Assembly (NCBI RefSeq): GCF_040436315.1
Contig: NZ_AP031572.1
Span: 2,108,001-2,172,000 of the forward strand
Length of the DNA: 64,000 bases
Origin: Synechocystis sp. LKSZ1
Lineage (GTDB): Bacteria > Cyanobacteriota > Cyanobacteriia > Cyanobacteriales > Microcystaceae
Direction of reading: 5' to 3'
Shown here: piece after piece, positions 1 through 64,000 of the stretch
How the letters are laid out: each line of letters opens with the position of its first letter
Position numbering within the stretch: the first letter of the stretch is position 1
Position numbers and translations under genes: made by a program
The notes under the pieces: model-generated
The model's input: only the letters and a program-made list of their open reading frames with translations
Told to the model about the DNA's origin: nothing
Databases searched by the model: none

Positions 1-1380
1 GATGTTGTAGCCTTCCTTTTGCAGGGCCTGTAGGACTTTGAGTAAACTTTGAGGTACATTGAGCAAAGCCGCTGTTCCGGTGGCCCCGTAGCCGGGGGGA
101 AAACCGTAGAGAATAATGGCAATCCGGCGCTCAGCCTTCGGTTTGCGTCGCAATTTGAGCCAATTTTTCACCCGACTGGTCAGACGTTGTACCCGTTCTG
201 GAATTAGATAAATCTCATCTCCCACTAGACCCCCGAGGGGAACGGTATCAATGGCCCCGTCCAATTCTGGCAGAGCGTAGAGCACCACACTTTGCAGGCC
301 CCCAATGCCCCGTCTTGTCCAGGAGTGAATATCTTGGATCAGCAGGGGTGCAGCGATGAAGTAGGGGACATTCTTGCGGCTGAGGATTTGCTTGGCCACT
401 TCCACCTGTCGTCCGGCCTCCATGGAACCCGCAGGGCCACCGACGAGGGGAAAACCAATGGTGGAGATAATGGCTTCAACCGGAACCGCTTCCTTATTAA
501 TTTTGACCCCTGGTAAAGCTTGTTCATCTCGGCTGGTGAGCCAATCCCGCACAATGATATGAGCTTCAACCCCGTTAATAAAAATCGGTAGGGGCAATAA
601 GCCTGCTTCCTCAAAGGCCTGAATTAACTGGGGAATGTAGCGTTGCTGGGTAATAACGTGTTTACGGTACAGCAATAAAGCCACCACGGGTTTCTGCCCA
701 CCGCCCCGTTGTTGATACCAGTGGAGATAATCCCTGGGACTGGTGAAGTAGCCCTCATAGTCACGATGCAACAGGCCCTTGTTAGGGGTTTCCTGGACGG
801 GGGGAATTTCTTGAACAGATAGACCTAAATAATTTTCGGCCAAGGCCCAACAGAGCGCCGCCACATTTTTCTGGCCCCCGGCGTTCCAATAACCATAGAT
901 AATCAGCCATTGCCGCAGATCCTGCACCTTACGGGCGGGAATAAATTTGAGCAATTTCGGGCCAGTTTTGAGAAAACTGAGATAACCCGCTAACTTATCC
1001 TCCTCTCGGCCACTGGAGAACTTGCTCAGGATCATCTGGATCGGTTTCGGCATCCCCTGGGGCTTATCGCCGATGCAAAATTGTCCTAATTGAGTCAAAG
1101 CCATCAACTCCAGGGCCGACTCAAATACCAAACGAATGGGAATCTCTTGAACTCTGACCCTCAACCATTGCACCTGGTCGTAGTCAAAGATCAGGCTGGC
1201 AAAAAAAACGTCGGCTTCAGCTAAGGCCGCTTCGACCTGTTTCGCTTGACTTTGCAAATCTCGGTCGTTAAAGGTCAGGACTTCTAGGCCTGGACAACCC
1301 TGCTGGGCTAATTGGGCGGCTTGTTGGTACAGACCCCGATTAAAGGCCTCAAAGCCCGTAATGATCACGATCCGTTTCAT
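1..1380 (-). CDS. ChlH-like magnesium chelatase large subunit (partial, N-terminal 460 residues)
   Basis: The frame is open from an ATG at 1380 to the left edge, so the C-terminus lies outside the window. The protein resembles the large porphyrin-binding subunit of Mg-chelatase (ChlH/BchH; CobN family), which with ChlI and ChlD inserts Mg2+ into protoporphyrin IX. Recognisable family segments are the N-terminal domain (SLIFDYDQV near residue 65), KFIPARKVQDLR and IYGYWNAGG near 150-170, and the stretch with LGGLVGDEIYLIPERV near 395, followed by GFPPGYGATGTAALLN. The main cyanobacterial ChlH, as I remember it, starts with a longer N-terminus (MFTNVKS-type) that is missing here and differs across the first 120 residues. 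This is therefore probably a second, divergent ChlH paralogue. CobN is the other possibility, but the DUF3479-like N-terminus favours ChlH. It is last in the leftward gene series. Confidence 0.8.
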   Translation of the reverse strand, partial: MKRIVIITGFEAFNRGLYQQAAQLAQQGCPGLEVLTFNDRDLQSQAKQVEAALAEADVFFASLIFDYDQVQWLRVRVQEIPIRLVFESALELMALTQLGQFCIGDKPQGMPKPIQMILSKFSSGREEDKLAGYLSFLKTGPKLLKFIPARKVQDLRQWLIIYGYWNAGGQKNVAALCWALAENYLGLSVQEIPPVQETPNKGLLHRDYEGYFTSPRDYLHWYQQRGGGQKPVVALLLYRKHVITQQRYIPQLIQAFEEAGLLPLPIFINGVEAHIIVRDWLTSRDEQALPGVKINKEAVPVEAIISTIGFPLVGGPAGSMEAGRQVEVAKQILSRKNVPYFIAAPLLIQDIHSWTRRGIGGLQSVVLYALPELDGAIDTVPLGGLVGDEIYLIPERVQRLTSRVKNWLKLRRKPKAERRIAIILYGFPPGYGATGTAALLNVPQSLLKVLQALQKEGYNI

Positions 1381-1455
1381 AATGTTCTCCGGCTAGACCA
1401 TTACTTAGTATTTTAATTCTTGTACAGTAGTTAGAGTGGGCAAAAGAGACGACGA

Positions 1456-2385
1456 CTAGGTGGGTTGGCCATTGAGCTTAAAAAAATTGGGATGGGTCGT
1501 CTGTAACCCAGCAGCCATCTGGTGGCCTCCGCCCCCCCAGGCCTGGGCAATGCGACTAACATCGGCCCCGGTGGATAAACTCCGCAGACTCCAGCCATGA
1601 TTGGTGCCACAGGCCGCAGTAAAAAAGGCCTGGGGATAGAGACGCAGTAACTCTGCACAAATATCGGAGGTATAGCGGCTTTCCTGATCCGTTTGGAGAT
1701 ACACATGGGGAATGTGGGGATAGCCCGCAATAATACCGATTTGATGGCGTTGCATCACCTGCTGAATAATCCGGTCTTTTTCCTGCTTTACACTTTTGCC
1801 GTACTCGACGGCAACTGCGACAAAGTCGGCCCCGAGGGCATAGTAACGGTCATAGACCTCAAAACTCCGGCCCGTGGCGGTATAGGAAAGGTGGACTAGT
1901 TCTGTCTGGGGCAGTTGATGAAGCCAGAGGTCGCGGTCACGCACATACTGCAAAAAAAGGGGAACCGGTTCCTCCGGAAAGAAATATTTCCAGGTAATGG
2001 TAGCTCCGCATTCCAGCATATCGAAGCCGAGGGTCAGGTTCCCTTGTGTTTGAAAGATCATTTGTTCTAACTTTCTGGGCTGGAGTAGGCCCCCGAGCAT
2101 TTCCTGGGCCGTTTTGTGGTGGTCGAGCAGGATCACCTGATGGCCGTCGGCTAACCAGGCCTGAAGAACCTCAGCGGGAAAGGAAAAGTCTACAATGTAG
2201 AGCGCTCGCGGTGAATGAGGATCGACAGAGGGAATCGGTTCGTTATAGGCACAACCCACAATTTCAATGGCCGGTGGGGGCGATTGTTGTTTCAGGTAGC
2301 GGTGACAAACCCAACTAGCCGCACTGCCATCGGCGCAGTCAATACCGGGCTTAACTTGGTGATAAAAAATAGTGGCATCCACCAT
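1456..2385 (-). CDS. DHH/DHHA1 family phosphoesterase
   Basis: A 309-residue DHH superfamily protein. Residues near 85-100 read VILLDHHKTA, the signature DHH metal-binding motif, and the C-terminal DHHA1 domain ends with GGGGHQMAAGL. The family includes oligoribonuclease-like (NrnA) and cyclic-dinucleotide phosphodiesterases that cleave short oligonucleotides with Mn2+. This one is short and has no membrane, GGDEF or CBS part, so a soluble NrnA-like or DHH hydrolase is the best guess and the substrate is unknown. The ATG at 2385 is preferred. A GTG two codons upstream (2391) is also possible. It follows recJ by about 70 bp on the same strand, so two DHH proteins sit side by side. Confidence 0.85.
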   Translation of the reverse strand: MVDATIFYHQVKPGIDCADGSAASWVCHRYLKQQSPPPAIEIVGCAYNEPIPSVDPHSPRALYIVDFSFPAEVLQAWLADGHQVILLDHHKTAQEMLGGLLQPRKLEQMIFQTQGNLTLGFDMLECGATITWKYFFPEEPVPLFLQYVRDRDLWLHQLPQTELVHLSYTATGRSFEVYDRYYALGADFVAVAVEYGKSVKQEKDRIIQQVMQRHQIGIIAGYPHIPHVYLQTDQESRYTSDICAELLRLYPQAFFTAACGTNHGWSLRSLSTGADVSRIAQAWGGGGHQMAAGLQTTHPNFFKLNGQPT

Positions 2386-2457
2386 GGTCACGTCGCTCTG
2401 AATCGTTATAAATACTAGGATACTGGCTTCGGTTCGTTCTCGGATAGGGGCCAGGGC

Positions 2458-4182
2458 CTAGGGAAGACGACAACCGACAATTTCCAGTTGCAATGTCTTT
2501 TCGCCGCGATAGTCATTGACCTGAAGCTTATAGGCCAGGTCGAGACAGGCCGGCAAAGGGGCGTATTCTCCCCAGCGCCAGGCAATGCCCTTTAGCTTTA
2601 TTTGACCAGGGCCATCGGTTAGGGTGAGTTGCAGATGCTTTTGCTCCTTGCCAACCCGTCGTTGTTCCAGCAGGCGCACCTGGGGTGTCCAAAAGACAGG
2701 AAACTCATTGCCAATGCCCCAGGGTTGTAATTGATCAATCTGTTGACGTAATTCAAAGGTCAAATCAGCAAATCGGGCCTCGGCATCGATCTTGACCAGG
2801 GGCCTAAGCTGTTCGGGCTGGAGATGCTCATGGGCAAACGTCCGTAACCGCTGCTGAAAGGCCTCTAAATTGGCCGCCGCTAGACTAAACCCCCCAGCGG
2901 CCCGATGGCCTCCAAATTTTCCCAACAGGTCTTTACATCGATCCAGGGCCTCGTAGATATGAAATTCCTCCGTGCCCCGAGCCGAACCACGAATCTGGCC
3001 CTCACCTTCCTCTGTGGCGATAAAAACTGGTACGCCGTAGCGTTCCACCAGACGCGAGGCCACAATGCCGATCACCCCATGGTGCCAATGGGGATGCACC
3101 ACTAGTAAAACTCGGTCTTCTTGCCAGAGAAGGGGGGTCGATTCAATCAGCTTAATGGCTTCCTGTTCAATGGTTTCGCACAGGGTCTGGCGTTGGCGGT
3201 TGGTCTCTTCGCACCGCTGGGCCTGTTCTTGGGCCAGGTCAGGATTAGTTGTAGTCAGGAGTTCAATTACCCACTGGGGATTGCCAATCCGTCCGACGGC
3301 ATTGATGCGGGGGCCAAGCTGAAAACCAATATCGTCGGGTTGCAAGCTTTTTTGGCCGACTTGAATATTTGCCACCTTGATCAAGGCCTGGACACCCAGG
3401 ATTTGGGACTGGGGCAGGAGACGTAGGCCGCGTTTGAGCCAGCGCCGATTCACGCCCACCAGGGGGGCTAAGTCTGCAATCGTACCCAGGGTGTATAGCT
3501 CTAGGAGTTGAGAAGTTAGGCCTGTCAGTTGACCGAGGCGTTGGGCGGTGGTAACGGCCAAAATATAGGCCACACCCACGCCAGCCAGACCATGGTAAAG
3601 GGAGGTTGCTGGCAATAGCTTCGGGTTAAGAATCGCTTGAGCTGGGGGCAGGATTTCCGGTAAGTCATGGTGGTCGGTGATGATTACCGTTAGACCCAGT
3701 TCTACCGCTAGGGCAATGGCCCCATAGGCAGAAATGCCGTTATCCACTGTCAAAATCAGCTTAATGCCCGCCTCTGCAAATTCCCGCACAATACGCTCGT
3801 TAATGCCGTAACCATCGGTCATACGACTGGGAATGGCGTAATCCACCTGGCCCCCGAGGAAACGCAGGGCCCGCAGAAGCAAGGCAGTACTGGTCATGCC
3901 GTCGGCATCGTAATCCCCACAGATTGCCACGGGGAGTTTTTCTTGAATGGCCTGACTTAGGAGTTCCACACTTTTTTCCAGGTCGGGAAACTCCGTTAAG
4001 GGATTCGGCAGAGCCAGGGCCTCCGGGTCACGAAACACCGCCGCTTGGGCTGGGTGGGTAATACCCCGATTGACGAGCACTTGGGCCAGTAGGGGGGCTA
4101 GGCCTGTGGCTTGGCTGATGGCCTGGACGGCATCGGCCGGCGGCGCGGCAATTTTCCAGCGTTGGCAAGGTAGAGAGGGCAT
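2458..4182 (-). CDS. recJ: Single-stranded-DNA-specific exonuclease RecJ
   Basis: RecJ degrades single-stranded DNA 5'-3' in recombination, mismatch and base excision repair. The protein has about 574 residues. The DHH core shows CGDYDADGMTST near residue 92 (motif I, metal-binding aspartates) and ITDHHDLPE near 170 (the DHH motif). The DHHA1 domain contains GGHRAAGGFSL near 435, followed by the C-terminal OB-fold region typical of RecJ. The length matches bacterial RecJ. ATG 4182 is the chosen start; a TTG three codons upstream is less likely. The gene lies 32 bp after murT in the leftward cluster and is followed by another DHH gene, so co-transcription is likely. Confidence 0.96.
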   Translation of the reverse strand: MPSLPCQRWKIAAPPADAVQAISQATGLAPLLAQVLVNRGITHPAQAAVFRDPEALALPNPLTEFPDLEKSVELLSQAIQEKLPVAICGDYDADGMTSTALLLRALRFLGGQVDYAIPSRMTDGYGINERIVREFAEAGIKLILTVDNGISAYGAIALAVELGLTVIITDHHDLPEILPPAQAILNPKLLPATSLYHGLAGVGVAYILAVTTAQRLGQLTGLTSQLLELYTLGTIADLAPLVGVNRRWLKRGLRLLPQSQILGVQALIKVANIQVGQKSLQPDDIGFQLGPRINAVGRIGNPQWVIELLTTTNPDLAQEQAQRCEETNRQRQTLCETIEQEAIKLIESTPLLWQEDRVLLVVHPHWHHGVIGIVASRLVERYGVPVFIATEEGEGQIRGSARGTEEFHIYEALDRCKDLLGKFGGHRAAGGFSLAAANLEAFQQRLRTFAHEHLQPEQLRPLVKIDAEARFADLTFELRQQIDQLQPWGIGNEFPVFWTPQVRLLEQRRVGKEQKHLQLTLTDGPGQIKLKGIAWRWGEYAPLPACLDLAYKLQVNDYRGEKTLQLEIVGCRLP

Positions 4183-4214
4183 CACTATCAAGGGGGGAAT
4201 CGGCAGGCAAGGCC

Positions 4215-5570
4215 CTAGAGAATTTTGCGGCCCGTCAGAATTTCTCGGACTTTCAACATTGCCGAATAGGTCGGCAGAATATGCAGAGTTTCCAGGTCAG
4301 GAGTATGGTCGAGGGCCTGTTGGATGGCCAGGGCCAGGTCGGGTTCCACTAAAAGCTGGAATGAATCATCGGCAGCTAAGCTATCCCGACTGTACTGCAA
4401 TCGCAGGGCCATGTCGTAGAGGCGGTCACCGCTGACAATAAAAGTACCACCGGATTGCACCAGAGCCTCGGTATCCACATCCCAGATCCAAGAGACATCA
4501 GTGCCATCAGGAATGCGGTCATTGAGCACCAGCAAAACCGTCGAGGTTTCACCCTGGGCCTTGAGGTCATTGACGGCACGGATGGTTTCATTCATGCCCA
4601 CGGGGTTTTTGGACAATAAAATGCGAACGGCTTTCCCCTCAATGGTCAATTCTTCCGCTCGGCCAAAGGCCGCTTTGAAGTTTTTAATATTGTTGAAAAT
4701 CTGCGGTGTGGCAATGCCCAATTCCTGGGCCACCAGACCAGCTGCCAGGGTGTTGTACTTGTTGTAAACCCCGATCAGGATTTGGGGCCATTCACTACTA
4801 TGGAAAGCAGGCTGACTTTTGCTAAAACCGCAACCTGGACAAGAAAAATCTCCTAAATGGGAGAGATACACGCCTTGGTAGTCGAGGGGATGGCCACAGC
4901 GGGGGCAGTAAATAGAATCAACAGCATGGGGAATGGCTTCGAGATAGAGTTTCGGTTCCGCCAGGCCGAAATAGCGAACGGTTTGGGGTAACTGTTGGCC
5001 TAGGTAGGAGAGGGTCGGGTCATCCGCATTGAGCACCACCACCGTTTCCGGGGGCAGGGGGGTAATGGCAGCCTGCCAGCGCTGACTAATGCTATCGACT
5101 TCACCGTAGCGGTCGAGTTGGTCACGAAACAGGTTCAGGGCCAAGATCACCCTAGACTGACAATCCTGGAGCACCAGGGGCAAGACATTTTCATCGACCT
5201 CTAGGATGGCAAAGTCCGTCTGTAATTGGCCAATCAGGTTGGTATCAGCCAGCAGGGCCGTCGCCAAGCCATTGATTAAATTGGCCCCCGTGGCATTATG
5301 AGTTACTCGCAGACCCTGGTCTTCTAGGATCGTGCGCAGGAGCAGGGAGGTCGTCGTTTTACCGTTGGTTCCCACCACCAAGATGACCCCCTGGCGAACC
5401 TGTTGGCAGAGCAGGGCCAGCAAACGGGGCTGGAGGCGGCGGGCAATGGCCCCCGGCATCACACTAGCGGCCCCGAGGCGGAGGAATCGGACAAGGGCCG
5501 TAATCGTTTTTGCTAGGCCAACAGCCAGGCCCAGACGAAGGCGGTCTCCTGTGGAAAGTTTACTACCCAT
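4215..5570 (-). CDS. murT: MurT-like Mur ligase (DUF1727 C-terminal domain)
   Basis: A 451-residue Mur ligase family protein. GTNGKTTTSLLL near residue 66 is the ATP-binding P-loop of the Mur ligase central domain. A CPRCG...CPGCGF cysteine pair near 222-250 is the zinc ribbon seen in MurT. The C-terminal part from about 315 (SKNPVGMNETI) matches DUF1727. In Gram-positive bacteria MurT works with the glutaminase GatD to amidate the D-glutamate of lipid II. No gatD-like gene is adjacent here, so the partner would have to be encoded elsewhere or the substrate differs. Gaps of 20 bp to the methyltransferase gene and 32 bp to recJ suggest one transcript. Confidence 0.88.
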   Translation of the reverse strand: MGSKLSTGDRLRLGLAVGLAKTITALVRFLRLGAASVMPGAIARRLQPRLLALLCQQVRQGVILVVGTNGKTTTSLLLRTILEDQGLRVTHNATGANLINGLATALLADTNLIGQLQTDFAILEVDENVLPLVLQDCQSRVILALNLFRDQLDRYGEVDSISQRWQAAITPLPPETVVVLNADDPTLSYLGQQLPQTVRYFGLAEPKLYLEAIPHAVDSIYCPRCGHPLDYQGVYLSHLGDFSCPGCGFSKSQPAFHSSEWPQILIGVYNKYNTLAAGLVAQELGIATPQIFNNIKNFKAAFGRAEELTIEGKAVRILLSKNPVGMNETIRAVNDLKAQGETSTVLLVLNDRIPDGTDVSWIWDVDTEALVQSGGTFIVSGDRLYDMALRLQYSRDSLAADDSFQLLVEPDLALAIQQALDHTPDLETLHILPTYSAMLKVREILTGRKIL

Positions 5571-5590
5571 AATGCCGTGAAGAGGGTGGA

Positions 5591-6874
5591 CTAATCCCCT
5601 ACTGTACAGGGATTTGGCCCCGTCAATTGTAGGCGATAGACCACCAGGCCGAGGAGACGCTGATCGGTGGACTGGGGATCAACCTCCGAGGGCCGAAAGG
5701 GATTGAGGATCACTAGCCGGAAGGAAAGAATCGGCTCTTCCCCAGGACGGGGTTGAGTTAGGGTCGCGGGCAGGAAAAACTGAATCCAGCGCCGTCCCAC
5801 CAGGGTAAAACTGCCTACCAGATAGCTTTCCTGCCAGAGTTGAAAGGTTATTTCCCGGCCGCCACTATTGGCCTCCAGACAAAAGGCATTGGCCCCAGGG
5901 GGAACCCGGAGACGCACCACCGCCTGAGCTTCTGTCCAACGGAAATGGGGCGGTTCATTTTCGAGGGGATACCAACCTTCTCCCAGTTGGATCTCCTCGC
6001 CCTGGCCCATGACGATCTGGGTTTTCGTAAAACGATTAATGTTGCTGGCATGGCCCCAGAGATGACTGTAGAGCCATTGGGGGTACTGGGGATAATGACT
6101 TCCCGGTAATGCCCGACAGAGGGCAAAGAGATTATCTCGATAGCTGCGCCAGGGTGGGAGGGCTGTCAACCACTGTATCCAGGCTGGACTGGGATAGACA
6201 TCATCCACCGTCACTTGCACCTCAAAGTTGTGGCACTTGAGCAATTCAGTCAATTCGTGGGCCGTAAACTCCCGGTTGTGGCGGCCATAGACCCCGTAAC
6301 CTGAATAGCTGTGCTGGATATTCCGGCCTTGCAGGAGTGCCAGTACATTTTTGAAGCTAGCAATATTGGGGGTGGTTAACAATAGATAGCCGCCGGGTTT
6401 AAGCAAACGATGGATTTCCGCCAGCATAAAACTGGGATCCATGATTAAATGTTCGATAATTTCACAACAGAGAATAATATCAAAAGCCTGGTCTGGAAAG
6501 GGAAAAGGGTCGGTCTCCAGGTTAAAGAGGGGATAGGTATATTCGTGGTCTTCCTGATAGGCTCGACTACGAATCCTCTCTGTTTTAGTCCCTCCTCCTG
6601 GGGTGCGATAGTCGGCAAAGAAATTGGCGGTGCTAACGTTATAACCAAAATATTTTTGAATCAAAAAGGTCATAAAGTAAGGAGAGGCCCCTAGTTCCAG
6701 TACTTGCACCTCACCGGATAGCACGGGTAACTGTTCGAGGGTTTTGCGGAAACGCTGTAGGTGGGAATTAATGTATTCTTCCCCTTCTTGGGAGCGGCCC
6801 AGTTGCTCAAACAGGTCAAAGCTGAGCAGATAGGTTTTGAGTTCGGAATCCGGGGGCAGGGAGGAAATCGCCAT
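5591..6874 (-). CDS. Class I SAM-dependent methyltransferase with C-terminal beta-rich domain
   Basis: A 427-residue protein with a Rossmann-type methyltransferase domain. VQVLELGASPYF near residue 58 is motif I (SAM binding), DIILCCEIIEHL near 132 is motif II/post-I, and RLLKPGGYLLLTTPNI near 155 is motif III. The last 130 residues are rich in short hydrophobic strands and look like a separate beta domain (AVVRLRVPPGANAFCLEA...). This arrangement is seen in methyltransferases acting on sugars, lipids or natural products. The substrate cannot be read from the sequence. It is 22 bp downstream of the endonuclease V gene and 20 bp upstream of murT, all leftward. Confidence 0.85.
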   Translation of the reverse strand: MAISSLPPDSELKTYLLSFDLFEQLGRSQEGEEYINSHLQRFRKTLEQLPVLSGEVQVLELGASPYFMTFLIQKYFGYNVSTANFFADYRTPGGGTKTERIRSRAYQEDHEYTYPLFNLETDPFPFPDQAFDIILCCEIIEHLIMDPSFMLAEIHRLLKPGGYLLLTTPNIASFKNVLALLQGRNIQHSYSGYGVYGRHNREFTAHELTELLKCHNFEVQVTVDDVYPSPAWIQWLTALPPWRSYRDNLFALCRALPGSHYPQYPQWLYSHLWGHASNINRFTKTQIVMGQGEEIQLGEGWYPLENEPPHFRWTEAQAVVRLRVPPGANAFCLEANSGGREITFQLWQESYLVGSFTLVGRRWIQFFLPATLTQPRPGEEPILSFRLVILNPFRPSEVDPQSTDQRLLGLVVYRLQLTGPNPCTVGD

Positions 6875-6896
6875 GGCAGGGGATTGGGGAGGATAC

Positions 6897-7544
6897 TCAA
6901 GCAGAATAGGATTTACTCAGTTTATCCGCTAGGCGGGTCGGTTCTGGTAAACGATAGCGGCTTAAACAGGCCTTCACGTAATCTAAGACGGTGGGTAGGT
7001 CAAGACGATGGCCTTGGGAAATGTAGAGGGGCCTGACCCCAACACGAGAGCGCAGAACCGCACCGATGGTTTCCTGCTGATCCATCAGGGGCACCCACTG
7101 GCCTTTTTCAAGAGGCACCGGGTCATGCAGGCCGACCAAACGGGATTTGGCCACGGCAATGGTGGGTTTATCGAGAACCACGCCTAGGTGACAGGCCAGG
7201 CCAAAACGACGGGGATGGGCCAGGCCCTGGCCATCCACCAAAATCATGTCCGCTTGCTGGTGTAGTTTATGCCACGCTGCCAACAGGGCCGGTAATTCCC
7301 GAAAAGAGAGATAGCCAGGGATATAGGGAAAACTCGTGAGAATTTCCGCAACGGCTGTCTCTAGAACCTCCAGGCCGGGATAGCTCAGGACAACGATGGC
7401 CGCCCGGCTCAGACGGCCCTTTTGGGGAAAGGCCACATCCACCCCGGCAATGGTCTGGGGCGGGGTGAATTGATTATGGAGAATGACACGATGGCGCAGT
7501 TCTGCCTGGATTTGCTGGGCCTCGGCCAGAGAGGGGATCACCAT
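6897..7544 (-). CDS. nfi: Endonuclease V
   Basis: Endonuclease V cleaves the second phosphodiester 3' to deoxyinosine and acts in repair of deaminated adenine. The protein has 215 residues, close to the bacterial norm. TIAGVDVAF near residue 31 carries the first catalytic aspartate, PYIPGYLSFRE near 72 is the PYIP wedge with the glutamate-containing FRE motif, ILVDGQGLAHPRRFGLA near 100 supplies the next aspartate and the H-P-R signature, and AVAKSRL near 131 completes the family pattern. ATG 7544 is the start. It heads the leftward cluster with the methyltransferase, murT and recJ genes. Confidence 0.95.
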   Translation of the reverse strand: MVIPSLAEAQQIQAELRHRVILHNQFTPPQTIAGVDVAFPQKGRLSRAAIVVLSYPGLEVLETAVAEILTSFPYIPGYLSFRELPALLAAWHKLHQQADMILVDGQGLAHPRRFGLACHLGVVLDKPTIAVAKSRLVGLHDPVPLEKGQWVPLMDQQETIGAVLRSRVGVRPLYISQGHRLDLPTVLDYVKACLSRYRLPEPTRLADKLSKSYSA

Positions 7545-7606
7545 AGGGAGAGAGCAAGCTTGATAATATAAAGTTAACCTTTGGCCCTTGCTTAGACTTA
7601 AAAAAC

Positions 7607-7912
7607 ATGTCCAATCCTTCCGATAGCGAGACGAAAATTCCTCAAGTTGAAGTGGATTTTGACCCGGCTTCTGTTCCCACCCTGACGGAAAAACTCGGCC
7701 AACTACAACGGCAATTCCAACAGTGGTTTGCGACCCTACCCAACCCGGCCAAGGTCGCAGTGGTCATTGCCCTAATTTTTGTGGCCCTTTCCCTCTTGAC
7801 CAAAGTGCTACACTTGGTCGCCTCCCTGATCAGTGTGGCTATCATGGCCCTGGTGCTGTACGGGCTCTACCGCATTTTTCTGCGCCCCGATTCCTCGAAT
7901 CTGCGCCCCTAA
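7607..7912 (+). CDS. Small conserved-type membrane protein
   Basis: A 101-residue protein that I cannot assign to a named family. Residues 1-45 are polar. Two closely spaced hydrophobic segments follow, about 48-66 (VAVVIALIFVALSLLTKVL) and 68-88 (VASLISVAIMALVLYGLY), and the C-terminus is short and basic. It would be a double-spanning membrane protein. It is divergent from the nfi cluster across a 62-bp gap that must hold both promoters. Its stop is only 3 bp before the helicase start, so the two are probably co-transcribed. Confidence 0.75.
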   Translation: MSNPSDSETKIPQVEVDFDPASVPTLTEKLGQLQRQFQQWFATLPNPAKVAVVIALIFVALSLLTKVLHLVASLISVAIMALVLYGLYRIFLRPDSSNLRP

Positions 7913-7915
7913 CCC

Positions 7916-9394
7916 ATGGCCCGTTCTCCGACACTGACCTACGACCGTGGAACCTTGTTACTTCATCCGCCGCCGAGGGGCCAGGCCTGGATTCAATTTG
8001 TCACCTGGGATGACCGTGTTGAAAAATTTCGCCTGCCGGCCTACCGCTACCGGGCCTTGGTGGAATGTCTCCAAGCTGAACAGATCGAATTCATCGACCA
8101 GGCCAGGGCCTTTAGCCCCCTGGAACTGATCCCCAGTATTGAGCGACAACCCTTTCCTCACCAAGCAGAGGCCCTCAAAGCCTGGAAAAAGGCTAATCGT
8201 CAAGGCGTCGTCGTTTTACCCACAGCGGCTGGCAAAACCTTTGTGGCCCAATTGGCCCTTCAATCGACCCCCCGAACAACCCTGGTGCTGGTGCCAACGC
8301 TGGACTTGATGCACCAATGGTACGAGCAAATGACCAAATTGTTTCCCCAGACGGAGGTGGGCCTGCTAGGGGGCGGCTCGAGCGACCGCAGTCCGATTTT
8401 GATCTCGACCTACCACAGCGCAGCGATCCATGCCGAAAGCCTGGGGAATCGCTATGCTCTGCTCATTTTCGACGAATGCCACCATTTGCCCAGTAACTTT
8501 TTTCGGGTGATTGCGGAATATTCCCTGGCCCCCTACCGTCTTGGCTTGACCGCGACTCCCGAACGCAGTGATGGCAGTCACCAGGAGTTAGACCATCTGA
8601 TTGGCCCGGTGGTGTACCACAAAGTTGTGGAAGACTTGGCCGGAGGAACCCTAGCTGAGCATCGAGTGGTGCAGATCAAGGTGAAACTGTCGACTGAAGA
8701 ACGACAACGCTACGACCAAGCGATCCAGACCCGCAATGACTTTCTACACCAGACAAAAATTAGCTTGGGTAGTTTAAGCGGTTGGCAACAGTTTGTGATA
8801 GTCAGTGCTGGTTCAGCCCAGGGCCGCCGGGCCATGCTGGCCCACCGCGAGGCGAAGGAAATCTCCCTAGGTACCGAGGGTAAACTGCGGGTACTGGCGG
8901 AGATTTTGGCGGAACATCAACCAGAACCGATCTTGATTTTTACCAACGACAACGCCACGGTCTATTGCATTTCCCAACAGTTTTTGATTCCGGCCCTCAC
9001 CCACCAAACGTCAGTCAAAGAACGCCACGAAATTTTGTCCGCGTTCCGTGCCGGTCAATACTGTGCCCTCGTAACGTCCCATGTTTTGAATGAAGGGGTA
9101 GATGTCCCCAGTGTCAAAATTGCGGTGATCCTTTCGGGGACAGGTTCCACCAGGGAGTACGTGCAACGGTTAGGACGAATTCTGCGTAAGCATCCCGAAG
9201 GGGCCAAGTTGGCCCTGCTCTATGAAGTCGTGGCGGAGGATACCAGCGAAGAAAAAACGGCCCAGCGGCGTAAGCAGGCCAGTTACCGCCCAGAAGGGAC
9301 GGTGCGGCAGTTGGAGCTATTACCTGGCCAGCAAGTGCGTCCGCTCCGAGCTGCCGAGGGCGGAGACAGCTATGGTTGGGAGGAAGAAGAGTAG
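7916..9394 (+). CDS. XPB/Rad25-like DEAD/DEAH-box helicase
   Basis: A 492-residue superfamily 2 helicase. Motif I is PTAAGKT near residue 98, motif II is FDECHH near 186, motif III is LTATPER near 212, and the C-terminal RecA lobe has LIFTNDN near 342, VLNEGVDVPS near 392 and QRLGRILRK near 417 (motif VI). The N-terminal 85 residues resemble the damage-recognition-type region found in XPB-like helicases of archaea and some bacteria. In archaea XPB pairs with the Bax1 nuclease; no such gene is adjacent here. A DNA-unwinding role in repair is likely, but this is a family-level inference. It starts 3 bp after the small membrane protein gene. Confidence 0.88.
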   Translation: MARSPTLTYDRGTLLLHPPPRGQAWIQFVTWDDRVEKFRLPAYRYRALVECLQAEQIEFIDQARAFSPLELIPSIERQPFPHQAEALKAWKKANRQGVVVLPTAAGKTFVAQLALQSTPRTTLVLVPTLDLMHQWYEQMTKLFPQTEVGLLGGGSSDRSPILISTYHSAAIHAESLGNRYALLIFDECHHLPSNFFRVIAEYSLAPYRLGLTATPERSDGSHQELDHLIGPVVYHKVVEDLAGGTLAEHRVVQIKVKLSTEERQRYDQAIQTRNDFLHQTKISLGSLSGWQQFVIVSAGSAQGRRAMLAHREAKEISLGTEGKLRVLAEILAEHQPEPILIFTNDNATVYCISQQFLIPALTHQTSVKERHEILSAFRAGQYCALVTSHVLNEGVDVPSVKIAVILSGTGSTREYVQRLGRILRKHPEGAKLALLYEVVAEDTSEEKTAQRRKQASYRPEGTVRQLELLPGQQVRPLRAAEGGDSYGWEEEE

Positions 9395-9512
9395 GTATTA
9401 CACTAAATCCCTAAAGCTCGACTACATCACTAGACCTCACTGTCCCCTTGCTAAGGGCAGGTGCCGGAGGCGGAGGGGTAAGGATCTGTAGCCCTAATTT
9501 GGAGGATTGGTA

Positions 9513-12149
9513 TTATCCATAGGCTAATAGTTTCGGGGCCAGAAGTTCCGCATCTTGACTGTCGAGATAGCGCGTTGGCCAAAGGGCCAGGGAATCAGCT
9601 TCATTCCCGACCTGGAAGAGAGAATCAGTCTCCGTAGGGGTGAACGAAGTCATCTCTGCAATCAAGGCCGGAGAACCGGGAATATTGGCTGGCTCCATAG
9701 GATTTTTCTGAGTCGGCCCAGTGGCGTTGCTCAAACTTAAGAAAACAGAGCTGTTTGAGTCAGTCACCGCTAAGCTTTCCAAGGATTGGACGGATAGACT
9801 GCCTGTCCCCAGACTGCCCACTCCTGCGCTATTAGCCGTCAACACATTGCCGGAGGTTTGCATCAGAATTTTTCGGACTTGGGCATCGGTCAAACTCGCC
9901 TTAGCACTCAGCATTAGGGCCACCACGCCTGCAACATGGGGCGTCGCCATAGATGTGCCACTGAGGGTTGTGTAGCTATTATTGGGCCGGGTGGAGTAAA
10001 TGTCGACTCCTGGTGCATCGACAAAGACCATAGCAGAATTACTACCGGCCTTATTAGAAAAAGAGGCCATCGTATTGTTTTGGTCAACGGCTCCCACGGC
10101 AATGCCCCAACTCGTGGCATAGCGGGCTGGGAAAATCGGCTGGGAGGTTCCGGAATTACCAGCGGCCATCACCACAATCGCCCCTTTACTGCTAGCGTAT
10201 TGCACCGCAGATTGTAGTTCGTTGCTACTACTAGAGCCACCTAGGCTTAGATTTAGCACCTTGGCTCCATTATCAACGGCATAGCGAATGCCCTTGGCAA
10301 TATTGCTCAAACTGCCAGAACCCGAGTCATTGAGTACCTTCACCGGCATGATTTTGGCCCCGTAGGCGATGCCCGTCACACCAAAATCATTTCTTTCCCC
10401 TGCAATGGTGCCAGCGACATGGGTTCCATGGCCATTGCCATCCAGGGTGTTGCTATTGTTACTAGCAAAGTTCCAGCCATAGACATCATCCACGTAACCA
10501 TTGCCGTCGTCATCTCGCCCGTTACCGGGAATTTCGCCGCTATTTACCCAGATATTGTCGTTGAGGTCGGGATGGTTTCGGTCAACCCCTGTATCCAGAA
10601 CTGCGACGATAACGCCTTGGCCGGTGTAATTTTGGGCCCAGACCTCTGGGGCCTTAATTAAATTGGCCCCCCAATCATTCGCACCGCCAAAGGTGGGGAC
10701 ATCGGCAAAGGGGGACTGACCTAAGGCGCTGGCCACCGCCGCTGCGGCATTGATCAGGCCATAACCAGAGGTAGAACTATAGTTGGCGGTGGTATCGACG
10801 GTAGGAGGCGGGGGAGGAGCAGAGACAACGACTTCCGTGGCACTCAGGCCCAGGATATAGTCTGTATTGCTATTGCTGTAAGGATAGACCCGGATGTAGT
10901 AGGTTCCTGCACTCAGTTGTTGGGTAATACTTTCCGTCCCTGTTCCCCGTGCTTGGGCCGTTTGTAGAGAATTGCCATTGCTATCGAGGAGTTGCACATC
11001 GGCATCGCTGACAAGGCCCGACAAACTCAGATTAAAATCACTGGTTTTGCTGAGGCTAAATCGGTAGTAATCGTTGGTATCCTCGGCCCCGACATAGTCA
11101 CTAAAGTTAGTTGGTGTTGAACTAAGGGTAATACTGCGGGCTGTGGCGAGGGTATTGCCGGCATTATCTGCTGGGGGGGGGGGAGGCGGTGGCGGCAGAA
11201 TAACTTCAGTGGCACTCAGGCCCAGCGTATAGGTGGTGTTGCCGCTGTAGGGATAGACTCGGATGTAATAGGTTCCAGTATTGAGTTGTTGGGTAATACT
11301 TTCCGTCCCTGTTCCCCGTGCTTGGGCCGTTTGTAGAGAATTGCCATTGCTATCAAGGAGTTGCACATCGGCATCGCTGACAAGGCCCGACAAACTCAGA
11401 TTAAAATCACTGGTTTTGCTGAGGCTAAATTGGTAGTAATCGTTGGTATCCTCTACTCCGACGTAATCACTAAAATTTGTTGTTGTCGGACTGAGGGTAA
11501 TATTGCGAGCCTCATTTAAACTATTGCCGGCATTATCAACTGGACTGGGCGGCGGCGGCGGCGGAACAAGGGGAGTTCCTTGAACAGTTAAGACGTAGTT
11601 GGTACCACGAAACCAAGAACTGCGATTATAAACCCGGACGTAGTAGGTACCTTCAGTAAGTTGACTCGCAATTGCCTCTGCCGATGTTCCTGATAGTGTA
11701 GAACTAGCCAAGATGGTTCCCGCACTATTCAACAGAGCTACATCGGCAGCATTACTCAGGCCCGTCAAACTCAGGGCAAAATTATGGGTTGCATTGAGGG
11801 TAAAGCGGTAGTAATCATTGGCATCTGACCAACCAACGTATCCCGTGACGGCGGTGGGGGTTGTTCCTACTGTTAGAGGAGTGGCAGAACTGAGGGAGTC
11901 GTCTAGCGCATAAAAATCGGAGCCAGCAGGGCCACTGTCCCGAGTTCCCTTGAAATTGAAGCGACTGCTTTCTAGGCTTTGGGCCATTTCCTGAATCCAG
12001 GCCAGGGTTAGGACTGAACTACTCAAGGATGAGACGGGGGCAGCGGTATTGACGAAAGGGTCCCCTAGGTCGGGTGCCAAAGGGCTAGCATACGACTGGC
12101 CAGGATTAGTCGTCATTGCACTCAGATCTAGATTGGAATCCATAAACAT
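9513..12149 (-). CDS. Subtilisin-like (S8) serine protease with three PPC domains
   Basis: An 878-residue multidomain protease. Three bacterial pre-peptidase (PPC) domains lie near residues 75-195, 205-325 and 335-450. They are joined by proline-only linkers (runs of 6 to 8 Pro), and the second and third are almost identical. The S8 catalytic domain occupies about 500-790 with AVLDTGVDRNHPD (Asp near 520), NGHGTHVAGT (His near 575) and GTSMATPHVAG (Ser near 731). GNGRDDDGNGYVDD near 540 looks like a calcium-binding loop. No Sec signal peptide is visible at the N-terminus, so export would need another route or a different start. The C-terminal 90 residues are Ser/Thr-rich and unassigned. Extracellular action is inferred from the domains. 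Confidence 0.93.
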   Translation of the reverse strand: MFMDSNLDLSAMTTNPGQSYASPLAPDLGDPFVNTAAPVSSLSSSVLTLAWIQEMAQSLESSRFNFKGTRDSGPAGSDFYALDDSLSSATPLTVGTTPTAVTGYVGWSDANDYYRFTLNATHNFALSLTGLSNAADVALLNSAGTILASSTLSGTSAEAIASQLTEGTYYVRVYNRSSWFRGTNYVLTVQGTPLVPPPPPPSPVDNAGNSLNEARNITLSPTTTNFSDYVGVEDTNDYYQFSLSKTSDFNLSLSGLVSDADVQLLDSNGNSLQTAQARGTGTESITQQLNTGTYYIRVYPYSGNTTYTLGLSATEVILPPPPPPPPADNAGNTLATARSITLSSTPTNFSDYVGAEDTNDYYRFSLSKTSDFNLSLSGLVSDADVQLLDSNGNSLQTAQARGTGTESITQQLSAGTYYIRVYPYSNSNTDYILGLSATEVVVSAPPPPPTVDTTANYSSTSGYGLINAAAAVASALGQSPFADVPTFGGANDWGANLIKAPEVWAQNYTGQGVIVAVLDTGVDRNHPDLNDNIWVNSGEIPGNGRDDDGNGYVDDVYGWNFASNNSNTLDGNGHGTHVAGTIAGERNDFGVTGIAYGAKIMPVKVLNDSGSGSLSNIAKGIRYAVDNGAKVLNLSLGGSSSSNELQSAVQYASSKGAIVVMAAGNSGTSQPIFPARYATSWGIAVGAVDQNNTMASFSNKAGSNSAMVFVDAPGVDIYSTRPNNSYTTLSGTSMATPHVAGVVALMLSAKASLTDAQVRKILMQTSGNVLTANSAGVGSLGTGSLSVQSLESLAVTDSNSSVFLSLSNATGPTQKNPMEPANIPGSPALIAEMTSFTPTETDSLFQVGNEADSLALWPTRYLDSQDAELLAPKLLAYG

Positions 12150-12184
12150 AAGTCAGTCCCTTTTACGTAATCCAAAAATTTAAA

Positions 12185-12203
12185 TAGTATTATCGTGATA
12201 CTA
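12185..12203. repeat. Inverted repeat upstream of the protease gene
   Basis: TAGTAT, seven bases, then ATACTA form a perfect 6-bp dyad, 36 bp upstream of the protease ATG in an A+T-rich promoter-like gap. It could be an operator for a dimeric regulator or part of a hairpin. Nothing more can be said from sequence. Confidence 0.3.
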
Positions 12204-12259
12204 AGATTCTAATCACCTATTCACTCCAATTTTAGCGAGGAAGAGGAAAGCTGGGTAGC

Positions 12260-12685
12260 TCATGGCTCTCGGTTGGTTCCTCGCGTGTGGACACCTCTTT
12301 TCGGAAAAATCCAGGGCCAAAGGGGATGCTTGGGGCCCTTGGCTTGGATGTGTTGTACTCGTCTTCGAAGACGTAGCGTTTCCCGAGGCGATAACCCCCA
12401 AAGGATATGGATACTTTGGCGTACCAGGACAGCAGCGGTTAGTCCTAAACAGAGAAAGAGGGCCAAAGCTGGGCCTAGCTGGAACATCAGAGCATAGCGC
12501 ACCCCGGCCCAGGTAAAGTATTCCCACAACAAGCTAATATTCTCTCGAAATTGCCAGAGGGCCCAAGGGGCCAGGGTACACCAGGCTATCCCCACCACCA
12601 GCCAGCGTCCTGTTAACTGAGCATGATAAAGCTGGCGTAGCGGTCTATTCAAGGAGCGGAGAGGAGTCGGGGCTAATTTGGTCAC
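12260..12685 (-). CDS. Small two-helix membrane protein, function unknown
   Basis: I do not recognise this gene. From a GTG at 12685 it would encode 141 residues. Two hydrophobic segments, WLVVGIAWCTLAPWAL and MFQLGPALALFLCLGLTAAVLV, are separated by a short polar stretch. A basic region then follows (LRLRRRVQHIQAKGPKHPLWPW) that reads like a genuine conserved cytoplasmic tail. An ATG at 12760 would extend it by 25 residues but would overlap the start of the divergent cofH gene by 21 bp, so the shorter form is preferred. A second leftward frame over the same DNA (12213-12527) looks like a shadow. Confidence 0.6.
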   Translation of the reverse strand: MTKLAPTPLRSLNRPLRQLYHAQLTGRWLVVGIAWCTLAPWALWQFRENISLLWEYFTWAGVRYALMFQLGPALALFLCLGLTAAVLVRQSIHILWGLSPRETLRLRRRVQHIQAKGPKHPLWPWIFPKRGVHTRGTNREP

Positions 12686-12739
12686 GGCATTCCCAGGGAG
12701 GAGTAGGATAAATGGAGCGCTTCTTTTTATCCTATCGGA

Positions 12740-13906
12740 ATGGCCTTTGTTTCCTATCACCAGTACCTAACGGATGCGTCCCCAGAGGCAATTCTTGAGT
12801 CAATTCTAGCTAAAGCGTTGGCCCAAGAAGACTTGACGCCGGAGGAAGGTTGTTTCCTACTCACCTGCCGGGATGACTCGGCTTGGTTGGCCATTCAGCA
12901 GGCAGCGGATCAGCTCCGGGCTAATCTGGTGGGGGAAACCGTGACCTACGTGGTCAATCGCAACCTGAATTTTACGAATATCTGCGAGCAACACTGTAGT
13001 TTTTGCGCCTTTCGCCGTGATGCAGAGGATAGTGGGGCCTTTTGGCTGACACCGGCCCAAATCCTAGCCAAGGTGGAAGATGCTATCACCCAGGGGGCCA
13101 CGGAAATTTGTATGCAGGGAGGCCTAAACCCAGCGGCCCAGCTCCAGGGGTCTGCGTTAGCTTTCTACGAAGATTTAATTAGCACAATTAAATCGGCCTT
13201 TCCGGCCCTCCATCTCCACGCCTTTTCTCCCCAGGAAATCCAATTTATTGCTCGGCAAGACGGTCTGGATTTTGAAACTGTTCTCCAGACCCTCCAGACA
13301 GCGGGGGTCGATTCGTTACCGGGAACTGCGGCGGAGGTCTTAGTCGATTCCGTTCGTCACATCATTTGTCCTGAGAAAATTGATAGTCAAACCTGGCTCA
13401 CCATTGTCCACCTAGCCCATCGTTTAGGCCTGCCCACCACCAGCACGATGCTCTGCGGCCATATTGAAACGCCGGCTCAACAGATCCAGCACCTGGAACA
13501 CCTGCGCGCGTTGCAACAGCGAGCTATTGCCGAACAACTCCCCGCCCGGATCACGGAATTTATTCTTTTACCCTTCGTGGGAGAACTGGCCCCGAAACCC
13601 CTACGCCATCGAGTCGGCCGCGACCAACCCTCCCTCTCGGCAACCCTACATTTAACCGCAGTAGCCCGTCTTTACCTAGGCAAATGGATCGTGAATCATC
13701 AACCCAGTTGGGTTAAATTAGGCCTAGCGGGAGCTACCGAGGCCCTGCGCTGGGGTTGTAATGACCTGGGAGGAACCCTGATGGAGGAACATATCACCAG
13801 CATGGCTGGGGCCAAAGGGGGAACGGCCTTGACCGTGACCCAATTACAAGGGGCCTGTCAAGCCCTGGGGCGGCCCTACCGTCAACGCACAACTTTGTAC
13901 CACTAA
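12740..13906 (+). CDS. cofH: CofH, F0 synthase subunit 2 (radical SAM)
   Basis: CofH (5-amino-6-(D-ribitylamino)uracil-L-tyrosine 4-hydroxyphenyl transferase) joins tyrosine to the flavin precursor. CofG then completes the deazaflavin F0, used in cyanobacteria as a photolyase antenna chromophore. The protein has 388 residues. [15 protein letters not shown] near residue 76 is the radical SAM CxxxCxxC cluster motif, [10 protein letters not shown] near 125 is a typical substrate-binding segment, and GTAAEVL near 195 and GGTLMEEHI near 345 complete the CofH pattern. No cofG is visible in this window. It is head-to-head with the small membrane protein gene. Confidence 0.94.
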
Positions 13907-13957
13907 TCTCTCCTGGCCACAAATACTGGCGGGAGCCCAGTCTCAAGCTCTGAATTT

Positions 13958-14830
13958 ATGTGGAACGTTATTACCGATGCCATCGCTGTCCATACCGGCC
14001 GTCCCTTTGTCCTCGAACAACGGCGGCCCGTGAGCGGTGGCTGTATCAATCAAGGTTACTGCCTCCAGGGCCAGGGCCAAGCCTACTTTATCAAAATCAA
14101 CCAATCCCACCAGGTCGATATGTTTGCCGCCGAGGCCTTGGGGCTTCAACAAATGGCCGCCACCCATACCATCCGCGTACCACGACCGATTTGCCATGGC
14201 GTGAGTGGGGGCCAGAGTTATCTGGTACTGGAGTGGTTAGACTTTGGCCCCGAGAGCGCCGAGACCTGGACAGAAATGGGACGACGCCTAGCAACCCTGC
14301 ATGCGGCCCCTGGCCCCTTCAAATTCGGCTGGGAGCAAGATAATACCATTGGTTCCACCCCCCAGATCAACACCTGGACGCTCGACTGGGCTAGCTTTTT
14401 TACCGAACATCGCCTGGCCTATCAACTGCAACGGGCCCAGCGCAAGGGCGGGCAATTTCCCCAGACCCAACAACTTCTGGAAAAGAGCCGACGGCTTTTG
14501 GCTGCCCATCAACCCCAACCGGCCCTCGTTCATGGCGACCTCTGGTCAGGCAACGTGGCCGTTTTGACGACAGGAGAGCCGGTGATCCTTGACCCCGCCA
14601 CCTACTACGGCGACCCGGAAGTGGATTTGGCCATGACAGAGTTGTTTGGAGGCTTTCCCGCCGCCTTCTATCGGGGGTATCAAGAAACGCGGCCCATTTC
14701 CACCGACTACCAAATCCGCAAAACGCTCTACAACTTGTACCATATTTTGAACCATTTTAATCTGTTCGGTGGCGGTTACGCGGGCCAGGCCCAGCGGATG
14801 ATCCAACAGATTTTAGCGGGCCCGGTTTAA
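13958..14830 (+). CDS. Fructosamine kinase family protein
   Basis: A 290-residue kinase-fold protein of the fructosamine-3-kinase/ketosamine-kinase family, which phosphorylates sugar amines on glycated proteins or small molecules and leads to deglycation. VSGGCINQGY near residue 26 is the family N-lobe motif. LVHGDLWSGNVAV near 190 is the catalytic loop (aspartate in HGDLW) and ILDPATYYGDPEVDLAM near 210 is the metal-binding segment. The start is ATG 13958, 51 bp after cofH. Its stop shares a TTAA palindrome with the stop of the convergent GUN4-domain gene. Confidence 0.93.
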   Translation: MWNVITDAIAVHTGRPFVLEQRRPVSGGCINQGYCLQGQGQAYFIKINQSHQVDMFAAEALGLQQMAATHTIRVPRPICHGVSGGQSYLVLEWLDFGPESAETWTEMGRRLATLHAAPGPFKFGWEQDNTIGSTPQINTWTLDWASFFTEHRLAYQLQRAQRKGGQFPQTQQLLEKSRRLLAAHQPQPALVHGDLWSGNVAVLTTGEPVILDPATYYGDPEVDLAMTELFGGFPAAFYRGYQETRPISTDYQIRKTLYNLYHILNHFNLFGGGYAGQAQRMIQQILAGPV

Positions 14831-15486
14831 AGCGAGGGCCGGAGGGAGGGCTTGGGAGACGGCGTTGGATTGGGACTGGAGACAATCTTGCAGGACTGGA
14901 GGCGGCCCATCAGGCCAGTGTACTCTAGGCGACCGCCGTTGATTTGGTACTCATCCCGAGGATTGGGGAGATGACCCACCGGGGCCTGGAGCGTATAGTT
15001 TAGGTTTTGCTTGAAGATTGTCCACTGATTATTCTGGCGCCAGCCAATTTCTTCGCCAAATTTATCGTAGGCTTCTGGGGCCATCAGTCGTCCAGGACGA
15101 TTGCCAGTTTTGACAAAAATATCGTATTGCACGGAAAAGCCAAAGCGGCCCTTAGAGGCGGTTTTCCAGAGAGTATCAATGGTTTTCAGATCCCAGCAGG
15201 GCAGTTTTTCAATATCTTCGCCTCGGAACCAGCCCTGGGCAATTCGACCAGCAGCAGTGAGCAAGAGACGATGGGTAATTTCATTTGCCTTCTGGAACTG
15301 CTGATTGTTGAGGGCCACCTGGAGGGGAGTATAGTCAATTTTGGTTTCCGGGGAAATGAGAGACGATTCGCTTACCAGCTTGGGGGCCGTGGGGGGTTGG
15401 GCCAAGGACAAGCTCACCCATCCAGGGCACATTAATGCCAAGGCTACCGCCAACGCCAGGTTTTTTTTCGTCGAAGACTGAATCAT
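14827..15486 (-). CDS. GUN4-domain protein with N-terminal signal sequence
   Basis: About 219 residues from ATG 15486 (an upstream ATG at 15504 adds six residues). Residues 1-30 have a basic start, a hydrophobic core (LALAVALALMCPGWVSLSLA) and a likely signal peptidase site near AQP. The GUN4 domain spans about 50-175: YTPLQVALNNQQFQKANEIT, LPCWDLKTIDTLW, SKGRFGFSVQ and the GW-containing GEEIGWRQNNQW segment. GUN4 proper binds porphyrin and stimulates Mg-chelatase on the cytoplasmic side of membranes. An exported or lumenal version cannot do exactly that, so the role is open. The C-terminal tail is Pro/Ser-rich. Confidence 0.85.
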   Translation of the reverse strand: MIQSSTKKNLALAVALALMCPGWVSLSLAQPPTAPKLVSESSLISPETKIDYTPLQVALNNQQFQKANEITHRLLLTAAGRIAQGWFRGEDIEKLPCWDLKTIDTLWKTASKGRFGFSVQYDIFVKTGNRPGRLMAPEAYDKFGEEIGWRQNNQWTIFKQNLNYTLQAPVGHLPNPRDEYQINGGRLEYTGLMGRLQSCKIVSSPNPTPSPKPSLRPSL

Positions 15487-15575
15487 AAATAAAAGACTGA
15501 GCAACGGAAATATACGGGAAAAGCCATCCGAATCCTACAATAACATAGGAGTTTTTGCCCCCCGAGGGAATAATC

Positions 15576-16568
15576 GTGACTGGCTGGACAAGACCACATA
15601 TCCTGAATTTAGCGGATTGGAGCGCGGCGGAGTTTGACATTGTCCTGCAAACCGCAGCGAGTATGGCACAAGTCCTGGCAGGACGGACGAAAAAAATACC
15701 GGCCCTCCAGGGCCAAGTGGTCACGAATCTCTTCTTTGAACCCTCGACCCGCACACGGAGCAGTTTTGAGCTAGCGGCCAAACGCCTGTCGGCAGATGTG
15801 ATGAATTTTGCTCCTGGCAGTTCTTCCCTGACCAAGGGCGAAACCATTCTAGATACGGCCAAAACCTACCTGGCCATGGGCACGGATATTATGGTAATTC
15901 GCCACCAACAGGCCGGGGTACCCCAATTTATTGCCCATCAGCTAGACCAATTGGGAGCCGGGGTTAAAGTGTTGAATGCCGGCGATGGCCAGCACGAACA
16001 TCCCTCCCAGGCCCTGCTCGACCTCTACACCATTACCCGCCAACTCGACCGGGATAATCCTCGGCTAGCGGTGCTCCAGGGTAAAAAAATTGCCATTGTG
16101 GGGGATATTTTGCATTCTCGAGTGGCCCGTTCCAATATTTGGAGTTTGTTGGCCGCAGGAGCCGATCTACACCTGGCTGGCCCACCGACCCTCTTGCCCC
16201 TGGCTTTTGCCCAGTTGCGTCCCGTCGATAGTCCGGGGCAATTAACTCTGCATTGGCATCTAGAACCGGCCCTGGTGGAGGCCGATTTTGTCATGACCCT
16301 ACGCCTGCAAAAGGAACGCATGACGGCCCATCTGTTGCCCAGTCTACGGGAATACCACCAACAGTTTGGCTTGACCCATGCCCGACTCCAGGCCTGTCAC
16401 CCCAGCGTCAAACTACTACACCCCGGCCCTGTGAACCGAGGTGTGGAAATGAGTTCGGAGTTAATGGATGATGCCAACCTGAGTCTGATCCAAGACCAAG
16501 TCACCAGCGGCGTTGCCATTCGCATGGCCCTGCTGTATCTCATCGGCACCGCTGGCCCTGAGGCCTAG
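15576..16568 (+). CDS. pyrB: Aspartate carbamoyltransferase catalytic subunit
   Basis: PyrB makes carbamoyl aspartate from carbamoyl phosphate and aspartate, the first committed step of pyrimidine synthesis. From GTG 15576 the protein has 330 residues. [13 protein letters not shown] near residue 50 holds the STRTR carbamoyl-phosphate motif, [17 protein letters not shown] near 135 is the HPxQ segment, [14 protein letters not shown] near 173 and [13 protein letters not shown] near 285 complete the active site. The GTG is preferred over an ATG seven codons upstream because cyanobacterial PyrB proteins start close to the WTRxHILxLADW segment. The stop codon shares CTAG with the stop of the convergent gene. 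Confidence 0.95.
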
Positions 16569-16993
16569 TCGAGATAGCCCATCAAGGTACTGAAATCATC
16601 AATGTTGTTGGAGGCCACGGGACGGTTCCCCATCACTGAGTAGGTTTCGCTAATTTTGAGATGGCTGAGGGCGATGGGGCGATTGCCCGAAATGCTTAGG
16701 CTACCACTGACTTCCATGGTGCTGGCCGTAACGGGGCGAGCACTGCCGACCACATTGTAGGTATTAATCACCTTAAGGTGACTGGCCTCAATGGGGCGAT
16801 TATTGGGAAGGTCGCTGGGTTTGTCCAGTAGTTGCAGACCCGTCGTTGACCGACTGACAGAGAGGGCCAAACTTTCTTTGTCGGTCTCCGTTTTGGGTTT
16901 GCGGTTCCGGGCGGCTGCCGCTTTGGCCGTCTCGGCGGTTCCGCTGGTTTCCGGGGTTACGGGGGGATTGGATTCAGGCTTTTCCACAGTCAT
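16565..16993 (-). CDS. Small protein with NRPI-type repeats, function unknown
   Basis: A 142-residue protein that I do not recognise. The first 50 residues are Pro/Thr/Ala/Lys-rich and probably disordered. Residues 64-135 contain four spaced variants of one motif: [57 protein letters not shown] and NRPVASNNI. The period is about 19-20 residues, suggesting a small beta-repeat. There is no signal peptide, membrane segment or cysteine. It is convergent with pyrB, with a 4-bp shared double stop. Confidence 0.7.
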
Positions 16994-17156
16994 CAGCTAG
17001 CGCTCCTTGATCTTAAATCTTATTTGTCTATGCCCACCAGGTCTTCAGGGTCTTGGGCACGGAGATGCCCATCCTAAAAGTGCTTGGGAAATATCGCTAG
17101 GGTTTAAGATACACTCTTTTTTGGCCCGACACGATAGGGATCGATAATATCCTTGA

Positions 17157-18329
17157 TTATCCCAGACTATTGACCGCTTCCGGCATTTCAACTAGGGGGC
17201 CATCTTGGCTACAGGGCAGAGTAAACCAGATGGTGGCACCGGGTTCAGTCTGGGCCAAAACCCCAATTTGACCACCGTGGGCCTCGATAATTTGCCGACA
17301 GAGGTAAAGGCCAAGGCCCAAACCGAGGGTTCCCTGGGCCGGTTCTCCCCGTTGATAGCGCTCAAACAATTTCTCCGCTAGGCCAGGGGGAATGCCGATA
17401 CCATTATCCTGAATCCAGCACCGAACCTGGTGATTCGCTTCAGCTTGGGCCCCGATGGTAATAGTCAAGGGGGCCGCATTGTACTTCAGGGCATTGGCCA
17501 CCAGATTTTCCACTACGCGCCAAAAGAGATTATGGTCGGCCCAGAGGGCCGGTAGATGGGGCGGTAAGTCTATTGTTAACTGGGCCTGGTGTTGGGCCAG
17601 CAGGGGTTCCCATTCGGCCTGAAAATTGTGTAGGAAATCCGCCAGAATCAGGGGTTGTTTTTGGGGCACCATGGCGCCGACTTCAAACTGCTGGGTTTCC
17701 ACCAGGGAATTGATCAGGGCCAATTGGCGGTCGCAACTCTGGGCCATGCGCTCTAGGATAGAACTAGGAATGGCCACAGCAGCCTCTAGGCCAGGAGCCG
17801 ACTTCAAAAAATTCTTGAGAATCATCGACATCCCTAGGACGGGATTACGGAGGTCATGAGAAACGACGTGGAGATAAACCTGGAGGGACTGCTCAGCCCG
17901 TTGGCGTTCTTGGATTTCAGCCTGGAGTTGCTGTTTTTGGGATTGAATAGTCAGTTGATGCTCAATACGGGCAATCACCTCTTCTCCCTGAAAGGGCTTA
18001 GCGATATAGTCCGACCCACCCACCCGAAAGGCCCGGACTTTATCCAAGACATCATCAAGGGCACTAATAAAAATCACCGGAATTTCCTGAGTTTTAGGAT
18101 TGGCCTTCAGTTGCTCACAAAGCTCATAGCCGTTTAAGTCCGGCATATTAATATCGAGCAAAATCAAATCCGGTGGGGCCTGGTCAATACTTTTGAGGGC
18201 AATGGCTCCTGACAGGGCCTTGCGAATTAGATAGCCCTTATCGGCTAATAGGGCCGCCAGGAGACGCAGATTATCGGGGGTGTCATCAACAATCAGAAGT
18301 TGCTTGCGCGTTGCGTCAGGATTGCCCAT
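17157..18329 (-). CDS. Response regulator-histidine kinase fusion
   Basis: A 390-residue two-component protein. An N-terminal receiver domain (about 8-125) has its phospho-acceptor Asp in LILLDINMPD near 55 and a Lys in AKPF near 105. A short coiled region leads to a HisKA-type domain with HVVSHDLRNPVLG (His near 156), then a HATPase domain with NLVANALKYN (N box near 275), DNGIGIPPGLAEKLF (G1) and GLGLGLYLCRQIIEAHGG (G2). There is no membrane segment. Its start overlaps the end of the upstream kinase gene by 14 bp, so the two are translationally coupled and probably form a phosphorelay. The signal is unknown. Confidence 0.9.
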   Translation of the reverse strand: MGNPDATRKQLLIVDDTPDNLRLLAALLADKGYLIRKALSGAIALKSIDQAPPDLILLDINMPDLNGYELCEQLKANPKTQEIPVIFISALDDVLDKVRAFRVGGSDYIAKPFQGEEVIARIEHQLTIQSQKQQLQAEIQERQRAEQSLQVYLHVVSHDLRNPVLGMSMILKNFLKSAPGLEAAVAIPSSILERMAQSCDRQLALINSLVETQQFEVGAMVPQKQPLILADFLHNFQAEWEPLLAQHQAQLTIDLPPHLPALWADHNLFWRVVENLVANALKYNAAPLTITIGAQAEANHQVRCWIQDNGIGIPPGLAEKLFERYQRGEPAQGTLGLGLGLYLCRQIIEAHGGQIGVLAQTEPGATIWFTLPCSQDGPLVEMPEAVNSLG

Positions 18330-21105
18330 GGTGGTTACTAGGCTCCGTGGCTACCAAGGCCAGAATCTGGTCAAACTGAAAGGCCTGGGCCCAGTCATTT
18401 AGGGTTTGCTTCAGTTCCGCCTGTTGGGAGGAAAGACATTCCAGCAGGGCCAAAATGCCGTCATCACTGCATTCTATCGCCCTTTGTTCGAGTTCTCTGC
18501 GCCAATCGGGACTGGTGGTCTGGAATTGGTGCTGGATCAGAAGTTGGCTGGTATCAGGGGCGACTGGACGGGGAGCATAAGGGCCTTGACTTTCGTAACG
18601 GTAACGAACGCCGAGGTGATGAGCGATCTTTTGCCAGAGGACATCCTCCCGGAAGGGTTTGCGTAAAAAGTCATCACAGCCCGCCGACAGGACAACGGCT
18701 CGGTCTTCTTCAAAGGCACTGGCGGTGAGGGCAATGATCACCGTGGCCTGGCCCTGGAGCGTTTTTTTGATCTGACGAGTGGCTTCGTAGCCATCCATAA
18801 TCGGCATCCGCATATCCATCCAGATCAGGTGGGGTTGCCAGGCCTCCCAAACGGCGATGGCTTCCTGGCCATTACTAGCCTCGCGTACCTCAAAGCCCAT
18901 ATCCTGGAGCAACTTGGTCAGCAGTAGGCGACTCTCGGGCCGGTCATCCACGGCCAAAATCCGGTAGGTGGGTTGGCCCGGTTCCAGGCCAATGACTTTC
19001 GCGGTGGGATGTTCCGGGGTGATCCGTCGGGCATCGGCCAGGGCCACGGTAATTTCAAAACTAAAGAGACTGCCTTGATTAACTTGACTCTGGACGTGAA
19101 TCTCGCCCCCCATCAACTGCACAAACTTTTGGCTAATGGGTAGGCCGAGGCCCGTTCCTTGCTGGGAGTTGCGACCTGCCTCCGTTTGACCAAAGGGGGC
19201 AAAGAGTTGCTCAATTTCTTCGGGGGCAATGCCCGGCCCGGTATCTTCCACCTCAAAATGGAGTTGCAGGGGGTCTGGGGCCTGTACCCGAACCCGTAAA
19301 ATCACGCCTCCCTCTTCGGTAAATTTGATGGCGTTACTGAGCAGATTAATCAGAACTTGGCGGAGTTTTCCCTCATCGGTTTGAATATAGCGGGGAACAT
19401 CTGGGGTTCGCTCAAAAATCAGTTGTAGGGATTTGGCCTGGGCCTTGAGCCGGAGCATGGCCTCAAGGTTATCCAGCAGATGGTAGAGGTCAAAACTGGT
19501 TTGATGGAAGGTCGTCCGCCCCGCCTCGATCTTGGACATTTCTAAAATGTCGTTGATCAGGGCCAGTAGGTGTTCACTACTGCGGTTGATAATATCGAGG
19601 GTTTTGCGGTGTTCCGCCAGGGCCGGGTCGCGGTGCAGGATCTGGCTAAAACCAATAATGGCGTTGAGGGGAGTCCGCAGTTCGTGGCTCATACCCGCTA
19701 AAAACTCACTTTTGGCCCGGTTGGCAGCATCAGCAGCCTCCTTGGCCTGCTTCAGGGCCTCCTCGGCCAAGTGACGGGCCTGGGCAATGGCCAAAAACTG
19801 GCCCACGAGGTTCAATAAATTAATATCATCCTGAGTCCAGTCTCCACCGGCCTGGATGCGGTCTAGGCCAATGTAACCCACCACCTTGGAGGCATTGAGC
19901 ATGGGCACGATTAACAAGGACTTGACCCCGTTGTTTTCTAGGCTCTGGCGGTCGGTCTGGGCCTCGTCCAGCATTTCGCTCACCCTAGGAATCACCAGGG
20001 CTTGTTCTAGCTCTAATTGGGCAGAAATCCAAGGAAACTGGGCCACCGGCACCGACTGAAATTCAGGGCGTAGGGGTTCAATGGCCGGGTGACACCATTC
20101 GTAGGCCATTTGTAATTGTTCCTGGCAGGCAGAGTAATAAATGATGTAACTGCGGTCGCAGGGAATAAATTGGCCGATTTTAGCCAGGGTCATACCCACG
20201 GCCCGATGCCAGTCTTCTTCGAGGAGAGAACGGGCGATCTGTTGCAGAAGACTATCCCGTTCGGCCTGTTTTTGCAGGGCCTCTTCTTCTTTATGACGGT
20301 CGGTGACATCTCGACTAATGCCGATCAGACCGCGAATTTCCCCCCGCTCGTTTAATACCGGCGTTTTAACCGTTTCTAAGCAACACCATTGGCCCTGGGC
20401 AAAGGGCACCCATTCCTCGTTGCGCTGGGAGGTGCCTTTTTCAAACATTTGTCGGTCTTTTTGACGAAAAATAGCCGCTATATCGGGAGAAAAAAGTTCA
20501 TAGTCGGTTTTGCCAATAATTGCCTCCCGTTCCTTGCCGACAAAGCGCAGAAAAGCGTCATTGCAAAGTTGGTACAGGCCGTAGCAATCCTTGAAAAAAA
20601 TTAAATCAGGAATGGCATTCATCAAGGAACGAAGCAGTTGTTGCTCTTGGTTGAGCTCCGCCTCAGTTTTTTTGCGACGACTAATGTCCATATTGGAGCC
20701 GGCCATGCGGACGGGTTCGCCCTGCTCATTGCGGAGAACCTGCCCCCGAGAACAAATCCATTGATAGGTGCCATCCTTGCGCCGCAGTCGCATTTCCACG
20801 CTGTAGGTGGGAATTTTGCCAGCGAGATAGGCCTGGAAGGTTTCCTCAACGTGGGCCCGGTCTTCCGGGTGCATCAATAGATCCCAGGCGTTAATGTGGT
20901 TGGGAATTTCCGTTTCACCGTAGCCCAACAGGGCCTTCCAACGGGGCGAAATAAATAATTCCCCCGTTACCATGTCCCAATCCCAAATGCCCTCATTGGT
21001 GCCGGCCAGGACAAGTTCCCAGCGCTGTTCATTGTTGAGGAGCGTTTGACGCAGAGCGGCGAGTTCCGCTTCCAATTCGCTAATTCTTGTTTCGAGGTGT
21101 CCCAC
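18316..21105 (-). CDS. Hybrid histidine kinase: PAS-PAS-GAF-HisKA-HATPase-REC
   Basis: A 929-residue soluble hybrid kinase starting at GTG 21105. Two PAS/PAC units cover about 20-145 (EGIWDWDMVTGELFISPRWK) and 155-275. A GAF domain covers about 290-450 (FIPCDRSYIIYY, VVGYIGLDRIQ). HisKA has FLAGMSHELRTPLNAI with the His near 474, the HATPase domain spans about 585-700, and the C-terminal receiver has LIWMDMRMPIMDG with the acceptor Asp near 766. A roughly 90-residue tail follows without an obvious HPt histidine signature. It overlaps the next kinase gene by 14 bp and faces a diguanylate cyclase gene across a 145-bp promoter region. Confidence 0.93.
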   Translation of the reverse strand: MGHLETRISELEAELAALRQTLLNNEQRWELVLAGTNEGIWDWDMVTGELFISPRWKALLGYGETEIPNHINAWDLLMHPEDRAHVEETFQAYLAGKIPTYSVEMRLRRKDGTYQWICSRGQVLRNEQGEPVRMAGSNMDISRRKKTEAELNQEQQLLRSLMNAIPDLIFFKDCYGLYQLCNDAFLRFVGKEREAIIGKTDYELFSPDIAAIFRQKDRQMFEKGTSQRNEEWVPFAQGQWCCLETVKTPVLNERGEIRGLIGISRDVTDRHKEEEALQKQAERDSLLQQIARSLLEEDWHRAVGMTLAKIGQFIPCDRSYIIYYSACQEQLQMAYEWCHPAIEPLRPEFQSVPVAQFPWISAQLELEQALVIPRVSEMLDEAQTDRQSLENNGVKSLLIVPMLNASKVVGYIGLDRIQAGGDWTQDDINLLNLVGQFLAIAQARHLAEEALKQAKEAADAANRAKSEFLAGMSHELRTPLNAIIGFSQILHRDPALAEHRKTLDIINRSSEHLLALINDILEMSKIEAGRTTFHQTSFDLYHLLDNLEAMLRLKAQAKSLQLIFERTPDVPRYIQTDEGKLRQVLINLLSNAIKFTEEGGVILRVRVQAPDPLQLHFEVEDTGPGIAPEEIEQLFAPFGQTEAGRNSQQGTGLGLPISQKFVQLMGGEIHVQSQVNQGSLFSFEITVALADARRITPEHPTAKVIGLEPGQPTYRILAVDDRPESRLLLTKLLQDMGFEVREASNGQEAIAVWEAWQPHLIWMDMRMPIMDGYEATRQIKKTLQGQATVIIALTASAFEEDRAVVLSAGCDDFLRKPFREDVLWQKIAHHLGVRYRYESQGPYAPRPVAPDTSQLLIQHQFQTTSPDWRRELEQRAIECSDDGILALLECLSSQQAELKQTLNDWAQAFQFDQILALVATEPSNHHGQS

Positions 21106-21250
21106 GGTAGTTGTTTGACTTCTGGCCTATATCCCTAACTATGGTGCCACTCTCCGCTTGTTTCTGCGCTATATCACTGGTTAGCAGTGGGAGATATCAC
21201 ATACCCAATCAAGCAAATCGGCAGATAATGATATTAGTTCCCCTTTTGCA

Positions 21251-24016
21251 ATGACTCCGTTGAGAAACCCTATGGGCGATAGCTACCCTACCAAAGCCCA
21301 ACTCTTAGAGGAGATAACTGCTCTACGGGCAGAACTGGCTAACCTAAAAAACCAGCAGGCCCAAGAACGAGCTGTCCTGTCAGGCCAGGGCCTCAAGAAC
21401 GATCAACAATTTCTCTACTTGGCAGACCAAGCCCCTGTCTTAATTTGGATGGCGGGCCTGGATAAGGGCTGTTTTTACTTCAATCAACCCTGGCTGACCT
21501 TTACAGGGCGCTCCCTGGAGCAGGAACAGGGCAACGGCTGGGCCGAGGGGGTGCATCCCGACGATCTCGAACGCTGTTGGCAGACCTACAGCCAGGCCTT
21601 TGATGCCCGTCAAGCCTTCAGAATAGAATATCGTCTGAAAAATGCCCAAGGAGACTATCGCTGGCTTCTCGACCATGGCATTCCTAACTTTGATTTAGCG
21701 GGGGAGTTCCTTGGTTATATCGGCTCCTGTGTTGATATTACCGACCGTTACCAGGCCAAGCTAGCCATAGAAAGCAGTGAGGCCAAATACCAGGAGCTAG
21801 TAGAACTAGTTAATAGCATTATTATTCGCTGGGATGAAACAGGAAAAATTTTGTTTATCAATCGATACGGCCAGCAATTTTTCGGCTACAGCGAGGCAGA
21901 GATTATTGGCAAAAATTTACTGGACACCATCGTTCCCCAGGTTAGTGAGGATGGAGAAGATCTTAGTAACCTAACCACCATCGTCTATGAGCACCCTGAG
22001 ACCTTCAAATTCCACGAGAACGAAAATATTTGTAAAAACGGTCAGCGGGTTTGGATCGCCTGGACGAATCAATGCTTAATTCTGCCCGGCGGTCGTGGGA
22101 GAGAAATGCTGTCGGTGGGGACGGATATGAGTCACCGTAAACAGATGGAACAGGCCCTGCGTCAGCGAGAAGAAGAATTAAAAGAGGCCCAGCATATTGC
22201 CAAGTTGGGGCACTGGAAATTTGAGGTTGCTTCAGAAAAAGTTGTCTGGTCTGAGGAAGTCTATGGAATCTTTGGCCTAGATCCTCAACAACCGCCCCCC
22301 ACCTATCCCGAAATAGCATCAATGATCCATGAACTTGATCGGGAAAAACACAGTGCCGTGGTGCAACAACTGCTGGAAACCGGACAGGGGCCGGATGAAG
22401 AGGAGTACCGAGCCTATCGAGCCGATGGTTCTCTGAGCTGGATGTGGGTGAAATATCAACCTACCTTGGATGAAGCGGGCCGAGTGGTGTCGCTTTCGGG
22501 AGTCGCCATGGATATTACCGAGCGCAAAACCATGGAGCTAGAGCTCGCCCAACTGAACCAAGCGCTAGAACAGCGAGTCCTAGAACGAACACAGGCCCTA
22601 CAGCAGAGTGAAGAACGTCTGCGCCTAGCCTTTGAGGTGGCCAATATGGGCCATTGGGACTGGAATATTCTCACCAACGAAATTTTGTGGTCAGAGAGTC
22701 TGGAACGTATTATGGGCCTTGAGCCGGGGGGGTTTAAGGGCGATCTGGAAACCGTCATGGCAATGATTTACCCCGATGACCGCCTGCTGGTGCAATCGGC
22801 CCTGAAAAGGAGCCTGGAGGAAGAGGCCCCCTACGACCTAGAGTTTCGTTTTATTAAACCCAATGGTTCCCTGCGTTGGGCGGCCAGTCGGGCCACGGTC
22901 ATTCGCGATGACCAGGGCCAGCCCATCCGTGTAATTGGCGTTGATGTGGACATTACCCGACGCAAAAAAACGGAAGAAGCCCTATATCGGGCCAATCAAA
23001 AATTGAAAGAAAATCTCGAAGAATTACAAGAACGTAATGACGAAATGATCCTGTTGGCGGGGATTAGCGACTACCTACAATCCTGTCTAACTGTCCAGGA
23101 GGCCTGCAATACCATTGCCACTCTGGCTTCTCCCCTATTTCCCGACTGTGCGGGGGGAATTTTTCTACTGGACACCTCCCACAGCTATCTTGCGGTGGTG
23201 GCAAGCTGGGGCCTGGCCCTCTGCTCAGAAGATATTTTTAAACCCATCGACTGCTGGGCCCTGCGGCGGGGCCAGGCCCATTGGATCGACCACGACCATC
23301 ACGGTCTGTGTTGTCATCATCTCAACCAAAAACATCTGCCGGAGGAATCCCTCTGTCTGCCCCTGGTGGCCCAGGGAGAGATTATCGGCCTGTTTTATCT
23401 CTGTAGTGTCGTGGTGGGTAGCCTCAACGAAAATCGGCGGCAATTGGCCCGGACGCTAGCGGAACAAATCGGCTCCGCCGTGGCCAACATTACCCTGCGA
23501 GAGCGCCTACAACAGCAAAGTATCCGTGATCCGCTTACCAATTTGTTTAATCGTCGTTACTTACAGGAGATGCTCGCTAAGGAAATTGCTCGGGCTCAGC
23601 GTCACCACTACCCCGTCGGTATTATTTTGCTAGACCTAGACCACTTCAAACAGTTCAATGATACTCTTGGTCATGAAGCCGGCGACATCGTCTTGGTTGC
23701 AGTCGGACAGTTGTTAAAGGAAATCATTCGAGAATCCGACACGGCCTGTCGCTATGGCGGCGAGGAATTATTATTGGTGTTGCCGGAAACATCTCCAACC
23801 GAGGCCGCCCAGAAGGCCGAGGATATTCGCTTGGCTATTGCTCAATTGCGTCTGTCTTACCATGGCCAAACCCTCCCGCCCCTAACGGTTTCCTTGGGAG
23901 TGGCTAGTATTCCCCAGCATGGCCTCCAAGCCGATGCAGTGATTCAGTCCGCCGATCTGGCCCTCTATCAAGCTAAGGCGGAGGGACGGAATCGCGTGGT
24001 GCTTGCTCCGACTTAG
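21251..24016 (+). CDS. Multi-PAS/GAF diguanylate cyclase (GGEEL)
   Basis: A 921-residue soluble sensor that should make cyclic di-GMP from GTP. Four PAS/PAC units lie near 45-165, 178-300, 310-435 and 465-590, with short coiled connectors and a GAF domain near 625-755. The C-terminal GGDEF domain (about 765-920) has the active-site variant GGEEL near 836. RESD five residues before GGEEL fits the RxxD inhibitory I-site, so product feedback is expected. There is no EAL domain and no membrane segment. ATG 21251 is used; ATG 21272 is an alternative. Its position opposite two histidine kinases suggests a shared signalling module, which is an inference from location only. Confidence 0.93.
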   Translation: MTPLRNPMGDSYPTKAQLLEEITALRAELANLKNQQAQERAVLSGQGLKNDQQFLYLADQAPVLIWMAGLDKGCFYFNQPWLTFTGRSLEQEQGNGWAEGVHPDDLERCWQTYSQAFDARQAFRIEYRLKNAQGDYRWLLDHGIPNFDLAGEFLGYIGSCVDITDRYQAKLAIESSEAKYQELVELVNSIIIRWDETGKILFINRYGQQFFGYSEAEIIGKNLLDTIVPQVSEDGEDLSNLTTIVYEHPETFKFHENENICKNGQRVWIAWTNQCLILPGGRGREMLSVGTDMSHRKQMEQALRQREEELKEAQHIAKLGHWKFEVASEKVVWSEEVYGIFGLDPQQPPPTYPEIASMIHELDREKHSAVVQQLLETGQGPDEEEYRAYRADGSLSWMWVKYQPTLDEAGRVVSLSGVAMDITERKTMELELAQLNQALEQRVLERTQALQQSEERLRLAFEVANMGHWDWNILTNEILWSESLERIMGLEPGGFKGDLETVMAMIYPDDRLLVQSALKRSLEEEAPYDLEFRFIKPNGSLRWAASRATVIRDDQGQPIRVIGVDVDITRRKKTEEALYRANQKLKENLEELQERNDEMILLAGISDYLQSCLTVQEACNTIATLASPLFPDCAGGIFLLDTSHSYLAVVASWGLALCSEDIFKPIDCWALRRGQAHWIDHDHHGLCCHHLNQKHLPEESLCLPLVAQGEIIGLFYLCSVVVGSLNENRRQLARTLAEQIGSAVANITLRERLQQQSIRDPLTNLFNRRYLQEMLAKEIARAQRHHYPVGIILLDLDHFKQFNDTLGHEAGDIVLVAVGQLLKEIIRESDTACRYGGEELLLVLPETSPTEAAQKAEDIRLAIAQLRLSYHGQTLPPLTVSLGVASIPQHGLQADAVIQSADLALYQAKAEGRNRVVLAPT

Positions 24017-24058
24017 ATTTTCGGCCACAATAACTAACAAACAACAGCGACCAATCCG

Positions 24059-25024
24059 GTGTGGGTTATTTCCTCTAGTAATCAACTTTTAGTACCAACG
24101 GCCATTGCCCTTGGGAATTTTGATGGAGTTCATCTGGGCCATCAACAGGTTTTAAAACAAATCACAGCTCCTTCTACTGACAGGCCCTGCCATCCCACCG
24201 TCGTCAGCTTCGACCCCCACCCCCGCGCTTTTTTTAGTGGCCAAGGCCAACCCCTACTGACTCCCCGCCAGGAAAAAGCCCAGCTTTTGGAGCAATTAGG
24301 CATCGATCAGCTTGTGCTTCTGCCCTTTAGTCCGGCCCTGGCCCAACTCAGTCCCAAGGAATTCATTGAAACCATTCTGATTCAACAACTCCAAGCCCAG
24401 CGCATTAGTGTCGGGGCCGATTTTCGCTTTGGCCACCAACGCCAAGGCACGGTGCAAGACCTCCAGGCCCTGGCCACCCGTTGGGGCGTTCAGGTTTACG
24501 TCGCTCAACTCCAGCAAGAACAGGGCCAACGCATTAGTAGTTCCCAGATCCGTCAGGCCCTTGAAGCCGGCCTGGTGGAAACGGCGCAACAATTGCTCGG
24601 CCGGCCCTACAGTCTCACGGGAACGGTAACGACGGGGCAAAAACTGGGTCAACAATTAGGTTTCCCCACAGCTAACCTACAACTACCAGCGGATAAACTC
24701 TTACCTCGCTGGGGGGTCTATGCGGTGGCGGTTCAGGGAGCGACCTTTCCAAAACCCTTAGCCGGTGTGATGAATATTGGCGATCGCCCGACGGTGGATG
24801 GTAAAAATCTGGCGGTGGAAGTCCATATTTTTGACTGGTACGGCGACCTCTACGGTCAAACCTTAACGGTCTACCTGCGTCATTTTCTGCGCCCGGAACA
24901 AAAATTTGCTTCCCTGACGGCCCTCAAAGAACAAATTGCCCTGGATTGCATGCGGGCCAAGACCCACCTCCAGGCCCTGACCCTAGAATTTCAGGGAGAG
25001 ACTCCCGCCGGGTCTCTGCCATAG
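24059..25024 (+). CDS. ribF: Bifunctional riboflavin kinase/FAD synthetase
   Basis: RibF converts riboflavin to FMN and FMN to FAD. The start is GTG 24059 and the protein has 321 residues. The N-terminal adenylyltransferase domain has ALGNFDGVHLGHQQ near 17 (the HxGH nucleotide-binding site) and ISSSQIRQAL near 160. The C-terminal kinase domain has GFPTANLQLP near 201, GVMNIGDRPTV near 238 and a conserved VEVHIFDW segment near 260. The length is normal for the family. It lies 42 bp after the cyclase gene, but functional linkage is not implied. Confidence 0.95.
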   Translation: MWVISSSNQLLVPTAIALGNFDGVHLGHQQVLKQITAPSTDRPCHPTVVSFDPHPRAFFSGQGQPLLTPRQEKAQLLEQLGIDQLVLLPFSPALAQLSPKEFIETILIQQLQAQRISVGADFRFGHQRQGTVQDLQALATRWGVQVYVAQLQQEQGQRISSSQIRQALEAGLVETAQQLLGRPYSLTGTVTTGQKLGQQLGFPTANLQLPADKLLPRWGVYAVAVQGATFPKPLAGVMNIGDRPTVDGKNLAVEVHIFDWYGDLYGQTLTVYLRHFLRPEQKFASLTALKEQIALDCMRAKTHLQALTLEFQGETPAGSLP

Positions 25025-25059
25025 GGTAGATTAGGGAAGCTTTAACAAAATCTTCTTTA

Positions 25060-25914
25060 GTGCCTGTGTCCCTGACCGAAAACACCCTTCAAATTGGCCC
25101 CCTCTCCTGGTTCTACCGGGCCGTAACGCCGACAACGCCGGCCGCCTATCCCCCTGTGGTGTTACTCCACGGCTTGCCTTCCCAGAGTTTTACCTGGTGT
25201 GAGGTGATGGAACAGTTAGGGGAAAAGGGCTTTTCTGCCATTGCCCCCGATTGGATTGGTTCTGGCCTGTCCAGTAAGCCAGAAAAACGAGAGTTTGCCT
25301 ATACGCCCGCGGCTTACCGCCAGGCCCTGACGGATTTTCTCCAGGCCTTAAATCTAGAAAAATTCTCCTTAGTGGTGCAGGGTTTTTTAGCTTCGGTAGG
25401 GATTCAGTACGCCTTGGCGAACCCTGAGCGCATTGAAAGACTGGTCATTTTAAATACACCGCTCACTTCCACTGCTAAACTGCCCTGGGCCATGAAGCAA
25501 TGGACGATTCCCTTTGTGGGCGATATGGTAACGCAAGACCCCCTGTTGATTGACCGAACCCTAGAGGGGGGGAGTGGTTTTGTGATCAGCGATGAAAAAT
25601 TAGATGTGTACCGTCGTCCTTTCCTGAAAACCTCAGCATCCGGTCGGGCCCTGATGGCTACGGCCCAAAATCTCAACTTGGCCCAAGAACTGATAGCCGT
25701 TGAGCAAGGCCTACAAAAAACAGAACTCCCCACGGCTTTGATCTGGGGTAGTGCCGATCCCTGGTTGGCCGAGGAAACAGTGCAAAATCTGGCCAAAAGT
25801 AACCCGAAGCTGAGTTTTGTAGCCTTACCAGAAGCCAAGCATTATCCCCAGGAACACTGGCCGAAGGAAGTGAGTGAGGCCCTGATCACTTTTCTTCGCC
25901 GCCAAATTGTTTGA
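25060..25914 (+). CDS. Alpha/beta-hydrolase fold protein, nucleophile position altered
   Basis: A 284-residue alpha/beta-hydrolase from GTG 25060. LLHGLPSQSFTW near residue 32 is the oxyanion loop (HGxP), DWIGSGLSSKP near 66 is the cap-leading strand, IWGSADPWLAEE near 229 is the acid-containing strand and AKHYPQEHWP near 260 places the expected histidine. The nucleophile elbow reads LVVQGFLASVG near 106, where haloalkane dehalogenases have H-D-W and esterases G-x-S-x-G. The expected Asp/Ser is a glycine. It is either a non-catalytic member or one with a different mechanism. Function is unknown. Confidence 0.85.
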   Translation: MPVSLTENTLQIGPLSWFYRAVTPTTPAAYPPVVLLHGLPSQSFTWCEVMEQLGEKGFSAIAPDWIGSGLSSKPEKREFAYTPAAYRQALTDFLQALNLEKFSLVVQGFLASVGIQYALANPERIERLVILNTPLTSTAKLPWAMKQWTIPFVGDMVTQDPLLIDRTLEGGSGFVISDEKLDVYRRPFLKTSASGRALMATAQNLNLAQELIAVEQGLQKTELPTALIWGSADPWLAEETVQNLAKSNPKLSFVALPEAKHYPQEHWPKEVSEALITFLRRQIV

Positions 25915-25979
25915 TCTTTTCCAAACTGGTAATGAGCTCCTGTACTCCCTAAACCCCTTGACTTGAAGATAAGACTAGT

Positions 25980-26312
25980 ATGGTAATAACCGCTATTCCT
26001 CTTCCCATGGATAAGATTGCCGACTTTTGCCACAAATGGCAGATCTTGGAGTTTGCTCTCTTTGGTTCTGTTCTCAGGGATGACTTTTGCTCTGAGAGTG
26101 ACATTGATGTCATGGTGCAATTCCATCCAGAGGCCCATCCGACGCTCTTTGATCTCAGTGAGATGGAAGATGAGCTAAAAACGCTGTTTCAGCGTGATGT
26201 TGATCTCGTGACCCGTAAAGGGATTGAAGCGAGTCGTAACCCGCTTCGCCGTCAGGCTATTCTGCGTTCTGCCCAGGTGATTTATGGAGAGAGAGCTTCA
26301 ATACTTGCTTGA
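25980..26312 (+). CDS. mntA: MntA-type nucleotidyltransferase antitoxin
   Basis: A 110-residue minimal nucleotidyltransferase. LFGSVLRDDFCSESDIDVMVQF near residues 24-45 matches the GSxxR...SDxDxxV pattern of MNT proteins, with the two metal-binding aspartates in SDID. In type VII toxin-antitoxin systems MntA inactivates the HEPN toxin HepT by adding AMP to a tyrosine. Its end overlaps the next gene by 29 bp, the usual organisation of such pairs. The start is ATG 25980, preceded by an A+T-containing 65-bp gap that can hold its own promoter. Confidence 0.9.
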   Translation: MVITAIPLPMDKIADFCHKWQILEFALFGSVLRDDFCSESDIDVMVQFHPEAHPTLFDLSEMEDELKTLFQRDVDLVTRKGIEASRNPLRRQAILRSAQVIYGERASILA

Positions 26313-26664
26313 CATGCTGACCTCTGCGCGCATTATTCAAAACTATATCAACGGAAAATCAATGAACGATATAGCCGTCGATTTACAGTGTCAAGACGCA
26401 ACAATTCGTCGATTGCTCGTGATTGCAGAAGCCAGTAAGCGTATTTCAGACGAAACCCAGCAACAGCTAACGACTATTCCCTGGAGAGCCATCAATGGGA
26501 TGAGAAATCGACTCGTTCACGAGTATGATGACATCGATCTAGAGGTCGTTTGGGATACCATCCATCAAAGTCTTCCCCCTTTGATTGTCGCGTTAGAGCA
26601 AGCAATTAGTACTTATGGTCAGGACGTTTCTGTTGACCCTGGGGAAGGCGGTCAACCGCTATGA
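26284..26664 (+). CDS. hepT: HepT-like (DUF86/HEPN) toxin
   Basis: A 126-residue HEPN-domain protein. MRNRLVHEY near residues 77-85 is the Rx4-6H HEPN ribonuclease motif, followed by the tyrosine that MntA AMPylates in characterised pairs. It overlaps mntA by 29 bp, and its TGA stop overlaps an ATG (26661) that is in frame with hisB. The pair therefore sits as an insertion directly before a housekeeping gene. Between residues 20 and 40 the sequence [24 protein letters not shown] looks like the usual HEPN helix pair. Function in defence or stress is a family inference. Confidence 0.9.
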
Positions 26665-26702
26665 TAAAAAACGATTACCTCTACCATTCTTCCCAAACTT
26701 CC

Positions 26703-27326
26703 ATGCAAAGCCTGGTTACCACGAGTTCAAGCCACCTCGACCGGACGGCAAGTATCCAACGCACCACCAAAGAAACGGATGTTTTTGTCAGCTTGAACCT
26801 AGACGGCCAGGGCCATTGTCAGGCGAGGACGGGAGTTCCCTTCTTGGATCACATGCTCCAGCAAATAGCCTCCCATGGTCTGATTGATCTGGAAGTACGC
26901 GCCACGGGGGATATTGAAATTGATGACCACCACACCAATGAGGACGTGGGTATTACCCTGGGACAGGCCCTGGCCCAGGCCCTGGGAGACCGTCGGGGCA
27001 TCGTTCGTTTTGGGCATTTTGTGGCTCCCCTCGATGAAGCCTTGATCCAAGTGGCCCTCGACTTTTCTGGCCGGCCCCATCTACAGTATGGCCTGACAAT
27101 TCCCACCCAACGGGTGGGCACCTACGACACCCAACTGGTACGGGAATTCTTTGTGGCCTTGGTGAACCATAGCCAGATGACTCTACATATCCGCCAGCTG
27201 GATGGGATCAATTCCCATCATATTATTGAGGCTACTTTCAAGGCCTTTGCCCGCGCCACCCGCATGGCCGTAGAGATTGACCCCCGCCGGGCCGGCGCTA
27301 TTCCCAGTTCTAAAGGGGTTTTGTAA
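26703..27326 (+). CDS. hisB: Imidazoleglycerol-phosphate dehydratase
   Basis: HisB removes water from imidazoleglycerol phosphate in histidine synthesis. From ATG 26703 the protein has 207 residues, matching cyanobacterial His[14 protein letters not shown] near 47, [11 protein letters not shown] near 72 and [13 protein letters not shown] near 172 supply the manganese-binding histidines and glutamates. An upstream in-frame ATG at 26661 overlaps the hepT stop as ATGA and would add 14 residues. It could be used for translational coupling, but the added residues do not look like HisB. Confidence 0.95.
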
Positions 27327-27498
27327 GTTTAAGATTTCAAACATTAATGACGAATATCATCATTATCTCGATCCAAAGTGGGTATAGTGGTGACATTGTT
27401 AACAACTCTTTCCTATTGCCTCTCTTGAGCGTTGATACTCACTTCCAGCGTAAAATGCGCCCAGGCAAAGCAAACTAGGCCGAGTCAGGATCAAGACC

Positions 27499-27591
27499 AT
27501 GTTTAAAGATTGGACTATTGACGACTGGATGAACCATCTCTTGATGCTCTTTACCCTAGGGGGCCTGGGCTTTATCTGGTTTGGCCATTAG
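27499..27591 (+). CDS. Possible 30-residue single-helix membrane protein
   Basis: A short frame encoding MFKDWTIDDWMNHLLMLF and then TLGGLGFIWFGH. The first ten residues are polar and tryptophan-rich and the last twenty form one membrane helix. It resembles the small single-span subunits of photosynthetic complexes in size, but I cannot match it to a named one. It lies 17 bp before another small membrane protein gene, and the 170-bp gap before it can hold a promoter. Evidence is limited to length, composition and position. Confidence 0.45.
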   Translation: MFKDWTIDDWMNHLLMLFTLGGLGFIWFGH

Positions 27592-27607
27592 CCAGAGAGG
27601 TGAGGGA

Positions 27608-27856
27608 ATGAATTATCGTCTCATTTTAGCGGCCGGCGTGATGACAAGCCTGATCGGGGCCACCATTGGTTGGGGCATGGGCCAGGTTGCCCTCCGCCGC
27701 CAGTCTAGTCAAGTACAAACTTATGTTAGCCAAGGCTATCAGGAACTCTACGGCCGACGTTTTCTTTGGTTAGGGGCCCTTGCCGGGGGCCTGATCGGGA
27801 TGGGCCAATGCTCGGTTTTACAACTCAAGCGAGCCGAAAACCGAGAAAAATCCTAA
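27608..27856 (+). CDS. Small two-helix membrane protein, function unknown
   Basis: An 82-residue protein from ATG 27608, with a purine-rich GAGAGGTGAGGGA just upstream acting as the ribosome binding site. Hydrophobic segments near 4-22 (LILAAGVMTSLIGATIGWGM) and 53-70 (FLWLGALAGGLIGMGQ) flank a polar, tyrosine-containing loop. I do not recognise the family. An in-frame start nine codons earlier (27581) lies inside the preceding small frame and lacks a binding site. Its stop is 3 bp from the convergent chlI stop. Confidence 0.7.
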   Translation: MNYRLILAAGVMTSLIGATIGWGMGQVALRRQSSQVQTYVSQGYQELYGRRFLWLGALAGGLIGMGQCSVLQLKRAENREKS

Positions 27857-27859
27857 GGT

Positions 27860-28933
27860 CTAAGCCTCGCTTTCTAGGCCAAAGACACGATTAAAGGCCT
27901 TTTCAACTTTATAGCCCGAATCAATGGACTCGAGGGGGTCTTTGCGTAGGCGGTGGCGTAGGCAGAGCACGATCACCCGACGAATATCATCTATCGTCAC
28001 TTCCTGGCGGCCCTCAAAGGCGGTGAGGGCCTTAGCGGCTCGATTGGTAACGATATCCCCCCGTAGACCATCCACATCCAACTCCGAGCACACCTCAGAA
28101 ATTTTCACCCGCAGGTCGTAGTCGATGCTGACGTTAGGCAACAGATTTTGGGCTTGAACGAGTTTGGCTTGCAGTTCATCCTGCTGGGCCTGGTACTGTT
28201 CACAGAAGGGCAGGGGATTTTGGTCAAAGGCCGAGCGCTGTTCCACAATTTTGACCCGCAGGGCCGGCTCCCGTACTGTATGAATTTCGGCGTGCATGCC
28301 AAAGCGGTCGAGGAGTTGGGGCCGTAGTTCTCCTTCCTCGGGGTTGCCAGAACCCACTAACACAAACCGGGCCGGATGGCGAATGGAGATGCCTTCCCGC
28401 TCAACGGTGTTCCACCCCCCGGCAGCGGAGTCGAGCAGGACATCCACCAGGTGGTCGTCGAGTAAGTTCACCTCATCCACGTAGAGAATGCCGCGATTAG
28501 CTTTGGCTAAGAGGCCGGGTTCAAAGGCCTTAACCCCTTCCGAAAGGGCCTTTTCAATATCGATGGTGCCGCAGACGCGGTCTTCCGTCGCCCCCAGAGG
28601 CAGATCCACCATGGTCACTTTTTTCTTGGCAATGGCCAGGGGCGTTTGTTGTTCCACCTGCTCCCGGACTTGGTCACTCATTAAATCCGGGTCGCTGGGA
28701 TGGGAATTAAAGGGGTCGTTGGCCACAACTTCAATTTCGGGCAGGAGGTCAGCCAAGGCCCGGATGGTCGTTGATTTCCCCGTTCCCCGGTCGCCCATGA
28801 TCATCACCCCACCAATTTTAGGGTCGATGACATTGAGGAGCAGGGCCAATTTCATTTCATCTTGGCCCACGATGGCCGTAAAAGGAAAAACAACACGGCG
28901 CGTTTTCGGGGGAGCGGAGAGGGTTGCGGTCAT
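27860..28933 (-). CDS. chlI: Magnesium chelatase ATPase subunit I
   Basis: ChlI is the AAA+ motor that, with ChlD, drives Mg2+ insertion by ChlH. From ATG 28933 the protein has 357 residues, the length I remember for cyanobacterial Chl[16 protein letters not shown] near residue 46 is Walker [22 protein letters not shown] near 145 is Walker B plus sensor region, and [22 protein letters not shown] near 185 is sensor 1 with the arginine finger. An upstream in-frame extension to 29050 lacks family similarity. The gene is leftward and diverges from the riboswitch-controlled unit. Confidence 0.97.
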
Positions 28934-29084
28934 GGATCGTTTAGAGAAAATTAAGACTATTAACGGGATATTCAAAGCCGCAGGTGGGCAATGTTCTCCA
29001 TTTTGCCATAGCGGTACCCTTTCCTCCGGGCCATTGAAGCCCTGGGACACTTAATGTTATGCTTTGGCACTAAGTAAACAGTAT
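28934..29084. other. Divergent promoter gap between chlI and the riboswitch
   Basis: About 150 bp between the chlI start and the riboswitch. It must hold the leftward chlI promoter and the rightward promoter for the riboswitch transcript. I see no gene in it. TATGCTTTGGCACTAAGTA just before the aptamer could contain a rightward -10 element (TATGCT), but the match is weak. Confidence 0.4.
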
Positions 29085-29217
29085 TAAGTCAGCTTAATTT
29101 CTGGTCTGAAGCCTACCCAGTTCAGAAAGCGGGGGAACCATATCCGGGGCGCATCTCCACGTGTTTGGAGAAGAAAAACTCTCATTTCTAGCCCGTCAGC
29201 TAACCCCGTCAGCCGTG
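29085..29217 (+). promoter_or_regulatory. Cyclic di-AMP (ydaO-yuaA type) riboswitch aptamer
   Basis: The strand shows the conserved blocks of the ydaO class in order: GCTTAAT (29092-29098), a P2 stem TTTCTG...CAGAAA (29098-29103 with 29123-29128), GCGGGGGAACCA right after it (29129-29140), CCGGGGCGCATCT (29144-29156), a variable hairpin, and CCCGTCAGCTAACCCCGTCAGC near 29192-29213 (CAGCTAACC being the most diagnostic block). This class binds c-di-AMP and usually turns off genes for ion and osmolyte transport or wall metabolism. The next rightward gene is a cation P-type ATPase. Recognition is from memory of the consensus; a covariance search would confirm it. Confidence 0.88.
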
Positions 29218-29238
29218 AGGGAAAACTAATAAATGGAT

Positions 29239-29265
29239 GAGCATTGTTCGGCAATGCTTTTGCTT
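29239..29265 (+). terminator. Intrinsic terminator of the riboswitch expression platform
   Basis: GCATTG (29241-29246) and CAATGC (29252-29257) form a stem around a TTCGG loop, extended by an A-T pair, and are followed by TTTTGCTTTATT. It lies about 22 nt after the aptamer, the expected position for a c-di-AMP-controlled OFF switch that stops transcription before the ATPase gene. Confidence 0.75.
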
Positions 29266-29549
29266 TATTCAGGCACTCAGCGAGCGACGACTCTGTTACC
29301 GCCAACCTGTACTAAAGTTGAGGCGTTCAATGCAAAGAATTGACAATTGGCTATTTTAAATCATTTTGCTAGGTGGTGCAGTATCAAGGCTTTTGGTTCT
29401 AGCATCAAAATCTCCCTGGCAAAGGCCCTGAGCCACGTCACTCAGGATTACCGAATCAGCTTCTTCGGCTTTCCTGTGGACTGGATGCCATCGGCCGCTA
29501 TTGCTCGACAATTCCTTACCAACACTTCTCCGACTTCCCCTAACCACTA
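29266..29549 (+). other. Long leader between riboswitch terminator and ATPase gene
   Basis: About 285 bp without a convincing gene. A frame from TTG 29347 encodes 67 residues and ends in TAATG overlapping the ATPase start. It has no recognisable domain or clear binding site. It might be a leader peptide but is more likely chance. The region is otherwise plain untranslated leader. Confidence 0.4.
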
Positions 29550-32324
29550 ATGAATTTCCCCAGTACTGCCAAAACCGATTTCATTAATCCCAATGACTAT
29601 GCCTGGCATACGCTGTCTGCTGAAGCGGCCCTGCAAACCTTGCAGAGCGACCCCACTAAGGGCTTAACCACCGAACAAGTTGCAGAGCGTCGGCAAATTT
29701 TGGGCTGGAATGAACTACAGGAAATGGCGGGCCGCCATCCTCTGACCATTCTTTGGGAGCAGTTCACTAACATTATGTTGGTGATGCTGATTGCCGTGGC
29801 GGTGGTATCAGGGATTATCGATCTACGCCAGGGCAAGTTTCCGAAGGATGCTATTGCCATTTTTGCGATTGTGATTCTGAATGGCCTGCTGGGTTATCTC
29901 CAGGAAAGTCGGGCAGAAAAGGCCCTAGCCGCCCTTAAACGTCTGTCTTCTCCCCAGGTACGGGTTATTCGCCAGGGCCAAACCCTGGAAGTAGAAGCGA
30001 AGGAATTAGTCCCTGGGGACATCATGCTCCTCGAAGCGGGGGTACAAGTGGCCGCCGATGGTCGTCTGCTAGAGGCTCAGAATCTGCAAATTCGTGAAGC
30101 GACCCTGACGGGAGAAGCCGAGGCCCTGCTCAAGCAACCCCAGGCCATCCTGAGCGATGATGCAGCCCTGGGAGACCGCCGCAACCTTGTTTTTCAGGGC
30201 ACAGAAGTGGTGCAGGGCCGGGGCATGGTGGTCGTGACCAAAACCGGTATGGATACGGAAATTGGCCGCATTGCCACCCTAATTCAATCGGTGGAAACGG
30301 AGCCGACGCCGCTACAACAGCGCATGAGCCAGTTGGGCAATGTTCTCGTTAGCAGTTCCTTGGCCTTGGTGGCCCTGGTAGTGACGGTGGGTGTTCTGCG
30401 GATGGGATGGCAAACCTTTGAGGGCCTACTGGAAGTGTCCCTCAGTATGGCTGTTGCCGTGGTGCCTGAAGGCCTGCCAGCCGTGGTGACTGTCACCTTG
30501 GCCATTGGCACCCAGCGGATGGTGCGTCGCCAGGCCCTGATCCGTAAGTTACCGGCAGTGGAAACCCTTGGCTCCGTCACGACCATTTGTTCCGACAAGA
30601 CCGGCACCCTCACCCAAAATAAAATGGTGGTACAGCAGTTTACTACGCCCAGTACCCTCTATCAGGTAACGGGGGAAGGTTATAGTCCTCTGGGGGACAT
30701 CCAACGGCAGGGCCAAACCGTCGATGAACTAGAAGCAGAAGCTGAACTCCTGCTCATGGCCTGCGTCCTTTGTAACGATGCCCTTTTGCAACAAAAAGAG
30801 GGCCAATGGATCATCCTGGGCGATCCCACGGAAGGGGCCCTGCTGACCCTGGCGGCTAAAGCCGGCTTGTACCGAGAAGTCCTCGGGGAAAACATGCCGA
30901 GACGGGCGGAAATCCCCTTCTCCTCCGAGCGTAAACGCATGGCCGTGATCGTTGAGAAAGCCTCTGCCACGGGTCATCACCTGGTATTTAGTAAAGGCTC
31001 CCCGGAAATTCTGCTGGAGGCCTGTCGGTATCAGCAAAGCGACGCCACCCCTACAGAGCTAACCCCAGAAGGTCGTCAAGCCATTCTCCAGATCAACGAT
31101 CAATGGGCGGCCCAGGGCCTGCGAGTCCTGGGTTTTGCCTATCGCACCTTACCCGATGGCAACCTGGATGAGGCGGAAAAGGATTTAGTCTGGCTCGGCC
31201 TCGTCGGGATGATTGATGCGCCCCGTCCAGAGGTCAAGCTAGCGGTGCAACAGTGTTTAGCCGCTGGGATTCGGCCGATCATGATTACGGGAGACCACCA
31301 ACTCACAGCCCAAGCCATTGCCTACGACCTCGGCATTGCCCAGCCGGGTACCGAAATCCTGACAGGGAAAGACTTAGAACAAATCGGCCAGCTAGAGCTT
31401 GACCGTATTGTGGGAGACGTGAGTGTCTATGCCCGCGTTGCACCAGAACATAAGCTTTGGATCGTCCACGCTTTGCAAAATCAAGGCCAGTTCGTGGCCA
31501 TGACCGGCGATGGGGTGAATGATGCACCGGCCCTCAAACAAGCGGATATTGGTATTGCTATGGGCATTACCGGCACCGATGTTAGTAAAGAGGCCAGTGA
31601 CATGATCCTCTTGGACGATAATTTTGCCACCATTGTCGCCGCCACTGAAGAAGGCCGGGTGGTTTACGACAATATTCGTCGCTTCATTAAGTACATTTTG
31701 GGCAGTAACATCGGCGAAGTTTTAGTGATTGCGGCTGCGCCCTTACTGGGCCTGGGGGGCGTGCCATTGTCCCCCCTCCAAATTCTCTGGATGAACCTAG
31801 TCACCGATGGTTTACCGGCCTTGGCCCTGGCGATGGAACCAGCAGAGCCTAATGTGATGAGTCGGCCCCCCTACAATCCTCGGGAAAGTATTTTCTCTCG
31901 CGGCCTGGGGGCCTATATGCTCCGCATCGGTATTATTTTTGCTGTCTTGACCATTGCGCTGATGGTTTGGGCCTATCAATACACCCAAGGGAGTCCCAAC
32001 CCAGAACGCTGGAAAACCATGGTATTTACGACTCTCTGTCTGGCTCAGATGGGTCACGCCTTAGCAGTGCGTTCCGATACCCAACTGATTGTTCGCCTCA
32101 ATCCCTTTTCTAACCCTTACATTCTGGCCGCGGTGGGCTTCACCTCCCTGTTGCAACTACTCCTGATCTACGTGGCGCCTTTTCGCAACTTTTTTGGTAC
32201 CCACTGGCTCAGTGGCCAGGAACTAGCCGTCTGCTTCGGGTTCAGTCTGCTGATGTTTGTTTGGATCGAGCTCGAAAAGCTGGTGATTAATGCTTGGTTT
32301 AAATACCGCAGCAATATTTCCTAA
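29550..32324 (+). CDS. Cation-transporting P-type ATPase, Ca2+-type (P2A-like)
   Basis: A 924-residue P-type ATPase pumping a cation across the membrane. The actuator domain has LTGEAEA near 187, the phosphorylation site is [11 protein letters not shown] (Asp near 350) and the hinge is [16 protein letters not shown] near 652. Membrane motifs match [14 protein letters not shown] in M4, NIGEV in M5 and [12 protein letters not shown] in M6, so the main Ca2+-coordinating residues are present. The M8 glutamate region is not conserved. The N-terminus has the typical cation ATPase domain ([18 protein letters not shown]). Ca2+ is the best guess, but related cyanobacterial pumps may move other ions. 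It lies behind a c-di-AMP riboswitch. Confidence 0.93.
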
Positions 32325-32389
32325 AGGGTTAACTCGATCCTAACCCCTGCTTGAGCAACCGATTTTAAAACCCCCTACCCCGGACTTCT

Positions 32390-33733
32390 ATGGTGACTAA
32401 TTTCCCTGCTCTCCTCTCTTTAGCGGTCTTTATTGGGGTGATTGCCCTGATCATGTCGGAGAAAATCCACCTAACGGTGGCGGCCTTCCTGGGGGCCCTG
32501 GTTCTAGTGTTTAGCCATGTCATCACCTTGAAAGAAGGCATTGACTACATCAGCCAAAGCTACGCCACTCTGGCCCTCTTTTTTGGGGTGATGGTACTCG
32601 TCCGGGCCTTTGAACCGACTAAAATCTTCGAGTATTTGGCCACCCAAATGGTGCTCTTGGCCAAAGGAAGTGGCAAACTGCTCGTCCTGGGCGTCATTGG
32701 TATTACCACGCCCATTTGCGCTGTACTGCCCAATGCCACAACGGTCATGCTGTTGGCCCCCTTGATTCCTCCCATCGCCGAGGAAATTGGGGTGGATTTT
32801 GTTCCCCTGCTAATTCTGATGGTGTTCGTGGCCAATAGTGCCGGACTGTTAACCCTGGTGGGAGATCCGGCTACCTTTATTGTTGGTAGCTCCATCAATA
32901 TCACCTTCAATGAGTATCTGTTCAAACTCAGTTTTGGCGGTCTGTTGGCCGTGCTTTCTATCTTGGCCATTGCGCCTTTTCTCTTCCGTAGTATCTGGAA
33001 TCGCCAATTTACCCACCTGGAAGACCTACCCCATCCCCAGATTAATCATCCCCAGGTTTTGATGTTGGGGGGCCTGATTATCGCCCTGGTACTCCTCTTT
33101 TTTGTGATCGGTGAAACCCTGCCAGTTCCGGTGACTCCCGCCGCCGTTGCCCTACTGGGGGCCGGTCTGGCCCTGTTGCTGGCCCACCAAAGTAAAATTG
33201 ATACGGTTCCCAATATTCTGCGAGATGTGGACTGGAGTACTTTGATCTTTTTCATGTCCACCTTTGTGATTATTGGTTCTTTAGAAAAAACCGGCGTAAC
33301 GGCCTACCTGGCCCAATTGCTAGCAGTTTTAGTCGGTAAAAATATTGCCTTCGGTTCTATCGTTTTAGTGTTTGCGGTCGGCTTGCTTTCCAGTGTGGTG
33401 CCCAATATTCCCCTGGTTGTGGCCATGGTGCCCCTGCTAAAACAGTACGTTGTCAATATCGGTATGGCCGGGTCTGAGGTGTTGAGTCCCGACTTTGCCG
33501 GTCAATTTCCGCCAGCAGTATTGCCCCTGTTCTACGCCATGATGTTTGGGGCGACCTTAGGGGGCAATGGCACCCTAGTGGGGGCCTCTTCTAATATTGT
33601 TGCGGCGGGTATTTCTGAACAACATGGCCGTCCGATTTCTTTCCATCGCTTTCTCCGTTATGGCCTGCCGACCATGGCGGTTCAATTAGTAGTAGCCGCT
33701 GTTTTTGTCGGCTGGCTCCTGTGGCAAAACTAG
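32390..33733 (+). CDS. ArsB/NhaD-SLC13 superfamily permease
   Basis: A 447-residue membrane protein with about 11-12 hydrophobic segments. It belongs to the ion transporter superfamily (ArsB, NhaD, P protein, SLC13). VLPNATTVMLLAPLIPPIAEE near residue 110 and NSAGLLTLVGDPATFIVGSS near 150 form the first repeat's substrate loop. GGNGTLVGASSNIVAAG near 390 is the matching loop of the second repeat. The family includes Na+/H+ antiporters, arsenite pumps and anion carriers, and the exact substrate cannot be read. It starts 65 bp after the ATPase gene and is probably in the same riboswitch-controlled transcript. Confidence 0.87.
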   Translation: MVTNFPALLSLAVFIGVIALIMSEKIHLTVAAFLGALVLVFSHVITLKEGIDYISQSYATLALFFGVMVLVRAFEPTKIFEYLATQMVLLAKGSGKLLVLGVIGITTPICAVLPNATTVMLLAPLIPPIAEEIGVDFVPLLILMVFVANSAGLLTLVGDPATFIVGSSINITFNEYLFKLSFGGLLAVLSILAIAPFLFRSIWNRQFTHLEDLPHPQINHPQVLMLGGLIIALVLLFFVIGETLPVPVTPAAVALLGAGLALLLAHQSKIDTVPNILRDVDWSTLIFFMSTFVIIGSLEKTGVTAYLAQLLAVLVGKNIAFGSIVLVFAVGLLSSVVPNIPLVVAMVPLLKQYVVNIGMAGSEVLSPDFAGQFPPAVLPLFYAMMFGATLGGNGTLVGASSNIVAAGISEQHGRPISFHRFLRYGLPTMAVQLVVAAVFVGWLLWQN

Positions 33734-33976
33734 GTCTGGTAAGCCGGCCCCTGGGTCAGACTTGGAGAGCACCGCTGTATGGTAAAATCGGCGTTGGCTA
33801 TTAACCCCGTGACAAAATGCCACGAAACTTCCTTGAAATTCAGAGTAAAGGGGTCTCGGCGGAACGATTGCCCAGGGAATACCCCAAAAAACTGAGGAAA
33901 CAGCAATTCCCGCCCTGTTTCCGCCTTGTGGCTGATGTGGCTCAAGGTTTTTTTTAGCGGATACCTTGAACGTCTA

Positions 33977-34219
33977 ATGAACCAAGCTATTTTTGAAAAA
34001 GTTAAAACCATTGTAGTCGATCAACTTGAAGTCGATGCAGATAAAGTCACGCCGGAAGCCAGTTTTGCCAATGACCTCGGTGCAGATTCCCTCGATACGG
34101 TGGAATTAGTCATGGCCTTAGAAGAAGAATTTGGAGTAGAAATTCCGGACGAAGTAGCCGAGACCATCGATACCGTCGGCAAAGCGGTGGATTACATCAG
34201 CGAAAAAAGCGAGAACTAA
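33977..34219 (+). CDS. acpP: Acyl carrier protein
   Basis: Carries growing acyl chains on phosphopantetheine in fatty acid synthesis. The protein has 80 residues from ATG 33977. [25 protein letters not shown] near residues 37-60 is the classical helix II with the modified serine in DSL, and the composition is strongly acidic. The in-frame extension to 33926 is rejected because ACP starts here in all relatives I know. A promoter-like TAAAAT at 33783-33788 with TTGGAG upstream lies in the 240-bp leader. fabF follows 103 bp later. Confidence 0.97.
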
Positions 34220-34322
34220 ACAGCGTTTTGGTAACTCCTTGGTAATCCCGCGAACAGCTATCCGTCCCTTGCGTAACAAATCTGCTGTCTGAGGCACCAG
34301 GTTTTATTTATTGACAATAACC

Positions 34323-35573
34323 ATGGCAAATTTAGAAAAAAAAAGGGTCGTTGTGACGGGATTGGGGGCCATTACCCCCATCGGTAACACCCTCGCTGAC
34401 TACTGGCAAGGACTTTTGCAGGGTGCCAATGGCATCGGCCCAATTACCCATTTTGATGCCAGCAATCATGCCTGCCGTTTTGCGGGAGAGGTCAAAGGTT
34501 TTGATCCTTTGCAATACCTAGACCGTAAAGAGGCCAAGCGGATGGATCGTTTTGCCCAATTTGCAGTGTGTGCCAGCCAGCAGGCCCTGGCAGACGCCCA
34601 ACTAGTGATTAATGAACTGAATGCTGATGATATCGGCGTTCTCATTGGCACAGGCATTGGTGGACTAAAGGTATTAGAAGACCAGCAGGAAATATTGCTG
34701 ACCAAGGGGCCGGGTCGCTGTAGTCCCTTTATGATCCCGATGATGATTGCCAACATGGCGGCGGGCTTAACGGCCATTCACGTTGGAGCTAAGGGCCCGA
34801 ATACCTGTACGGTGACGGCCTGTGCGGCCGGTTCTAATGCGGTCGGTGATGCTTTTCGTTTGGTACAAAGCGGCTATGCCAAGGCCATGATCTGCGGCGG
34901 AACAGAAGCTGCTATTACCCCCCTGTCCTTTGCTGGCTTTTCTGCCGCACGGGCACTCTCTTTCCGCAATGATGACCCTCTCCATGCCAGCCGTCCCTTT
35001 GACAAAGACCGAGACGGTTTTGTCATGGGAGAAGGGGCCGGCATTCTCATCCTCGAAGAGTTAGAGCAAGCAATCCAGCGAGGGGCCAAAATTTATGCCG
35101 AAATTGTCGGTTATGCGATGACCTGCGATGCCTACCACATTACTTCTCCTGTCCCCGATGGCCGGGGCGCCACCCAAGCCATGACCCTAGCCCTGAAGGA
35201 TGCGGGCCTGGCCCCGGAAAGTGTGAGCTACATCAACGCCCACGGTACCAGTACTCCTGCTAACGATGTGACCGAAACGCGAGCCATTAAGCAGGCCCTG
35301 GGGGCCCATGCCCATAATCTGGTGGTCAGTTCTACCAAATCGATGACAGGCCATCTTCTGGGCGGTTCCGGGGGGATTGAAGCGGTGGCAACGGTGATGG
35401 CCATTGCTGAAGACCGGGTTCCCCCGACCATTAATCTAGAAAATCCCGACCCGGATTGTGACCTCGACTATGTGCCCAGCACTAGCCGGGCCCTGCCAGT
35501 GGAGGTGGCCCTATCCAATTCCTTTGGCTTTGGCGGTCATAACGTGACCCTAGCTTTTAAAAAATATCATTAA
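34323..35573 (+). CDS. fabF: 3-oxoacyl-ACP synthase II
   Basis: Condenses malonyl-ACP with acyl-ACP in fatty acid elongation. The protein has 416 residues from ATG 34323; a TTG four codons upstream is not needed. The catalytic Cys is in [15 protein letters not shown] near 167 and the two His are in [14 protein letters not shown] near 307 and [15 protein letters not shown] near 342. Gly-rich [10 protein letters not shown] near 402 closes the thiolase-fold pattern. It follows acpP, the usual acpP-fabF order, and is followed by transketolase. Confidence 0.97.
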
Positions 35574-35688
35574 CCCGGTGAAATGAAGCCGAAGCGTGGG
35601 AAGATGGTAGCAAAATTTGGGCTACCCCTTGCCACTGCTAGAGATGGTTTCCCCACCGTTATATTTTTAGTTCATTCCACAAGAGATT

Positions 35689-37695
35689 ATGGCTACTCAA
35701 TCCCTGCAAGAACGCTGTATTAATTCCATTCGTTTTTTAGCCATTGATGCGGTTGAAAAGGCAAAATCTGGACACCCCGGCCTACCCATGGGGGCCGCTC
35801 CCATGGCCTTTGTGCTGTGGGATCAGTTCATGAAGTTCAATCCCAAAAATCCCCAATGGTTTAACCGCGACCGCTTCATTCTCTCGGCGGGCCATGGTTC
35901 TATGTTGCAGTACGCACTGCTCTATTTGATGGGCTATGACAGCGTTTCCATCGAAGACATTAAACAGTTCCGTCAGTGGGGGTCTAAAACACCCGGTCAC
36001 CCGGAAAACTTTGAAACCGCAGGGGTGGAAGTGACGACGGGCCCTCTGGGTCAGGGGATTGCCAACGGCGTGGGATTTGCTCTAGCAGAGGCTCATCTGG
36101 CCGCAACGTTTAATAAACCCGATGCTAAATTAGTTGACCACTACACCTACGTCATCCTAGGGGATGGTTGCAATATGGAAGGGGTAGCGGCGGAGGCCTG
36201 TTCCATTGCGGGTCACTGGGGCTTGGGTAAACTGATCGCCCTCTACGACGATAACCACATTTCCATTGATGGTTCGACGGATGTCGCCTTTACCGAAGAT
36301 GTTTCCAAGCGCTTTGAAGCCTACGGTTGGCATGTTCTCCACGTCAAAGACGGTAATACCGACCTCGCAGCCATTGCCAAGGCCATTGAAGAAGCTAAGG
36401 CCGTGACTGATAAACCGACCATGATCAAGGTCACCACTACCATTGGTTATGGTTCTCCCAAAAAAGCCAACACGGCGGGGGTACATGGGGCCGCTCTAGG
36501 GGCGGAAGAAGTAGACGCCACCCGCAAAAACCTGGGCTGGGACTATCCTCCCTTTGAAATTCCCCAGGATGTTTTAGACCATACCCATAAGGCTATTGAA
36601 CGGGGAACCCAACTGGAGGCCGAATGGAATAACGTTCTCGCTCAGTACAAAGCCAAATATCCCCAGGAAGCCGCCGAATTTGAGCGTCTCCTCAGCGGTG
36701 AACTACCGGCTAACTGGGCTGATGTCCTGCCCCGCTACACGGCCGAAGATAAGGCGCTTCCGACCCGGAAACACTCCGAAACCTGTCTCAATAAACTGGC
36801 TCCCGTTTTGTCGGAACTGATCGGGGGGTCGGCGGATCTGACCCACTCTAACCTCACTGAGTTGAAAATTTCCGGTGATTTCCAGAAAGGGGCCTACCAA
36901 AACCGGAACGTCCACTTCGGGGTACGGGAACACGCCATGGGGGCCATCTGTAATGGTATTGCGCTCCATGGTTCTGGCCTGATTCCCTACGGTGCCACCT
37001 TCTTGATCTTTACGGACTACATGCGGGCGGCCATTCGTCTCTCAGCCCTGGCAAACGTCGGTGCCATTTGGGTGATGACCCACGATTCCATTGGCCAAGG
37101 GGAAGATGGCCCGACTCACCAGCCGGTAGAAACCCTGGCTTCCCTGCGGGCGATTCCCAACCTGACAGTAATCCGTCCCGCCGACGGCAACGAGTGCTCC
37201 GGGGCCTACCACGTGGCAATCACCAATGCCAAACAGCATAAACCGACACTCTTGGCCTTTACTCGTCAAAACGTGCCTAACCTTGCTGGTAGCAGCATTG
37301 AGAACACCCTCAAGGGGGCCTATACCCTCGTCGATTGTGCCGGAACCCCTGACCTAATCCTGATCGGTACCGGTTCGGAAGTGAGCCTCTGTGTGGAAGC
37401 TGCCAGCAAACTCGCTAGCGAAGGTAAAAATGTCCGGGTCGTCTCCATGCCCTCCTGGGAGCTGTTTGAAGCCCAAGATAGTGCTTATAAAGAATCTGTT
37501 CTACCGAAGGCTGTCACCAAGCGCCTCGCTGTAGAAGCCGGCGTTAGCTTTGGTTGGCAAAAATATGTCGGCATGGAAGGGGATACCGTGAGTATCGACC
37601 GCTTTGGAGCCTCTGCCCCCGGTGGCATCTGTATGGAGAAATTTGGTTTTAGCGTTGATAACGTTTTGGCCAAAGCTAAAGCGCTCCTGAGCTAG
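35689..37695 (+). CDS. tkt: Transketolase
   Basis: Transfers two-carbon ketol units in the Calvin cycle and pentose phosphate pathway with thiamine diphosphate. The protein has 668 residues, full length. [15 protein letters not shown] near 28 is the N-terminal signature, [20 protein letters not shown] near 152 is the thiamine-diphosphate GDG...N motif and [16 protein letters not shown] near 467 lies in the pyrimidine domain. It follows fabF by 115 bp and ends at a strong intrinsic terminator. Confidence 0.97.
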
Positions 37696-37730
37696 TGACG
37701 CTCTACCTACATCGAGACTAAATTACCCAT

Positions 37731-37756
37731 GGCCCTCTAATCTCTAGAGGGCCTTT
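37731..37756 (+). terminator. Intrinsic terminator after transketolase
   Basis: GGCCCTCTA and TAGAGGGCC form a perfect 9-bp stem (37731-37739 with 37745-37753) around a 5-base loop, followed by TTT. It lies 36 bp after the tkt stop. Confidence 0.8.
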
Positions 37757-37950
37757 ACCGTAGGCAATCAGTCCCTTCCTATCGTTGACCTGAGCTATTC
37801 CGCTCAATCCCAAGGTTATCGATATTTTGTCAAGCTTTTTTTGATGTTCCCTAGTAACCTGGCTAGAGGATTCGGTGCCCTATCCAAATCTCCGACAGAT
37901 TTGTCGTTTAAGATAGGTCAGTCGATATTCATTCTAGTCGAGGAGTGATT

Positions 37951-39843
37951 ATGAACCGATTCCATGGTTTTGTACTTGCTTTTATATCCCTCCTCTGCTT
38001 AGCCGCACCGGCTGAAGCAGGAAAACTTCTTTACTGGCGCTTTGAAGCGTCCCAGAACCGACTGACCTTTAACACTGAAACGGGAGTTCAACCGACCGCC
38101 CAGTTAATTCCTAATCCCACCCGCATTGTGATTGACCTGCCAGGCACAACCCTGGGGCGGCCGACAGTGAATCAACCCATTGGAGGAACTGTTAGTAATG
38201 TGAGGGTGGCTCAATTTGACCCTTTTACGACTCGTCTGGTGATTGAATTGGCCCCTGGTTACACCGTGGATCCCCAGCAGGTTAAGGTACGGGGTATTAC
38301 CCCCACCCAATGGACAGTGGATTTACCCGTTCCCCAACGAACCACCACCCCTCCCCCCTTATCTCCCCAATCTCAGGCTCCAGCCCCCAGTCGGCCCCTT
38401 CTGGCCCCCGCTGAAGGAGCTGAAACTGTCCAAGTGACGGCCAGTGGCCTCTTGATTCCCTTGGTTCGGAACGGCCAGAACAACAATATCCGAGTAGACC
38501 GCAGTAACGACGGCACAACTATTCAGGTCGGCTTACCGGGGGCGATGCTTCCCAGTTATTTAGCGGGAAAAACCTTTGCTATTCAGCAGTACGGTGTCAG
38601 TGACCTATCTTTTGCCAACTCCAGTACTGATCCCCGCCTCAGCTTAACCGTTGACCCTAATAGTCCCGGTTGGCAGGCCTACTACAGTCGCTTGGGAGGT
38701 GGAATAGTGCTCTTCCCAAAGGGGGGAATTCGGGCCACCCAAGGGTTGGCCCCGCCACCGAGCAGTGGCATTCCCCTACCACCTTCTGCTGACCTAGGGG
38801 TCAGTTCCCTTAGTAGTGAAGGAGTTAGTATTACCGGCCTAGAATTAAGTCGGGACAATCGCCAATTATTAATTCGGGCCGATCGGCCTCTGCAGGCCAA
38901 GGGCACCCTCAACCGTCTAACGGGGAACTATGAAATTCGCATTGAGAATGCCCGCCTGGCCAGTAGCTTCAAACAACCCAGTTTGAGCGGTAATAGCCCG
39001 ATTACCCAGCTTCAGATCCGCCAAGATGCCGGTGACACCTTGGTTTTTTTCGTGCAACCGGCTGCCGGAACCCGCTTTGGTAATCTTTTTCGGTCAGGGG
39101 GCCTCTACGCCCTAGAGATCGCCCCCCGAAGTTATGGCGGCACTTCGTTGGGGAACCGTCCCTTACCCCCCACAAATCCTGGCTCCAATGGTACACCAGT
39201 TACTATCAACGTGCCGTCTGCCCCACGGGGCTCCCTGCCGCCCCTAGGAAATGCTCTGCCACCCAATCCCCTCCCGACCCAAGGGAATTGGCCCCGTATC
39301 CCCCAGGGCAGTCGCCTGGTGTTTATTGATCCCGGCCATGGGGGCACGGATCCAGGGGCCATTGGCCTGAACGGAGTCCAGGAAAAAGATATCATTTTGT
39401 CCATCTCGCTCCAGGTTGTGCGCTACTTGGAACAACAGGGAATTCGGACAATGCTCGCCCGCAATAGTGACTACTTTGTTAGTCTCCAGGGCCGCACCGA
39501 CATGGCCAACCGTGCCGGAGCGGATCTGTTTGTCAGTATCCACGCCAACTCCATGGGAGCGGGTCGCCCTGATGTCAGCGGTCTTGAAGTGTATTACTAT
39601 GACTCACCGGAATTATCTCGTTTTATCCATCGCAGTATTTTGAGGAGTCTAGATGTCAAAGACCGAGGAATTCGCAAGGCTCGTTTTTATGTGCTCCGAA
39701 ATAGTAGAATGCCTTCAACCTTGGTAGAAGTGGGTTTTGTGACGGGGAGCGAAGATGTTGCCAAATTGACCAATCCCAGTTACCAACAACAAATGGCCCA
39801 GGCTATCGCTCGGGGAATTATCGAATACCTGCAACAAAACTAG
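37951..39843 (+). CDS. AMIN-domain N-acetylmuramoyl-L-alanine amidase
   Basis: An exported cell-wall hydrolase of about 630 residues that cleaves the muramic acid-L-alanine bond in septal peptidoglycan (AmiC type). Residues 1-24 form a Sec signal peptide ending AEA. AMIN domains lie near 28-120 and again near 290-400. Pro-rich linkers separate them from the C-terminal amidase_3 domain (about 450-628) with IDPGHGGTDPGA (Zn His), QEKDIILS (Zn Glu), LFVSIHANS (Zn His) and LVEVGFVTG (catalytic Glu). The start is ATG 37951 rather than the GTG two codons earlier. The double AMIN layout is common in cyanobacteria. Confidence 0.94.
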   Translation: MNRFHGFVLAFISLLCLAAPAEAGKLLYWRFEASQNRLTFNTETGVQPTAQLIPNPTRIVIDLPGTTLGRPTVNQPIGGTVSNVRVAQFDPFTTRLVIELAPGYTVDPQQVKVRGITPTQWTVDLPVPQRTTTPPPLSPQSQAPAPSRPLLAPAEGAETVQVTASGLLIPLVRNGQNNNIRVDRSNDGTTIQVGLPGAMLPSYLAGKTFAIQQYGVSDLSFANSSTDPRLSLTVDPNSPGWQAYYSRLGGGIVLFPKGGIRATQGLAPPPSSGIPLPPSADLGVSSLSSEGVSITGLELSRDNRQLLIRADRPLQAKGTLNRLTGNYEIRIENARLASSFKQPSLSGNSPITQLQIRQDAGDTLVFFVQPAAGTRFGNLFRSGGLYALEIAPRSYGGTSLGNRPLPPTNPGSNGTPVTINVPSAPRGSLPPLGNALPPNPLPTQGNWPRIPQGSRLVFIDPGHGGTDPGAIGLNGVQEKDIILSISLQVVRYLEQQGIRTMLARNSDYFVSLQGRTDMANRAGADLFVSIHANSMGAGRPDVSGLEVYYYDSPELSRFIHRSILRSLDVKDRGIRKARFYVLRNSRMPSTLVEVGFVTGSEDVAKLTNPSYQQQMAQAIARGIIEYLQQN

Positions 39844-39968
39844 CGCCCCAGGACTCTTTATCCCAGAACCAATATCTGAGAAAGTTAACCTTAGACCTGG
39901 CTAAGTATATTTACTTCCCTCGATATTCGTGTTTGAATTATCAGCATCTTATTTTCATATAGCCTTAT

Positions 39969-40805
39969 ATGCGAGAGTCTCAGCGTAGCCGAATCGGCGT
40001 TTTTGATAGTGGTGTGGGTGGTTTAACAGTCTTGCGCGAGTTGTATCGACAACTCCCCAAGGAATCGATTCTCTACTTTGGGGATACAGCCCGGCTACCT
40101 TACGGCAATCGAACCTCCCAGGAAATCGTACAATTCGTGCGGGAAATCCTGACCTGGATGCAAGAGGAGCAGGTCAAGATGGTGATCATGGCCTGTAATA
40201 CCAGTTCCGCCCTGGCCTTGGATGTGGTTCGCCAGGAATTTGATTTCCCCATCCTTGGGGTGATTTTACCGGGGGCTCGAGCCGCTGTTCGTCTAGGCCG
40301 AAAAATTGGGGTGATTGCCACCCCCGCCACCGTAGCCAGTAATGCTTATCGGGATGCCATCCATGAAATTGATTCCCAGGCTCAGGTATGGCAAGTGGCC
40401 TGTCCTGAATTTGTGCCCCTCATTGAACAAAATCGGATTTATGATCCCTACACCAAGCAGATAGCCCGGGATTATCTCCAACCTTTACTGGAAGTCCAGA
40501 TTGATACTCTGGTCTTTGGTTGTACCCACTACCAACACTTAACTCCCATTCTGCGAGAAATCCTGCCCGCCTCAATTCACCTGGTGGATCCAGCAAGTTA
40601 TGTGGTTAAGGCCGCCCGCAAGGAACTGGAGGTCCTCGGTCTCAGTAACAACCAGATGTCCATTGCGACCCACTTCACTGTCAGTGGCTGTCCCCATAGT
40701 TTTGCGGAACTGTCCCAGCAGTGGCTTGGTTTTTGCCCAAGTGTAGAGCAGATTCATCTCCCCCCAGTGCCGATATCCCCCGTTTCTTTAGAGATCCTCG
40801 ACTAA
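39969..40805 (+). CDS. murI: Glutamate racemase
   Basis: Makes D-glutamate for peptidoglycan. The protein has 278 residues, normal length. IGVFDSGVGGLTVL near residue 9 carries the N-terminal Asp-Ser substrate contacts, VIMACNTSSALAL near 73 has the first catalytic cysteine and LVFGCTHYQHL near 180 the second cysteine-histidine pair. It lies 125 bp after the amidase gene on the same strand, so two wall genes are neighbours. Confidence 0.96.
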   Translation: MRESQRSRIGVFDSGVGGLTVLRELYRQLPKESILYFGDTARLPYGNRTSQEIVQFVREILTWMQEEQVKMVIMACNTSSALALDVVRQEFDFPILGVILPGARAAVRLGRKIGVIATPATVASNAYRDAIHEIDSQAQVWQVACPEFVPLIEQNRIYDPYTKQIARDYLQPLLEVQIDTLVFGCTHYQHLTPILREILPASIHLVDPASYVVKAARKELEVLGLSNNQMSIATHFTVSGCPHSFAELSQQWLGFCPSVEQIHLPPVPISPVSLEILD

Positions 40806-40856
40806 TCCCTGCCGCCCCCTGACCCATTCCCCCATCTAAGGCGATGTGAGCTTATC

Positions 40857-40885
40857 TTGTCAGTCCCTTGATTCTCTGTTACAAT
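40857..40885 (+). promoter_or_regulatory. Sigma-70-type promoter for rpsT
   Basis: TTGTCA (40857-40862), 17 bases, TACAAT (40880-40885) give a near-consensus promoter with predicted start near 40892, about 60 nt before the S20 gene. A second TATAAT lies at 40918-40923 with a weaker TTGTAG at a 15-base spacing. Confidence 0.65.
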
Positions 40886-40934
40886 AACGAGTCTGATTGT
40901 AGATATAGTTGTCTCTTTATAATCCCCTCTGTAA

Positions 40935-41246
<312 letters not shown>

Positions 41247-41308
41247 GCTAAAACGGTTACTGCGAATACAGCCGCCCCTTGGGCTAATGCCATTCCCGCC
41301 CCTGTGAG

Positions 41309-42097
41309 ATGTCGATGCAATTGATTGATACGCACGTTCACATCAACTTCGAGGTTTTCCAGTCCGAACTTCCCTCTCTGCGGTCTCGTTGGCAAGAAGC
41401 CGGGGTTGTCCAGCTAGTCCATTCCTGTGTTGAGCCCCAGGAATTCCAGCAAATCCAGTCCTTGGCGAATCAATTTCCAGAACTCTCCTTTGCGGTAGGA
41501 TTACACCCCCTAGATGCTCACAAATGGCTTCCTAGTACCGCTGACCAGATTTTGGCTTTAGCCCAGTCTGACCAGCGGGTTGTTGCCATTGGGGAGATGG
41601 GCCTGGATTTTTATAAAGCTGATAACCAAGCCCAGCAGAAGGAAGTCTTTTTAGCCCAGTTACGAATTGCCCATCGCTTACAGAAACCTATTATTGTCCA
41701 TTGTCGCGATGCGGCACCGGTTTTGCGGGAACTTTTACAGGATTTTTGTCGGCACCAAGGGCCGATACAAGGGGTTATGCATTGCTGGAGTGGGAGCCCC
41801 GAAGAAACTCAGTGGTTTTTAGACCTGGGGTTTTACATTAGCTTCAGCGGTATTGTGACTTTTAAGCGCAGTGAAATGATTCAGGCCAGTGCCAAAGGCG
41901 TTCCCCTAGACCGTCTTTTAATCGAGACCGATTGTCCGTTTTTAGCCCCTGTTCCCCAGCGAGGTAAGCGCAATGAGCCTGCCTACGTCCGCTATGTTGC
42001 CCAAGCCCTTGCGGATCTCCGCCAGGAATCCCTCAACACGATTGCCACAGCGACCACCGATAATGCTCGTCGCCTGTTTGGACTCCTCCCAATCTAA
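41309..42097 (+). CDS. tatD: TatD-family metal-dependent hydrolase
   Basis: A 262-residue TIM-barrel hydrolase. [10 protein letters not shown] near residue 6 has the first metal-binding His pair, [10 protein letters not shown] near 94 the bridging Glu, PIIVHCRDA near 128 and VMHCWSGSP near 154 further His residues, and [11 protein letters not shown] near 204 the metal Asp. TatD proteins are 3'-5' DNA exonucleases linked to repair, although some act on other substrates. ATG 41309 is used; ATG 41315 is two codons later. It precedes rpoB by 81 bp. Confidence 0.93.
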
Positions 42098-42178
42098 GTG
42101 TTTTTTCCGTCAGTGCTCACTCGCTGATCTTGCCGTTCCCCCGGCTGCCCCTAACTCCGTGAGAATTTAAACGCCATC

Positions 42179-45100
42179 ATGACTAATTCTGCCCGCAGTC
42201 TGCTTCCCGACCTCATCGAAATTCAACACGCTAGCTTTCGTTGGTTTTTAGAGGAGGGCCTGATTGAAGAACTGAATAGTTTTTCTCCGATCTCCGACTA
42301 TACCGGCAAACTAGAACTGCATTTTCTTGGCAAAGACTACAAGCTCAAGCAACCCAAGTACGACGTAGATGAAGCGAAACGCCGGGATGCCAGCTATTCG
42401 GTGCAGGTGTATGTGCCCACTCGCTTGGTTAACAAGGAAACGGGGGAAATCAAGGAACAGGAAGTTTTTATTGGCGATTTGCCCCTGATGACCGAACGGG
42501 GGACGTTTATTATCAACGGTGCCGAGCGGGTGATTGTCAACCAGATTGTCCGCTCTCCGGGGGTCTACTACAAAAAAGAGTTAGATAAAAATGGTCGCCG
42601 CACCTACTCCGCTTCCTTAATTCCTAACCGCGGGGCCTGGCTCAAGTTCGAGACAGATAAAAATGGTTTGGTCTGGGTTCGTATCGACAAGACCCGCAAG
42701 CTTTCGGCCCAGGTTCTTTTGAAGGCCATTGGCTTAGGGGATAACGAAATTCTCGACTCCCTGCGTCATCCCGAGTTTTACCAAAAAACCCTAGACAAAG
42801 AGGGCAATCCAACCGAAGAAGAAGCCTTGATTGAGCTCTACAAAAAGCTCCGTCCTGGGGAGCCACCGACGGTGAGTGGCGGTCAACAGTTGCTCGATTC
42901 CCGCTTTTTCGACCCGAAACGCTACGATTTGGGCCGGGTCGGACGCTACAAAATCAATAAAAAACTGCGACTGAATGAACCGGATACGACCCGGGTGCTG
43001 ACTCCCAAAGATATTTTGGCGGCGATTGACTATCTGATCAACCTGGAATTCGACATTGGGAGTACCGATGACATTGACCACCTTGGCAACCGTCGGGTGC
43101 GTTCCGTCGGAGAACTACTCCAGAACCAGATTCGCGTGGGTCTCAATCGTCTGGAACGGATTATTCGGGAGCGGATGACCGTTAGTGAGTCCGACATGCT
43201 CACCCCGGCGGCTCTGGTGAATCCCAAGCCCTTGGTGGCAGCCATCAAGGAATTTTTTGGTTCATCCCAGCTTTCCCAGTTTATGGATCAGACCAACCCC
43301 CTGGCAGAGTTGACCCACAAACGACGGATTTCGGCCCTCGGCCCTGGGGGACTAACCCGAGAACGGGCGGGTTTTGCGGTGCGGGATATTCACCCCTCCC
43401 ACCACGGTCGCATTTGTCCGGTGGAGACGCCAGAGGGCCCCAATGCCGGTCTGATTGGTTCCTTGGCGACCTGTGCGCGGGTCAATGCCTACGGCTTTAT
43501 TGAAACCCCCTACTACCGCGTAGAGAATGGCCGAGTCCGCCGGGATCTCGCACCGGTTTACCTCACCGCCGACGAAGAAGACGATATGCGGGTCGCTCCA
43601 GGGGATATTTCCACGGATCTAGAGGGGACGATTCTCGGGGAAAGTGTGCCCATTCGTTACCGCCAGGAATTTTCCACCACCACCCCCGAGCAGGTGGATT
43701 ATGTGGCCGTCTCTCCTGTCCAAATTGTCTCGGTAGCGACCTCCCTGATTCCCTTCCTGGAACACGACGACGCGAACCGGGCTCTGATGGGGTCTAACAT
43801 GCAACGGCAGGCGGTTCCCCTCCTGCGACCGGAGCGCCCTCTGGTGGGGACTGGACTGGAAGCTCAGGCCGCTCGGGATTCGGGGATGGTGATTGTCTCC
43901 CGAACCCATGGCGTGGTGACCTACGTTGATGCGACGGAAATCCGCGTCCAATCCCGCGATCCCAACAACCCTGATGTCGTGGGGTCGCTCCAAACCTACT
44001 ATTTGCAAAAATACCAGCGCTCAAACCAGGACACCTGTCTCAATCAGCGTCCGTTAGTTTACGTCGGTGAAGATGTCGTGCCGGGTCAGATTTTGGCCGA
44101 TGGTTCCGCTACTGAAGGAGGAGAATTGGCCCTGGGCCAGAATATTCTGGTAGCCTATATGCCCTGGGAAGGCTACAACTACGAAGATGCCATCCTGATT
44201 AGCGAACGTCTGGTCTATGACGACATTTATACCAGTATCCACGTTGAAAAATTTGAAATCGAGGCCCGACAAACCAAACTCGGCCCGGAGGAAATCACCC
44301 GCGAAATTCCCAACGTTGGGGAAGATTCTCTGCGCAATTTAGATGAACAGGGGATTATCCGCACCGGGGCCTGGGTGGAATCGGGGGATATTCTCGTGGG
44401 GAAAGTCACGCCGAAAGGCGAAGCGGATCAGCCCCCCGAAGAAAAACTTTTGCGGGCCATCTTTGGGGAAAAAGCTCGGGATGTGCGGGATAACTCTCTG
44501 CGGGTTCCCAACGGTGAAAAGGGCCGGGTCGTGGATGTACGGGTCTTTACCCGAGAAAAAGGTGATGAACTGCCCCCCGGTGCCAATATGGTCGTGCGGG
44601 TTTATGTGGCCCAGAAACGCAAAATCCAGGTAGGAGACAAAATGGCTGGTCGCCACGGCAACAAAGGGATTATTTCCCGCATTTTGCCCATCGAAAGTAT
44701 GCCCTACCTGCCCGATGGCCGGCCGGTGGATATTGTCCTCAACCCGCTGGGGGTACCCTCCCGTATGAACGTGGGCCAGGTCTTTGAATGCCTCCTGGGC
44801 TGGGCCGGCGAAAACCTGGGCGTTCGTTTTAAAATTACCCCCTTTGATGAAATGTACGGGGCTGAAGCTTCCCGAGAAACCGTCCATGGTCTGCTGGGGG
44901 ATGCCTCCCAAAAACCTGGCAAAAACTGGGTCTTCGATCCCGACAATGCTGGCAAAATTACGGTCTACGATGGCCGCACCGGAGAACCCTTTGACCGTCC
45001 AGTCACTGTCGGCCAGGCCTACATGCTGAAACTGGTTCACCTCGTAGATGATAAGATCCATGCTCGTTCCACTGGCCCTTACTCCTTGGTTACCCAGCAA

Positions 45101-45484
45101 CCCTTGGGTGGAAAAGCCCAGCAAGGCGGTCAGCGCTTTGGAGAAATGGAAGTATGGGCCCTGGAGGCCTACGGCGCGGCCTACATTCTCCAGGAATTGC
45201 TAACGGTGAAGTCCGACGATATGCAAGGGCGGAATGAGGCCCTCAATGCCATCGTCAAAGGCAAACCGATTCCCCGGCCCGGAACGCCAGAATCCTTCAA
45301 GGTGTTGATGCGAGAACTTCAATCTCTGGGCCTGGATATTGCCGTCCATAAAGTAGAACTGTCCGAGGATGGCAGTAGCCGCGATGTGGAGGTTGACCTG
45401 ATGATCGACACCCAACGCCGGGCCCCCAGTCGTCCCACCTACGAATCCTTAAATACCGACGATTTAGAAGAAGAAGAGGTCTAG
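42179..45484 (+). CDS. rpoB: RNA polymerase subunit beta
   Basis: Catalytic beta subunit of RNA polymerase, 1101 residues. [17 protein letters not shown] near 119, [41 protein letters not shown] split across 380-420 (the fork/rifampicin region), [13 protein letters not shown] near 818 and the C-terminal [26 protein letters not shown] region near 980-1010 are diagnostic. The C-terminus ends with an acidic DDLEEEEV tail. It is followed 120 bp later by rpoC2 with rpoC1 missing between them. Confidence 0.98.
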
Positions 45485-45604
45485 CCGTTCTCCAGGGCTT
45501 CCCCTCCCCAACACCAAAGGAGGAGAAACATCTTAACGATTCTCCTACCTTTGAATGGCCGCTCAGGCCCCCGCCGCTCTCAAGTCCTATCCCCCTCAAT
45601 TGCC

Positions 45605-48600
45605 ATGACCTTTTATAACTACACTATCGACAAAGGCCGCCTCAAAAAACTGATTGCCGCCGCATTTCGTCGTCACGGCTCTGCCCGCTGTTCTCAACTG
45701 GCCGATGATCTCAAGGGCCTGGGCTTTAAGTTTGCTACCAAGGCGGGGGTTTCCATTAGCGTCGAGGACTTGAGTATTCCTCCGGTGAAAAAGGAAATGC
45801 TCAAAAGCGCCGAAGAAGAAATTCGCACCACTGAAGCCCGCTATGCTCGGGGCGAAATCACGGAGGTAGAGCGTTTCCAGAAAGTGATTGACACCTGGAA
45901 CAGTACCTCTGAAGGTCTGAAGGACGAAGTGATCCGCAACTTCCGGGCCACTGACCCCCTCAACTCCGTCTACATGATGGCCTTTTCCGGCGCACGGGGA
46001 AACATGAGCCAGGTTCGTCAGTTGGTGGGGATGCGGGGCCTGATGGCCGATCCCCAGGGGGAAATCATTGACTTGCCCATTAAAACCAACTTCCGAGAAG
46101 GACTCACCGTTACTGAGTACATTATTTCTTCCTATGGAGCACGGAAGGGCCTGGTCGATACGGCCCTGCGGACAGCGGACTCAGGCTATCTGACCCGTCG
46201 TTTGGTGGATGTTTCCCAGGATGTGATTGTGCGGGAAGTGGATTGTGGTACGGAGCGGAGCGTCCGCGTCACGGCCATGATTGATGGGGATCAGGTCAAA
46301 ATTCACCTCGGTGACCGCTTGGTGGGTCGACTACTGGCTAAAGATGTGGTCGATAAAGATGGTCAAGTCATTGCGGAACGCAACCAAGAAATTGATGAAG
46401 ACCTAGCCAAAAAAATTAGCCAGTCGGTAGAAGAAGTCTTCGTGCGATCGCCCCTGACCTGTGAAGCGGCCCGTTCGGTTTGTCAATCTTGCTATGGCTG
46501 GAGTTTGGCCCACGGTCATAAAGTGGATCTTGGGGAGGCCGTGGGGATTATCGCGGCCCAATCCATTGGGGAGCCCGGTACCCAGCTCACCATGCGGACG
46601 TTCCACACCGGCGGGGTTTTCACCGGAGAAGTGGCTCGCCAGGAAAAGGCCCCGGAGGATGGCACAGTCAAGTGGGGTAAAGGCCTGAGCACTCGTAAGG
46701 TTCGGACTCGCCATGGTGAAGATGCGGAACAGGTGGAAGTCGCCGGAGATTTGATCTGGAAAGGCGAAGGGAAAAAGGCCAATACCCAGACCTACTCCCT
46801 CACCCCTGGTTCCCTTATTTTTGTGCAGGATGGTGAAAAGGTAAAAGCGGGGCAACTATTGACAGAAATTTCCCTATCCAAGGCCCAACGTTCTACGGAA
46901 CGAGCCACCAAGGATGTGGCCAGTGACTTAGCCGGGGAAGTCTTGTTTGACCGCCTCGTTCCCGAAGAAAAAACGGATCGCCAAGGCAATACTACCCGGA
47001 TTGCTCAACGGGGGGGCCTGGTTTGGATTTTATCTGGAGAAGTCTATAACCTCCCGCCAGGGGCGGAGCCGGTCGTTAAAAACGGTGACCAGGTTAAGGC
47101 CGGCAGTGTGCTAGCGGAAACCCGTTTAGTGTCCACCAGTGGTGGGGTGGTGCGTCATCAAGAAGATAGTCGAGAAATTGAAATTATTACAGCCTCGGTA
47201 CTGTTAGACCAGGCCCAGGTCAAGCTGGAAAGTAGCGGGGGGCGGGAACAATACGTCATTTACACTGCCGATGGCCAGCGCTTCTTGCTGAAGGCTGCAC
47301 CGGGGACAAAAGTCCAAAACCATGCCATTGTCGCCGAACTGATTGACGAACGTTACCGGACGACCACTGGGGGACTGATTCGTTATGCCGGTGTCGAAGT
47401 GGCCAAGGGGGGCCGGAAACAAGGCTACGAAGTCACCAAGGGCGGTACCCTACTCTGGATTCCCGAAGAAACCCACGAAATCAACAAGGATATTTCCCTC
47501 TTGATTGTCGAAGATGGCCAGTACGTCGAAGCTGGAACGGAAGTGGTCAAGGATATCTTCTGCCAGTCCAGCGGGATCGTAGAAGTCATCCAGAAAAATG
47601 ACATCCTGCGGGAAATTATCATCAAGCCTGGCGAATACCATTTGGATGTTGACCCCGACCAAGTCAAACTGGAGTCGGGCCAGTTAATTCAGCCAGGAAC
47701 AGAAATCCTACCCGGCATTGTGGTAGCAGAATTGCGTCAGGTAGAGTGGGTGGAAAGCACCGAGGGCCTGGGCCTGCTCTTGCGTCCGGTTGAAGAGTAT
47801 AAAGTTTATGATGAGCCAGCAGCCCCATCCCAAGGTTCCCAAAATTCCGATGGCGGTCGCCAGATAGAACTCCGCTCGGTGCAACGACTTTTCTACAAAG
47901 ATGGCGACCGAGTCAAGTCCGTTGAAGGCTCTCAGCTGCTCAGCACCCAGCTGGTCTTGGAAATTTCTGGAGATGACCTGGAAATTGCCCACCTGGCGGC
48001 AGACATTGAACTTCAAGATGACGAAGACGAAGAATGTAAACGTCTGCAGTTGGTGATTCTCGAATCGTTGGTGTTGCGCCGCGACCAGGAAAATGACCCC
48101 CACAGTGGCTCTACTCAGACTCGCCTGTTAGTCAAGGATGGGGATGAAATTCCTGCTGGTGCTGTTGTGGCTCGCACGGAAATTCAATGTAAAGACGCGG
48201 GCATTATTCGCGGTATTCGTAGTGGCATTGAATCGATCCGTCGGGTGCTGGTGGTAAGGGCCGTTGACCAGATGACCCTAACGCTCCCGGAAGCCCCCAC
48301 ACTGAAAGAGGGCCAGCTACTGGTGGCCGGAAAAGAAATCACCAGCGGCGTTCAACTGCCCGAATCCGGTCAAGTGATTGCGATCCAGTCCCAGGGCGAC
48401 CAACATCAGGTTACCCTCCGTCTTGCTCGTCCCTACCGTGTCTCCTCTGGCGCCGTTCTCCACATTGACGATGGCGATCTGGTACAACGGGGTGATAACC
48501 TCGTTCTGCTGGTCTTTGAACGGGCCAAAACCGGGGATATTATCCAGGGTCTGCCCCGGATTGAGGAACTGCTAGAAGCCCGTAAACCCAAAGAGGCCTG

Positions 48601-49543
48601 TATTCTGGCCCGGAAGCCAGGCATCTGTCAGGTAGAGTACCAGGATGGGGAAACCGTCGATATTAAAGTGATTGAGGACGACGGCACCATTAGTGAATAT
48701 CCGCTCCTACCGGGGCAAAATGCCATGGTGGCTGATGAACAGCGGGTCAATGTGGGTGATCCCCTCACCGATGGCCCGGCCAACCCCCACGAAATTTTGG
48801 AGGTTTTCTTCAACTACTACGTGGATAACTCGGGCTGTTATGAAGCTTCCCTGCGGGGCCTACAAGCGGCCCAGAAATTTCTGGTGGATCAAGTGCAAAT
48901 GGTTTATCAGTCCCAGGGGATTGACATTGCGGACAAACATATCGAAGTGATTGTGCGTCAAATGACCTCCAAAGTCCGGGTTGATGATGGGGGCGATACC
49001 ACTATGTTGCCGGGGGAATTTGTGGAACTGCGCCAAATTGAGCAGGTCAACGAGGCCATGGCCATTACAGGTGCCGCCCCTGCCCGCTATACCCCTGTCC
49101 TGATGGGGATTACCAAGGCCTCTCTGAATACGGACAGCTTCATTAGTGCGGCCTCCTTCCAAGAAACAACGCGCGTCCTCACGGAAGCGGCCATCGAAGG
49201 AAAATCGGACTGGCTACGGGGCCTGAAGGAAAACGTGATCATTGGTCGCCTAATTCCCGCAGGCACTGGTTTTAGTACCCAAGAAGAGGCCCTGACGTTG
49301 GTGGAAGCCACGGAGGAACCTAGCTATAGCCGTAATAATACTTACAGTTTGCCGGAGCCCGTGGAACCGCCGCCTAGCCGCTCGGCCCGTCTCCGGGTAG
49401 AAGACCTCGATAGTGATGAGCACATGGTTCTCGACGATAATATTGCTCGGGCCTACACCGGCCGGGAGTTTAACAGCGAGGACGAAGATGACTTCGCCGA
49501 AGAGTACGACACCGATGAGGATGATTTTGAGGAGGATAGCTAA
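45605..49543 (+). CDS. rpoC2: RNA polymerase subunit beta' (C-terminal part, RpoC2)
   Basis: The 1312-residue C-terminal half of the split beta' subunit used by cyanobacteria and plastids. [20 protein letters not shown] near 136 is the trigger-loop neighbourhood. CGTE near 218 and [14 protein letters not shown] near 287-300 give the zinc-binding cysteines. [23 protein letters not shown] near 315 is the bridge/trigger signature. A very long insertion (SI3-like, rich in short beta segments) fills about 340-960 before the conserved C-terminal part, and an acidic tail ends it. ATG 45605 is the start; an in-frame TTG at 45551 is not supported. The NADFDGD metal site belongs to RpoC1, which is not in this window. 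Confidence 0.98.
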
Positions 49544-49559
49544 GGCCTAATTTCCTGCT

Positions 49560-50393
49560 ATGGATAAACAGCGCCTAGACCTTCTACTGGTAGAACGTCA
49601 ATTGTGCGAGTCTCGGGCAGTGGCCCAACGGCTCATTCGTGCCGGAGAAGTCAAGGTCAACCAGCGGGTACTCGACAAGCCAGGTACTGAAGTGGCTCGG
49701 AATGCCCGGCTGGAACTGGTGCAAAAGCCCCCCTTTGTCTCACGGGGCGGTGAAAAGCTGGCTAAGGCCCTACGCCAGTTCTCCATTTCTGTGGAAGGTC
49801 GAGTCTGCTTAGATGGGGGTATTTCCACCGGCGGCTTTACGGATTGTCTGTTACAGGCCGGTGCAGCCCTTGTCTATGGTGTGGATGTGGGCTACGGCCA
49901 GGTGGCCTGGAAACTCCGCCAAGACCCCCGGGTTATTCTGTGGGAACGGGCTAACTTTCGACATCTGACCCCCAGTCAACTATACGGTGATCAACCCCCT
50001 GCCGACCTCGGGGTGATGGACTTATCTTTCATTTCCTTGACTAAAGTTATGGACTCCCTCTGGTCGCTGCTACAGTCGCCCCGAGAAGTAATTCTTTTGG
50101 TGAAGCCCCAGTTTGAAGTGGGAAAAAGCAAGGTGGGGAAAAAGGGGGTTGTGCGGAGTAGCCTTGACCAGGCCGGTGCGATCCAAAGTGTGCTGGTAGC
50201 AGCCCAGGGCCAGGGCTGGGGCTACCAGGGCCTGACCCATTCCCCCATTACTGGCCCGGCCGGTAACGTCGAATATTTGCTTTGGTTATCCGAAGCAGAA
50301 ACCCAGGAAGTCCCTTCCCTCAAAACCCTAGAAATCTATACTGAGGAGGCTATCGCGTCTTTTCAGTCTCCCATAGCAACCCAGCCATCTTAA
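49560..50393 (+). CDS. TlyA-family rRNA 2'-O-methyltransferase (S4 + FtsJ domains)
   Basis: A 277-residue protein with an N-terminal S4 RNA-binding domain (RLDLLLVERQLCESRAVAQR) and an FtsJ/RrmJ-like methyltransferase domain: FVSRGGEKLAKAL near 60, CLDGGISTGGFTDCLLQAG near 83 (SAM motif I), VDVGYGQ near 107 and LLVKPQFEVG near 178. TlyA methylates cytidine 2'-OH in rRNA in characterised relatives; others are annotated as haemolysins, which is an old name. It starts 17 bp after rpoC2, likely co-transcribed. Its TAA shares TTAA with the convergent FHA gene stop. Confidence 0.93.
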   Translation: MDKQRLDLLLVERQLCESRAVAQRLIRAGEVKVNQRVLDKPGTEVARNARLELVQKPPFVSRGGEKLAKALRQFSISVEGRVCLDGGISTGGFTDCLLQAGAALVYGVDVGYGQVAWKLRQDPRVILWERANFRHLTPSQLYGDQPPADLGVMDLSFISLTKVMDSLWSLLQSPREVILLVKPQFEVGKSKVGKKGVVRSSLDQAGAIQSVLVAAQGQGWGYQGLTHSPITGPAGNVEYLLWLSEAETQEVPSLKTLEIYTEEAIASFQSPIATQPS

Positions 50394-50791
50394 TTGGAGC
50401 TAATTAGGGTTTGGTGCGCTGGTTTTTCATCTGGAGAATGGTGGTGGGGCGTATGGATTTGTTCCGGGAGGGGCGGCTTAGCGTGGGTATCTAGGTGGAT
50501 CTGAATTTTTGGGCCAGAGCTGGCTAAACGGATAATCATGCCATCAACGACGGGAGCACTGCTAATCGATTGCCCATCAACATAAGTCCCGTTGGCCCCA
50601 ATATTCACGGCTTCCCAACCCTCTTGTCCGTGGCGTAGTTCCAGGTGGTGGCGAGAAACAACGGCACTGTAGAGAATGACGTTATTATCAGTCGCTCGTC
50701 CGATGCGAATGACAGATTCCGTCGAAAAAGTCCAGTTTTGGACAGGAACCGCTTTGCCTGGGAGGAGTAGGGTCAGAGTGATCGCTGACAT
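50390..50791 (-). CDS. FHA-domain protein
   Basis: A 133-residue protein consisting almost entirely of one forkhead-associated domain, which binds phosphothreonine peptides. IRIGRATDNNVIL near residue 28 is the GR-containing first loop, VVSRHHLELRHG near 44 the SxxH motif and IGANGTYVDGQSI near 61 the NGT/NG loop. The C-terminal 30 residues are His/Pro-rich and probably disordered. It has no kinase or membrane part, so it would act as an adaptor. It is convergent with the tlyA-type gene. Confidence 0.9.
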   Translation of the reverse strand: MSAITLTLLLPGKAVPVQNWTFSTESVIRIGRATDNNVILYSAVVSRHHLELRHGQEGWEAVNIGANGTYVDGQSISSAPVVDGMIIRLASSGPKIQIHLDTHAKPPLPEQIHTPHHHSPDEKPAHQTLISSN

Positions 50792-50983
50792 GGGTACGCA
50801 CGCAAGAATATGCCTAAATTATACCGCTCTCCCTTGGATTCCGTTGCAAGGGTCTAGTTTTTCGCAATTCTTCTAACAATAGGCTAAATGGCGGCCTTTT
50901 TTCCTCCAGATTTTTTAAACAAATACCCATTAATATAAGTCATTAACTTTTGTAATTTTTTCCTAAGCTCGCCCTGTTCCCGC

Positions 50984-52924
50984 ATGCATCAGTCGTCCCC
51001 CCCCTCCGCTACTCATCCTGTTTCCCGTCGCACTGCGCTTAAGTTACTGGGCGTGGGAACTGTCGGTGGAGCCCTGGGCTACTCTCGTTTGGCTAAGCCC
51101 CAACCTGCCCGTTATCAACTCGACCGTTTGGCCCTGCCCACTCAACTCAGCCAGCCGAAATCCGTGGTGGTGGTAGGGGCCGGATTAGCGGGTCTTGCCA
51201 GTGCCTACGAGCTAAGCCAACGAGGCTTTCAAGTAACCCTACTGGAAAAATCTCCCAACCTTGGCGGTAAAATTGCGGGTTGGCCAATTCAGGTGGGTGA
51301 AGAAACCTTTCAAATGGAACATGGTTTCCACGGCTTTTTCCCTCAGTACTATAACCTGAAGAGCATTGTCCAGGAACTGTCCATTAGCGAGAATTTCCGT
51401 TCCCTCGACTTCTATTCCCTAGTCTTTCGCGAGGGCTACGCGCCAGAAGTTTTCCGTCCTAGTCATTCCGCCTTTCCCTGGAATATCGTTGACCTGGGTA
51501 TTTCTTCCCCCAACCGCCTACGCTGGGGTATTAATCTCACCAAACTAGCCCATCTCCAGGTGTTTCGAGCCATTACCGGCTTCCAGATTCCCAAAAGCTA
51601 TAACCAATACGATAATATCTCCGTGGCGGACTGGGTCGCCCAGGGATTTCCCCAAGGCCTGTACGACCTCTACTTTCTTCCCTTCGCCAAATCCAGTCTT
51701 AATGCCCCAGACGTTTTAAGCACAGGGGAATTACTACAATTTTTCCATTTCTACTTCTTTGGCAACCCCGAGGGCCTGGCCTTCAACGGCACCAAGGATG
51801 ATATGGTCACCAGCCTGGTGATGCCCATTGTACGGGCCATCGAGGCTAAGGGGGGACGGGTGATTACGGAGGCAACCGTGAGTGAGATGATCTGCCAGGA
51901 CGATCGTATTACCTCCCTCACCTACCAACAGGGCGATGCCATCACTAATGTGCCTTTTTCCGTGACTGAAAATACGTTACTCAGTACAAAAAGCACTACT
52001 TATTATGGTGCAGGAGATCGAGTCTATTTGGCAGAAAGGGACGGCACCGAGGCTCTTTCCCTCACCTGTTCCCACCAGGGTTGTACCGTGGCTAAACAGC
52101 AAGACGGCAAGTTTATTTGCCCCTGCCATGGCGCGGTGTACGATGAGCAGGGCCACGTTCTCCAGGGGCCAGCCAAGCGCAATTTAACGCGCTTCAAAGT
52201 TCAGAAAACCGCAGACCAGAGCGCTGAGTTGGTGGCCCTCCAGGCCAAGACCCCGAGCCAACAGGAAACCCTGACGGCGGATTACTACGTGTTGGCGGCG
52301 GATGTGATTGGCATGAAGCATCTTTTTGAGCGGGTTCAGGGAAACGTTAACCCGGCCCTTGTCCAGCAAATTCAACAATTGGCCCTGGCAGACCCCTTTG
52401 CCGTAGCGCGGTTTTGGTTTGACCGCGATTTTCCCTGGCAACATAGTGATTTTGCCTCCCTATCGGGCTATCGACTAACGGATAGCATTACCCTCTACCA
52501 CCGCATTCAGACCCAATTTATTGACTGGGCCCAACGCACGGGCGGCAGCGTGGTCGAACTCCATGCCTACTGCTACAAGGAAAAGGAATTTCCTACCCAA
52601 GAAGCACTCCTGACCACCTTCGAGCAGGAACTCTACGAAATTGTGCCGGAATTGCACGGGGCCACGGTTTTACACCGGGAATTGGTCAATCAAAAGAATT
52701 TTTCGGGCTTTCCGCCCGCTAGCTATCATAACCGACCCGCCACCGAAACCCCAGTTCAGAATCTTTTCTTCGCGGGGGATTGGGTTAAAATGCCCTTTCC
52801 CTGTGGCCTGATGGAACGGGCGGTGAGTAGTGGTCTATTGGCGGCCAATGGCGTTTGCCATGGGGAAGGCCTGCAACGGCGAGAACTGCTGACGGTAATG
52901 CCAGAAGGGGTTTTGCAAATTTGA
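50984..52924 (+). CDS. Tat-exported FAD oxidoreductase with inserted Rieske domain (CrtU/CruE-like)
   Basis: A 646-residue flavoprotein. Residues 14-23 (SRRTALKLLG) plus a short hydrophobic stretch form a twin-arginine signal. VVVVGAGLAGLASAYELSQRG near 62 is the FAD-binding GxGxxG fold and LLEKSPNLGGKIAGW follows. A Rieske [2Fe-2S] site is inserted near 358-380: CSHQGC and CPCHG supply the Cys-His pairs. The C-terminus (NLFFAGDWVKMPFPCGLMERAVSSG) is the carotenoid desaturase/isomerase type. The best match by eye is the CrtU/CruE group (beta-carotene desaturase/methylase making aromatic carotenoids). A different carotenoid or amine oxidase is possible, and substrate assignment is an inference. 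Confidence 0.82.
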   Translation: MHQSSPPSATHPVSRRTALKLLGVGTVGGALGYSRLAKPQPARYQLDRLALPTQLSQPKSVVVVGAGLAGLASAYELSQRGFQVTLLEKSPNLGGKIAGWPIQVGEETFQMEHGFHGFFPQYYNLKSIVQELSISENFRSLDFYSLVFREGYAPEVFRPSHSAFPWNIVDLGISSPNRLRWGINLTKLAHLQVFRAITGFQIPKSYNQYDNISVADWVAQGFPQGLYDLYFLPFAKSSLNAPDVLSTGELLQFFHFYFFGNPEGLAFNGTKDDMVTSLVMPIVRAIEAKGGRVITEATVSEMICQDDRITSLTYQQGDAITNVPFSVTENTLLSTKSTTYYGAGDRVYLAERDGTEALSLTCSHQGCTVAKQQDGKFICPCHGAVYDEQGHVLQGPAKRNLTRFKVQKTADQSAELVALQAKTPSQQETLTADYYVLAADVIGMKHLFERVQGNVNPALVQQIQQLALADPFAVARFWFDRDFPWQHSDFASLSGYRLTDSITLYHRIQTQFIDWAQRTGGSVVELHAYCYKEKEFPTQEALLTTFEQELYEIVPELHGATVLHRELVNQKNFSGFPPASYHNRPATETPVQNLFFAGDWVKMPFPCGLMERAVSSGLLAANGVCHGEGLQRRELLTVMPEGVLQI

Positions 52925-53008
52925 AGTGTGGCGATGATTACGCAGTTGGGCTGGAGATGAGACTTATGGGGTAGTCTGATTAGGTGGTATTTGTTGCCTA
53001 GTCTGTCT

Positions 53009-54313
53009 ATGTCCCCTGCGCCTACAATCCAACTTCCCACCTTTAGCGATGCGAGTTCTGTTCTGCAACCTTGGGAGGGCCTGGCCCCAACGGAGCGAGA
53101 ATCTCTTCAAGCCGGCCTGGCCGCTGGCGTAATTCCGTATCATTGCTTGGCCCCGGTTAGTGTTGAGGATGCGGCCCAAGTGATTGGCCAGGCTACGGCC
53201 CAGGGCCTGGCCCTATTACCCTGCGGTAATGGCACTAAACTCCAATGGGGAGGCCCGGTACGGTCGGCGGATTGGGTGCTCAGTAGTCGTCAGCTTAATC
53301 GTATTGTGGAATATGCGGCGGCGGATTTGACGGTGACGGCGGAAGCGGGAGTTCGTTTAGCGGATCTCCAGGCCTTTTTGGCCCCCCAGGGCCAGTTTTT
53401 ACCCCTCGATCCCAGTTACGATGATCGGGCTACCCTCGGTGGCATTATGGCCACAGGAGATGCGGGGAGTTGGCGGCAACGCTATGGTGGCGTTAGGGAT
53501 TTGGTGTTGGGATTTTCCTTTTTGCGTTGGGATGGCAAGCTGGCTAAGGCCGGTGGCAAGGTGGTTAAAAATGTCGCTGGCTATGATCTGATGAAACTCT
53601 TCGTTGGCTCCTACGGTACCCTGGGCTTTATTACCCAGATGAGCCTCAGGCTCTATCCCCGGCCCCCCGTCTCCCAAACCCTCCTCTTGACAGCCACGGA
53701 ACAGGGGGCCTTAGCGCGTTTGGCCCAGGCCCTGCTCACCTCGGGCTTGACGCCCACGGCGGCGGATCTGTTGTCTCCCCAGTTAATGCAGGCCCTTGGT
53801 CTAGGAATACATCTGGGCCTACTGGTGCGCTTCCAAAATATTCCCGAAGGGGTGGCGGAACAGAGTGATCGCCTGCAACACCTGGCCCAGGCCCTTGACC
53901 AGGCCCCCCAGATTTGGCAAGGGGAATCGGAACAAGACCTATGGCAACGATTGAAAAGGACAATGACGGTGGCCCCCAGGGCCACGAGCGTCACCTGTAA
54001 AATAGGAGTCATGCCTAGTCAAGCGGTGAACTTTTTACAGCAATTACCCGGTTGGGGCCAAATCCACCTGGGAACCGGCCTGGGGCGCCTCACCTTTGAC
54101 CAAGGGATAGACCCGGCGGCCCTCCAGCGACAGCGGATTTTGTGCCAAAATTATCGCGGCTTTTTAAGTATTTTAGAATCCCCTGCCTCCTACAAAACCC
54201 AGCTTGATCCCTGGGGCTACGACGGCAATGCCCTAGACCTCATGGGCCGTTTGAAGCAACAATTTGATCCCCAGCAATGCTTTAGTCCGGGTCGTTTTGT
54301 CGCCGGGATTTAG
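53009..54313 (+). CDS. glcE: Glycolate oxidase subunit GlcE-like FAD-binding protein
   Basis: A 434-residue PCMH-type FAD-binding protein. LPCGNGTKLQWGG near residue 71 and DPSYDDRATLGGIMATGDAG near 135 bind FAD, and RDLVLGFSFLRWDGKLAKAGGKVVKNVAGYDLMKLFVGS near 165-205 is diagnostic for the GlcE/GlcD group. It is shorter than GlcD and lacks its C-terminal cap, hence GlcE. In glycolate dehydrogenase GlcD, GlcE and GlcF together oxidise photorespiratory glycolate to glyoxylate. ATG 53009 is preferred over TTG 52991. It precedes glcF by about 30 bp. Confidence 0.88.
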   Translation: MSPAPTIQLPTFSDASSVLQPWEGLAPTERESLQAGLAAGVIPYHCLAPVSVEDAAQVIGQATAQGLALLPCGNGTKLQWGGPVRSADWVLSSRQLNRIVEYAAADLTVTAEAGVRLADLQAFLAPQGQFLPLDPSYDDRATLGGIMATGDAGSWRQRYGGVRDLVLGFSFLRWDGKLAKAGGKVVKNVAGYDLMKLFVGSYGTLGFITQMSLRLYPRPPVSQTLLLTATEQGALARLAQALLTSGLTPTAADLLSPQLMQALGLGIHLGLLVRFQNIPEGVAEQSDRLQHLAQALDQAPQIWQGESEQDLWQRLKRTMTVAPRATSVTCKIGVMPSQAVNFLQQLPGWGQIHLGTGLGRLTFDQGIDPAALQRQRILCQNYRGFLSILESPASYKTQLDPWGYDGNALDLMGRLKQQFDPQQCFSPGRFVAGI

Positions 54314-54344
54314 CGTTTTTCCTATCCAACCCTTTACTAAGCTA

Positions 54345-55682
54345 ATGCCCAATTCTGACGCCCCGACCACTGGCTTTGATGCCCATAATCCCCCTGCCCA
54401 GGCGCTGATGGATAGTTGCGTCCACTGCGGTTTTTGTCTATCTACCTGTCCGAGCTATCGGGTAATTGGCAAGGAAATGGATTCGCCCCGGGGCCGGATT
54501 TATTTGATGAATGGCATTACCCAAGGTCAGGCCAGTCTAGATGAAACCACCAGCGCCCATTTTGATACTTGTCTGGGTTGTTTAGCCTGCGTGAGTACCT
54601 GTCCTTCAGGTGTTCAGTACGACCGTCTGTTGGCGGCGACGCGGCCCCAGGTGGAACGCAATGTACCCCGTTCCTGGCGAGACCGCTGGTTTCGAGGCCT
54701 GCTGTTTAATCTGTTTCCCTATCCCCAACGCCTCCGTCTCCTGCTACCGTTTTTCTGGTTGTACCAAACCCTTGGCCTGCAGAAACTCGTTCGAGCCAGT
54801 GGCCTATTGCAACGCTTTTTTCCCCGTCTAGCGGCCATGGAAGCTATTTTGCCCCGCGTCACGCCCCAGTCCTTTCGGGCAGACTATCCTGAAACGATTC
54901 CGCCCCAGGGCCAACAACGCTACCGGGTGGGTTTAATTCTCGGCTGTGTCCAACAACTCTTTTTTGACCCCGTCAATGCGGCCACAGTACGAGTACTAAC
55001 CGCGAATGGCTGTGAAGTGGTCATTCCACCGAACCAAGGCTGTTGTGCGGCCCTACCGGCTCACCAAGGCCAGGAACAACAGGCCCAGGCCCTCGCCTGC
55101 CAAATGATTGATCGGTTTGAAGACAAGGCCCTGGATTACATCATCATCAACGCGGCGGGATGTGGCCATACCCTCAAGGAATACCATCACATTTTGGCCG
55201 ATGATCTTGTCTATGCCGCCAAGGCCCAAGCCTTCGTGGCCAAGGTACGAGACGTTCACGAATTTCTGGCTGAAGTGGGGCTCACAACCCCTTTACATGC
55301 TCTGGCAGAGGAACCTCTACCCCTGGTTTACCAAGATGCCTGCCACCTGCTCCATGGCCAAAAAATCAGCCTGCAACCCCGACAGCTCCTGGGCCAAATT
55401 CCGGGGGTTGTCCTCAAGGAACCCATCGATGCGGCCCTCTGTTGCGGCAGTGCGGGGATCTACAACATGCTCCAGCCGAATGTTGCCGCAGAACTAGGCC
55501 AGCAAAAAGTCCGTAATCTATTACAGACCGGAGCTAAGGTGATTGCTTCCCCTAATCCGGGCTGTTCTCTACAAATTCAGCGTTATTTAACGGCCCAAGG
55601 AGCATCAGTACCCCTTTTGCATCCGATACAATTATTGGATTATGCTATTCGTGGTTTGGTCTTGGCTCAAGGCCCCCACTAG
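54345..55682 (+). CDS. glcF: Glycolate oxidase iron-sulfur subunit GlcF
   Basis: A 445-residue iron-sulfur protein. Two [4Fe-4S] motifs, CVHCGFCLSTCPSY near residue 25 and CLGCLACVSTCPSG near 75, are followed by two CCG domains with ending segments PPNQGCCAAL near 230 and ALCCGSAGIYNM near 364, plus YQDACHLLHGQ. This is the GlcF layout, passing electrons from the flavin subunits to the quinone pool. ATG 54345 is the start; an in-frame TTG at 54264 would overlap glcE by 50 bp. glcD is not adjacent. Confidence 0.92.
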   Translation: MPNSDAPTTGFDAHNPPAQALMDSCVHCGFCLSTCPSYRVIGKEMDSPRGRIYLMNGITQGQASLDETTSAHFDTCLGCLACVSTCPSGVQYDRLLAATRPQVERNVPRSWRDRWFRGLLFNLFPYPQRLRLLLPFFWLYQTLGLQKLVRASGLLQRFFPRLAAMEAILPRVTPQSFRADYPETIPPQGQQRYRVGLILGCVQQLFFDPVNAATVRVLTANGCEVVIPPNQGCCAALPAHQGQEQQAQALACQMIDRFEDKALDYIIINAAGCGHTLKEYHHILADDLVYAAKAQAFVAKVRDVHEFLAEVGLTTPLHALAEEPLPLVYQDACHLLHGQKISLQPRQLLGQIPGVVLKEPIDAALCCGSAGIYNMLQPNVAAELGQQKVRNLLQTGAKVIASPNPGCSLQIQRYLTAQGASVPLLHPIQLLDYAIRGLVLAQGPH

Positions 55683-55750
55683 AGAGCTTTTCGGTTTTTT
55701 AAATGCTAGAGGCCTGAACATCATCTAGACCTTTTACCTACCACCACGCT

Positions 55751-55788
55751 CAAGCGGGTTAGGATAGAGTCATCGTCGGAGTCCAATA
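55751..55788 (+). repeat. Conserved 38-bp leader of tandem copy 1
   Basis: CAAGCGGGTTAGGATAG followed by a block ending CCAATA sits directly before the ATG of copy 1. The same 38-bp block, with four differences, precedes copy 2 (56208-56245) and copy 3 (56714-56751) at the same distance, so each copy carries its own 5' region. TAGGAT could be a -10 element. I see no good -35. Confidence 0.7.
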
Positions 55789-56175
55789 ATGCCAGACTTT
55801 CAGACCTTTATCACTATCCTGACGGCCCTGTTGGTCTTTCTTCTAGGGATTTTCCTGAAATATGATACCCTCTACCTCAGAAACTACCAAATCCACTTCC
55901 CCCAATGGGCCGGCCTCGTCCTCGCCGGGGCTACTTTCTCGCTTGTGGTCTTGGATCAACTCCTACGGGGGTTTGTCCGACTTGAGGAGATACAACGCCG
56001 AGATGAGGAAGAGCAACGAAGAATTAAGCAAGCAGAACGCGAGACTCGCCGAACTCGAATCGAAACTCGATATCGTATTGCAGTTATCCGATACCAACTC
56101 GACCCCAGTGACCTCCACCGACGACAACTAGCCGATTTACTGGCCCTGCTCCAGGAATACCAAGATACGCTCTAG
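55789..56175 (+). CDS. Tandem small membrane protein, copy 1 (frame one)
   Basis: A 128-residue protein of a family I do not recognise. Hydrophobic segments near 5-24 (QTFITILTALLVFLLGIFLK) and 38-58 (WAGLVLAGATFSLVVLDQLL) make a hairpin, and an Arg/Glu-rich tail ends in RRQLADLLALLQEYQDTL. After a G5 tract (55967-55971) a second frame stays open and encodes a coiled coil. Dropping one G would fuse the two helices to it. Whether frame one, the fused frame or both are made is unknown. The 3' end of frame one, beyond the frame-two stop, varies only synonymously between copies 1-3. Confidence 0.6.
   Translation: MPDFQTFITILTALLVFLLGIFLKYDTLYLRNYQIHFPQWAGLVLAGATFSLVVLDQLLRGFVRLEEIQRRDEEEQRRIKQAERETRRTRIETRYRIAVIRYQLDPSDLHRRQLADLLALLQEYQDTL
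55973..56131 (+). other. Second open frame of copy 1 (coiled-coil tail)
   Basis: From the G5 tract the +1 frame reads LSDLRRYNAEMRKSNEE, then LSKQNARLAELESKLDIVL, and ends in a Ser/Thr-rich STDDN tail. Hydrophobic residues recur with 3-4 spacing as in a parallel coiled coil. Fusion to the upstream membrane hairpin by skipping one base would give a protein of about 113 residues. See copy 4 for evidence that this frame has been under selection. Confidence 0.45.
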
Positions 56176-56207
56176 GCCTATCTGTATTTGTCGATTTCTT
56201 CTTTACT

Positions 56208-56245
56208 CAAGCGGGTTAGGATAGGGCCATCGTCGGAATTCAATA
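56208..56245 (+). repeat. Conserved 38-bp leader of tandem copy 2
   Basis: The same block as before copy 1 (CAAGCGGGTTAGGATAG start), 38 bp upstream of the ATG. It marks the unit boundary of the tandem repeat and probably a promoter or leader for each copy. Confidence 0.7.
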
Positions 56246-56686
56246 ATGCCAGACTTTCAGACTTTTATTACTATCCTGACGGCCCTGTTGGTCTTTCTTC
56301 TCGGGATTTTCCTGAAATATGACACCCTCTACCTCAGAAACTACCAAATCCACTTCCCCCAATGGGCCGGCCTCGTCCTCGCCGGGGCTACTTTCTCGCT
56401 TGTGGTCTTGGATCAACTCCTACGGGGGTTTGTCCGACTTGAGGAAATACAATGCCGAGATGAGGAAGCTCGACGAAAAGATGAGGAAGCTCGACGAAGA
56501 GAAGAGGATGCAGTACGAGCAAAGAATGAGCGCCTTGAGACAGCAGAACGCGAGACTCGCCGAACTCGAATCGAAACTCGATATCGTATTGCGCTCCTCC
56601 AATTCCAACTCGACCCCAGCGGCCTCCACCGACGACAATTAGCCGATCTGCTGGCCCTGCTTCAGGAATACCAAGATACGCTTTAG
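56246..56686 (+). CDS. Tandem small membrane protein, copy 2 (frame one)
   Basis: 146 residues, with the same membrane hairpin as copy 1 and an 18-residue longer charged tail. The G5 tract lies at 56424-56428. In frame one the tail reads EEARRKDEEARRREED. In frame two the same bases give MRKLDEK MRKLDEE, two exact heptads (21-nt DNA repeats) with Met and Leu at the a and d positions. An upstream Cys replaces Arg in frame one (IQCRDEE). It is flanked by the conserved 38-bp leader on its 5' side and by the leader of copy 3 on its 3' side. Confidence 0.6.
   Translation: MPDFQTFITILTALLVFLLGIFLKYDTLYLRNYQIHFPQWAGLVLAGATFSLVVLDQLLRGFVRLEEIQCRDEEARRKDEEARRREEDAVRAKNERLETAERETRRTRIETRYRIALLQFQLDPSGLHRRQLADLLALLQEYQDTL
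56430..56642 (+). other. Second open frame of copy 2 (heptad coiled coil)
   Basis: The +1 frame after the G5 tract encodes LSDLRKYNAEMRKLDEKM, further heptads, MSALRQQNARLAELESKLD and a Ser/Asn-rich end STDDN. All codons remain sense although the heptad region has expanded relative to copy 1. Confidence 0.45.
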
Positions 56687-56713
56687 TCCAGCAGGGCCTA
56701 TTTCTTCTTTACT

Positions 56714-56751
56714 CAAGCGGGTTAGGATAGGGCCATCGTCGGAATTCAATA
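56714..56751 (+). repeat. Conserved 38-bp leader of tandem copy 3
   Basis: Identical in sequence to the leader of copy 2 and at the same 38-bp distance to the ATG. Confidence 0.7.
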
Positions 56752-57300
56752 ATGCCAGACTTTCAGACCTTTATTACTATCCTGACGGCCTTACTGGTCT
56801 TTCTTCTCGGGATTTTCCTGAAATATGACACCCTCTACCTCAGAAACTACCAAATCCACTTCCCCCAATGGGCCGGCCTCCTCCTCGCCGGGGCTACTTT
56901 CTCGCTTGTGGTCTTGGATCAACTCCTACGGGGGTTTGTCCGACTTGAGGAGATACAACGCCGAGATGAGGAGACTCAACGAAGAGAGCAGGAAAATCGA
57001 CGAAAGGATGAGGAAGCTCGACGAAGAGAACGAGAAATACTACGAAGAGAGGAGGAAGAGGCTCGACAAAGAGAAGAGGACATTCGACGCCGAGATGAGA
57101 AGGCTAGACGAAGAGAACAGGATGCAATACGAGCAAAGAATGAGCGCCTTGAGACAGCAGAACGCGAGACTCGCCGAACTCGAATCGAAACTCGATATCG
57201 TATTGCAGTTATCCGATACCAACTCGACCCCAGCAACCTCCACCGACGACAACTAGCGGATCTACTGGCCCTGCTCCAGGAATACCAAGATACGCTTTGA
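56752..57300 (+). CDS. Tandem small membrane protein, copy 3 (frame one)
   Basis: 182 residues, the longest copy. Membrane hairpin as in copies 1 and 2 with one Val-to-Leu change, G5 tract at 56930-56934, then about 105 residues that are almost only Arg, Glu, Asp, Gln and Ala, ending in HRRQLADLLALLQEYQDTL. The extra 36 residues relative to copy 2 come from more purine-rich repeat units. In frame two the same region reads as consecutive heptads. This copy ends the array; the next 290 bp are promoter DNA for the PilX-like gene. Confidence 0.6.
   Translation: MPDFQTFITILTALLVFLLGIFLKYDTLYLRNYQIHFPQWAGLLLAGATFSLVVLDQLLRGFVRLEEIQRRDEETQRREQENRRKDEEARRREREILRREEEEARQREEDIRRRDEKARRREQDAIRAKNERLETAERETRRTRIETRYRIAVIRYQLDPSNLHRRQLADLLALLQEYQDTL
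56936..57256 (+). other. Second open frame of copy 3 (long heptad coiled coil)
   Basis: Frame two gives LSDLRRYNAEMRRLNEES, then RKIDER MRKLDEE and related heptads, a Tyr-containing block, MRRLDEENRMQYEQRM, and the common end MSALRQQNARLAELESKLD...STDDN. The frame is open for more than 100 codons and forms a far better coiled coil than frame one. Confidence 0.45.
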
Positions 57301-57593
57301 TGGGCCAACTCAACCGAAATATCCTCCTGCTGTCATTTCTCCAGCAAGTATCAAGCACTCAAAACTTTTAGGGCCAGCCTTGCTTTGTAGCCGTTTTGTC
57401 TTGGGCCAAAACAGTGGCCGACCTCCATGAAAAACAACCCTTTTCCTAATATTTTCCAGGCCTTAAAGCCAGGGCCTGTTCTCATGGTGATCTAGATCAC
57501 AGAGGCTGACGATCCCTGGAAGTTAGAATAGAGGTATTCCCGAAACTGGGTCTAAAATTTTGTTGTTTGAGTGATTTAGGCGGGAGTAAAGTC
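57301..57593 (+). promoter_or_regulatory. Promoter region of the first PilX-like gene with CRP-type site
   Basis: The site GGTGA-TCTAGA-TCACA at 57486-57501 differs by one base from the CRP/SyCRP1 consensus TGTGA-N6-TCACA. TAGAAT at 57524-57529 can serve as -10, placing the site centre about 42 bp upstream of the start, a class II activator position. The block ATTTTCCAGGCCTTAAAGCC just before the site (57451-57470) recurs before the second PilX-like gene. No gene is seen in this stretch. Confidence 0.65.
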
Positions 57594-59231
57594 ATGAATG
57601 CTCGATTCAGTTATTTGTGGTTGCGTTATTTAAATACTAAACGCCAGGGCGGGTTTGCCATGATGATAGCAATCGTCTTGGGCCTAGTAATGCTCGTAGT
57701 TGGTGTGACCCTATTGGTGCAATCCAGCGGCAATCAAACTAAAACTATTTCTAAAGCAAAATCTGATAAGGCTTTCAGTATTGCAGAGGCTGGGGCGACT
57801 CAATATGTTGATTTCTTAAATAAAAAAGCGAATCGTATCTTGCTCTCTTTCGATGACTGTGTTGCGACTAGAGATGCAAATGGTAGCTGTCCTGATAGTG
57901 GGACGGGGACAAAAAGCTGGTCTTTAGCCGACAATATTCTGACCGCTGTATCCAATCTACAAGGGGGTAATGCCTGTACTAATGCAACAGGAAGCACAGC
58001 GGTTTCAACCATTCAAACGTGGGCTAATGCCAACAATACTACGGGGTGGCGAACCATTGGCGATGGTCGCTTTAAGTTAGTGGGTTATAAATACACTCCA
58101 GATGGAGCGGCCAATAGTGTACCAGGGACAGCGGTATTGGCAGTTCAGGGTATCAATGGCACTACAGGAACTGCTGATAGTGCGAATGGCGGTACTCAAG
58201 TTCAAATGACGCTACGAATTAATTCAAACCCTAGTAGTACGCCTCCCATCCCTCAGTCCGCCCCCGGTCTTTGGGCCAGAAGTTTTAGCACAGCCGCTGA
58301 TATCCATGCCAATGTCTTAGATAGCTCTGGTTGTACCAGTGGAAATACACCTGTCAGTAGTAGTCTATTAAACTATCTCCCCTCGCTTCCCTTGGGAACC
58401 CTCCCCAACGGGAACCATACCCCAGCCCTATCAGGCACAATGGGTCAATTAGTGAAGGAAACTAATGGTACTCCCTTTCCTCCCTTGCCCTATTATCCTG
58501 CAACAGCCGATGCTAACACCAATACCTTAAGCAACTGTAGCGGAAAAACAGCCTACCCCGCTAATGGTGACAAGGATGCAGACGGTAATACTTTTAATTC
58601 CAGTTCTCCTCCGGGCACAGGAAAAGTTTATAAGTATCGCATTACAGGCGGGTGTACGCTTCCTAGCGGAGTCACGTTTGGCAGTCGTGGTGATGATCGT
58701 GTCATCATGTACATTGATAGCACTCTTGACATTGGTAATAATGCCAAAGTTGCTACCAGTGGTGGCACCCAAGCCAAAGTTCAATGGCTTTTGAGAACTT
58801 CAGATTTAGATTTAGGGGGGAATTCTCAGGTGGGTAGTGCCTCACCGGATGCCTCTACTGCTACAAACTGGTCGTTCTTCCTATACAGTTGTACGGATGT
58901 TGCCTGCACCTCAAGAAAGAGTTCACCAGAAGTGAGTCTGCGAGGAACATCTGACTATTACGCCTTTATTTTTGCGCCCTATGCAACAGCTGATATGCGA
59001 GGTAACCCCAAAATAGCGGGTGCCCTTTGGGTCAATCGCTTCGAGACGAATGGCTCTCCGCCGAAAATCTTTCAAGCGATGCAACAAAACGACTTTAATC
59101 AACTATTCTCCGGTGTTTACAGCGACACGGGCACAGATGTTTCTTTGCTACAGAATGGTTATATTGGTAATACCGTTGCTTTCAATAAAACCAGCTTTAA
59201 TGCTTCTGTCGTCCCGGTTGCGGCTCCCTAG
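57594..59231 (+). CDS. PilX-like surface/minor pilin-type protein, copy A
   Basis: A 545-residue protein. A basic N-terminus (about 1-20) precedes GGFAMMIAIVLGLVMLVVGVTLLV near 19-42, a pilin-like membrane helix. Then NQTKTISKAKSDKAFSIAEAGATQ near 48-70 matches the PilX N-terminal pattern (AEAG). The prepilin-type Glu at +5 is absent. The rest is Ser/Thr/Asn/Gly-rich beta-type sequence with several cysteines. In other bacteria PilX-type proteins sit in type IV pili. ATG 57594 has a GGGAG binding site; a TTG at 57567 is less likely. It is almost identical to copy B. Confidence 0.8.
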   Translation: MNARFSYLWLRYLNTKRQGGFAMMIAIVLGLVMLVVGVTLLVQSSGNQTKTISKAKSDKAFSIAEAGATQYVDFLNKKANRILLSFDDCVATRDANGSCPDSGTGTKSWSLADNILTAVSNLQGGNACTNATGSTAVSTIQTWANANNTTGWRTIGDGRFKLVGYKYTPDGAANSVPGTAVLAVQGINGTTGTADSANGGTQVQMTLRINSNPSSTPPIPQSAPGLWARSFSTAADIHANVLDSSGCTSGNTPVSSSLLNYLPSLPLGTLPNGNHTPALSGTMGQLVKETNGTPFPPLPYYPATADANTNTLSNCSGKTAYPANGDKDADGNTFNSSSPPGTGKVYKYRITGGCTLPSGVTFGSRGDDRVIMYIDSTLDIGNNAKVATSGGTQAKVQWLLRTSDLDLGGNSQVGSASPDASTATNWSFFLYSCTDVACTSRKSSPEVSLRGTSDYYAFIFAPYATADMRGNPKIAGALWVNRFETNGSPPKIFQAMQQNDFNQLFSGVYSDTGTDVSLLQNGYIGNTVAFNKTSFNASVVPVAAP

Positions 59232-59406
59232 TATTTTCCAGGCCTTAAAGCCAGGGCCTTCTCTGTCTTTGTGATCTAAATCACAGCTCTAGGCGATTAA
59301 GATCACAGGAGGAGCCGATAGGTCAAGGCTAAAATTAGGGTACCCTCTGGGTTAGCTTAAGTTTTAAATCTTATTTTTTATTGGGTCTGCGACAGGAGCA
59401 ACGGCT
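59232..59406 (+). promoter_or_regulatory. Promoter region of the second PilX-like gene with two CRP-type sites
   Basis: TGTGA-TCTAAA-TCACA at 59270-59285 is a perfect CRP-type palindrome. A weaker GGCGA-TTAAGA-TCACA lies at 59292-59307. With TAAAAT at 59330-59335 as -10, the sites are centred about 64 and 42 bp upstream of the start. The block ATTTTCCAGGCCTTAAAGCC (59233-59252) is shared with the upstream gene's promoter, so the promoter was copied along with the gene. Confidence 0.7.
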
Positions 59407-61425
59407 ATGAATCCTCGGTTTGGTTATGCGTGGTTACGTCATCTGAATAGCAATCGTCAGCGTGGTTTTGCCATGCCTATAGCGATTATGCTAGGTCTAG
59501 TCATGCTTGTAGTCGGTGTGACCCTATTGGTGCAATCCAGCGGCAATCAAACTAAAACCATTTCTAAAGCAAAATCTGATAAGGCTTTCAGTATTGCAGA
59601 GGCTGGGGCGACTCAATATATTGATTTCTTAAATAAAAGAGCGAATCGTATCTTGCTCTCTTTCGATGACTGTGTTGCGACTAGAGATGCAAATGGTAGC
59701 TGTCCTGATAGTGGGACGGGGACAAAAAGCTGGTCTTTAGCCGACAATATTCTGACCGCTGTATCCAATCTGCAAGGGGGCAATGCCTGTACTAATGCAA
59801 CGGGAAGCACGGCGGTTTCAACCATTCAAACGTGGGCTAATGCCAACAATACTACGGGGTGGCGAACCATCGGCGATGGTCGTTTCAAGCTAGTAGGTTA
59901 TAAATACACTCCAGACGGAGCGGCCAATAGTGTACCAGGGACAGCAGTATTGGCAGTTCAGGGTATCAATGGCACTACAGGAACTGCTGATAGTGCGAAT
60001 GGCGGTACTCAAGTTCAAATGACGCTACGAATTAATTCAAACCCTAGTAGTACACCTCCAATCCCTCAGTCCGCCCCTGGTCTTTGGGCCAGAAGTTTTA
60101 GCACAGCCGCTGATATCCATGCCAATGTCTTAGATAGCTCTGGTTGTACCAGTGGAAATACCCCTGTCAGTAGTAGCCTATTGAACTATCTCCCCTCGCT
60201 TCCCTTGGGAACCCTCCCCAACGGAAACCATACCCCAGCCCTATCAGGCACAATGGGTCAATTAGTGAAGGAAACTAATGGTACTCCCTTTCCTCCCTTG
60301 CCCTATTATCCTGCAACAGCCGATGCTAATACCAATACCTTAAGCAACTGTAGCGGAAAAACAGCCTACCCCGCTAATGGTGACAAGGATGCAGACGGTA
60401 ATACTTTTAATTCCAGTTCTCCTCCGGGCACAGGAAAAGTTTATAAGTATCGCATTACAGGCGGGTGTACGCTTCCTAGCGGAGTCACGTTTGGCAGTCG
60501 TGGTGATGATCGTGTCATCATGTACATTGATAGCACTCTTGACATTGGTAATAATGCCAAAGTTGCTACCAGTGGTGGCACCCAAGCCAAAGTTCAATGG
60601 CTTTTGAGAACTTCAGATTTAGATTTAGGGGGGAATTCTCAGGTGGGTAGTGCCTCACCGGATGCCTCTACTGCTACAAACTGGTCGTTCTTCCTATACA
60701 GTTGTACGGATGTTGCCTGCACCTCAAGAAAGAGTTCACCAGAAGTGAGTCTGCGAGGAACCTCCGACTATTACGCCTTTATTTTTGCGCCCTATGCAAC
60801 AGCCGATATGCGAGGTAACCCCAAAATAGCGGGTGCCCTTTGGGTTAATCGCTTCGAGACGAATGGCGCTCCGCCGAAAATCTTTCAAGCGATGCAACAA
60901 AGCGACTTTAATCAACTATTCTCTGGTCTTTATAGCGACACTGGCACGGATGTTTCGTTGCTACAGAATGGTTATATTGGTAATACCGTTGCTTTCAATA
61001 AAACCAGCTTTGATGCTTCCGTTGTAGCGGTTGCGGCTCCTACCAGTTCTTCTAGCTCTAGTTCAAGCTCGGTGGCATCAAGTTCATCTTCCAGTTCTGT
61101 TGCTTCTGGCTCTAGTTCTAGCTCAGTGACATCAAGTTCTAGTTCCTCTAGTGTTTCCTCCTCCAGTAGTTCTAGCTCTTCTAGTTCCTCGTCTTCCAGT
61201 AGTTCTAGTTCTTCAGTTGCGACGTGTACAGTGCCTAGTTTAGTGGGTAGAGCTACTAACAACTCCAGCCGGGTTTCAGGTATTGCAACATTGGTTACTG
61301 ACGCTGGTTTGGTTCCTTCGCCGAGCTTGACGAATAGTGGCAATCGAGAAGTGCAATCCCAAAATCCTTCTGCGAATGCCTCCGTTCCTTGCGGCAGTAC
61401 GGTTTCTTATGTATTGAACGACTAG
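59407..61425 (+). CDS. PilX-like protein copy B with poly-serine linker and PASTA domain
   Basis: 672 residues. Residues 1-20 differ from copy A, while the helix GFAMPIAIMLGLVMLVVG and the following 500 residues are nearly identical. After the point where copy A ends (VAAP), copy B continues with a linker of about 60 residues that is over 80% serine with a few Val, Ala, Thr and Gly. A C-terminal PASTA-like domain follows (CTVPSLVGRA near 607, DAGLVPSPSL near 637, VQSQNPSANASVPCGSTVSYVL to the end) with two cysteines placed for a disulfide. PASTA domains bind wall fragments or act as spacers. The serine codons are mixed (AGC, TCT, AGT, TCA). A surface role is inferred. Confidence 0.82.
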   Translation: MNPRFGYAWLRHLNSNRQRGFAMPIAIMLGLVMLVVGVTLLVQSSGNQTKTISKAKSDKAFSIAEAGATQYIDFLNKRANRILLSFDDCVATRDANGSCPDSGTGTKSWSLADNILTAVSNLQGGNACTNATGSTAVSTIQTWANANNTTGWRTIGDGRFKLVGYKYTPDGAANSVPGTAVLAVQGINGTTGTADSANGGTQVQMTLRINSNPSSTPPIPQSAPGLWARSFSTAADIHANVLDSSGCTSGNTPVSSSLLNYLPSLPLGTLPNGNHTPALSGTMGQLVKETNGTPFPPLPYYPATADANTNTLSNCSGKTAYPANGDKDADGNTFNSSSPPGTGKVYKYRITGGCTLPSGVTFGSRGDDRVIMYIDSTLDIGNNAKVATSGGTQAKVQWLLRTSDLDLGGNSQVGSASPDASTATNWSFFLYSCTDVACTSRKSSPEVSLRGTSDYYAFIFAPYATADMRGNPKIAGALWVNRFETNGAPPKIFQAMQQSDFNQLFSGLYSDTGTDVSLLQNGYIGNTVAFNKTSFDASVVAVAAPTSSSSSSSSSVASSSSSSSVASGSSSSSVTSSSSSSSVSSSSSSSSSSSSSSSSSSSSVATCTVPSLVGRATNNSSRVSGIATLVTDAGLVPSPSLTNSGNREVQSQNPSANASVPCGSTVSYVLND

Positions 61426-61492
61426 TGCTTATTTTACTTAGCAGTAATAATAGGCATTCCTAATCATTCTAACTTCTGGTGGTCAAAACTCT

Positions 61493-61530
61493 TAAGGCAA
61501 GCTATCCTAGTTTGCCTTATATTTTATCCT
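61493..61530. terminator. Hairpin between convergent PilX-like B and glycosyltransferase genes
   Basis: TAAGGCAA (61493-61500) and TTGCCTTA (61512-61519) form an 8-bp stem, followed rightward by TATTTTAT. It lies in the 117-bp gap between convergent genes. It best serves the rightward gene. Confidence 0.6.
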
Positions 61531-61542
61531 TTATCAAAAGGG

Positions 61543-63042
61543 TCATAATGGTTTGAAAAAACTAGTCCGTTCACACTTGACACATCGTAAATCCCACAGG
61601 GGAAAAATCATTCGCTGACGAAATTGAGTATCTGTTAGGGGCTGAAAATAAGTGAAAGGACTGTAGAAATAGTAAGCAATAATAACGACCATTGCTAAAA
61701 TTGATAAAGTAATCATCTTTTTCCTGCGATTAAATGACCATGCACCAACTCTTTTGACTTCTTTAATCCAGAGAGCAAATAAACAAAAGCTAAACAACAA
61801 TGCTGGAAAATAGTGGTAGAGATAGGTCACTCTTTCTAGGCGCGACATAATGAGCATATAAGCCCAATACAAGCCTAAAAAAGTCAGCATTAAAAACCGA
61901 TTTTTGATAGATTCCTTTAGCGGAAAAAACAAGGTAGTTAACACTAAGCCACTGGTCGCAATAACTCCCCATAGACCGATTCCCCAAACAACAGGATTAA
62001 CTTGTAAATAGAGATAACGATAAGACTGTCCATCATCCAATGTTTCCCAACGATAATTAATAGCACGAGCCCCGACAGGCCAAAAAAATGCAGGACTACC
62101 ATTTTCATCTTTTTTACAGAGATTGAGGGGAGGAATCCCTTTATTAACATCTACAGTATAGTCAAAGGCAATCCTGAGCATCATTGGTAAATACCACGGA
62201 GATAAGTGATTTTTATCGGCAATAATTATTTGATATTCTGTCTTGGGAGTAAAATAGCCCTTGTTTTTTAATTGAGGGTTAATATCGGTTCCTAGAGAAA
62301 AATGCAACTGCCAAATCAATAGGAATACAATATAAAAACTTCCTAAAGAAAACCCACAGGCGTATAAACATTTCTTCCAATGTGGCCAAATTCCCCAGTA
62401 CAAAACTGGAAATAGCAAGAGAAGGATTCCGCCTTGGTATTTTGTCGTTACCGTAAATGCAAAACTAATACCTAGACCAATAGAAAAAAGAATTAACTTA
62501 AAGTTAACCCTTTGCCATCGTAAGGCCAATAAAAAAAATAAAATAGTCAAACAAACAAACAGCATCAGTGGGGCATCAAGCATGGCCCCTCGAGAATGGA
62601 CAATCAAGGCATTATCAAATAAATAAAGAAGACTTAATGTGAAAGAAATAAAATAATTTTGAGTTAACAATAATAAAATTAATAAAAAAATAGCTGGTGT
62701 TAACCAAGCACACAAAACAGGAAGTAGACGATAACCAGCAAAGGAAAAATTCTTAGGGAATTCTCCAACTTTTTCAAGATCAATAAATTGATCAGAGAGA
62801 ATATTAGCTTTGATGATTTTTTCGCCCAGGGCAATTAGCATATGTCCCAAAGGAGGATGTTCATGTAAAAAGAAGATATGATTTAAGTATTTTTGAGCAC
62901 TAGCAATATAGTAGTTTTCATCCCAGAAAGCTCCTGCTGGATAGTCATAATTACGAAAATAATTAAAATAAGAAATAATTAAGACAATAATAAATATCAT
63001 CAACGTTAACTGTGTTGATTTTTTGAGCGAATAAATTTTCAT
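61543..63042 (-). CDS. PMT-like (GT39) glycosyltransferase, integral membrane
   Basis: About 499 residues from ATG 63042 (TTG 63069 with a GAGGT upstream is an alternative). The first luminal loop has WDENYYIASAQKYL near residue 34, the Asp-Glu catalytic motif of protein O-mannosyltransferase/ArnT-type GT-C enzymes, and HEHPPLGHMLIALGE near 62. At least nine hydrophobic helices follow, with VHSRGAMLDAPLML near 155 another PMT-type loop. These enzymes move a sugar from a polyprenyl carrier to Ser/Thr of exported proteins or to lipids. The gene is far more A+T-rich than its neighbours, suggesting transfer. It sits next to a Ser-rich surface protein gene, a plausible substrate, but this is an inference. 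Confidence 0.82.
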   Translation of the reverse strand: MKIYSLKKSTQLTLMIFIIVLIISYFNYFRNYDYPAGAFWDENYYIASAQKYLNHIFFLHEHPPLGHMLIALGEKIIKANILSDQFIDLEKVGEFPKNFSFAGYRLLPVLCAWLTPAIFLLILLLLTQNYFISFTLSLLYLFDNALIVHSRGAMLDAPLMLFVCLTILFFLLALRWQRVNFKLILFSIGLGISFAFTVTTKYQGGILLLLFPVLYWGIWPHWKKCLYACGFSLGSFYIVFLLIWQLHFSLGTDINPQLKNKGYFTPKTEYQIIIADKNHLSPWYLPMMLRIAFDYTVDVNKGIPPLNLCKKDENGSPAFFWPVGARAINYRWETLDDGQSYRYLYLQVNPVVWGIGLWGVIATSGLVLTTLFFPLKESIKNRFLMLTFLGLYWAYMLIMSRLERVTYLYHYFPALLFSFCLFALWIKEVKRVGAWSFNRRKKMITLSILAMVVIIAYYFYSPFTYFQPLTDTQFRQRMIFPLWDLRCVKCERTSFFKPL

Positions 63043-63249
63043 ATAAATCAGTCCAATAACTATTTTCAAGCCTAACCTCAGTAATAAACCCAGGCATAAC
63101 TACTTAACAAGATTTAACGCTCAACTAGTTCAAAATATTAGATCAATAATTGACTTATCTATCCTTATATTTATCTTTTCAAGAAAATCTTAAGCTTTTT
63201 TCGGATATTATAATAAATAATGAAATCATCCTTTTGGGGCATCATTGTT

Positions 63250-63580
63250 CTGATGGCTCTGTAGTTTTTCTTTTAGGAATTTTCCTGAAATATGACACCC
63301 TCCAAGCTAGAAATGGCTACATCCACTTCCTCCAATGGATTTTTCTCTTCCTCACCGGGACTACTTTCTCGCTTGCTTGGGAACTTAGATCAACATCTAC
63401 GGAGGCGTGTCCGACTTGAGGAAAAGCAACGAAGAATTAAGCAAGCAGAATGCAAGGCTCGCCGAACTTGAATCAAAACTCGATATCGTATTCCAATCAT
63501 CCAATACCAACTCGACCTCAGTGGCCCCACTGATAACAATTAGCCGCTCTGCTGGGCCTGCTCTAAATTTTGTCGTACCG
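63250..63580 (+). pseudogene. Decayed fourth copy of the tandem membrane protein family
   Basis: Clear DNA similarity to copies 1-3: LGIFLKYDTLQARNGYIHFLQW is followed by FSLAWELR, then frame loss, and SDLRKSNEELSKQNARLAEL followed by ESKLDIVFQSS in the coiled-coil frame. A 1-base deletion near 63265, a 4-base insertion near 63380 and a 1-base deletion near 63530 break it, and a TGA interrupts frame one in the tail. The G tract is changed to GGAGG. One heptad of copy 1 is missing. The leader block of the other copies is not recognisable. Its 3' end runs into the mdh gene on the other strand. Confidence 0.75.
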
Positions 63581-64000
63581 AGGCAGCCGAGCGATGCAGG
63601 GCCTCGATTTCCGATTCAGTTAATTGAACTTCTAGAATATTTTCGACGCCCCGACAACCCAAGCGACAAGGAACCCCCAGAAAAATATCCCTTAATCCGT
63701 ATTCTCCCTGGAGATAAGCCGCCGCCGGCAGGAGTCGGGACTGGTTATTCAGAATGGACGCAATCATCGTACAGGCCGATGCCGCTGGCGCGTAGTAGGC
63801 CCCGCCGGTTTGCAAAAGTTGGACAATCTCGGCCCCACCGTTGCGCGTTCGTTCGACCAATTGCTCGATAATAGCTGGTTCTATCAATTCCGTAATTGGC
63901 ACTCCCCGGACAGTACAGTAACGGGGGAGGGGGAGCATCAGGTCGCCGTGGCCCCCTAAAACCAACGTGCTAATGTCCCTAGGACAAACTCCCAAATAAC
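63540..64000 (-). CDS. mdh: Malate/lactate dehydrogenase family, C-terminal part
   Basis: The frame is open across the right edge, so only the last 153 residues are present. LVLGGHGDLMLPLPRY carries the catalytic histidine (GGHGD), RTRNGGAEIVQLLQTGGAYYAPA is the substrate loop/helix with the conserved NGGAEIV, and DIFLGVPCRLG is typical of the malate dehydrogenase group close to LDH. The enzyme interconverts malate and oxaloacetate with NAD(H). Its last codons (QAQQSG) and stop lie in DNA similar to the 3' end of the tandem family, so the C-terminus may have been altered by that sequence. Confidence 0.9.
   Translation of the reverse strand, partial: YLGVCPRDISTLVLGGHGDLMLPLPRYCTVRGVPITELIEPAIIEQLVERTRNGGAEIVQLLQTGGAYYAPAASACTMIASILNNQSRLLPAAAYLQGEYGLRDIFLGVPCRLGCRGVENILEVQLTESEIEALHRSAASVRQNLEQAQQSG

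Follow-up and report, generated by a model that had tools for sequence, protein, structure and literature searches.

Conserved double reading is, to our knowledge, very rare in cellular as opposed to viral genes. In a survey of same-strand overlaps in 338 cellular genomes, no co-directional overlap longer than 60 bp proved real, the longest real one being the 56 bp of holD/rimI, and long same-strand overlaps in such genomes were put down nearly always to erroneous annotation (Palleja et al. 2008, PMC2478687). The bacterial overlapping genes that have been accepted tend toward narrow groups (PMC9927249). Two described systems resemble the locus analyzed here in layout. In phage lambda, the gene for the coiled-coil membrane protein Rz encloses a second gene, Rz1, in another frame of the same strand, and Rz1 is an outer-membrane lipoprotein (PMC6139136). 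In the Rpn genes-within-genes toxin-antitoxin (TA) systems, one locus yields two products, the inner being an in-frame C-terminal part of the outer, and the number of helical repeats varies between copies (PMC10327210).

The window, the 64,000-nucleotide stretch of DNA analyzed here, sits in a complete 3.67-Mb cyanobacterial genome. As the initial annotation had reported, it contains three tandem ORFs of 128, 146 and 182 codons (55789-56175, 56246-56686 and 56752-57300), whose tails have expanded by 54 and then 108 bases. In each copy this outer frame (F1) encodes a hairpin of two transmembrane (TM) segments followed by an Arg/Glu/Ala-rich helix. A second frame (F2) lies wholly inside F1 on the same strand, at +1, and starts from an ATG of its own within the loop of the hairpin (55862, 56319 and 56825). 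The initial annotation had recognized this frame as open for 52, 71 and 107 codons after the hairpin; it is open at +1, but counted from its ATG it is longer, at 89, 107 and 143 aa. The features are as follows.

55737..55788, 56194-56245 and 56700-56751, + strand: leader repeat preceding each copy (direct repeat D1).
55789..56175, + strand: copy 1 F1, 128 aa, two-TM hairpin, charged helical rod and conserved C-terminal helix (ORF, family profile, homologues).
55856..55864, + strand: TGA AAT ATG of copy 1, upstream in-frame stop and F2 start codon (sequence; other copies alike).
55862..56131, + strand: copy 1 F2, nested at +1, 89 aa, S/T/P-rich N-terminus, Trp-containing helix and coiled coil (ORF, profile, homologues).
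56246..56686, + strand: copy 2 F1, 146 aa (ORF, AlphaFold model).
56319..56642, + strand: copy 2 F2, 107 aa (ORF, AlphaFold model).
56429..56611, + strand: rod codons of copy 2 F1 (residues 62-122), nearly coincident with the F2 rod (residues 38-96, 56430-56606; separate structure predictions).
56752..57300, + strand: copy 3 F1, 182 aa, longest rod (ORF).
56825..57256, + strand: copy 3 F2, 143 aa, longest coiled coil (ORF).
About 63220..63545, + strand: fourth copy, decayed, with stops and indels interrupting F1 and one indel interrupting F2.

Because the leader, about 50 bases 5' of each F1, is repeated with every copy, the duplicated unit brings its own 5' region. The decayed fourth copy is flanked by a mannosyltransferase-like gene and a lactate/malate dehydrogenase gene. 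Directly 3' of the array there is a second tandem duplication (57567-59231 and 59407-61425), whose largely identical proteins have a pilin-like N-terminus, as judged by eye, and match DUF7305; the protein of 59407-61425 has an additional C-terminal domain and a poly-Ser stretch. The genes adjoining the array within the window are unrelated to it and include no phage or prophage lysis cassette, and a scan for promoters and terminators gave only chance-level hits.

The survey and this locus both concern same-strand cellular overlaps, but the F1/F2 overlap covers at least 270 bp in each copy of the window and is widely conserved (PMC2478687). The likeness to Rz/Rz1 ends at the layout: a lipobox was found in 0 of 128 F2 proteins, and 110 F2 proteins have no Cys at all (PMC6139136). 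F1 is modeled as a two-helix hairpin instead of one N-terminal TM segment with a periplasmic coil, and the pair is cellular and multicopy, with no phage or viral-contig relatives. We thus rejected an embedded spanin pair, whose defining lipoprotein, single TM segment and phage setting are all missing. An Rpn-type gene within a gene was likewise set aside, since F2 is read at +1 and the two proteins are unrelated (PMC10327210). Among the Pfam and NCBIfam matches listed with a curated cut-off, none of the scanned members reached it, the matches being generic coils or weak, and literature searches, within the library covered, found no description of an F1/F2 family, in agreement with the view of the initial annotation that no such family had been described. 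One candidate, the sll1863 family stress protein (NF052504), was rejected: F2 of copy 2 scores 25.6 bits (E 1.1e-5) against a curated cut-off of 35, and the profile matches 1 of 63 members only, in the coil region alone.

Within the window the case for F2 is limited. The initial annotation had drawn attention to both frames staying open while the tail grew. They do, but this openness is within chance: with the F1 protein held fixed and its synonymous codons reshuffled, the probability that the F2 tail remains open is 0.15-0.35 by codon-usage resampling and 0.05-0.25 by permutation. Tail openness was therefore dropped as proof of F2, and it is the one observation that speaks for F1 being the sole gene, with F2 open by chance in purine-rich, stop-poor repeats of three-base step. 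By the same procedure the whole F2 span stays open with P = 0.017-0.028 (resampling) or 0.026-0.093 (permutation) per copy. Changes between the copies past the F2 stop are all synonymous in F1, as had been noted, and so are those 5' of the F2 start. Inside the overlap, comparison of the three copies gave no clear constraint, with 19 of 38 pairwise changes altering both proteins, because the copies are too alike; the proof rests on homologues.

Homologues with a single open frame, which the initial annotation had named as evidence against a second gene, are few. Of the distinct F1 ORFs that are intact in the fetched loci, 136/140 keep F2 open for at least 70 codons, and F1 is open across 127/148 intact F2 ORFs; these homologues are related to each other, so the counts are not independent, and start codons were chosen by rule. 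In an earlier cut, the F2 profile matched a partner for every F1 ORF (146/146), and the median open length of the third frame was 42 codons. A profile search of 390 cyanobacterial genomes found F2 in 60, F1 in 61 and both in 59, scanning named genomes yielded 70 loci, each under a cyanobacterial record title, and an F1 protein search recovered relatives in the genus, the family and the order. Plasmid, phage and viral collections, including viral contigs, yielded no relatives.

The F2 protein follows a recognizable pattern: M, an S/T/P-rich stretch, a Trp helix (W..LISALSG or W.INSYGG), a coil and NERLA.LESKLD. Distant homologues, including the five-copy array L052 and the same-genome paralogue L048, keep this pattern despite having little F1 similarity to the window copies, and the F2 profile is conserved among members only 20-40% identical. 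In a midpoint-rooted F1 tree the deepest fork separates copies of the window genome, all of them dual-coding, and the double reading thus predates that duplication. In one group (L114, L117, L124, L127, L134, L136 and relatives) F2 ends earlier and has no C-terminal tail, its stop lying about 86-92 bases before the F1 stop, as compared to 38-47 elsewhere. No neighboring gene accompanies the pair constantly across loci; genes that look like DUF29, Uma2 and Rpn, named by eye, recur near a few loci, and one orthologous group lies near an ABC transporter gene. The DUF29-like genes are close to the nested pair at L012, L059, L065, L084, L096, L098 and L141, in different genomes.

Selection was assessed on disjoint homologue pairs by simple site counting modeled on OLGenie (PMC7531306), not by OLGenie itself. 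At a mean identity of 0.84, third positions of F1 diverge by 0.136 within the overlap, by 0.404 before it and by 0.500 after it, about a 3-fold reduction for which the F1-only stretches serve as an internal control. An unconstrained second frame was the other observation that the initial annotation had held would count against F2, and both frames prove to be under purifying selection: for F2, dNN/dNS is 0.36 (0.31-0.41) and dSN/dSS is 0.25 (0.16-0.37), and for F1, dNN/dSN is 0.39 and dNS/dSS is 0.27, with synonymous classes reaching saturation in pairs of greatest divergence. By sub-region, F2 constraint peaks in the Trp helix (dNN/dNS 0.11-0.18) and all but disappears 3' of the overlap (0.79-0.82). 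This ratio has a background, because values moderately under 1 (0.44-0.57) also occur in the F1-only N-terminal stretch.

Codon choice gave the clearest of the tests. Before GA, the wobble base of F2 E/K/Q codons is A in 245/256 cases (96%), which gives F1 Arg and not Gly; before AA it is G in 292/310, which gives F1 Glu and not Lys. The pattern is absent from flanking control genes, where A makes up 58% (before GA) and 75% (before AA) in the same contexts. The silent A/G choice of F2 mostly also favors F1 Ala over Thr. Conversely, the CGR codons of F1 Arg are CGA in 609 cases and CGG in 12, CGA giving F2 Glu/Asp and not Gly. The silent codons of each frame are set by the amino acids of the other. 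Over all loci, F1 past residue 70 consists of 22% Arg and 1% Lys, as though F2 dictated its composition, and the F2 N-terminus is 58% S/T/P, as though F1 dictated that.

The start of F2 is also marked. Stops closely 5' of the F2 ATG are common across the family, and the Arg codon just 5' of the F2 start is AGG in 48/105 cases, as compared to 7/195 at other F1-only sites. AGG at this position yields GAGG a few bases 5' of the ATG; where CTG or TTG precedes it, a stop in the F2 frame arises there as well. Either outcome marks where F2 starts, and this Shine-Dalgarno-like choice lends indirect support to both proteins being made. In the window copies the position is Lys and the GAGG motif is missing.

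These results bear on the reading that F2 is open by chance. Over 28 dissimilar homologues, mostly collected with F2 intact, the whole F2 span was open in 28, against 0.7 (codon usage) or 5.3 (permutation) expected, and F2 constraint, codon reciprocity, the conserved F2 start and the F2 profile all contradict chance, which we regard as extremely improbable. Silent sites of F1 could instead be held by an RNA structure or a regulatory element, which would likewise lower third-position divergence. Such an element leaves unexplained why F2-silent changes are better tolerated (dNS above dNN), why Gly is avoided in both frames, why the F2 profile is kept at only 20-40% identity and why F2 survives where F1 is broken; we consider it extremely improbable. 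Programmed frameshifting, which would join the F1 hairpin to the F2 coil in one protein, has natural counterparts in L148:2230-2775 (+) and L140:2407-2892 (+), where the F1 frame runs, probably via a frameshift, into an F2-like coil past the hairpin, so that both are natural hairpin-plus-F2 fusions. Frameshifting is nevertheless very unlikely to account for the family, because F2 is conserved 5' of the rod, with its strongest constraint in the Trp helix, because F2 has its own ATG, often with a close upstream stop and a Shine-Dalgarno-like motif, and because the F1 C-terminus past the F2 stop is itself conserved. The locus is thus almost certainly a same-strand nested gene pair with dual coding. 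The two real coding frames that the initial annotation had proposed are supported, more strongly than the window alone allows, by homologue conservation and selection, and by sequence F1 and F2 appear to belong among same-strand dual-coding genes, both frames being open, conserved and under purifying selection.

Structure predictions for copy 2, with F1 and F2 folded separately as single chains, gave for F1 helices at residues 4-24, 40-122 and 126-145 with a loop between the first two (mean pLDDT 84), and for F2 a disordered N-terminus followed by helices at 24-34 and 38-96 (rod pLDDT mostly 93-98). The frames are offset by 24 codons, so that F1 residue 62, where the second TM segment ends, lines up with F2 residue 38, and F1 residue 120 with F2 residue 96. 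The DNA of this TM segment codes the F2 Trp helix and that of the F1 rod codes the F2 coil, and the predicted rods therefore start and end at nearly the same codons, a coincidence that is partly automatic once both frames are helical, because the DNA is shared. Pro and Gly together make up 0.9% and 0.5% of the two rods, as compared to 16% of the third frame, which also has many stops, and opposite-charge pairs at i,i+3 and i,i+4 are strongly enriched in both rods. Hydropathy identified two TM segments in 87/128 F1 proteins at a lenient threshold and in 36 at a strict one. A fold search of the PDB returned no significant hit for F1 (best E 1.6) and no match for F2. F2 coils take lengths spaced by 3.5 residues (R = 0.75, n = 54; R = 0.76, n = 15), and rod lengths vary in half-heptad steps that preserve helical phase at both ends, whereas the reading frame alone would permit a change by any whole number of codons. 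Hydrophobic periodicity at 3.5 residues was dropped as evidence, since the third frame shows the same (2.87) because the DNA repeats.

We propose that F1 is a hairpin protein of the membrane in which the second TM helix continues directly as a long charged helix, and that F2 would be a soluble protein, made from its own start in the F1 hairpin loop, with a disordered S/T/P-rich N-terminus, a Trp helix and a coil. Both would be translated, and their rods, presumably cytoplasmic, may pair alongside each other as they extend out from the membrane, forming a helical bundle tethered to it, and the overlap would be maintained because any change in rod length shifts both partners by an equal number of residues. 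That the pair is dual coding and that its rods are also paired, length-matched and membrane-tethered is, taken as a whole, slightly better than an even proposition. More tentatively, at somewhat below even chances, the overlap may itself be the mechanism, the shared bases forcing two interacting helices to equal length and register in every copy.

Loss of one frame is asymmetric: F1 is broken with F2 intact in 21/148 loci, and F2 is broken with F1 intact in 4/140, although the two measures are defined differently and a profile-coverage count of broken frames is blurred by the clade with the shorter F2 C-terminus. A strict obligate pair does not predict the 21 loci. Greater loss of F1 would suit the main rival to paired rods, a nested TA-like pair in which F1 is holin-like and harmful alone, F2 is a coiled-coil neutralizer and nesting keeps the two together. 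Class II holins are membrane-permeabilizing proteins with two TM segments and a charged C-terminus. F1 topology fits this class, but its match to a PHROG holin reaches only E 0.005, alongside a weak match to a PHROG spanin (E 9e-4). The patchy distribution (60/390 genomes), the high and variable copy number, the tandem arrays and the decayed copies would also suit a TA-like pair. The family search gave no convincing TA or defense match, only weak coil-type ones, and neutralization offers no reason for matched rods. We consider a TA-like pair unlikely and favor paired rods.

Since neither product reaches the cut-off of an existing family, at least one of F1 and F2 is probably absent from most annotations. 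The finding is a fully nested, multicopy family in about 15% of the sampled cyanobacterial genomes, spread over many families, with reciprocal codon constraint, and its well over a hundred members form a natural set for studying two proteins evolving in one sequence. If the proposed role of the overlap is true, the shared DNA would be a genetic ruler common to two proteins, whose rods vary in half-heptad steps and would never be mismatched.
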